Source of the DNA: Daphnia pulex
Taxonomy: Eukaryota; Arthropoda; Branchiopoda; Diplostraca; Daphniidae
Assembly (NCBI RefSeq): GCF_021134715.1
Contig: NC_060028.1
Coordinates: forward strand, 3,556,501-3,620,500
DNA length: 64,000 nt
Direction: 5' to 3'
Position numbers and translations under genes: made by a program. This document shows positions 1 to 64,000 of this stretch, piece after piece. The notes below the pieces were generated by a model that saw only the letters and a list, made by a program, of their open reading frames with translations, searched no databases and was not told the origin of the DNA. The first letter of the stretch is position 1. Each line of letters begins with the position of its first letter.

Positions 1-550
1 GTATGATAAAACCTTCTCCGGCTCCCACATAGCTGGGTATCTAGGCTGTGGGGGGGGGGGGTATCGTTGTAACACGCTTTGAGGAGTCTGGCCACCAATG
101 GAATCTCTCCAATTGGCAATCCTTCAATCAAGTCCATAGTCTGGGATAACATTGAACGATGCACATTAATTGTGTTATAGGCCTTGCCTGCGACTTTCAG
201 ACTCGACAAAAAATCCAGAATAACAGCTTAATCTGCTGAAAAGGGATCTTTACCACCTTCCATGCACCAACGCAACCAATTACGCCAGGCTGATTCGTAT
301 GATGAGAGGGTATTCTTTTTCGATCCTGCCAAGAGAAGTTGACCACTCTTTCCGTAGCGGATGTGACTCCCCCATCGGAGAGGTCAGCAGAGTCCGTCTG
401 GGTTGAAAAAGTCGCGAAACGTCGCAGCAAAGCTCTAACAATAGCGAGTACCAGGGCTGACCTGTCCAAACTGGGCAAACAAAAATAACTGTTGGGTCAA
501 TCCATGCGAAATCGACCAAAGCGTGTGGTGACCAAGTCGCCGATTTTGTT
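1..550 (-). mobile_element. DIRS retrotransposon copy 1, C-terminal part (connection region and tyrosine recombinase), decayed
   Basis: The minus strand carries the segment between RNase H and recombinase of a DIRS-type element, with a motif like CPVWTGQPWYSLLLE near 430-480. It is followed by the N-terminal core-binding domain of a tyrosine recombinase: LSSYESAWRNWLRWC, then FLSSLKVAGKAYNTINVHRS, then IGEIPLVARLLKACYND near 75-130. The reading frame changes several times and contains stops, so no intact protein remains. A G-run of 12 near 50-61 breaks the frame again. DIRS elements integrate with a tyrosine recombinase instead of a DDE integrase. The catalytic C-terminal half would lie beyond the left edge of the window. 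The rest of the same element is at 3296-5158, separated by a second transposon. Confidence 0.8.
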
Positions 551-1302
551 CAAAATTTTACTAGTTATAGGTCTATATGTTAAGTTTTATATGTGTAAAG
601 GATTTTTTTTAATGAAATACAACAAAAGTTATGGAATATTTAATTTTTAATGTTTTTATTTTTCCGCGTTTTCTGTTTTTCGGTATAATTTCCTCAATTA
701 TCTTTATATATTCTTAAAAGTTAGTTTAAAGTGAAATTGTAGTCTAAGAAACAAAGTTCACTTTTTAAAACTAAAAATTTAATTACAATTAAGTTTTTTT
801 TTAGAATTAAGTGTAAAATGGGACCTTAAGTGTAATTCAGATTGCTAGAAACCCCCCTGGAATTTAAGAGATCCGATTATGCGGTATGGAAGTTAATATC
901 GTCAACTATATTACTTGAAAGAATCGCCGAGGTTTTTTTATATTGTTCATGCTGTGTTCATTTAAAGATTAGCCATTTTTAGGATTCTTTCGTCTTTTCT
1001 CGGCCATTTTTCCTCACCCCTTCTATCACTTTCCCCCTTTTATGCCCTTGGTGGTATTTGACGACGCTCACTCTGGGGGGCTAATGGGGAAGCCAGTCGA
1101 ATTTTTTTGTGCTTTAATTAAAAGTACTTTTAAGAATCAATAAACTATAAAAACTGTTGAATAAACTGATTGAGATAAGCATAATGAACGATCATTTTTA
1201 TCTGTATTTGAAATTAAAAGACATTGCATTATACATAATTATTATTTGCAAAAATTCAATCATCATTTTGCATCATTGACACATATTTTCTCTCTATGAG
1301 TT
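551..1302. other. Non-coding AT-rich stretch between DIRS copy 1 and the nested transposon
   Basis: No open reading frame of substance. It probably contains the untranslated 3' end of the transposon whose decayed coding region follows at 1303-3306 on the minus strand. I could not find convincing terminal inverted repeats at its junctions. Confidence 0.5.
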
Positions 1303-3306
1303 TCAATTCTTCTTCATCAACATTACAATTTCTAGCACGACGAGTTTTTTTTTAAACGATTTGACAATTTGAATAACATTGGACAAAGGAACAAGCGCAA
1401 CATCATCTTTGGCTGATAATTGAAATCCTCTGATTGTAAGTTCTTCTCCTGGAGGTTTGAAAAAATGAACATTAATTTCTACTTGCCCTTCATCACGACT
1501 CAAAATCTTTCCTAAATACCACTTTCCTAAGTAAACACAGGCAATTATGTTATCGACTTTAAGTTCCAAAAAAATTAACATCAAGAAAAGATTCATTGAG
1601 TTCCTGGCGCCTGATAACGTAATTGGTATACTGTTCACTCGAAGAAACAATTTTTGTGGTAACAGAAAACAAGTCAACTGGTACAAAACAATGAATTTTT
1701 TGCGTTCCTGGCAGAGTTTTTGATGATTTAAATCTACTGCCAAGCGCGATTTCAGTTTGAGAAATGTCATCTGAAGAAACAAAAAAACATTTAATGTTTT
1801 CAATGTTTGAGTTGCACCACGAAAACAAGGCAAGAGGGGTTGAATAGTTATTTCATTTTTAAGGCTAGCTCTTCTTGATAATTTCTTAATGGCCCCACCA
1901 ATGCCATCGCATGGCCCTTTGCCATGACTCGTAGCAAAAAAATGCCACTCTCCTTCAACCCAAAAATCTTCTTTGTGAAAAAATAAATTATAGTGAAATT
2001 CTTGCAATTTTTATACTGACTCGCCGCCCCGTCTGTAAAGTGAATCACTTTTTTCACGGATGTATGCATAGCTCTTAAATACGGGATTACAACTTTCAGG
2101 AAGGAAAACACGGCAAGAGTATTGTGAAGAGTACAATCAGAAAATACACACATGCTGTGTTTTACAATTTCCTCGCCTGATTTCACGTTAGCCAGAAAAG
2201 TGTGCAAAGTTGCTTGAGGTGGCGGGTTAAAAAAGGATCCCTGTGTTGAGTTTTGGGTAATCATAGAATAATTTTGAGAAAAATCACCTTGAAGAAGAAT
2301 TACGTCTTCAGACAAATTCATTTTTAGTTCTCGGCAATATTTTGATTGCTGTTTGGATATGAAATGATGAGTTGTCAAAGCCTCAATTTTTTCAATCAAA
2401 TTATCCACGAAACATTCAACGGATAATTCCTTTCCCATCAACATATTACGGTCAGTCGACTCCCACTGCTGAAATTTCACTATAATGGCACAGGAGTAAG
2501 ATAACTGTTAATATGATTCCTTAGATTCTGATTTCTGGAACAGTTATTACAACGACGTAACATACACTCACTGTTTTTAACATCACATACAATCTTGTCC
2601 ATCATATGATGGGATCCTGAAGCTCCAACTTCTATGACGTTCACCGGTCGAAGAGCGAAAAATTTGGATCTCCCGCATGACTTCATAAATAGTTTTTTCA
2701 CACAGTATTCTTTATACTTGTAATATAATTCGTCAATGTTCATGAGGAGCAGTTGTTTTTGCACTTTCGACTTTTTTTCACCGGGATGTATACGAACGGA
2801 GACAAAATCATTCATCCCTGGCTGAACACGGAAATTTTCATCCTTCAAATAAAAATCCTTCACAATTTCTTCTTCTTCTGGAGATAATTTTCGCTTTTTT
2901 TTATTATCAGGAATCGCCAAAATACCCTTTTCTTTTTTTAGAATACGGGATCTTTTCACTTAGGAGATTGAAAGGTCAAAAAGTGTGAGGTTTGCTGTTG
3001 AGTCCATGATACAGGAGCTAATGTAAGTAGTGATAAAATTCCCTTGAAGTCTCCAATTTTCTTTAATTTCTCACATCGTTGTTGTAATTCATACATTAGC
3101 ACTTCACAGTCGTTAGGCGAAACAGAATTTGTTTTGTCATCAATCGTATTTTCCAAAACTTCATCAACAATATTTGCGATAGGTTCGTGCAACATGAGAA
3201 ATGCTTCTTGTACTTGACTAGCTTTGCGCTTTATAACTTGGTAACCTTGCGTTTTAGATCGTTTTTTGTCTAAAATCACTGGCGTTACTTCCAAGTCACT
3301 TGTCAC
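1303..3306 (-). pseudogene. Decayed transposase-like gene nested inside DIRS copy 1
   Basis: Four overlapping frames on the minus strand form one broken protein, read from 3306 down to 1303. The N-terminal piece (2956-3306) contains LLTLAPVSWT. The second (2480-2959) has PGMNDFVSVRIHPGEKKSK, SKFFALRPVNVIEVG and a C-x4-C-x2-C cysteine cluster. The third (1848-2480) has VILLQGDFSQNYSMI and IHFTDGAASQYKNCKN, with acidic residues placed as in an RNase H-like DDE core. The last (1303-2007) begins with WHFFATSHGKGPCDGIGGA and ends with a Tudor/chromo-like YLGKWYLGKI segment. This architecture recurs in uncharacterised transposon-related proteins of arthropods and cnidarians; I cannot name the superfamily. 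At least three frameshifts separate the pieces, so it is dead. It lies where the DIRS reverse transcriptase should continue. Confidence 0.7.
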
Positions 3307-3660
3307 TGAGATCTAATTTTACCATCCAGTCCCCCTCCCTCAGCAGAAAACGGACCGACTGTAAATTCTCCATCTTAAAATGTTCGTATCTGATAAATTT
3401 GTTTAAAGGCTTGAGGTTTAAAATGGACCTGAAACCCCCCATCTTTTTAGGGATAACAAGAAAAGAAAATATAAAACCCTCCGAATCATCTGTTATTTCC
3501 TTGATGGCCCCTTTCAAAACCAAATCTTTCACTTCCTGATCGCATACTGCTTCCATTTCTTTGGGCATTAGTATCGGAGAAGGTATGGAATCCTGCCGCG
3601 GCTGCTTAAGAAAATCTAAGGTCACCCCTGCAGCTACCGAATTCAAAACCCACTTATCGT
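3296..3660 (-). mobile_element. DIRS copy 1, N-terminal part of reverse transcriptase (truncated)
   Basis: An open minus-strand frame reads into the first motifs of a DIRS/gypsy-like reverse transcriptase: QEVKDLVLKGAIKEI, FLVIPKKMGGFRSILNLKPL (fingers) and then WMVKLDLSDK. The motif normally continues as LDLsDAYf, where the first catalytic aspartate sits. Here it stops exactly at the junction with the nested transposon, so the palm domain and RNase H are missing. The matching downstream DIRS segment resumes near position 550. Confidence 0.85.
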
Positions 3661-3699
3661 CCGTAATACTTCCCAGTTTCTTGCAAATTTTAACAACCT

Positions 3700-5158
3700 A
3701 ACCCCCAAATTGATACTAGATGCAATAGGCCGGGGAAAGAATTCAACACTAAATCATACCTTTGAGCGATGCGTGACCAGCTATCGCCCGCTCCTCTCGC
3801 TCCTCTGAACCGACCTCGTCTACCGCTATTGCTGCTTGTTGGTTCTCTTTGGCGGTGATAAGGCTGCTGGAATGGGGCTGGCTCTCTTACAACTCGTCTT
3901 CGACCAGCTGGCCTATAAGACGTTAATGCACGACCTGCTTATTGCACTGCCGCATCCTTCTGAGCCAACGTCGCGTCCTGAGTGGCCTCCTTCAACATGG
4001 CCTCAAGAAACTTTCCAGTGAACAGTTTCTCCCGAGCCTAAGGACCTACTGCGAATGCTTCTGGCCCCGCCAGAAGAAACTGAAAAGACGGCTCCACGAG
4101 GCTCACCACCGACTTCCTTCTTTCTTTCGTCACATACAGCCATGCTCTCGCTCATTGACGCAGTGTTGACCTGACTGAATCTTTTGCTGCTTTAACCGCG
4201 ATCTCTCCATCTTCTAGAGCCAATACACGCGCATACAAGTCAATAAGTGGCGGAGCCACGTCACAAATATTATGCTGCAACGCCACTAAAACTTCTTCCG
4301 CGCAATTCACATTCCTTGGCACCTCCTTGTCCTTCGCTCGACGCTGCATGAAATTATCTAACTTGGGCGGCCAAATCTCAAATGATTCCTCGGCAAATTT
4401 CAAAGGAAAACGTTTCGAGATTGCTTTCGACTCCTCCCCTGACATACCTTTTGTCAACCATGAAGTAATTTCGTCGCAAATCTGGGATGAAACTGTATAC
4501 GGCGAAACCTGGGAGGGAGATGGCGGAAGTGGCTGCTGTGGCTGCTGCTGCGGCGGTGGATGACGCGGACTTGGCTGAGGAGGAGGAGTTTCACGCTGTA
4601 TTGGCTGCTGTTGGGGAAGAGCTTCATCCAATACCTCTACACGACGAGGTGGCCTCCAAGGCCGATTATTTTCTCTCTGATCGTTCTCCAAGCCTCCTTC
4701 ATCTTCCGATCTATACTCATAGAAATCCTCCTCTCTCTCTTGATAAAACTGAGGTTCTTCTTCTGGACGGTACTGCTCTTCTCTTGGAACGAACTGCTCT
4801 TCTCTTGTAACGAACTGCTCTTCTGATAGAAGTCAGGCTCAAAATACTCACGCCTCAACTCCCCCTCGCTAAAGTACCCTTCTTCATAATCACCAAAATC
4901 GTACTGATACCTGGGGTCCCGGCGGATCGGCGATCTTTCCCTAAAAGCTGGGAACCTATCGACTGGTCCGTACGGATACTCATAAAAATTCTGTTCTTGA
5001 AAACCACGAAAATCGTTAGGGCGGCCACGTGGCCCGAAAAAACCCCTATTTCTAGACATCTTTACTTGGTGGTAGCTAAAATAAGTCCGAAGGAAATAGG
5101 GTTGAAAGGATAGAAGAAAGGTACGAAAGAAGTGCGGTAACCTTCCAGACCTTGTCAT
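3700..5158 (-). mobile_element. DIRS copy 1, gag-like ORF1 region, frameshifted
   Basis: The minus-strand frame 4637-5158 starts with a longer leader. A plausible true start is the Met followed by SRNRGFFGPRGRPND near 5060. It encodes an Arg/Tyr/Glu-rich low-complexity N-terminus. The overlapping frame 4152-4691 continues with a Pro/Gln-rich tract (QQQPQQPLPPSPSQ) and then a conserved helical segment (MQRRAKDKEVPRNVN, DLYARVLALEDGEIAVKAA). Beyond 4152 the similarity continues in another frame: LFTGKFLEAMLKEATQDA and an RGRFRGARGAG tail near 3770-4020. This order matches ORF1 of animal DIRS elements. At least two frameshifts make it non-functional. The protein would be a nucleic-acid-binding capsid-like product. 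Confidence 0.75.
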
Positions 5159-5348
5159 TCCTTTGTCTATGTGTCCTTGACTTTTTTTATTCTTTAAATA
5201 AGCTGATTTGGTCGAAATAAAATATGTCTACACCCTTAGGGTCTGAAGCGAATGAAATTCGCTGTACAATAAAAACATAAATATTGATGAGCGATAAATA
5301 CACTTAAACATATTCAACAGACAATTACCCGAATTAATTTTTTTTTAT

Positions 5349-5937
5349 TGTAAGGATTGGCTGTCAGTGTTCTAGTTCTCGGCAAACTAGTCCATTTCCC
5401 TCGTTTGTTTATTGCTCTCTCGCTGACCTCAATTTAAGCCATTTTCTCTTTTATTGCTTCGACTCTCTCCCGACCTCATTTGACCTAGCTTTTCGGTATA
5501 AAACCCCACCCAACGCAGTTCTTCTTCAGTCAATGCTAGGCTGTTCAATCGGTCTGGTGTTGGCTCACCCCTTCTCGAGTCAATGCTAGGCTGTTCAATC
5601 GGTCTGGTGTTGGCTCACCTCTTCTTCAGTCAATGCTAGGCTGTTCAATCGGTCTGGTGTTGGCTCACCCCTTCTCGAGTCAATGCTATCAGTCGGTCTA
5701 GTGTTGGCTCACTCCTTCTAGAGCTCAGTCCTTCTGGCTCACCCGTCGCAGGATGTCACATTCTCTCGGGTTATTGCTTCTTCTTTTTCCATTGTAGTTA
5801 TGTTTTTGTATTTGCCCACCTCATGCTAGAGAAGTCTCGCACTTCGCATGTAGGACCGTAAAGCCATGTATGTTCTACAATAAAATCTTTACCCCGTCTA
5901 TCACCGTGTTGGAGTGAGTGACTTTTCATTTCTCACA
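5349..5937 (+). mobile_element. Solo LTR of an LTR retrotransposon
   Basis: The segment starts TGTAAGGATTGG and ends TTTCTCACA (TG...CA). It is flanked on both sides by the same four bases TTAT (5345-5348 and 5938-5941), as expected for a target-site duplication. Inside, in plus orientation, are a TATAAAA box (5497-5503), a four-copy tandem repeat just downstream, and an AATAAA signal (5879-5884) followed by a short tail. That is the U3-R-U5 layout of a roughly 590-bp LTR. No gag-pol coding sequence of matching orientation lies beside it, so recombination between two LTRs probably removed the interior. The 4-bp duplication is short and AT-rich, so chance is possible. Confidence 0.65.
5528..5727. 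repeat. 50-bp tandem repeat, four copies, in the solo LTR
   Basis: Copies begin with AGTCAATGCTAGGCTGTTCA at 5528, 5578 and 5628. A fourth copy from 5678 is degenerate, lacking part of the middle (AGTCAATGCTATCAGTCGG). The first three are almost identical, differing mainly at the CTTCTCG/CTTCTTC junction. The repeats start just after the TATA box, so they would lie in the transcribed R region or leader. Confidence 0.95.
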
Positions 5938-6502
5938 TTATCTTTGATCTGAATCCCAGGCCTGTTAGAGATCATGACTAATTTTGTGTAACTCGTGAGA
6001 CATAGTCATCCATCAAAATAATTTCTTTTGATAAGGACTACTATTTGAAGAAAACGAATTTAAATCCTGTCGCTAAGCTGCAACGCTGCCGAATTCCAGA
6101 AAATTGTACCTAATTGTACTATACACTTTGAGTCATCTAGCGACAAAATTGCAAACAAATTGAATATACTTGTGGAACAGAATACTTATGATACAGTTCT
6201 TTAATTGAAAAATTTGAGTGGAGTTTTGCTTAAAACAATATTCATGTGCTACTTCTTTGCAACGAAGTTCTAATGAGACACATATTTAAGATATGCTTTC
6301 TTTATACTATATATATATATAACTTTATGGGCTAATGAACACTATTAGGCCTACTTCTAGAGCTAGTTATTTACGAGCATAGTTTACAGTTACTAAATAA
6401 TCAAAATATGAGTGGTATTTTTTATTTATGGAACACTTTACTTTCAACACTGTATATTAATGAGAGAAAAAAAATAGTTATTAATGGCAACCTTTACTAG
6501 TG

Positions 6503-6857
6503 CATGAAGGAGGAATGGAGGAGGAGCTGGTCGGGCAAATTTTTGAGGCGATGATGATATCTGCCTCAGGGGAAGGATTCGTTCCTTTTTCTGCCACCAG
6601 AGGCGGAAGAGTAGCCAAGTCTGTGAAAATCTGGGCTTTCGCTGGTTGCTATCGGTACGGGTTGACGCAGTCTAGCAGAGGAAAAGTCCGTAACGGTGGC
6701 AACCAAAATAAAGCCTAGATTTTCACAGACTTCGCTACTCTTCCGCCTCTGGTGGCAGAAAAAGGAACGAAAATTCTGCCCGAGGCAGATATCATCATCG
6801 CCTCAAAAATTTCTACAGGGCCTTATGGGAGCAGCGTCTCCTCCTTTCCTCCTTCAT
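6503..6857. repeat. Fold-back element: 355-bp imperfect palindrome
   Basis: The left arm starts CATGAAGGAGGAATGG and the right arm ends CTCCTTCATG. Most of the 140-bp arms are complementary: TTTTTGAGGCGATGATGATA pairs with TATCATCATCGCCTCAAAAA, and TTTCTGCCACCAGAGGCGGA with its complement near 6740-6765. The centre also pairs (GGTTGCTATCGGTACGG with CCGTAACGGTGGCAACC), leaving a loop of only about 30 bases. It has no coding potential of its own. Such a structure fits a fold-back/MITE transposon or a source of long hairpin RNA. I saw no clear target-site duplication. Confidence 0.9.
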
Positions 6858-8558
6858 GACTTTCCGTCACTCTGAGATGCACCCATGTTAACTTGGTTTA
6901 TTATTTCCACCAAGGACCAAGCGTGCCCGTCTCAGGCTTCTTGTGTGATCTGGGTGTAGAACTTTATGTAGAACGCTTATCAAGGTATGTATGAAATATG
7001 AGTGGTTTAATTTTCCTTGATAACACTTTTGAAACGAATTTTCTTAAAAAATTCACTGCCCGTCGGTTCTGATTTCTGACTCACATGGGACGAAAATAAA
7101 TGCATTAGGCCATTGTAGTACTGTATATATATATAATATTCCCATAATTCAGACTTGGTTACAGCCATCTTGTCTTCACAAAAATCAAAATAATTTCGGT
7201 CAAATTATCAATTCAATAATCAATACATGCAACACGTAATGTTGAAAATCTAACAAATGTTAATGAAAAACAAATTCGGGTCTTAGGGCCGTTTTTCAAA
7301 TGTCTCATCATCATTGCTAACCAAATGCATGTTGTTATTTGTCATGAACAGCGTTTTATTTCTAAGCGCGGTCGTGTTTAAATCAAACTGTCGTCGGAAT
7401 AAAAAGCCGAATCTCGTCGAATATGAACAGCGAGTGAACAATGTCAAATTGCCTTGCTCACGCAACTAGTAACTTATGTCACTTGTTGGTATTAGAAGCA
7501 CTATTTGGTTTTCAAACGAAACACACACACACAATTATTTTCTAACAAGTGACGCGCAGACATTTCGAATTAGCTACTCTGAATTTGCGAGAATGTGAGG
7601 AGTTTTCGCGTAAGTCAATGGATCGCATAATTTTTCAATCTGTTTTACGATGTGTCCATACTTTTCTTTTTGTATCTTTTTGGTAAAAACTACTCTCCGG
7701 CTCAACGACCCGTAGAACGCATTAAAGGCATAGAGAGAAAGAGTTTCTCACGCTAGCCATGAACTTGGCCATGAAATTCAAAGGCTTTTCAACTTGAAAA
7801 AAAAAATCCATCTAGATCAAATGGATGGAGTGGGGGAAGAGATGAAAGGAACGCATTTCGCCGAACAAATTTCACATTGAATCAAAGCCGATTTGAATGT
7901 AAAACAAGGTGCTTGATGAGGACTAGTGTAGGACGTATTGACGCCTATATTTATATGAAAGAATTTGTCTCGTAGTGAGCCGACGGCCTTCGGAATAACT
8001 TGAAAAATAAAACGAAATCTCTCAAGGAAAACGGCTCAAGCCTCCCAGTCACTCAGCAGCAGCGTGTTGTACGTTACATTCAGCCCCTGTCGATGTGATA
8101 TAAAATTCTCTTAATAAGGCACTACTAAGCCGAACAAACCCCTATGGAATACATAGGTATACACTGTCGTTTCCAAACTCTGTGTCAGAGATACAGCATT
8201 ACCACGGCTAACGCACATAAGGCTCAGATCCGACTGACTAGAGACAGAATGTTGACGAACGATTTGCATATACGCGCACAAGACGGTTGACACGCTCACG
8301 AACTATGATAGACGCTTGCCATTCTTATATGTACAGGTTCCTGTATCGTTATAAAGGAAAGTTAAAAAAAAGCAAATTGGTATATATCTACAGCACACCT
8401 GACCGCCGCGATCCTAACCGAAAAATACATAACGTTTCTTTTATAAAAAAACAAAATTTGTAACATTTTCTCAAGACAGTCATTTCCAAACGAAATTGGA
8501 TTAGGCAAAACTGATTAGGCGTCTCATCTGTCTATACATCTTTCTTTTCTTCTTTTGT
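6858..8558. other. Intergenic region downstream of the MSK gene
   Basis: No supportable coding sequence. It contains a short TA run near 7124 and an ACAC microsatellite near 7522. It probably includes the 3' untranslated region of the kinase gene that ends at 8559, but I could not place a poly(A) signal. Confidence 0.6.
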
Positions 8559-26253
<17,695 letters not shown>

Positions 26254-28460
26254 CTTTGATTTTGTTTTTGTGGCTTAGAAACTTTGAATTCGACGCACTT
26301 CCTGAAAAGATTTTTGGAGCAGGTTCACGTGTTCTTGAATATCGGATTTATGATGCAGCTTTGCAAAGTTAATAGAAATAACACTCTAATCTGATATATG
26401 ATCTGATATTATTGCTTCGGTGTGTATGGCTGATTACGTTATTATAACGTCATTTTGATGGCAGGAATTTCTTTACATTTTCCGTTGAATACAGAGACGT
26501 GTTGCCTTTCTTTCACTTAAGTTTCCTTGGGAAGTTTGATCAAATTCGATGGTCGTTTCACTAATTCTTGCCAACTTGGTTTTCTCATTTTATTTGAGAC
26601 GCAATTGATCACTTCCAACGTCCCGTTGTGGTCGACTTTTTCGTGTTCAACCCCGTATTGACAAGTCTAGTCCTGGTATCACCCCAAAACAGCTGATGGT
26701 GGTTGTTTAGTTCGTCGGCTATTTCCTGCACAAAGGTGTAAACTGGCGAACAGAAAGTCGGAAAAACTAGGTAAATGCAAATCTTTTCTTCGTCAACACT
26801 CAGCTACACTTGTGACGTGTGAAAACAAACAAAAGGACAAGAATAATTCAGGTCAAAAATATGAAGCAGTAGATCAATCGACTTTGCTCGCAGTCGACCT
26901 CGAAACAAGTACTACCGACACCGTTAAGTCACACGAGCACAAGTTGGAATTGTTTTTTTAAGCTGACTTGAGAACCAGCAAAATTCCATCAAACACATAT
27001 CAGCTATATGCTTGATTGGTTCACGTCCAAGGGAAGACTATGGCGTTTTGAGTCACTGTGTGCGTTGAAATTCCACTATATTAAGCTATCTTGTCTTCGT
27101 TTATTTTCATTTTTACACACACACACACACGGCCTTTTCTCGGCTACATATTACATGGCCAAAGTGCTCCCTTATCTCTAGTTCTCTCCACTCACGGTTG
27201 TTGGGAAGGGGTGTCACAGAGAACTAGAGGAGGCAGAGGTCATGAATTTTTACGAAACCGTGTGGGGATATGCTAGCGACCCTAGAAGCAAACGTTGGAA
27301 CTATACCCACATACCCACCATCTATTTTACATTCCTGTGTATTTCATTATTTATTTGTTATGCTATACTCCTTGATTATTTACTTAAATTTTTAAAAAAT
27401 AATTCACAGTTATTAAGAGAATCAATCAAAATTAACAAAGCTCGCTATTAGTGTTATTATTATTCTTAGGTTTGACTACCGTGCGGTAGCTTACTAGAAA
27501 AACTCCATTATCAGCAATATCGAGCCAAACAACATGTGCGATAAGACAATGTGCAGGAGAAAGTTCACGTTTGCCCGGGTAATAACGAAAGAAAAGAATC
27601 TGCGAAGCCGAAAAGTGCACGATACGAAACAATTTCGCTGTGCATATTTTTAAACGGGGACCGCACATGTTGACTCGACTGTACAATACTAAACGGAACA
27701 ACCAATGTTCCACAATCTCCAAATGAATTTTTAACACAGATTATTAAACCAATAAAAGGTCGATATGTCAAGGATGTTTTTGTTTATTGAAACACCTAAA
27801 TAAATCACATGTACGAAAATAACAGTTATTTCACGCAAATAAACCATCTGTTAACAGAGTATATTACGGTTTTTTAAAAAATTAAGAACAATCAATATAT
27901 ATTCTTTCATTGTCAATATAATATGTACAGATAAATGTAGGCTACCATAAATCAATGAAGTGATTCCTCTTGATAAAGCTCCTGTGTGAATCTGTCTTAA
28001 AAAATCTTTGTAACTTAAATTTCACATTTGTAAATATGGACACAGTGATGTTCCCACGTGCTGCAATACACACGTTTAAGGTGTAGATGGTGAAGACTTT
28101 GCCTTCGCTACTATTCAAAAAACATTTAGTACACCTAGACAGACGAAGAATTTATGCCTAACATTTCATTTCAAATGAAAAGAAACAAATTTGGTAGGTT
28201 AATCCACACATATAAGCAATATAAAAAATTCAACACAGTACAGCAATATGGCACTGTAAATCAAAAATTCCATTCTAAGTATCGCTCTGTTTGTCGGACG
28301 TATAACTTCCACAAATGTTTTCCCTCGCTTCGAAAACGAACTAAAACATATGATTGTCAATAGGTACTGATTGCTCAACGCTATATGAATTCAAACCCGA
28401 CGCCCGAAACCACTAATAATGAAATCTTTTGATTGGCCCTGATGCTGACGAGACTAAATG
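26254..28460. other. Intergenic region between MSK (5' side) and CLOCK (3' side)
   Basis: Both genes are on the minus strand, so this holds the distal promoter and 5' UTR of MSK and the 3' UTR of CLOCK. A minus-strand AATAAA (plus-strand TTTATT at 27783-27788) could end the CLOCK transcript about 0.7 kb after its stop. An ACAC microsatellite lies near 27115. No supportable coding sequence. Confidence 0.5.
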
Positions 28461-31400
28461 TTATGGAAGGTATTCAATAGACGTGGGATTGTCTTGTAGC
28501 AAGCTCTGAGCAAGTAATATTTGAATTTCATGTGAGAGAAAATCTCTTTCTGGACTACGGGTATGCAGTTCAGGAGGACTTTGAACAAGAATAGGAGTTC
28601 CAGGAGAAAATGTCATGGATCCTGCACTCGAATTACCAACCTGAGACGAAGACGGTTGGCCTAAAGATATGGAATTTTCTGTAGTAAGACAAGTAACTAA
28701 TCCACCGGTACTCAGAACAGTTGGCTGGGTAGCAGAAGCCGTTCCGTCGGTTTCCGCATAAGGAACCGTCATCTAAAAGAATTAATACGAAATCAGAATT
28801 TTAAAAAATATTAAAAACAAACACTAAGATAAGATAATAAATATTTTTTCTACCTTAAGAACTGTAGGTCCCCAAGCTCCATACTGTGCTAGCAAAAGTT
28901 CTGTTTCAACACGCCGTAATTCTTCTTGTTGAGCCAGGATTGATTTCTGGATTTCCAGATGCTTAATTCTCAAACGCTCATGGAATTCTCTTTGACCAGC
29001 CGTCATAATGATTGGCTTGTAATAAATCATAGTTAGGCGAATCGTTTATAAGTTTACCACCCAAAATTTTTTAACCATTTTACCTCATGAGCAACGATTC
29101 CAGGTAAAGTTACTACAGGCAAACCTTCTATGATTCTCTGGACAGGTAAAGCGACTCCCGAGCCTTCCATTCCAATTGAAACTGATTGGTAAGTAAAAGA
29201 CGCACCACTGCTCGACGCAGAATTGGAAGTAGGGACAGGTGTAGGGCTGGTTCCGGAGGGAAACGTACGCCGCACAGAAGATCCACTATTAACGCGCGGT
29301 TGCAGAAATCTATGGCCGGTGTTTGATATTGAAGATGTAGAAACAGGAGTCGACGGAGAGAGATTTGAGTGTACCTCTCCACCTCTACAAAACATGAACC
29401 GTAAAATCTTCTAAATCATCTACAAGAAACAATTTTGATCTACCTTGATTGAGTATAAACAAGTTGACCTGTATTCCTCATTTGCATATTATTTGCAGAA
29501 GTAAAGCTATGCTGGTTACCAAATTGAGGTTGTGGTTGCTTATTTTGGTGCTGATGATTCGTATTGACACAGCTATGCACTATTAAGATTAACAGTGATT
29601 AAGTAAAGATTGGAGAACTTAGACGAATTTCGTCAAGATAAAATAGTATTTCCCATTCTTTCTCATTACCTGAACAAGATTGGTTACTTGAACGAAAAGT
29701 CGGTGTTGCTTGCTGAGTTTGTTGGCCATGGACAGATTGCATGGAGTTATGACTATGTATTGAATGCATAGACTGGTCAGACTGCATGGAAGCTGCAGAT
29801 TGAAACGAACCCGAACTAGAAATGGATCCAGTATCTGATAAAGCAGTTCCGACACGAGAAGATCCTGATGGATGACGTGAATGTTGTGGCATGGATTCAG
29901 TAGTAGGCAAGGGTGGTGGCCTCAGCATGACTGATTCTCCACTTGGGCTCTCAGGTGGTTGAGTATCACTGTATAGTACAAAACTAACGTTAAACACAAG
30001 AGCTTCTAAAATTATCTGTATAAATCACGCTAGAACTTCACCTCGTAGAGGAGTTCGGCTGATGTTGTCGCACATTATGGTGGTAGTTCTGCTTGTTATT
30101 TTTCATACGATCCCGATTCTGCTTTCAAAAATCATTAATTTAAATGGGTTGCTTTCTTAAATAAATAAAAAATGAATACCGATTGATTCGCAATCACATT
30201 TCTTTTTTGATTTCTGTTACTATCATCTTGAAGGACATTTCTATCATCAGTTTTCGCATTTTTCCCGTGGCTTAAACCTGATTTGTATTCAGATTTCAGC
30301 TGTTTAGATGTGGGCGTGTTCGGTGTTCCAGGAACTTGATCACATGATTCCCCACTTTCTATTTTTAGCGGATGACCAGTAACTTCATTGTAACTAATGA
30401 AAAAAGATGTTTAATGAATAAAATGCTTGAAAAATACAAATAGAAAAATACCTTATAACTCTGTGTGAGCATACTATAAATTCTGGTTTTGAATACCATT
30501 GATGGTATGTGATATAGTATTTTGTTTGCAACCAAATCCACTGTTGGCCTTTCGTCAAAAAACGGTAACAGCACGAAGTAACTTCACCCTTTTGCATCAC
30601 TAAAAAAATATAAAAGAAGATTAAAATCCACTGAACGAGAAAAAATTTGGCTAGAAAAATTCAATGGAATGACGATGAAGAATTTTGCACACACAAAGAG
30701 CAAGGTCACACACAAAGGTTTCAGCTTAGTCTATTTTCCCAGTAATTTTCTAGTTAACGTATTAATTTTTTAAGTTTTAACAAAATTTCCTTACTCTGCA
30801 AGTAAAAACATTTTATCAACAGATTCGATCAATTAATTCAAAGTTTGTCATAGGCGAACCTTTCCCCCCTCCTGATCGTCCTTCATTACAATTTTTTAGT
30901 TCCCAAACCATTCAACTAATTTTAAAAGGCTATTTGACACAAACAACAGCTGTTGGCACTCCATAACGCGAATAGACCAAATTATGCGATTCAGGTAAGG
31001 CAAACAGAAACAAAACAGGTTTTAACCAGTATAAAAATAACATATTCTTTCTCTTTTTTTCCGGTCCTAAACCCAAACATTCTCAAAATGTTTAAAAATT
31101 ATGTCAAAATACATTTTCAAGCCACACGTCTGACCTAATGAAATTTCCAGTTTCGATTTCGTTTCTATGCAGACAAAAATACATCATATAAAAGTAATTT
31201 GATATAATATAACATAGCCGTTTCCCTTATAAAGATGCCAGCTTTCTAAATTGCGCTCACAGGCAGTCGAGACTGAAAACTCAAATCGTGTTTAAAGTCA
31301 TACGTACAAGCTTCATGACAAGTAGAAACTTTCTCGAGATCGTCGACGTGATAATAATCGTAACCCGATGTCCCGAGTACTTCAAAAGGAAGATAACCTA

Positions 31401-32948
31401 TGATTGGAGGCCCTCTGTTAAAATAAAAGCAATAAATAATTGCGCGTTCATTCATAACAGTTGCATTTTCTTCTTCACGTTACCGATGATCGAGGAATAG
31501 AAATTTCCATTCTAGGCTGTGTCTGGACGTAAATTCACTCTTGGAAACGTCTACAATCGACATTTCCACCGAAAGCTGAGGAGTTTGCAAACGAGCACTC
31601 GCTACAAAAACCAAGCTAAAAATAATAATATTAATAAATGTCAAGAATTGCAAGAGAAATTACGACCTCAAGAAAATAAAGAAACATACCCATTGTACTG
31701 AGACAATGCATCGCCGAAATTCGTGCTCTCCTTGCTATCATCTCCCCATGAAGACGACACACGGGACACCGAAGATACTATAAACAATACAGAACAAATG
31801 TAATACCAATTTTAGGATTAGGAACAAAATATTTTTTTAACAAACTGTCAGGGTTTCCTTGAACGCGGTAGTAACCAGAAAAGAATACGAGCTCATAGTT
31901 GGAACTCTCGAAATTAGCGTCGCTTAAATTCCCGCGGCGAAGGTGGCAACTCAAGCTTATGTGATTTTCTGAAAATGAAGAATTAAATTAAACGTAAATT
32001 TGTGTATCCAAACAATATAGAAATTACCCTTATTCCCCGTTACTTGACTGCTCTCATGATCAGCACCCCATGAACCTAGCAAAGATTCTACCACAATTCT
32101 TTCTTCTTCCCAAACCAGATCCGAAAGGGAAGAGCCTATCAAATCGCTCTGCAAGGATATACGCATAAAAATTGTGAAACCCTCAGAAATTTATGCATTT
32201 AATAACTTACAGGTGTGTGCCCCAAGAGGCAAGTGATGTTTTCAGACACATACAAAATCTTCCCAGTTGATGAAAACACAATTATAAATTCATCAAGTGC
32301 CTAATTATATGAAAACTTTTACAATATAGATAGAAATGAAGGAGTTATTAATTTATGGATGTACTTCTAGCATTAAATGTGTAAATTCTTCATTGGACAA
32401 GAAAGATGGTTTCCAATCTTCTTGAACAGATTCTTGGCAATGTGACTGCATTGTAACTTCTATGTAAACCAACCATTAATAAAATTTCTACATGTATTTC
32501 AAAATTTACTAACAATAAAAGTTGTACTTACGATTATGATTCCGAATAAATGATATTGCAGATTTTAAAATAGTTGATTTATCCATTTTCCTTTTCCCAG
32601 TGCAAACCATAGAACATAGCTCATTGATAAGTATGTTGAACTGGTCTCTTCGTTTCTTCTCACTTAAATTCCTTGATTTCCTATCAATTGTTAAAAATCG
32701 AATTAATTTAATGTAACAGGTTTTTTCACAACTCGATGAATAGCTTGAGCAAATTACAACATTTACCTTTTTATGACTCCTTTCTCATCCACCTCCTCTT
32801 CTAGTCCATCACTACAAACATTAAAAATAACACATGTAAGAAATACAATAGGCACAAATGTGAAATTATATTACTCAGAAATTTTTGAGGCGGTTGCTTT
32901 TTTGAGTTTAGAACTCGTTAACCCACAAGACTGGGATTTTACACTCAT
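28461..32948 (-). CDS. Clk: CLOCK, bHLH-PAS circadian transcription factor, 18 coding exons
   Basis: CLOCK pairs with BMAL1/CYCLE on E-boxes to drive circadian transcription. Coding exons (complement): 32875-32948, 32767-32811, 32532-32680, 32365-32459, 32211-32300, 32028-32148, 31846-31968, 31690-31777, 31484-31615, 31308-31414, 30452-30599, 30180-30393, 30042-30121, 29670-29968, 29444-29579, 29084-29384, 28854-29015, 28461-28772. All GT-AG and in phase: 891 aa. The bHLH (about 41-88) contains [20 protein letters not shown] and [17 protein letters not shown] spans about 108-190. PAS-B with PAC (about 290-390) contains [35 protein letters not shown] and [20 protein letters not shown] Ser/Gln/His-rich tail follows. 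Residues 735-788 hold a coiled coil ([19 protein letters not shown]) equivalent to the mouse exon-19 segment that contacts BMAL1. No long polyglutamine tract is present. NPAS2 is the vertebrate paralogue; arthropods carry one gene. Confidence 0.97.
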
Positions 32949-33521
32949 GTTGACTATCTTATGATGTTGAGAACAAACAAACAGATCATGAACTAAGGTC
33001 TGAAGTCTGCCCTACGAGGAACATTAGAAGAACGTAAATCCTCTGTGAAAGTGTCGGACAATTGACATTGAAATGCCATCGATGTTTTTCTAAAATCAAA
33101 TTTGACTAACAAAACAAATTAACTCCATCAGTGATTACTTGTGGAGTTGGTTATTAGGTAGACGAAGTTCCGTAAATTGGCTTTACCTATCGCTCAAGGA
33201 CAAATGAAAAGGCAAGGCCAGATAAATAACGTAGCGTAACTAGCCCGTATACCAGTAGCGTTTGTAGTGCAGTAGTCCAGTAGAGTAGAGCATTACACCT
33301 AGCGGTGCCAGCCATCACTAAAGACCACACCACCGTCCACCACACCGACGACCGACGCGAGTAGTCTGCGAAACTAGCTTTAGTTACCAGGCCATACACA
33401 ATATGAAAGAGTAATTCTATCTAGTAAACACTAAACAAGCAATATTTGTGAAAGAGGCATTGTAAAACAATGAAAGTTCGGAGATCTAAAGAAACATAGC
33501 AGTATTAGTGAAATTCCAGAG
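32949..33521. promoter_or_regulatory. Shared upstream region between divergent CLOCK and TTC5
   Basis: The two start codons are 573 bp apart and point away from each other, so this is a candidate bidirectional promoter. I looked for canonical CACGTG E-boxes and saw none. Untranslated first exons may lie here. A block at 33187-33400 is richer in GC than its surroundings and would suit a promoter core. Confidence 0.45.
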
Positions 33522-35474
33522 ATGCCTGAGATTATTACTTCGTTGCATGTAGGTCCCTTGTCTGCAATCGGTTCGTATATTTTCTGTTTTTGTGTAATAA
33601 ATTAGTTATCTTTTAACATACAGGAGGAAGTTGAAAAGCTTTATTATTTGAGGGATCATTATTACGATTCATCATCATCGGAATCCTCCCAAGATCAAAA
33701 ATGGGATCTTGTAAAAAAGGAAATGCTGGCAATGGTTGAAAAAATAAAATCTACTTGTCTTGTTAATGGTGAAATATTGCTGTACAAATTAAATTTACAT
33801 ATTTAATAGTAGATTTACTAACAAATTCTAGATGTGCCATCCAGCACTCACCCATCAGTCTTCCAGTATTTGTTAGGAAGGGCTCACAATGTTATGCCCC
33901 ATTATGATTTAGAAGCTCAAAACTATTTGAGTTCAGCAGTGAAACTTAATCCATCCTATGTTGAGGCTTGGAATGAGTTGGGTGGGTTGTTTTAACTATA
34001 TTTATGAATAACTTCCTCAGATGATACTACATTTTGGATTAGATATAATTGTGTAATTACATAATTATGTTTCAAATTAAAGGTGAATGCTTCTGGAAAG
34101 GTGGTGACACATTATCAGCTAAAAACTGTTTTTCATGTGCTCTAGAAAAGGTAAGCTAACATGTTATCAGATATAGCCTACCTTCTACAATGTTAATTAA
34201 ATTCTTTTTCTGAAAATCTTTTAAAGCTCCGCAATAAAGTTTCGTTACGGAATTTATCGATAGTTTTACGACAACTGAAAGTTACCGATTCAGAAGAGAG
34301 AAAAAAACTGTTGTTTGAAGGACTTAGTTTGGCTAAAGAAGCTGTACAGTTAGATCCAACTGATGGGAAAAGCTGGCTCATTCTAGGAAATGCATATTTT
34401 TCTGTAGCTTTTTACAGCACCCACAGTGGTATGTTGAAAGCTAAATAATATTAATCTTAATTATCTAATTACATTTTAATCATCTTAAATTAAAATTAAA
34501 TATAGATGGGTACATCCACAAAGCACTAGCTGCCTATGGTCAAGCAGAAAAATATGAAGTTAAACAAAGAAACTTCAATACTGCTGATCTTTGTTTTAAT
34601 AAAGCTATGGTGGGAATTTTAAATTAAAAAAAAGTTCTTTAAGTACTGTACTTTATCTGTTGAGTTTTCTATTTATTTAAAGGCCTTATTTCATGATGAA
34701 AAATATCAAGAAGCTTTGGAAAATCTAGAACGCTCTCAGAAATTTGAACCTGACTGGGAACTCTCCAAGTCGAAATATGAATTCACGTTGCAATTTCTGT
34801 TAAATGTGAAGGAAATGGTGACTTTAAAAGGAAAATTAAAGCCAAGAAAATTGAATAGCTTATTGAAGGTTTTTCATTACGCGATTTAAATTAATTTTTA
34901 TGTAATGCTTATTATTGATTGCTTAAAAACAGAGTATCAGTTCCAAAGATTTTGGTCTCTATAGAACAAATTCTACTTTTAAACGCGCTTGCCTTCAGGA
35001 CTTGGTGGTTGGCGCTAATAAAGGGAAATATATTGTGGCTAAAGTTATCGCATCGGTGTCCTATGACGGAGGAAGTCCTTTGTAAAATTACTTATATTTT
35101 TAGTTATAATTATTAGTAGAATAATTTTTATTGTAATTTCCTAGGGCGTGTTGTATATCCGATAAGCAAGATTTTGCTGCTATTGCGACGATTTATAGAT
35201 TATCACAAGACTATGGCTTGACAATCGGAGACTCTCTCCTAATTCCAGACCCTCAAATGCATACTATACACATTTCCTTTAAGGGCGAAGTAAGTTGCAA
35301 TATATAACATGCTTTTCTTTACCTATGGATTCGTGTTTTGACACATTCTTGTTGTCTTAGGTTATCGACTTTCCTTGCGTACGAGTTGACTCGCCTCAAA
35401 CGATTTTGGTGAATGGACACAATTTGCAACCTACTCAAATGGCATCAATGTTTATAAAATTTTCATCAGCATGA
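33522..35474 (+). CDS. TTC5: Tetratricopeptide repeat protein 5 (TTC5/STRAP), 10 exons
   Basis: TTC5 is a stress-response cofactor for p300/JMY/p53 and also recognises nascent tubulin chains to trigger tubulin mRNA decay. Exons: 33522-33548, 33624-33768, 33832-33981, 34083-34150, 34227-34428, 34506-34609, 34683-34868, 34933-35081, 35145-35289, 35361-35474. All phases agree, giving 429 aa against 440 in human. An N-terminal helical segment (EEVEKLYYLRDHYYDS) precedes TPR repeats with typical LNPSYVEAWNELGECFWKGG and LDPTDGKSWLILGNAYFSVA units. Next comes a TPR-like pair around FNTADLCFNKA and YQEALENLERSQKFEP. The C-terminal OB-fold half reads VVGANKGKYIVAKVIASVS, IGDSLLIPDP and RVDSPQTILVNG. 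The first exon is only nine codons, followed by GTAGGT. The 34869 donor (GTTTTT) is weak but the frame requires it. Confidence 0.95.
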
Positions 35475-37372
35475 TTTCATGTTTTCTCACTGTTTGTTTT
35501 GTAATCTGTACTCTCAATTCCAAGATTTCTTGTCACAACAGATTCTGCATACATAAAATCACTCCAGGAATTTCACAGTAATTTTCTAATTTTCCAGTGA
35601 GATCACTGTGAGAATGTTCATTGTAGTACTTTTTTTTCCTACTGAAATCCATAAAATTAAGCTCCGTAATTCACAAGATATCCTTCTGAACACCAATGAG
35701 AAACCGGTCGGGATATATGAATATTCCATTATATTATGAGATTGATATAATTAAGCCTTTCAGCAATCCACGACTACGGATGATTATAAAGGAAAGTAAA
35801 TAGGGAGGGATTCTCAGTAGTTATTGATTTGTAATGATGTTCGACGAGAAACGTCGTTTCAATCAAATGGCAGGCACCATTCGGTAAAATGCATAAGTCA
35901 CTAAAACCAATTGGTTTAGGAAGGAAAATAACCAATGAATTTCGGCCTATGCATGAAATGACAGATAAAATAACGTTTTGTTTCATTTCGCAAAGAACTG
36001 AATTTTTCAAAATATCTCTTTTTTAGAATTTTTGCTGTTTAAAATTTCCGTAATGCATTATTTTTAAAATGTTGTTTCAAATTAATTGCTAACGACGTAA
36101 ACGTGCCTGTTACCACCGCGGTTACCACCCACAATCTCTTTTAGCAACCGAACATTCGTTTAAGTTTTCTTATTTTTAGTTTCCAATGAAAAATGGATAC
36201 ATTTTAAGAAGACCCGTACAAGTTATTATTCGACGATTTCTATTCTATCACTGTTACGAGGAAACACGGGTGGAGTATATTGCGTCCCTTAATTGATGAG
36301 GAAGTACACAGTGTTCCTCTGGATTTTAATTATTACAACTAATTAAAAACATTTGAGCATTTTCTAGTCTTTTCCTAGTTGATAAAATTCGAGTTGATTC
36401 ACAAAATTTTTTTTAGAACATGAACAACATATTTCATCTTTTATGTCTCTTTTTTTTGCATAGGATAGAAAAAAGTCTGATTAGACCATTTCAGGATACG
36501 GGAAGGGCATGAATAAATGCATAACTGTTTTAAAAGAAACTGAAGCAGAAATGTATATTTCTATGACTCAGAAAAAGACGCATTGAGAAAGTTTAATACT
36601 CAACGACACAGTTGGCAATTTCCTGCAAAAAGTATAGGAAAAATATATGCAATAAATCTAACGTCAATATGTACCCCTCTGGGTACGAGGTACGAACGAC
36701 TAAAGTATACAACTATACACAGTCCAAATAGTGCACACGATTGAGCTATGAAACTTTGACTTAATGAAGGCCGGTCTAGCGCGGCGGAATATTTTCTATA
36801 GATTTTTTGACGGATGAATTTGGATAAATTATAATTTATCCGTGAAAACATGGGAATTGCAATAAGTCTCGTTATTTTGCCCTTAAATGTATAAGTATAA
36901 CGACGCTTTCCAGTTCAACAAAGCAGGGGTTTCGGAATCCTCGTATTGTTAAAAATTCCTCGCTCGCCCTCTGTTCGGTGAGCGTTACCGGCACAAGCCG
37001 TAATTATTTTTTAATATTTTTTCAAAAAACAAATACGCCTTTCTCTTTCTTTCTTCCTCCCACTATGGCACGTTTTTAGTGCGAGCAAAAAAAAAATTGT
37101 TAAAAAAAAAGTCGAGTCCAAAAATCGTGCAAAAATCGGCAAAAATATTTAAAAAACAAAAATTCCCATTATGTTCTACATCTAAAAAATTAAAGAGAGA
37201 ACAACGCATATGTACACTGGGTTCGAATTCGGTGTAGGCCGACCGGTTCTGCCGTTTGGAACAACGTTGGAAAACACGAAAGGACATCACGTGAATGACG
37301 GGCAATTTTGTCTTTTTCTATATGGAAGAACTGAAATGAAATAAAATCCCTTGATTATTTGTTCACACGAAC
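35475..37372. other. Intergenic region between TTC5 and the GPCR pseudogene
   Basis: No coding sequence I can support. It should contain the TTC5 3' UTR and, on the other strand, whatever remains of the last GPCR exon. I searched the minus strand for the NPxxY motif of transmembrane helix 7 and did not find it. Confidence 0.5.
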
Positions 37373-39121
37373 CTTGTCGTCGGCCACGTTGACCACCATG
37401 AGTGGCATGAAGCAGAAAAGGCAGCAGCAAAGGATGATGAGCATCATGCGGGCTTAGTCGCAGGTAATCCCGTTTCAGGTGCTTCTCCGACGTGCTCTTC
37501 TTGCCCGGCTTTTTCACCGATTTCATCACCGGAACATTGGCCTGATGCGATGCTCTTCCAATCTGTTGTTGCCAATTCTCGTTCCGGGGCTAAATTCAAT
37601 TTAACCAATTTTTAAAATCCCGCCGAAATTAAAAAAACCCTGGCAAAAACCAATTACCTGTGGGCCATGACGTTGCATCTGGACTGTTTTACTTTGATGA
37701 AGATGCAAGTGTAGGAGACGATGACGGTCACACAGGTGATGAGGAATCCGAAAGCGAAGAACTTTTTCGGCGACTTGCCGTTCTCGCCGGGCAAGATGGT
37801 GCAGGAGAAAGTGGCGGGATTGAGGCCCAGGTCGCCCTAGATGCCCAGCAGCGGAGGCATCATCATCAGGAAGCTGAAGAGCCACGAGCCAAGGATCATC
37901 AAGACGATCAGCGGGCGCAGGTAGATCTTGTCGTACCAAGACGGCGAAGCTATCAGAATATACCTTTGGGAACAAATGAATGGCCGGCCTTTAATAAAAA
38001 TTAAATCCTCTGGGATATTATAGAGACCAACAGCCGGCTGCTGCTGGACAGACAGGACAATTAGGTGCATACCGATTGATGGTGATGAGAACAATGCTGG
38101 AGAGAGAGGATGCCACATTTCCGTTGAACAAGAATGGAACGAGACGGCAGAGCGTGTAGCCCAGGATCCACGACTCGTAGATGTAGCGCGAGGCTGTCAG
38201 CGGCAGATTGAAGGCGCAGTGGCGCAGAAGAGGAGGTCGGAGCCCGCCAGATTCAGGACGAACGCCGTCGTGGCGTGCGACCGCAATTTACGGCTACGCA
38301 CCAACGCCGCCACTGTCAGCGAATTACCCTAAAGGAAATTCAAAATAATTTTTAAAATTGACGGGTTATTATTTTCGCGGCTCCTGGACAAAATGAGGAA
38401 GTCGAAAATTTCAATTTCTTTTATTCGATGTCGAGGAAAGCCACTTCCACATCCGCAGCGGATGGAAACGGATGGAAACGGATCTTTGATTGGTTGCCCC
38501 ACGGGTGAGAAAATCATCAATCATGGCCAATTCGATGAATGTATAAAAAATCACTCCCAAAAAAGTTTTTTTTAAATATCTTTTTCTAAATTTGTATTTC
38601 CGTTTAACGCATGTCGGGGGATTGTAAAGGTAAATTGACTTCTCTCGACGAGACAGTAACACACCAAACTGGGGTGCCGCCCATTTCGAACTATTGCGCG
38701 AGAAATGATCAATCCGAAAAAAATAGAAAAATTATGGATGAACGCCTTGAGCTCGAGTTTAAATATCGAATTCAAATTTTTTTAGACTAGTCATTCCCGT
38801 CACGATCGAGAAGGAAAAAAAAAATTACAAAATAAAATTCGCATCTTACATAAAATTACCCTTAGACCCGGCCTTTCTGGTTAAAAAAAAAAATTTAATG
38901 GAAGGTGAATAAAGAAAATGAATTTATTTTTTACCTCCGATACCGATGAAGTCGAAGAGTATGGCAGGCGGCCGTAAAGTAAGAAGCTACACGCGGGTAG
39001 CGGATTAGATGATGAACGGATATGACGCTCTCGATATAAACATCCGCCGTTATTAACGACGAGTTCGTTGTTCACGTTCATGTTATTCCATCGGCTGGTG
39101 GCCGCCGAACTCATCTCCTCC
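37373..39121 (-). pseudogene. Moody/Tre1-like rhodopsin-family GPCR, disrupted
   Basis: Four exon-like blocks on the minus strand: about 38938-39121 (N-terminus from an ATG at 39121), 38073-38328 (TM1-TM3), 37658-37963 (TM4-TM5) and 37373-37589 (loop 3 and TM6). Block 2 reads GNSLTVAALVRSRKLRSHAT, LNLAGSDLLFC, FNLPLTASRYIYESWILGY and VLITINR|YILI, giving the NRY that replaces DRY in Moody/Tre1 receptors. Lesions: a one-base loss after DLLFC (38211-38222) shifts the frame. TAG (37837-37839) replaces the expected Trp in LLGI*GDLGLNPATFSCTIL. One extra C near 37450 breaks the frame before MMLIILCCCLFCFMPLMVVN. The first block also joins TM1 in the wrong frame, and TM7 is not found. Either it is a young pseudogene or the assembly is poor here; retained introns rule out retroposition. 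Confidence 0.75.
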
Positions 39122-40543
39122 ATAATGACGCTGCGGTGTGCCGCCGGGAAAACTTGCGCGAAGAAAGAAAATGTCGAATCACTGGAGACGATAACTGATT
39201 ACAGTACCCACCAAGCTATAAGGTAAACCCCCTCTTTTTTCAGTGCATTCTTATGGCAATACATATCTTAGAAAAAGTGCAATAACTCTCGAAAGGTTTT
39301 GGCTGGATTTTTTTTTCTTTTTTTTCCTGAGTAGATCTAATAATGATCTACATTTTTTATACACATGAAGTTGTCGTAGGATTAACCCCCATGGCGCTAC
39401 GGTATCGTTCACTTTATTAGGTACACCCCGTTTTCCCTCATATGCTCCGTGTTAAATACGGTGTTTTCAAACATATACAAAAAATACTAATAATCAAGCT
39501 AAAATATTTTTCTTTGTGCCAAAATATGCACAATTCTTCACTCTATACGAATGTAAAGAATGATTTACAATAAAACCAACTCAGAGAACCCTTCCCTATA
39601 CCTCAAAGTTTTCCACTTCAAAATTTGTACTTTGAACTACAAAATTGCACTGTCGCTACTAGAGGCATTACAAATTTCGACAAATTTTGACAAATATTAA
39701 GGGATCGCTTTATGAGGAGAGCACAAAAGGTCCCGAGTGCGATTCCACGGAGGAACCAAACTAATGCTACTCCTAACCACCAGGTGGTGGCGTAGCGCTG
39801 GCCTCTGAAAAGGGAGGACCGGTGGCTGAGTGGGTACGACTCGGTGGTAGAGAAATTGGGAAATCCACGCAATTAGTTGGCGTAGAATCGGTCGCTGTAA
39901 ATGTGTCCATAGCGGCTACATGGAAATTGCGAGTATATTAGTCTGTTCCGTTTTCAGCTTTTTTTATTGGGTTGCTCTTTGAGATTGGGGTGCGATTTCG
40001 TCTTTAAAAAATATTCTGAAAGTTTGAATTAGGTAAAACAATATTTAGATCACGCGCATTAAAAAACACAAAAAATCGTAAATTTTTCGTGATTTTAATT
40101 CATAGAACCAGTTCCCTGGGGTATTTTTTTATTGCTCTCTTCACATTTTTTAGGCAACTTTATTATCTATATGCTGTGCTTTTTCAAACCATATCGGACA
40201 AAAATATAATCACGCGCAGGGAGAATTTTTAAAAGAAAGTTGTCCTATAACAATGCACGGGTTTTTTAAAATAATCTTTTCGTTTTCCTGGGGTAAAAGT
40301 CGATGAAAAACGTTAAGAAATATAATGTTAACGAGTTGACCGATCGGTTAAGGTGATGTACAGTATCTTTCATAAAAATCCGAATGCTTCCGTCACTTTT
40401 TTTTATTTTTAAAAAATATTTTGGCAATGTATGCTTAATTTTAAACCATGAATTTGTAAAGTATAATCAATTCTACACATTATGTAAAATTTTGGAAGTT
40501 AAAAAAAATAATTAACATTTAATTAAGCTATTTGAAAAAAAAA
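39122..40543. other. Intergenic region with possible tRNA-derived SINE remnants
   Basis: No coding sequence. Around 39780-39860 two sequences resemble RNA polymerase III A boxes: TGGCGTAGCGCTGG at 39788-39801 and TGGCTGAGTGGG near 39822. A B-box-like GAGTGCGATTCC lies upstream near 39735. The order is wrong for a single tRNA, so this may be scrambled SINE sequence. The rest is AT-rich. Confidence 0.25.
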
Positions 40544-40662
40544 ATCAGCTGGCGTAGGCAGGAAAATTAGTGTCGTTTTTATACGCCCCTTAAGTAAAAA
40601 AGGTAGCAGAGCGCCAGTGGTGTATAGAAACGACACTAATTTTCCTGCCTACGCCAGCTGAT
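40544..40662. repeat. MITE-like hairpin, 119 bp with about 35-bp perfect inverted arms
   Basis: The left arm begins ATCAGCTGGCGTAGGCAGGA and continues through AAATTAGTGTCGTTT. The right arm is its exact reverse complement, ending CCTACGCCAGCTGAT. The pairing extends imperfectly (TATACGCC / TGGTGTATA), leaving a loop of about 30 bases. The perfect arms suggest recent origin or selection for the hairpin. Confidence 0.95.
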
Positions 40663-40985
40663 AGAGGTTGTAAACCGTAAATGAAGTCTTCTGCAGTCTC
40701 TGATTTCAGAAACTCGGGAAATGAATAAATGTGGTAAAATTCGAAAATGATTCGCATCATCATGAAAAACTCACAGTTAGTTTATGAAAGGGTAGTGTAT
40801 ACACGGTTTGAAAATAAAAATTCCTTCTTGAAAATTAAATATATAAAAATCAGTGTGAAAAACAAGTTTGGGCCATAAGATAACACGGTTGGCGTCGGAG
40901 TGATCCGATACTTTTGGAGCCACTTTTAGAGGCCTATCCCAAGAACGAAAAAATCTGAAAAAAATTCAGACGAAACAAAAGAGGT

Positions 40986-41027
40986 AAAATGACATAAATT
41001 CCAAGATCTGTGAATTTATGTCATTTT
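40986..41027. repeat. Small hairpin, 15-bp arms
   Basis: AAAATGACATAAATT at 40986-41000 pairs with AATTTATGTCATTTT at 41013-41027, with a 12-base loop. This may be part of a larger decayed element; no gene adjoins it to suggest a terminator. Confidence 0.85.
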
Positions 41028-41936
41028 TTCACTTTTTTCCACCCGAAAAACCAACTAGAAAAATACACGCCACCTTATGGAACGGCGCGGGGTGATCCCA
41101 TACTTATGGAGGGGACTGTAACTCATACAGTTATTGACAAAACTCAACCAAATTTCATGCCAAAGTAGATTGTAGGTATCTGAACAACATACTAAAAAAA
41201 AATTTAATTTTATTCAAATCTACTATTTTTCCCCCTACTGTCCCTCTTGACCCGGTGTCCCGGCATACTCCAGTCTCCCCTACGCTACGTGTTTCTATTT
41301 TTGTTTTTGTTTTTAGTGTAATAATTAAAAGTCAATGGAGAAGGATTGTTTGATTTGCAGCAATTCTTTATTGGAATATAGATCATACACGTTACAAAAC
41401 ACAGGATTTACGTTGTTGACGTGGTTTTGATCTTCGTACCGGGGCTAGCGGCACTACAAAAGGAGAAAAATATGGAGATAATTCTTTAATTGTCTCCACT
41501 GTCAACATCAGAGCAGAAACGCCATTTTCATTTTTTAGAATGGGAGAAGGAATTGTGACAATATATTTGGAACAGGGAAAAAAAACCGTGTGTTGCCATC
41601 TTCGACCGGGTGAGCGCTCCAGTTAAGGTTTCGCCGTTGCGCTCAATTTCATACCAAACGCAGAGGACACCAATAGCTTCTTCTTCTTTTTCATTCCCGC
41701 ACACCTCCCACTCCCATATTTAGATGCTGTTTCTTGTTTCCTTTGAACCATTCAGAAGTGAAAACATCATCACCTGCACAAGGAGTCTGCCGTCTCCATT
41801 TTCTGTTTCAAATAGGCACCAGTTAGTCAGACGAATGGTTCGCTTCTCAACCTTGAATCTTTTTACTATTCAAATACTCAGATGTTTGACGAAATCGCAA
41901 AACACGATCGGAGCTGAATTTGCGTAATCTGTCCTG
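41028..41936. other. Non-coding stretch, no recognised feature
   Basis: AT-rich sequence without supportable coding capacity. A short plus-strand frame at 41724-41927 resembles nothing known to me and lacks context. Confidence 0.5.
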
Positions 41937-44900
41937 TTACAACCAAACAACTGTTCTTTTTTTGACTACTTTTCTGTTTCCAATTTTGTCAAAGACCTCG
42001 ACATATCTAGAGTTTTCTAAATTGCAGTTTCGCAAGTGAGAAAAGTCTTTCAGATCTGCTTCGCCGACGGTCCACAAAGTAGTAACGAACGCTTCGATTT
42101 CTGACTGATCAAACATCTGCGGCAGTTGTGCATCATCCATTAATCCCTCTTCTAGCGGATTGTTTAACAGTTCATCGTCATTGGTCTCTTTCAATATAAA
42201 ATCAGTGCTAGTTCTCGATCCTGGCTGGCTGCTTATGGGTTCTGACAGCAGTTTCTCTTGTAGGCTCTCTCCCAACTGTGGGTCAAACATGAAAAATTTC
42301 GAGATTTTTTCTGAAGTTTCTCCAGGTTTGATCAACCCTAAATAATCAACGTGTTTTAAATATAGCAATATCCCTCTTGAAATAAATGAAATTTTATATA
42401 CCAAATGCGAGGAAGGCTGACTCAACATTAGATTTGGCTTTCAATATTTCAGTCAATATTTCGTCAATTGACGACATCTCCAAAGAAGGTGATTCCTTTG
42501 CATCCACCGTCCAAAGCCGTCTGCCTTCTGGAAATGATAGGCCTAATTCTTTACCACGACTAGATAAAAAAAGAGCAGCATCCACCTTCCGGAACCTCCA
42601 CTCGCTGCATTCCACTGATGTAAAATTTACTTGCGTGCTCTCCATTGGATTAAGCGATGGAAGGAGTCGAAAGAAATTTTCAGCAGGTTGACTTCTTCCA
42701 AAAAGCCACAGTAAAAGCAGATGAGCTTTGTTTTCTCTCTTCAGTCTAATGAGAATCATAACTAGGCTGTGTGCGTTAATTTACACACAGAGATAAACAT
42801 TCGACGACACAAAATTATGATCGAGTGTGTAAGAAGGATGTGCAACAATCCAAGACCTCTAACACCGAAGACCTAAAGCGAGGAACCAAATCCGATAAAC
42901 ATGGCTTAGTGGGGATAACTTTGGATCCAAAAAACTCGAGGTGGAATATAGCATTAGCTTAAGGAAGAAGCGTGTTGCGTCTGACCCTACGACAGAAATA
43001 ACAAATGTGTAATTTAAGCACTAAAATTTCCGAAAAATAATCTAACATTCTTTCATACCAGGTACGTGCTGCTCCAATAGATCTATGAGATTTTGTTTGC
43101 ACAGCCTTTCAACCGATGGATAGTTCATTTTGTCTGTAAGGTCTACATCGCAATCGTGCAAACCATGTTTGTCTTTTCCAACTTTATTTCGCAATTCGTC
43201 TAAGTGAACTCTAGTCGCGAAGTAGTTTCCTAATGGGTAGAATTTGCCTAAACTAGCCGTCTTCAAAAATCCAGTTCTTTGTTTTGCTCCTAAATGTTGG
43301 GTATCTTGAATGAAAAAAGGACACCCAAGGGGATAGTATGCAAAGAAAATAAAAGCCCAGCCTTCTTCCAATCTTAGGTCAAAGAAGAGCGATATTCCTT
43401 TTCACGCAGAAACAAATGGTAGAATTAGTATACTAAGCCGCAACATGGCAACAAATATTTGTCAGAAATACCAATTGGCGGAGAAGTCCATACAAGATGA
43501 GATAATAGCCGCTCGAATTTAAGTTCCCTTTCATGTCAGTCGGAAGCATAAATAAGCACTTCAATACCATTTCTTTTAAGATGATTGCATACTGTTTCTA
43601 GTCGGTGTTTCACATCTTCTGCCGTAAACGAACCGTCACTCGAATACATCAAGATTATAAATGCTGGGGCATTAGCTGCAATAGGTTGTGCCATTACCAC
43701 CATAACAGTTTGCGCCCGTTTGTATTTGCCCCCCTTCACTCTAACAATATCACCGAGAGTTTTTACAACACCAAGTTCAGAATCAGGCAGCCCATTTTCT
43801 TTCAATAGGTAGCTGTAACCCACGAATGAATTAGATTGATTTTAGTATTCAACTTTACTGACTATGCTGGTCTGGTCTTCAGACAAAGAAACAATTTTTT
43901 CAATACTGTTTTTCTCTAGATAGTAGACAAGATTTTTTAAATTAATTTCTCCCTCGCGAACAGCAGGATATAATTCTGCGATGCGCCGGTTCACTGTACG
44001 AAATGACGGCATGGCACCGTTGGCATTTGCATGAAAGAAGTCGTAATATTTACTTCCACCTAAACTCGACTACAGAAGGATCCTTAAACCGGTACCCATT
44101 AGGTTTGGTGGAAGACTGCAAATACATACATTTTGTTACTTTTGTGGGAAAGATGTTTTTAGTTAAATAAAATGTACTTGGTGGGCTACTGAAAGGTTAA
44201 AGAGCTGATGGAAAATCAGCGTTCCAGAAACTTGGTTAATTCTGGTAGGTAAGATTCTGTACAGGATAAATGTATTGTTAAACTTACTTGCTGATTAAAT
44301 CAATTTTTACAAATAAATCGACAAAAACGAATATTACTGCGGTTCAGCCTCGGATGCAGAAGAATTAGGCTCACCTTGAGCAGCTATAAGAAATCCAGGA
44401 TAATAATTAAATTACTATATGCGTTGAATAAATCTATTGTGCGTAAATACCTTGAACTTCATGCACAATTTTAACATGATTTTGGAAAGAATTTGCCTTC
44501 CAGTTTTCTAAGCGAATATATATTTGCATTTTGACTGATGGGCATTGCGCTTACATTTCACTTGGTTACGTCGTTCGTCAACTTCATAGTCTTCGGTAGT
44601 GTAATTATTAGTTGCCAACCGCGTATTAGCCAACCACGAACTAAGATATTGCGTGAGATTTTTCTTTGGGGTTTGTATTGAACCTGAGCTGTCATTTGTG
44701 GTACTGCTTCCCGCTATTGTCTGATCAATGCTGGCACTAGTTGATGAAGAAACTGGTTGGCTCGCATTCTTCTTTTTCCACCCATTGGGTATGAGACATG
44801 AATTGTTTTGTCAAATTCCTTGACGTACGTGGCAGCTATATTAGCTGCTGCAGAAATCTTGTCCTCTTCCCCGACTAAGAACACAAATTTTTGGGGATTT

Positions 44901-45373
44901 CTCCAGTGCACTAAATCGAACGTTTTTTTTTCTTTTCTTCATCCGTCATATCAACTAAGTTGCTATGTGAAGCCATAGTATTTTGAACGTATGATTCAAT
45001 GCGTCTGATTTTTGTAGAATCAATTTGCGATATTCCACGAAAAGATGTGTAAACCACTTGTTTCAAAATATGAAGCACATGTGATGGTAAGCTAGCACCG
45101 ACTTAACACAAAGTTTCAAAAGGATTTTCGTGCACCATCTTGCAGTTGTTGTACCTTCACGCAAAACTGTTACGCAGAGATACAGACGGTTCCGACAGAC
45201 TGTTTTTTTTTATTAAGGGCGCTTATATCGTGGCATTTCTTAGCACAAATTTGCTTATGGCCATAAAGGTAACATTCCCTCCCTTCCTTTTGTTTTCCTC
45301 CCCCTAATAATTTTCCTTTTTCGTTTCCTTTCTTTTTTTTACCCCTCTTACAATAATTTTCCAGAAACAACAA
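41937..45373 (-). pseudogene. Decayed transposon-derived protein of an uncharacterised family
   Basis: Broken minus-strand frames line up as one protein. A cysteine/histidine N-terminus (CYLYGHKQICAKKC, 45170-45373) comes first. Next is EFDKTIHVSYPMGGKRR (44714-44911), then GGSKYYDFFHANANGAMPSF, PAVREGEINLKNLVYYLE and VSLSEDQTSIVSKVEY (about 43850-44080). AQTVMVVMAQPIAANAPAF and EVLIYASD (43536-43823) follow, then HLGAKQRTGFLKTASLG and KDKHGLHDCDVDLTDKMNYP (43042-43371), and finally two acidic C-terminal frames (41937-42759). The order and the (Y/G)ASDGD-like and QD..H.G.K.R motifs recur in repetitive uncharacterised proteins of arthropods and cnidarians. Stops and frameshifts lie between all blocks. 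I cannot assign a superfamily or find terminal repeats. Confidence 0.55.
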
Positions 45374-45879
45374 AGATCTTCCCCTTTTCCCTTTTCTGCC
45401 GGGGAAAGTTCAAAAAAGAGTTCCAATTCTGCACTGCTGGACCCCTTGTCATTATCCCAACAATGAACCAGGACATGAGAAATTGTGGAACGATGCAACA
45501 AAGAAATTAAAAGCTGACAATAAATCAACATCTTCTCGATCCAGCTTTATTTCAACAAAAAGACATCAAATAATAACTCAAGAAGATCTTGACAACTGGG
45601 TCTTGGTAAGCAACATATTTTCCTTCATCAGCTATTATGGTTGATCTTCTTTTCATTATTTCTAATTTTTTATATATTTCTTATATTTACAGGATTTTAG
45701 ATGGATTTAAGAAACTAGTGTCTAGTCTGGCACCTATCTTAATTTTACATTGAAGGACTTGTTTTACCAACAAATTAGAGAAAGAATATAAGAAACGAAG
45801 ACAACAGTTATATCATGCTATAGGAAAATGTACAGATGCAGCAACTACGATTGATGCTGTAGGATATGTAGACGAAGAT

Positions 45880-46425
45880 CTTATCTGGGGGAAACCATAC
45901 ATTGGTTTGATTTTTTTCTTTTTTCTAAAGCGAAAAAGTGCTTGTTTTGCTTTTCCCCGCATCAAAGGACGATATACATATGATGTACTTACAACTTTAA
46001 TAGAAGATCTTCATACTTTAATATGATGTGATGATGGATGATGTTCCAATTTTCTTAAGGCATTTCGCGAGAGTAATGAGGCGTCTTCTGTGCCTAATTG
46101 CGAGGATTATCAAGAAGAAGCAGAAGAAGAAAAAGAAGAATATGAAATGGCTTATTTCGTAATGGGTGAAATAATTAACGCTCAAATTACGGAACGTAAT
46201 TGCTCCAACAATCATGATCCAACTCTTCCCCAACATCGGAGATGTGCATGCTATTTCTTAAGGCTGATAGCAAAGGCTGATATTTTGAAGATTCAAGATC
46301 CGGGCTTTCAACATTTGCGCAAATCAACCGTAGAGAAACCTCAAATTCTGTGGAATGAACAAACTTCCAGCTCTAGAATTAATTGTGCCATCAACATGCC
46401 TAAAACACAGCGGGATTGGGGTTAA
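45880..46425 (+). pseudogene. hAT-family transposase fragment
   Basis: The plus strand reads PRIKGRYTYDVLTTLIEDLH (about 45956-46015), then in another frame SNFLKAFRESNEASSVPNCE and, after an acidic stretch, LPQHRRCACYFLRLIAKAD and STVEKPQILWNEQTSSS. The pair TDNGSNFxKAF and LPpHxRCAxHxLNL marks the catalytic core and insertion domain of animal hAT (Charlie/Tip100-like) transposases. In this copy the TDNG portion is degraded and the frame shifts once. Neither the BED finger nor the dimerisation domain is visible. Confidence 0.7.
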
Positions 46426-47053
46426 TGGGTATGAAAGGACGGTATTTATATAAATTTTTTTCCAAGGCAATTGCCAATAGTCTACCCATCAAGTCGCGTT
46501 CCATCCGTGTTTGCAGAATTTTGTTATCAGGTCAATTTTGTTAATTTTTACCCCTTCAGATGAAAAAGTTAATAACTTCTGTCTGGGTATAGGGTGCAGA
46601 AACACAGAAGGATCGCTTATGCACCATTGAATGAACGTCTTTCGCATGGATTCCCCCTTTTCCCTTGTTGTTAGCAGGAACGTGTTGCATGTGACGCAAC
46701 CTTCCCAGAACTAATATTAACTAAGTGGTTGACGTTACCGGTAAAAGGGTTCCTGAAGGACTGAGTAAGTCAATGATTTTGTGCAACAGCTTAGTGTCCT
46801 TTTTAATCCTGTGGGAGTGAGTCTTTCTAGATGCATCCTGTTTCCGGTTAAGCCTCAATTAGTTCTAGAGATTAGAAACAATGCGGGTATGGTGACTCTT
46901 GTACCATTTGGCTCTGGCGGACACAGATTTAGTTATTGCAGCCACTCCTGTGGTGAAAGAAACGAATAAGTTACAATATAGTTTTTAAGGAAAGTGAGAT
47001 TTTAAACATGCATTATTTTACATTAGTATGTTTTATTACATTTACATTTAATT
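46426..47053. other. No recognised feature
   Basis: Probably the decayed remainder of the hAT element upstream. No motif, inverted repeat or coding frame could be supported. Confidence 0.4.
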
Positions 47054-47371
47054 TTATTTACATAAGTAGTAAGATGTCTTGTAAACGAAGAACATTGCTG
47101 AAAACGAATAGTTTTGTTTCCATGAACGCAGTTGTACATTCCAAAGCTTTCTGGCATTTATATTCTTTTGTTTTTCAATATTAGCTCTATCACGATATGC
47201 GATTAGGCAGGGACGGTGGTACTTCACTTCTTTTGCGATGATGTCCCCGACGGAAGAAATTTTTCCTAAAAAAACTGTGTCATTCAGAAATTTGGCATTT
47301 GCTTCAATATTTTCTTTCATCCCGATCGTTTGACATTTCACCATGGATACCCTAACTTTGTTTTTGTTCAA
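47054..47371 (-). pseudogene. Transposon-like protein fragment with KYHRPCLIAYRDRA motif
   Basis: An open minus-strand frame contains DTVFLGKISSVGDIIAKEVK followed by YHRPCLIAYRDRA. The E..YH..C...Y.. pattern occurs near the N-terminus of repetitive uncharacterised proteins in many invertebrate genomes. No other part of such a protein is readable beside it. A real small gene is unlikely given the surrounding debris. Confidence 0.4.
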
Positions 47372-47559
47372 CTTTCTTATTTTTGTTTGAAAAAATTAAC
47401 AGTTGTGATCAAAAACAGTTTTTGATCCTGGTGGACTTCCAGAACGCAAATTACGAAAGTCAGCAATTACGTTATCTATATTAAATACAAAAACATGTTA
47501 AGTTTACATAGAAATCCAATAAATTGTTGTAATTTTACATTACATTAGTCGAGTGGTGT

Positions 47560-50500
47560 TGGTTGCATATCTTGTTGGACTGGAACTGGACTTGTGATTG
47601 TGGTACTTGATTGTAGCTCGGATAACTTTGCTGATGCAACTTTAATTTCCTCTGTTCAAACTGATGTGAATCTTCTATAGCATTTCTCATGATAGCCACT
47701 GCTAGCAGACTGGATATTTCGTACTCAGCGTATTAAACTGAGTAAGAATAGCTACTTAAAAAATAGTAGAAACGATATGTAAGGGAAACCTCCTCGGCTC
47801 CCGGACTACTAACCGGCTTTAAATTTAGAGTGGAGGAAAGCATAGAACGAGCCACATTGATGGTTCTATAACTTTTCCCTTTCTTGTGCACATCTACGAG
47901 AAAGCTCAGCACGTAAGATGCGATAGCAGAATTGCTGGTATGACGAGGTTGATAGCTTCGCCTGAAAGGCCTTGCGTTTTGACGTTTCACTTGATAGTCT
48001 CCATTCTATTAATCTGATCGAATCACTCCGAACCGGTGGGTGCCTCTCCGTGTGGTGAGGTGAAAATATCCGGCTCTGGGTGAAGTAGGTGGGGAACGTA
48101 AATCGTGAGATCCATCGCCTTTGGGAACCAGGGCCTGCTGGGCCAGTATGGAGTGATGAGGGTCACCTATGCTTCTTCCACCAACAGTTTTGACAGGAAA
48201 AACCGGATGAGGTTGAACGACGGGAAACAGTATCCGTCAAGCTCTTTCCAGTTGAGGTTAAATGCGTCCACTTTCCAAGCACCGGGTTGGGAAAACCAGC
48301 TAACAAACTAAGGTCGTTGTTCCAATCGCTGGCGAATAGATCTTTGCGGATCTTCCAGATTTAGAAAATAATCCTGAAAATCCGCGAAGAACGTTTCCAG
48401 TCCTGTAGATATTGGGCGTCTGGATTCTTTGTCGGCCATTAAGTTTTCCAGGAACAAAAATAGCATTAAGATAAATATTTTTCTTTTCATACCAGTTTGC
48501 GATCTGTAGAGCGATTTTACACATAATGTTATATTAAAGACCTCATAGCTTGTTAACATAACTAACAACTGCGTCATGTTATCAAACTGTATTTGACAGA
48601 TCAGTCTCTGCTGATTACAGCTGTGAAACATTTAAGGGATTCAAGTGCTGCTAGTAATTCTAATCCGTTTATGTGAAGTTCCTTCTTAGTTCATGGGCCA
48701 CCGGTTTGAACATCTAGATAGACTGCGCCCCAGCCTGTCCATGAAGCATTTGAGGCCAAATGTAGATTTCGTCGGCGGGTGAGTATGGGTTTACCGAAAG
48801 GAAAGTCTTTTTTGGATAGCCACCACAGCATATCTTGTCGGGCCTCTTCGTTGATAGTGATGACGCGATCTATTAAAATGGTTTTTGTACACTCACTCCA
48901 TACTCAAATTACACTACACTTCACACTCAATTTGTATTCTCAAGCAACGCACCTCTTTTGGCTTTAACCAAAATTTTCTTTTCTTACATTGAGAAAAATG
49001 CAACCCCTTCCTCTCGATTACAAACAACAAAGGCTTTACAACACTGTGGCCAACACATGTGCGTTTTTTTGCGCCTTCGCCTTTATCGTTAATTATGGAA
49101 GTGAGTGTACAAAGTCTGAAGTGCTCTCAAGTGGGGAGCGAATTTCACTTATTAGTAGGTGGCCCAATTATTTTGTAGTACCATTTATTTTGTAGTACCA
49201 TTTATTTTACCAATGATTACCAATTCTCATTTCGTCTTCTTAAGAGCCTCCCGACTCAGCCGTTTGATGTCTTCAACTTTCTTCTTCGTGAGATGAAAGA
49301 ACATCGAAAGTGAGTTGGTGATTAGGCCAATATATTCTATGATGAGTCGTCTCAGATTTTTGAAAATTAATTAGAAAACCGAGGGACTGAAGGGTTTTTA
49401 TGACTAGAACTACTGAAGTTAAACATTCTTCTGTAGATTATCCTTCGATCAGTTAATCGTCAAGGCATATCACTAGCCTAATGCCGGAGCGGCGAAGGAA
49501 GGTGACTGCTACTCTCAAGAGCTTCGTAAAGACCCATGGAAAAGCGTTGAAGCAGAAGGGTAGACAAGTATACTGAAATGTTTTTTGGTTCCATCGAAAA
49601 CGTAAATATTTTCTATGGTCCTTGTAAATTGCGATGATAAAGTATGCATCTGTGAGGTCCCCCTTGGCTAAAAAATCACCCTGTCTTACCGTGTGGCGAA
49701 TGGTGTTGATACCTTCCATTTTGAAGTTTCGACAAAGAAGAAACGGATTAATCGGTTTTAAGTTTATAATTCGTCACCACTTGAACACCCTTTTCGGGAA
49801 TTAAGAAATATATGCTGATATAACCATCTTCTACTCGCTTCTACTATTGTGCCCTTTTCTGTAACGGCTTCTACTTTGGCTTAACACAGAGCGAGCGAGC
49901 TTGCTGGCATCCATTGATGCGTTTGAAAGGAGCACTTCGTTGAAAAAGTGGGTGGGAAGAAAATTCTAATATGAAGCCGTTTGCGACAGTGAATAAGACC
50001 CATGGGACTTTGGTGAGTTGAGTCCGAGCTTCCACAAAAAGTGGCGTACGCCCAGCAACACGAACCGCTACATCAGTCATCAGGGAGAATAGTCAACGGG
50101 GATATCGAAGGTTGGACATACCGATTATCGTGGCGGCAAGACGAGCCTATAGCGTGAGTTGATTGGGTAAAGATACTGGTGTTCTAGTTGTACTAGACTT
50201 GATAAGAGTCGATGTAGATATTGGTGTGGTGGAGACTGAGGTGCTGAATTTACTGGACACCTTCACTTGTGATGAAAGCTCCCTTTAAATTTTTCACCAA
50301 ACAGGTCATCGCTTCCTATAGTGAGCTTCTCCTCTGCACGTCTAAGTAGCCCGGTGTGATCTGGGTTGACCTGTGATAAGATGTTAAATAGCGTGGGACC
50401 AGAGCATAAATGCAGATTTTAGAGCAGTAGGTCTGATCTAGATTTTTTTGTTCTTGGCCCGACAAGCCATAAACAGGAAAGGTTGGCTAAATCAAAGACG

Positions 50501-50900
50501 AGATCGGTCTTCTTCCTATACATTTTCTCTTGAGGATCAATTTAACGACAGAAGCTGCAGAATTTCTAGCTTTTTTAAGGGTGGAATACAAAATTTCGTT
50601 TAGTTTTGGATTAGTTTAAAGGTCTGAACCGTCGTATTTCTTGTCGTGTTTAAGAGAAGGTTTGAAAGCTTCTCTTGCTGCTTTGAAGTACTTTTCACTA
50701 AGGCCTTTGATGATCCACTTGAAATGGATTGCCGATTTTTCGTCTTTGAGTTCAAATTTCTTATGTTTGGCCTTCTGAATTTCAGAAAAATTGATTCAAT
50801 CGGAGTTAGAGCCAGAGATACCTGTACTTTAAGGGGAATCAATGTCGGAACTCGAACTGGGTCTTGTCGATTTACGGGAACGATGTTAAGCCCTGTTCAC
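47560..50900 (-). mobile_element. DIRS retrotransposon copy 2, decayed
   Basis: Minus-strand blocks appear in DIRS order. Near 50280-50850 are gag-like remnants (SGSSKALVKSTSKQQEKL, ARESFQTFLKHDKKYDGSDL). At 49453-49720 is reverse transcriptase with GDFLAKGDLTDAYFIIAIYK, KYLRFRWNQKTFQY and IRLVICLDD; the last is the YLDD-like catalytic box. At 48308-48631 is the RNase H/connection area, continuing to VTLITPYWPSRPWFPKAMDL near 48100-48160. At 47733-47990 lies the tyrosine-recombinase N-terminus with SFLVDVHKKGKSYRTINVAR. All blocks are separated by stops and frameshifts. The copy has the same orientation as copies 1 and 3 but has diverged from them. Confidence 0.8.
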
Positions 50901-51958
50901 TACGAGAGAGCAAAAAAAAAAGATCTGAGGATGCTCTGTTCTACTAGATACACGTTAGACGCTAACACCCCACTATTTTTTACCTTTCCCTTTCATTAGA
51001 CTTTGCCAGCCATATCAAGTCATTGTTTACTATGAAAGCGCTCATTACACAAGGTCACACACACAGTTGGTGTTGCACGAATTTGAAAAACAATTGTTGG
51101 TGAGGTAGATGACTTTAATTTAATAACAATGCAGTATTTCCTAATGGAGGAAAGACAGTTGAAGAGTAAAAGATAAACTTCAACAGAAAACTGTTGTTTT
51201 ACAAGAACAAGTTAATCAATATAAAATATTGGTTTAAAAAAATGGCAGGGAAAAAAGATTACCGTTAATGAAAATAGCGAAAAATCCAGCCTTTTGAACA
51301 GAATTATCTGAAACAAATTTGATCCACATTTTGTTGCTACTTATTTGATATCCTTTGGGATATTTTAGCCAAAATAGACACCCATAAGCGAACTAGTGGG
51401 CTCGTGTCCGTCACGGATTTCCAGGAAATCGTAGACGCAATTGTCGTGGATTTAAATTTAAAGGGATTGAAATTTGAGTGCCACCTTTTAATCGGAGGGG
51501 CAGCTATTTTCAAAGTGCACTTCTAGTTAGGTTGATAATCGTCGGGGAAGTTGGGGGACTCGAAATGGCCGCTATCCACGGCATACAGCGCTAAACGATA
51601 TGAGCCGATTTTCATTGCGACTCTTATATTTTATTTACCTAGTAAAACCACTAGCTTGTGCTTTGAATTTTAAGTTAATTCTTTGTAGCCAATCTGCCGG
51701 GGAGAACTTATGAAAGTAACCAACATCCGACTTCCGCTGGACATGACCGGATCGGGCAGACGAGTGCTGCCTCAAAAGTGACCTGCGCCTGTTTCTTATC
51801 AGTTTAAAAGTTGGAAATGTCATTAAAATGTATTCTCGTTGACGTACCGAGTAAGGGCGACTGCCGACTTGTGGCAGTATCCACCACGCTTTGTTTTCCT
51901 CGAAAGGACCCCCGCACTCTGCCGAAAAGCTGGAAATTAGATCTTGCTCCATGCTTTT
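50901..51958. other. No recognised feature
   Basis: A minus-strand open frame at 51635-51952 (105 codons) has no recognisable motif. It begins just past the stop of the spectrin-repeat exon next door, so it could be old intron sequence. Confidence 0.4.
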
Positions 51959-52180
51959 TTATCTCGATCCGCGTTCGTGGTAGCTTTCAACTAATTGTAG
52001 GTTCTTTTCCAGCTCTCGGTTTATTTCCATTAAGAGTTCAAGTTGGCCTGATGCCGTCTCTGGTAGACCACCCACTGACTTCGACATGGACAGGGCATTA
52101 TCGATTTCGTTGAGCCGTTGCAACAGGTTTTGGATCTCAGCAGTGAATGGCTCAGCCTCCTTCAATGCATCTTCAAGTTC
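51959..52180 (-). pseudogene. Orphan spectrin-repeat exon, spectraplakin (shot/MACF)-like
   Basis: After a good acceptor (TTTCAACAG|GAA) the minus strand encodes one spectrin repeat. It reads ELEDALKEAEPFTAEIQNLL, then QRLNEIDNALSMSKSVGGLP, then ETASGQLELLMEINRELEKN, ending at a stop (TAA, 51959-51961). The heptad pattern and the PVGGLPET-like phrase resemble the rod domain of spectraplakins. These giant actin-microtubule linkers have dozens of such repeats. No neighbouring exons of that gene are present. The retained splice acceptor shows it came from genomic DNA, not cDNA. A spectrin or dystrophin relative is possible; family certainty is moderate. Confidence 0.5.
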
Positions 52181-53980
52181 CTGTTGAAATATAGTTGATG
52201 CATGAAATTTAGATTTGTTTTAAAAATACATGGTTAGAATTAGTTTTTCACTCTGATTCTCATGGTATTTTTAAATATTTTTAAAATCAACCGAAGTATG
52301 TTTAATTCTAATGCAAATTAAGCTCCTCCCATTCAAAAACGAGTCCTCAGCCATTTTTGATGGGTGGTGCTTAATTTGGGATCCCTTTGTAGACGACGCT
52401 CACCAAAATTACCCTTTTCTTACTGCCTACGGCTGTCTAAAACACTCTTTCGCCTTTACGACCTAAAAGCGAAAAACGAAAAGGGTGATTTTGCAAGCGC
52501 AATCCCCCCCCCCGCTCGACACACTGGCTGGCTTAGGCAGCGAGTCAGACCCGTAAAACTCGAAACTTTAAACGCGTTTTTTGGGCACTCCCACTTATTT
52601 GTAAACCAATAAACATGATCAGCTTGAAAAGAACTTAAACCCTGTGTTAATCGTTTTTATATAGCAGAAAACCTGTCTTGCTAGGGAAGAGCAACCACAG
52701 GTTTTGCCAGAATGAATCTAGTACGTCAAAAATCAAAAATTTGTATTTAATATTTTTTTATTGATTTGCGTAAAGAAAAAATGAAGAACAGAGGTTACAA
52801 TTTCTTATAAACGGAAGCAATCAAAAATTTCGCTGCTCGTAAATCATAGTAAAACAAATTTAATTATGAATATGTACAAATCAAGCGAAACAAAGAAAAA
52901 GTTATTTTGATAGTTGTTGATATTAAGTGCGACAGAAAATTCAAAATAGCCGCCGTTTTTTATTGTTTAGTTACACTTAGCTATCACTAGAATGCGCTGA
53001 TGGCCATTCGACCTTAGGGAGAAAACGATATAGAATGCATAAAAATGAAAGCAGGGGCAAGATAGGGAAGCTCCAGGCTTGAAATAGTCCATTGCAAAGA
53101 GGATGGTCACCCCAACAGACCCTAAAGACAGAGAGGGGGAAATGTTTTTATTTCCACCGCTAGGTGGCTTTCCTCCTTTTTTCCTCGGCAATGTACTTTT
53201 CATATTTGGCAACCCAGCAGCCAATATCGAATCAAAAATGTTTAAATTTTACTTTATTTGAAGAAGATGGCGAATTGGCGATGCAAATAAAATAAAATTT
53301 GGCAATATTGATGTTTCCAAACTCAAATTTTTCTAAACATATACAATTTACGTCCTTTTGTTACGATTCATTCAAATGATATTTGGCGATGCTGTATAGT
53401 TCTTTATCTGCAAACTGCAATACACCCCAAGTTGATTGTTTCGTATGGTCGAGTTAAGAGCTTACAGATCTTGGCATCGACTTCTCTTTTTAAGTGTACT
53501 AAGGGGTAAAGAGGGATCCAAATATACCCATTGTCTCTTATGTTGAGTAGATTTCAACATGTAGAAAATTAACCCAGAATGTTATGTATGCATCGTGATG
53601 GTTTTCCCCCACCGACCGTTAGATTCCCATTCCCCCTGGTCAACTCGTTGGACCAAGTTGAGTCTAGTTTAGACCTCACGTGTAATCTGTGGCGTCTCTC
53701 GTATTCGGCTCATCTAATAAAATTGCGTCGATTACTATCGACGGCCAAGAAACATAACACAGAAATATGAGACATTTTTTTTATTTGTAAGAACTTGGGT
53801 TGCAAGAATAAAAGAGTTAACTGGGGTTACGAAGTTTAGTTTTTAAGTTCTTCGTGAGAAAACATATTTAACTTTAATTGTTTTTCTTATTGAGAAAACT
53901 CATGAATACGATTGTCTGGTCATATCTGGGAATCTTTTGATTGTGGTCCCGTTGATGAAGACATTTTTGATGAAGTTTAC
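52181..53980. other. No recognised feature
   Basis: AT-rich, with a C-run near 52505. Short open frames on both strands show no domain, signal or splice structure. Confidence 0.5.
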
Positions 53981-54665
53981 TCAACAATGTAATGTTTTTT
54001 CAGGGAACCAAAAACCAAAAGAGCAACTCGATTGAATCTTAAAAAAAAACTGCCTTGCCACACCGAGTTGACGAATAAGGCAAAACAAAAAAATCCCGAA
54101 GAGCCCTAAAAGCCTAACTCTTCTAGTAAACAATGTCCAGAAGACGTCCATAGGATATCCGATGGTCCATTTTCCATTCGTCTGTTCACTGCAATTTTGA
54201 TCCTTGGGTAATTGAGTAACTGGAGCTGCACCTACGTTTTCTTCACCTACTTTCAATATTTCTTGTAACTGCTCTTGTTGCTTTCTGACCTTTGCTAACA
54301 CTCCCTATAAATTAATATAAGCTGTCATCTTTAATTAAAACATCAAATTTGTTAATGATGACATTACTTGTGCTAATTTAATCATCGGCGGTATACATCT
54401 ATTTGGGGCCTCAATTTCAATAATTCTCATACCTCCACTACGCAACCAAAAAACCTAAAATAAAGGATAAAGTTTAGTCTTTAAGATTGGTAAAAGTGTA
54501 GACGCGAAAATCAAATATACCTGCGGTTTAAGCCCTGCATTTGCGTGAAGAACGGACTCAACTTTGTCAAGGACGGACAGAATGGGTCCAGATAAGATGT
54601 TGAATGTGCGTATGCGAAGGCCTTGTTCGCATCCGGGGGGTTCACCACAAACTCCATCAATAGAC
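53981..54665 (-). pseudogene. Three exons resembling the C-terminus of strawberry notch (SBNO)
   Basis: Three consecutive minus-strand exons join in frame through GT-AG introns: 54521-54665, 54368-54454 and from 54304. The first reads GCEQGLRIRTFNILSGPILS followed by VLDKVESVL. The second is VFWLRSGGMRIIEIEAPNRC then IPPMIKLAQ. The third is GVLAKVRKQQEQLQEILKVG and continues to a stop near 53981. The R.RT(Y/F)N(V/I)LSG..LSV...VE and RI..(I/L).(I/A)P..C phrases resemble the end of the helicase-like transcriptional co-regulator Strawberry notch. No helicase domain lies upstream in the window, so this is a partial duplicate or a remnant. It could instead be the real end of a gene whose other exons were lost from the assembly. 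Gene identity is moderate. Confidence 0.45.
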
Positions 54666-56270
54666 CTGTGTATTCAAAAAGATAAAGAAAAGGCAAATTA
54701 AAGACGACTGACAAAAAGAGATCTCACAATAAGTCACAACGGGCTCAGAGTTATTAGAAACTTAGACGTTGATCTCTAATTCTCAATTACCCACCATTTC
54801 CCAATAGGAGATAGTAAGTCACCCTTGCAGCCCTGCCAGATGAAAAAAAAAAATGGTAAACATCAAACAATTACAATCGATCCCCCTCTCCTAAACTACG
54901 GACTCTAAACTACGGACATCCTATGGACGGCCAAAATCTATTACATTTTACGGATGGTTGAGCTCGATATTTCCTATGGTCTTCTATCAGGAAACAAACT
55001 GGGATGTCCAATTAAGCGATCATATTTGGACATCCACTGAACGTCCAATAACGTCCAGTTTTTAAATGTTCCATTCAGGGCCAAATTCATTCTTAAGTAG
55101 ATTGACCAAAAAGTAAATGGGCATACTCATTTTGGAAAATAAAACTCGGACTTATTTGGGACTGGTTTCTTTTCATAACTTTTAAACACGCCGAACGCAT
55201 GTCAATTTTTTTTGGCATAGATATTTAATTCAAACAAATTTTTTTTTTATTTTTTTATTTCAGTTTAACAACTCATTTATGAAATTTTGAGAAAAGTTTA
55301 GAAAATAGAAATGTAATGAGATAAAATTCGATACCAAATTTAATGTTCATACTGTCAATAACTATGCCATAATGATCTGGTTCATTTTAACAAAGGGATT
55401 GCACAAATAGATCTTCATTTCTCAATCTCTCGCTAGAAATGACTTCCCGGCCAGAAAGCAATGTTGATATAAAATTGAAATTTAAAAAATTGATACAAAA
55501 GATCTTCCAAATATCTCCAATTAGACTAAATGTAAGGATCTTTCATCTTTACACTCTAGATTCTACTATAAATCTCTATTCTTCTCTAAATCCAAAACTT
55601 TGAAGTTATATCTATACAAATGGTTCTTGACTGCGATCGTATTGTCACCAGAAGTGTGTGTCTCAACTACGGTGGAGGCCTTTTCTGTGTTACTAGTGCC
55701 ATTGTTTTTAACTAAAATTAACAAATATGGTAATCCAATAAAAAAAAATCAGCAAGTATTGATTAAAAAGTTGTTTATTTTCAATTCTTTGTTTGGAAAG
55801 AATGAATGGATAAATTCATTTTTAAATAAACAAATATAATTGGTCTAATTCGCCATCTTTAAGTCGCAGTTTACACCTGCCGATGACGCTCCTTCATAAA
55901 CAACATCAGCCTCCAGTTGCTTCTCGCTAAAAAAAGTTTTTTTCACAATATCCTTGTTTCATTCATCACAATATCCTTTTTTAATTCTTGTTTTTTTACT
56001 CCGTTTTTGACCACATTACTCTTGTGGATCCATACCTATTTCGTGACTTGATTGCTTGGATTAGCTGGTGTTGCTCAGGGCCGGGCTTGACTTTCCTCTT
56101 CTGTTCTTGAATGATGAACAACTATTCTGTTGAATATTTTGATTGACAACCAGGGTGTCTGATTTGTCCATTTCAAAATCCTTATCTTTCTGTCATCAAC
56201 ACAAAGAAAAATCTGTCTGTTCACTGCCACTGTTTTATCATTTCTACAATTGCTCGAGGGATCATTTTAG
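54666..56270. other. No recognised gene; short repeats only
   Basis: Contains a duplicated CTAAACTACGGA near 54892-54915 and several GGACGTCC-like words at 54918-55060. The rest is AT-rich without supportable coding frames. Confidence 0.5.
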
Positions 56271-56760
56271 CGATTCCACTGAGCAATTGGAATTATGATA
56301 GAAAAACGTAAAGAGATTTTAACAGTGTTGACACTTTTATTTAACAGCTTTTCTAATTTTATTTGCGACATCGTCGCTTCCCTAATCCTCAGACATTTTA
56401 TGGCTGTTGAGTGTGGGTCAAAGAACAGAAAAAATAGGGGGGAAATTAGGACATCTGAGAGTATTGTTCGATAAACAGCAGAACGAATAAAGAACAAACA
56501 ATTGAACTAAAAAAGGAACAATATATGTACCCGAACGGGTAAAAGGTTTTGCGAGCTCCAAGATTACATCTCCGATTCATTATTTCTTGGCTGCTACCTT
56601 CCCAGCACCTGACAGCCATTAACCACCACTCTTTCCTCCTTTGTTCCGGTTTTGACACCAAGCAAACAAGACTTTGACATCTGAGTGGGATAGGGTGGGA
56701 AGATACTGTTAAATTATCTCTACGTTTTTCTATGACAATTCCAATTGCTCAGCGGGATCG
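56271..56760. repeat. Element with about 57-bp terminal inverted repeats (MITE-like, 490 bp)
   Basis: The left end (56271-56327) contains CTGAGCAATTGGAATT, ATAGAAAAACGTA and TTTAACAGT. The right end (56705-56760) carries the reverse complement: ACTGTTAAA, TACGTTTTTCTAT, AATTCCAATTGCTCAG. Mismatches are few and scattered. The interior has no clear protein. This fits a non-autonomous DNA transposon. Confidence 0.85.
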
Positions 56761-56819
56761 CCTCCAGCAGTTGTAGAAACTATGAAACAAAAAACTCCCA
56801 CTCGACTTTAACCGTGAAT

Positions 56820-58600
56820 TCAAAGCAATTGGCGTATCTGGGACCAAAATTTGTTAGTCTGGTTCGCCTGGAAACAAAACCTTTCCTTTCGACATGGTCC
56901 ATGGTTTGCTTCGTTGGTTAGTGAGACGAAACCTTCGAAGTTCCTTCTATTTTTTCTAAGCGCACAGATGAGTCCACCTTGCACTTTCCAATAGTGAGAC
57001 TGGGCGAAGGGGATGGCCGGAATGGCCCTGACTTGGCATCTATCATCATGCCCAAAAATTCCAAAGAATGGCAAGGCTCTATAAGGAACTTATCCCAATT
57101 AATAAAAAAACGAGAGCCAGAAGGAGTTCGACGGCTATTTCCACATCCTCCAATAGACCCTTCTTATCTTGATTAGGGAACAATATGTCGTCCAGGTATA
57201 TTACTACCCTCACCCATGTTGAACGAATGGCAGCCATAACCGGTTTCAAAAGCTTTGTAAAAGCCCGTGGCGCTGTCGACAAGGTAAGAAACTTGAACTA
57301 AAATTTGACCCCTTTCAAGCGAAAACGCATGATGGGCATTGCAAACGAGAAAGGTTAAATACATATCCTCGAGATCTAGCTTTGCTAACCAATCTCCCTT
57401 TTGTAAAATATTCCTTACAACATCTAGGCCCCCATTTTAAAATATTCGTAACGTGTCTATTGTGACGGGGAAACTGGTTGGGGGTTAACTAGTCGTGTAT
57501 TTAGCTACAACTTCGACACTTAACGTCACGAGACGAGTTAGAGTCTTCCAAGGCAGGAGCCAGTCGGTGACTCTCAGTTAAGATTGTCTCAAGAACTGCC
57601 CTCACATTGCCGTGTACTTCTCTATTCAAGCAGGAGATCGGCAGACAACGCGGGGATGATGCGGGAAGTAGAGGTAATTCAGATGGTCAAGAAGAGAAAG
57701 CAGGGGATGGAAAAAGGTAGCGAGAGGGGACCATTAACCCGTGGATGTCACGGAATCTACATGACACTAATAAGGTTTCTTAAATTATAATGGGCCTGAA
57801 ACACCCGTTCTTCTTGGGAATCGTGAAGTTGTTGCTAAAAAATCCAGGAGCTTCTGTAGCTTCCATGAGTGCCCCTTTTCTCAGAAGACAGGCAACCTCC
57901 ACCGCGCATACCACTTCCATCTGCTGACCAATTATGCTCTCGGGTGGCTCTGTCCTTTTCCAAGGCTGGGATTAGAAATCGATGTGAAAACCCCTTTCAA
58001 CCACGCCCAAAATCCAGGGGTCTTGTGATATAAAATGCCACGCACTGGAAAACATTTAAAGTCTACCATCAACTAAAAGGGGGTCTAAACTAGCAAGATA
58101 AGAACTGAAGTGGCCACATACTTTGTCTGATAGACTCGCTTATCTACGGTCTCTTTATACTTTGAGGTGCTGGGCTGCGGTTCCTCTTCTCTCCGCTGGC
58201 TGGTGATGGGATTTCTCCAGACTCTTTCCTTTGCCTGATTCTGCAACTTTCTGAAATTTCACGTCCTCATCCGCTGCTTGAAGTAAAGCGCTTGTAAAAG
58301 ATGACCCGAAAAGATGGTCCACTTCTGCCAGGGAGAAATTGGGTGGGTCTTTCAGCAGGTTTTTAAAACGAGGGCACACGCTGATTATTACGTTGGACCT
58401 GCAATTTTTTTAGATGAAAAATGGGCTTCCGTCCAGAGACAAATAGCGTACTCAAGAATAATGGCCTTTTCTGAGGCCACCGAGAAACTGGCATAGTACA
58501 GAAAAGGAACTTTTATATAAGGATTGAAATCTTGACTTCTTAACTCGCGTGATATTGGCTTGAGACAAATGAAAACCGAAACCAAAAATCTTTACAGAGG
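56820..58600 (-). mobile_element. DIRS retrotransposon copy 3, decayed fragment
   Basis: The minus strand holds, in order, a gag-like piece (58155-58379: KNLLKDPPNFSLAEVDHLFG) and the start of reverse transcriptase near 57800-57960 (EVACLLRKGALMEATEAPGF, NFTIPKKNGCFRPI). Palm motifs follow at 57079-57420: GDWLAKLDLEDMYLTF, PRAFTKLLKPVMAAI, WVRVVIYLDDILFPNQDK with the catalytic YLDD. Then comes EFLGMMIDAKSGPF near 57000-57070. No recombinase is readable downstream; the copy ends beside the inverted-repeat element at 56271-56760. Frames are broken repeatedly. Confidence 0.8.
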
Positions 58601-58709
58601 GAAATACATCTTGCAAAGCTCTTCAAATACCTCTTTCAAAGTCTGTAATAGCTTCAACCAATGAAATAGTATTGTTATTACCGTGTTCAACATTAGCATA
58701 TTTGATCTG

Positions 58710-58970
58710 TTACATTTTGAAGTAGTATTTTAATTTCTTTAAAATCAGTGCCATGTAATATTTAATATAATTTTCGCTGCCTGCCAACTTGTAAATCTCT
58801 GATCTTAAAAAGTCTTCTGTCATGGCATCGGCAACAATACCAAAATATAGATCAGTTGGATGAGGTGGACGTTCCTTTTCGCGTGCCCTATTTGCCGCCC
58901 TGGCAACGTTACTAAGACGAGGCAGATTCATACTTGGATTCTTTTTGCTGAACATGTAAGCAATGGGCAA
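58710..58970 (-). pseudogene. Transposon-related fragment
   Basis: An open frame with LSNVARAANRAREKERPPHPT and DLYFGIVADAMTEDFLRSEI. The (A/V)NR.R...RP.HP..L pattern occurs in repetitive transposon-associated proteins (FLYWCH/MULE-like contexts). Nothing else of such a protein is readable here. The family call is weak. Confidence 0.35.
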
Positions 58971-59491
58971 TGAGAATAATATGACAATATCGTATTCCTG
59001 AACGGTGGCCTAATTGGCCTGAACGGTAGTGCCACTGGTCGAAAAGGCTGCTGGCTGGCAGGGAGAAATTTTGGGGGAAATAACTGGCCTAAATGTCTGG
59101 CCTAAAAAGCAGCAGTTAAGTAACGTTTAAGGCCTAAGCATAAAACGTTATGGCCTAAACGTCTGGTACCCCTCCAGATTTATTTTGCGACCTTCATAAC
59201 TAAATGCCCCTGCTCTACCTCAACTGAAGCTCTTCGAAAAATCGCAAGGTTTCAACCAATCGTCTACACCATCCGCCAGGTATGCACATTTAGATTCACA
59301 CTCTCGATGCCCTATCATATTTTTCTCCCTTGTCCAAAAATAGCGTCCGATCCGTCTTCCGCAACTCTCTTATCTCAATTCCAGCCTATAACTCCACGCA
59401 TTATTTCCAGTCCCATGGTCATCTCCCTATAATCTTACTATCATGCCAAACGAGACCCATATTTGCCAGTTCTTGCCTCATCACCACAAAC

Positions 59492-59720
59492 TCTTAGAAT
59501 ATTCACCGATGACTCCAAAATTGACGACAAAGTAGGCTATGGCGTCACCATTTCTGACGAGAAAGCCATACTCAACAATCTGCAAAGGACGCCTTCTGGC
59601 CAATGCCTCCATCTTTAAAGCAGAATTCACCGCCATCTTGACTGCTTTGGACCATTTCATTTACAAAAACTTTTCAGAAATCAAGTAAATCGAGTTCCAA
59701 TCAGACTCGCTGGCCTCTCT
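59492..59720 (+). pseudogene. RNase H fragment of a non-LTR retrotransposon
   Basis: The plus strand reads LRIFTDDSKIDDKVGYGVTI in one frame and, after a frameshift, ASIFKAEFTAILTALDHF and IEFQSDSLASL. These are the first Asp, the Glu and the second Asp segments of a LINE-type RNase H. A frameshift and an in-frame stop show decay. Upstream sequence (59160-59490) may be the matching connection region but has no firm motif. Confidence 0.65.
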
Positions 59721-61728
59721 AGATCAAAAGACTACTTGTTAACACATTTTGTGTTAACGAGCTACAGCAATCTAATTTGTTTATCCCATGTGCATCTGTC
59801 AATCTATGAGGTCTTTTATCTACAACCAGACTATTCCATTGTCTAAGAGAAGCATTTAAATAAGCTGGTTGTTTCTTCTAATCATATATTGTTTATTAAT
59901 AAGTTAGTTTTCTAACTTTTCTGCAACTACCATTCTGCCTTAAGAAAGACTTTCCGTAAATGCATACTGTTTCCTTGTCTACTTCTAACTTTGAAATATG
60001 ACGTTGAAATCTTAAATAATTTTTTTAGCCCACTGCAACATCTCCAAAATGTGGTAGAAGCCATACGGATGAGTAAAAAGGATACATTTAGCATGCGGAA
60101 CACCACTCACGAAGAATATCAAATTTCGGTACGCTAGGCTGGACTTCTATCAACCGCTGTAAATTCTATCCGACTCCCACTTTACAAGCTATTAAACAGT
60201 TAGTTATTTACAGTGACTTTTTAAACAATTTTTCGGAAAAAATTGTTTGTTTTCTTCCCACAGGCTACTAGCTCGTGTCACTTCCTGTAGTACAAGAAAT
60301 ATTAGCTATACGTAACTAACTTACAATCAATATTAAACTAAACCATAATAGTCTTCACAAGTATATTCAAATGGATGAGTCTCCCTCTTGTAGTCTCTAA
60401 ACTATCAAAATTGCATCCTTAAAACAAGTATCGTGCTGTCACTCCAGTGTCAAGTATAACTGCAATAGGTTGCCTAAAAGTCAAAACAATTCTGGATTGT
60501 AGCTTTTATTACACTAATGATATCCAACTAAATAAGCTATAGCTGCAATTAAATTGACATGCCATTTTTTGTGGGAAATTCTGTCAAAACAACCAGACCA
60601 ACCAATTTTTTGGCAAAAATAGAACACAGTCCACTTTTGGAAAGAAATGTCTTACACAGTTTTGGGAGTGAGACCAGCCAAAAAAAATTTTAATATGAAG
60701 CCTACTTACCAAGAGCTCTTTCATAAGTAAAATTATAGCTCGTATCATTTAAAAAAATAAAGGTTAACACTTGAAAATAACAGTAAACATTCATATAATT
60801 GTCAACAACAACAATGAGCTAAACTTAACTTACATTTTCACCGCCAGATCACGTTAGACATGGATATTTTTTTATTACCACAAAAAAGGCAAATTCCTGG
60901 TCGAAATCCTCACTCAATCATGGAGGACTTAATGACGACTAGGCTATTATTATTTATTAAGATTAAGCGATTACAATTCTGAAATCACAAGAATGCTAAT
61001 ATATATTTTTTTAATTTCGCAAGCCGGAAAATTTTTTGTTTATTGATTTAGAAAACCAGGAACTGAAGAAAGGGCGAAGCAAAATCTCGAAGGCCCCACG
61101 AAGAGGCTTGATTCCTTTGGTCTACTCTTGAAGATCCATCAAGACCACTTAATGATCCAACACCAGAACATCGTAAAATTGTTTAAACCTTCCAAAATTT
61201 AGATGAAGCAGATGCGCAGCTGCATTAGAACTGATAGAAAAACAACCATAAACAACCAAACTGTGCCTGATATATTATTTAAAAACATTCTAGAACAAAA
61301 AAAATATAAAGTTATATGGCCAGCAAGCCCTGACATTGCAAGACGTGTAGGTGAAGAGGCTCCAGCAAGAGCAAGGGATACCTAGGATGTTTCATTTGCC
61401 CCTTTTTTATAATTTGGTATCTGCCTTACGGATTGGGGTGTGTTATCATGTTATATTAACGCCTATTTTTTATTTTTTCTGAAATTTTTTATTTAGGGGT
61501 CTCGCAATGTAAAATCCCAAAAAATCGCGTTTTTTTGCTATTTTTTTAATCTACCAGAGTATTAGGTTTTAAAATTTTTGCCTTTAGACAGTGTGTAGAT
61601 AATATGCTAACATAATAGCATTAAATTTTTCAAGTTTTTAGCATGAGTTTTAGGGGTCGCGCAATGGAATTTAATTAGTAACAAAATTGCCTATGTCATT
61701 GCAGGGAAGATTGATGTTTAATAATTAT
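59721..61728. other. No recognised feature
   Basis: AT-rich DNA. A 60-codon plus-strand frame (61203-61385) and an out-of-frame neighbour reading LEDPSRPLNDPTPEHRKIV near 61118-61180 hint at a decayed transposon protein I cannot identify. The phrase TTTAGGGGTC(T/G)CGCAATG occurs twice, near 61494 and 61649, in the same orientation. Confidence 0.4.
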
Positions 61729-61999
61729 TGCATTTATTTTGGTTAGAATGTTTCACTTTTTATATTTATTAAGTAACTTATTTGAAGTAATTGTCTGCAT
61801 AGAAAAGGTAATAAGTTCATACATAATGAAAATTAAATTCCACTATAACCGAATTTTACCCCTTTACGCAACTTCCAAAAGGCGATAGCGCGAAAACATT
61901 TGTTCATTTTTAGATAATCAAAGGCTTGCTATTTAGTTTTTTTATAACCAGAAAAAGTGAAAAACTAATAACATAGACATTCTAACCAAAATAAATGCA
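61729..61999. repeat. Element with 22-bp perfect inverted ends (MITE-like, 271 bp)
   Basis: TGCATTTATTTTGGTTAGAATG at 61729-61750 is exactly inverted at 61978-61999. The match continues weakly inward through a TTTCACTTTTT / AAAAAGTGAAA block. The interior is AT-rich and non-coding. Confidence 0.85.
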
Positions 62000-62431
62000 A
62001 AAATAATAAGCAATAAAGGTATGGCATGTATGGTAAAAGGGTATTTCCTTTTTGAAAAAAAAAATTTCGAACAAAGAAATCAAATGAAAGTTGATATTTC
62101 TACCGCCAGAGGATTTAGGGAACGATGAATACACTTCAGGCCATTGGTCTGAAAAGGCACCTCCTTTCGGGCCACCATAAGCGCTAGTTGTATGTTTATA
62201 AAACACACCGCGCCAACACCACTCTATCGATTCAGGCCTTCAGTCCATGACTCCATGCTTCAGTCGCGTGGTCGCACAGCATCGTTGCGGACGTACTGTC
62301 AATTTTGTCAAAGTTCTCATGGGAATTATAAATTCAAAACTTTCTTTCTCCGTTGCAAAACAATAAAAAAAATTAATTTGGGAAAAAGAATAACTAAGCA
62401 AAGTTTTCTTGCACGAACAAACATGGGGGGA

Positions 62432-62717
62432 GCATACGGGAATTCTAAAAGAGAATAATATACAAATTTCAATGAACGGTAAGGGTAGAAGCATTGATAA
62501 TATTGTGATTGAAAGATTCTTTAGAACTTTACAATATAATTGTATATTTATAAACGATTTTAAAAATATTAAAGAACTTAAAGATGGGATTAACAGATAC
62601 ATGGATAAATATAATAATCAAAGATTCCACTCAAGTATTGGCTATAAAAAACCGATGGGAAGTTTTTTTTACCCTTTTCTATTTACCTATCTGAGTAAAG
62701 ACACTTCCAGCAAATAG
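62432..62717 (+). pseudogene. IS3-family (bacterial) transposase OrfB, C-terminal fragment
   Basis: The frame reads GILKENNIQISMNGKGRSID followed by NIVIERFFRTLQ, FINDFKNIKELKDGINRYMD and KYNNQRFHSSIGYKKPM. This is the end of the rve/DDE integrase core of bacterial IS3 elements (IS3/IS150 type): the iSMsgkGrclDN box, the catalytic Glu in IERFF, and the closing YN..R.HSSLGY.tP. The upstream part with both catalytic Asp residues is missing, so it is 5'-truncated and inactive. Codon use is strongly A/T-biased (AAA, GAA, ATA, AAT), as in Rickettsiales and other AT-rich symbionts. Eukaryotic DDE families do not carry this signature. A fragment of bacterial mnmG follows 100 bp downstream. Confidence 0.85.
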
Positions 62718-62820
62718 TTCGTCCAACTTTACCCTATCATTAGTTAGATAAAATGACTTTCCTAAATATTGATGCTACAGCTCAAAAATAACAAACTGCA
62801 GCTGGAGACTTATCACCATA

Positions 62821-63003
62821 TTCCTAAAAACAATTCCTGGGCTTAAAAATGCTGTTATGTTAAAACCTGGTTACGCAATAGAATATGATTATGTTGATCC
62901 TAGAGAATTAAAAGCAACGTTAGAAACAAAAAAAGTCAAAGGATTATATTTTACGATAAAATCTAGGCAAATGAAAAGCTGGACTATTGACTTTTTTGTC
63001 TAA
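62821..63003 (+). pseudogene. mnmG: Bacterial mnmG (gidA) fragment, decayed
   Basis: MnmG is the FAD protein that, with MnmE, modifies uridine 34 of tRNAs. The frame reads [10 protein letters not shown], then [20 protein letters not shown], then [10 protein letters not shown]. This matches the conserved middle of bacterial MnmG (IPGLE...PGYA(V/I)EYDY.DPR.L...LE.K...GL(Y/F)F). The family continues AGQINGTTGYEEA; here it is [13 protein letters not shown] and a stop, recognisable but with an insertion and substitutions. Only about 45 of some 620 residues remain. The host mitochondrial homologue MTO1 is less likely: the [10 protein letters not shown] wording and AT-rich codons are bacterial-like and there is no intron. 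With the IS3 piece next door, it is best explained as inserted symbiont DNA. Confidence 0.8.
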
Positions 63004-63420
63004 TCATGAAAAAGATGTTTTTGTTTTTCTGATAATTTGCCAAAATGCTTGGCTTTTAACAATGCCAGATGTTCTATTTGGGGAATGCGAAAAAATTTAT
63101 TTACAAACAACTAGAAAAGGAGGGGGCTTATAGCTTAAGTAATTTTTTATAATGAACGTTGTCCTCGCTGTCAGGCTTGCTGTCGGAATTTTCCGAATCT
63201 ACACAAACAAAAAATAAAAATGTTCAAGGAGAATCGTTTTATTTCCCTACAGTTATAGTTACCAGTATTGCATTTCGATGCCAAGTTGTCTGACATTGAT
63301 TCGATGTTCATCTTCATATTCTTCCTGACTCTTTTTTTTCCAGCCATCTCTCCTTTCTAGCATTCCTCTTCTGCTGTTTGTTGTTTCGTTTCACCTCCAG
63401 TTACTGACCTTTCTCATCTC
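63004..63420. other. No recognised feature after the mnmG fragment
   Basis: Short AT-rich frames, for example MPDVLFGECEKIYLQTTRKG near 63063-63125, may be further bacterial-like debris but have no family match I can name. Confidence 0.3.
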
Positions 63421-63421
63421 C

Positions 63422-63504
63422 TTGGTCATTTTTATTCTGCTGAGCCCCATCATCTTCAGCTCTTTGGTCATTTTGGATTCTGCTGAGTCCCATCATCTTC
63501 ATCT
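63422..63504. repeat. Tandem duplication, 41-42-bp unit, two copies
   Basis: TTGGTCATTTTTATTCTGCT... (63422-63462) is followed by TTTGGTCATTTTGGATTCTG... (63463-63504); both contain CTGAG(C/T)CCCATCATCTTCA. On the minus strand it encodes a repeated MMGLSRIQNDQ / DDGAQQNKNDQ peptide in an 80-codon open frame (63401-63643) that I do not recognise. Confidence 0.9.
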
Positions 63505-63865
63505 GCTTTTTCAATTTCATATCCTTATGTAATCCCAATAATCTGTTACTATTAGTTACCTTGCTCATCCTTATCGCTTTTTTTATCCACACATTCATCC
63601 CTCTCTTCTGAACCATGGGAGACTTTCTCATCATCAGAATCATTGGAATAATCCCTATTAACCACTAGTTGTATTTCTTCAGCTAAAGAAGTTTTAAAAA
63701 GTAAAGTTAGCACTGATTTTGTGGTAACATTGTAATTCTTTTACCGCAGCATTCTGCGCACTCTTCACTGAGACGGTCGAGGCTGTAGTTAAAGCATCCT
63801 GATACGTTATAAAACATAAAGGAGGTACTGTCAATTTTTTCAAACTTTCGTGGGAATTGTCCAAC

Positions 63866-63943
63866 TTACCAAAATTGTAAGTGTTCACTTACAATTTTTT
63901 TACAAAGGACTGCGAAGATGAAGTTCACTTACAATTTTGGTAA
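63866..63943. repeat. Inverted repeat with 18-bp perfect arms near the right edge
   Basis: TTACCAAAATTGTAAGTG at 63866-63883 is inverted at 63926-63943 (CACTTACAATTTTGGTAA). A third copy of the half-motif, CACTTACAATTTT, lies between them near 63886, so two alternative hairpins can form. This may be the end of a small transposon cut by the window edge. Confidence 0.85.
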
Positions 63944-64000
63944 TTTTGACTGCGTACAAAAAATGAAGCAGCTCAGCAAAGGTCATGTAAGGACACTTTG

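Follow-up and report, generated by a model that had tools for sequence, protein, structure and literature searches.

A 648-bp insert at positions 62,432–63,079 of the window, the 64-kb stretch of the Daphnia pulex genome analysed here (G000:C12:3556501-3620500), consists of at least seven fragments of scattered bacterial genes, assembled as a mosaic in which they adjoin one another almost base to base. The most probable account, which we hold with considerable confidence, is a complex nuclear insertion of symbiont DNA captured by end-joining repair of a staggered break. The original prediction had placed a two-gene bacterial island at positions 62,432–63,003; both of its genes, an IS3 transposase and mnmG, are real and the start is exact, but the end falls 76 bp short and what had been taken for one degraded segment is a mosaic whose other pieces were missed.

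Insertion site in the host chromosome

The insert lies between two copies of GGGGA inside a host repeat. The left arm of the interrupted repeat (62,091–62,431, plus strand) is 90% identical to positions 1196–1538 of an unfilled copy (L003) and has further copies in L004–L007, and the right arm (63,080–63,609, plus strand) is 85% identical to positions 1534–2088 of the same unfilled copy, so that the matches of the two arms overlap there by 5 bp. A search of the insert's own genome (133,188,837 bases in 13 contigs) with positions 62,394–63,140 found a place, C12:3,047,710–3,047,803, on the same contig and 571 kb from the insert, at which the left-hand 38 bp of the query adjoin its right-hand 61 bp, with the middle absent. 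The unfilled copy reads CATGGGGGGAATGC; the window reads CATGGGGGGA, then the 648 bp, then GGGGAATGC. Since GGGGA is single in the empty copy and double in the window (62,427–62,431 and 63,080–63,084, both on the plus strand), positions 62,432–63,079 are an insertion flanked by a 5-bp target duplication.

Four further copies of the host repeat on the same contig (L004–L007) also lack the 648 bp, and three of them bear other sequence, about 300 bp, slightly upstream of the site. In all, the repeat occurs in at least five other places on C12 (2.37–3.05 Mb), always on the plus strand of the contig.

The G+C content of the insert is 0.29, against 0.42 and 0.37 in the host repeat flanks, in keeping with the AT-richness noted earlier. 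The contig that carries it is 10.7 Mb long, and both the window and the 9.9 kb around the insert are free of N. The precise joins, the paralogue with an empty site, the length of the contig and the absence of N bear out the view that Rickettsiales-like symbiont DNA resides in a host chromosome, as opposed to a contaminating contig. They also make it quite improbable that chimeric bacterial fragments were built into a host contig during library preparation or assembly: the 5-bp duplication is exact, an unfilled copy exists elsewhere, the contig is of chromosome size, and no target duplication would be expected from a ligation chimera.

The search of the own genome returned no second copy of the insert, of the IS3 piece or of the mnmG piece. 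The only other IS3-like place had an E-value of 0.39, and the only other mnmG-like place was an exon of a host MTO1-like gene (G000:C11:388865-388999), which is only 58% identical over the match; a host origin of the mnmG piece was rejected.

Several repeats were observed in the neighbourhood. Upstream of the insert, a 31-bp inverted repeat (61,721–61,751 and 61,977–62,007, 94% identity, about 225 bp apart) possibly represents the ends of a small host element. One copy of a 39-bp direct repeat (62,289–62,327 and 63,821–63,858, 87%) lies on each side of the insert; L004, L005 and L007 contain related stretches. The right-hand copy is followed directly by an imperfect palindrome (63,859–63,950, 73%). 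Pfam returned no match for the window's three longest open frames or for one frame from the flanks.

Bacterial pieces within the insert

The insert begins with a fragment of an IS3-family transposase (62,432–62,657, plus strand), truncated within the gene at both ends. Its predicted DDE core was recovered with both Pfam (rve_3, E = 3.2e-15) and NCBIfam (transpos_IS3, E = 4.4e-22). DNA homology was scored from position 62,441, and the same frame is open from 62,433. Over 62,441–62,657 the DNA is 78–83% identical to IS3 transposases of nine Rickettsiales genomes, the value for plasmids of Candidatus Megaera polyxenophila being 83%, and at the protein level 81 of the 343 genomes of the order match with E of 0.001 or better. 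After the residues KKPM, the nine closest relatives run for 11–17 codons more, into a common end sequence, whereas the window stops. We thus rejected a full IS3 element, with a complete transposase and terminal inverted repeats, since only about 75 codons of a truncated gene are present and the relatives extend further.

The mnmG piece (62,820–62,952, plus strand, 133 bp, 44 codons) belongs to the middle of the gene and reads on the same strand as the IS3 piece, both as predicted (Pfam GIDA, 6.2e-16; NCBIfam mnmG_gidA, 1.1e-16). It has matches in 307 of the 343 genomes; the best, with 93% of the matched residues identical, are in G217, G218, G220, G221, G223, G228 and G229, and DNA identity reaches 89% (G228). 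The apparent decay of this copy past the residues GLYF proved to be a junction, the last base of the mnmG piece being followed immediately by 35 bp of ccmF.

For the remainder of the insert, the search covered 19 genomes selected by means of the IS3 and mnmG pieces (17 with handles among G001 and G217–G233, plus G173 and G209), and the small pieces were named from NCBIfam. The spacing between IS3 and mnmG, put at about 100 bp beforehand, is in fact 162 bp (62,658–62,819) and holds two more bacterial pieces. One is a 36-bp piece of rsmD, encoding the 16S rRNA guanine-966 methyltransferase (62,747–62,782, plus strand, 12 codons, TIGR00095), with 97% identity to G225 and 92–94% in eight other genomes. 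The other is a reversed 36-bp piece of an IS66 transposase (62,784–62,819, minus strand, NF033517), 92% identical to two places in G231.

Beyond mnmG, the ccmF piece, from a heme lyase gene (62,953–62,987, plus strand, 35 bp, TIGR00353), is 91% identical to G231 and 89% to G228. It shares one T with a 36-bp piece of the ribonucleotide reductase alpha gene (62,987–63,022, plus strand, 12 codons, NF006577), which is 86% identical to G217, G218, G220, G221 and G223. The last piece (63,023–63,078, minus strand, about 55 bp, reversed) comes from near the N terminus of an IS66 transposase; over 63,025–63,078 it is 83% identical to G231 loci L174 and L175, the two loci having been read directly. The translated pieces agree with their genes, among them GDKSPVAVCYF and IEHLALLKAKHFGKLSEK / REQLALLKAKRYGKSSEK. 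Both IS66 pieces are thus reversed, and the other five identified pieces are forward.

An 89-bp stretch (62,658–62,746, no strand assigned) had no convincing match in the 343 genomes of the order, in G229 (DNA and six-frame protein), in the own genome or in phage records. The order-wide search returned scattered matches in 47 of the 343 genomes at E of 0.05 or better, the best (E = 2.1e-4) being in G292, outside the clade described below. A peptide look-alike of positions 62,660–62,695 in G229 was dropped, as its DNA is identical at 16 of 36 bases and antisense.

It should be noted that the whole-genome DNA searches used a word-based first pass with few candidates scored, so that matches can be missed. 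Because the match of 63,025–63,078 in G231 was missed by the genome search and found by direct reading of the locus, the absence of a match is weak evidence, and further copies or pieces beyond those detected may exist.

Specificity of the short matches

When the entire window was compared with the G229 chromosome (1,479,614 bp), all matches with E < 1e-4 fell inside the insert, and the best match outside it reached 45.5 bits (E = 0.004). As a control, the 310-bp region of the small pieces was shuffled once with dinucleotides preserved; the best score of this sequence in the 19 genomes was 37.4 bits (E = 0.0029), whereas the real pieces scored 61.7 (rsmD), 52.7 (IS66), 50.9 (ccmF) and 43.7 bits (reductase). 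For the IS66 piece at 63,025–63,078, which lies outside the shuffled control, the E-value covers seven 3-kb loci only.

Taken alone, the reductase piece has a bit score below that of the best match outside the insert. Its 12 codons nevertheless rank first of all six-frame positions in G229 (score 53, next 36), and it differs from G222 at four positions over 32 bp, all of them synonymous. The rsmD peptide also ranks first in G229 (55, next 33). The ccmF peptide ranks first there too, but its score of 38 lies within the shuffled range (maximum 40 among 30 shuffled peptides), and the ccmF assignment therefore rests on the DNA of G231 and G228. For the two IS66 peptides, G229 offers no good match.

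Joins between the pieces and their donor loci

Comparison of the donor sequences with the window gave readings of all joins except the two that border the 89-bp stretch. The joins IS66–mnmG, mnmG–ccmF and reductase–IS66 are blunt, ccmF and reductase have the single T in common, one extra base is present at rsmD–IS66 and at IS66–host, and one or two bases are common to host and IS3 at the left edge.

In G229 the counterparts lie at 140.2 kb (rsmD), 298.1 kb (mnmG), 626.8 kb (reductase) and 755.0 kb (ccmF), while the IS3 piece matches seven places. Transfer of one contiguous symbiont segment was rejected, IS3 and mnmG not being neighbours in G229. We also considered that the mosaic already existed in the bacterium, as a scrap-heap locus or a composite element, and entered the host as a single piece of 648 bp. 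The IS3 and IS66 pieces do indicate a donor lineage rich in mobile elements, in line with the seven IS3 places in G229; against this, the rsmD, mnmG, reductase and ccmF loci are 140 kb or more apart in that genome, and among the matches listed across the order, with few candidates scored per genome, no two pieces are adjacent in one genome. A pre-assembled mosaic is on these grounds unlikely.

Four of the pieces measure 35–36 bp, and IS3 and all four housekeeping pieces stand in sense on one strand. In addition, the housekeeping pieces have eight edges, of which six coincide with codon boundaries and the remaining two are one base off or ambiguous; the edges were counted by hand and the pattern was noticed after the fact. 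Random breakage does not predict such sizes and codon-phased edges. They are, together with the sense strand, the sole ground for a reading in which codon-phased fragments of symbiont RNA of about 36 nt, resembling ribosome-protected mRNA, were reverse-transcribed end to end, with template switching of the reverse transcriptase joining the cDNA, and sealed into a chromosome break. If true, this would be a route of transfer from symbiont to host through RNA. The two IS66 pieces are antisense, none of the joins has a poly-A or poly-T tract, and the pattern concerns four housekeeping genes only, with a chance probability near 0.02 (at least six of eight edges at 1/3 each). We regard capture of RNA as very improbable, and the pattern of sizes and codon phase may be due to chance.

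Donor bacterium

The rsmD, ccmF and reductase pieces, combined into one query, matched 41 of the 343 genomes of the order at E of 0.01 or better. An E-value below 1e-6 was reached in 10 of the 343, all with handles within G217–G231. In a tree of MnmG (46 rows, full-length except for the host exon, with the window piece omitted as too short and the bootstrap not fully settled), G001 and 14 genomes with handles between G217 and G231 formed one clade with support of 98/95. Nine of the ten genomes belong to it; the tenth, G227, has no mnmG match and is absent from the tree. Four of the 15 members of the clade (G001, G219, G224 and G230) gave no match to the joint query at E of 0.01.

In a tree of 132 nt, the mnmG piece itself grouped with this clade at 44/82. 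None of three other placements was rejected by approximately unbiased (AU) tests on the same 132 nt: with Rickettsia (p = 0.099), with host MTO1 (p = 0.113) and with G173 (p = 0.13), a genome that is probably Megaira, judging by its IS3 matches. As the single-piece tree is weak, the argument about the donor rests on the agreement of several pieces. The result of the AU test is the one point in favour of a processed or broken copy of host MTO1, an origin that has virtually no probability: the piece shares 40 of 44 residues and 118 of 132 bases with the closest bacteria, compared with 26 of 44 and 85 of 132 with the host exon, and six other bacterial pieces lie in the same insert. The bacterial origin of the mnmG piece suggested earlier is in this way upheld.

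Overall, the mnmG, rsmD and ccmF pieces match best within one clade of Rickettsiaceae, and the reductase piece ties with two genomes outside it, G087 and G179, which it matches equally well (86%). The IS3 and IS66 pieces are mobile and hold little information on the donor; G209 and the Megaera plasmids are among the best IS3 protein matches. One member of the clade, G220, is taken as RiCimp, a ‘Candidatus Tisiphia’ (Torix group Rickettsia) from a biting midge with a chromosome of 1,469,631 bp and one plasmid of 77,550 bp, as Table 1 of PMC9098888 gives them. By sequence similarity, the best explanation is that the donor was a bacterium close to ‘Candidatus Tisiphia’. The available text of PMC7992394 describes Torix Rickettsia as over-represented in aquatic insects, a bias that would suit a freshwater host. 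Within the open-licence literature, we found no report of Torix or Tisiphia infection in Daphnia, and titles and the opening lines of abstracts revealed neither a nuclear insertion from Tisiphia nor a comparable mosaic with a bacterial symbiont as donor.

Age of the insert

The original prediction had judged the insert old on account of its decay, and the comparison with relatives points the other way. Differences at the first, second and third codon positions number 6, 3 and 25 for IS3 against L099, and 2, 2 and 10 for mnmG against L128. Their concentration at third positions indicates that most of the divergence arose under selection in bacteria. Counted against 9 relatives for IS3, 15 for mnmG, 8 for rsmD, 2 for ccmF and 7 for the reductase, with the IS66 pieces left out, the window has 4 private bases among 302 first and second positions and 7 among 150 third positions. 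The residual change at constrained sites is thus about 1.3%, part of which is the donor's own, and this is small beside the 10–15% that separates the two copies of the host repeat.

Every identified piece has an open frame with neither a stop nor a frameshift, and none is long enough for a working gene. Given that the differences from relatives are mainly at third codon positions, the insert looks young. It is most likely without function.

Origin of the insert

The joins with the host, the paralogue with an empty site, the 5-bp duplication, the seven pieces from scattered loci and the sharp joins between them are shown directly by the sequence comparisons, as is the single clade in which the mnmG, rsmD and ccmF pieces match best. 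In the sequence of events that we propose, a double-strand break with a staggered 5-nt overhang would have arisen in the host repeat, and end joining, the presumed mode of repair, would have closed it while capturing and ligating at least seven short fragments in both orientations. The fragments would have come from the shattered genome of a Tisiphia-like bacterium, arriving together as degraded DNA, and this bacterium presumably lived in or near the host germ line.

The closest parallel is found in complex insertions of organelle DNA (numts, nupts and numins), which, according to the portion of PMC6215612 available, consist of several organelle DNA fragments captured at double-strand breaks by end joining. 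The fragments of complex numts and nupts described there are non-contiguous, occur in both orientations and meet at joins that are blunt or have 1–7 bp of microhomology. The present insert likewise shows scattered donor loci, mixed orientation, joins with 0–2 common bases or one extra base, and an identifiable host site. It differs from that account in that a bacterial symbiont takes the place of the organelle as donor, the pieces are as short as 35 bp, and a single insert of 648 bp is concerned. For insertions of this class, both the bacterial symbiont donor and fragments down to 35 bp are unusual.

Among transfers from endosymbionts, the Wolbachia ‘nuwts’ of arthropods and nematodes (PMC4299567, PMC5429809) also place DNA of a member of the Rickettsiales in a host chromosome. 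Many of them are large and contain much of the Wolbachia genome, according to the abstract of PMC4299567; here, in contrast, tiny scattered fragments of another genus were ligated. The arthropod HGT-chimeras outlined in the available section of PMC13389597 contain bacterial fragments as well, some of the cases in Daphnia pulex and D. pulicaria being very young, but those are host genes fused with foreign intervals, whereas the pieces described here are in different frames and show no sign of expression.

The mosaic means that DNA of a symbiont can reach an animal chromosome as a pool of fragments down to 35 bp in length. A whole-gene search would miss such fragments or, as happened here, misread their joins as decay. 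The mosaic is also a molecular record that the host lineage was once in contact with a Torix-type Rickettsia. With a genome-wide census of such micro-mosaics, the state in which symbiont DNA reaches germ-line nuclei would become directly measurable.
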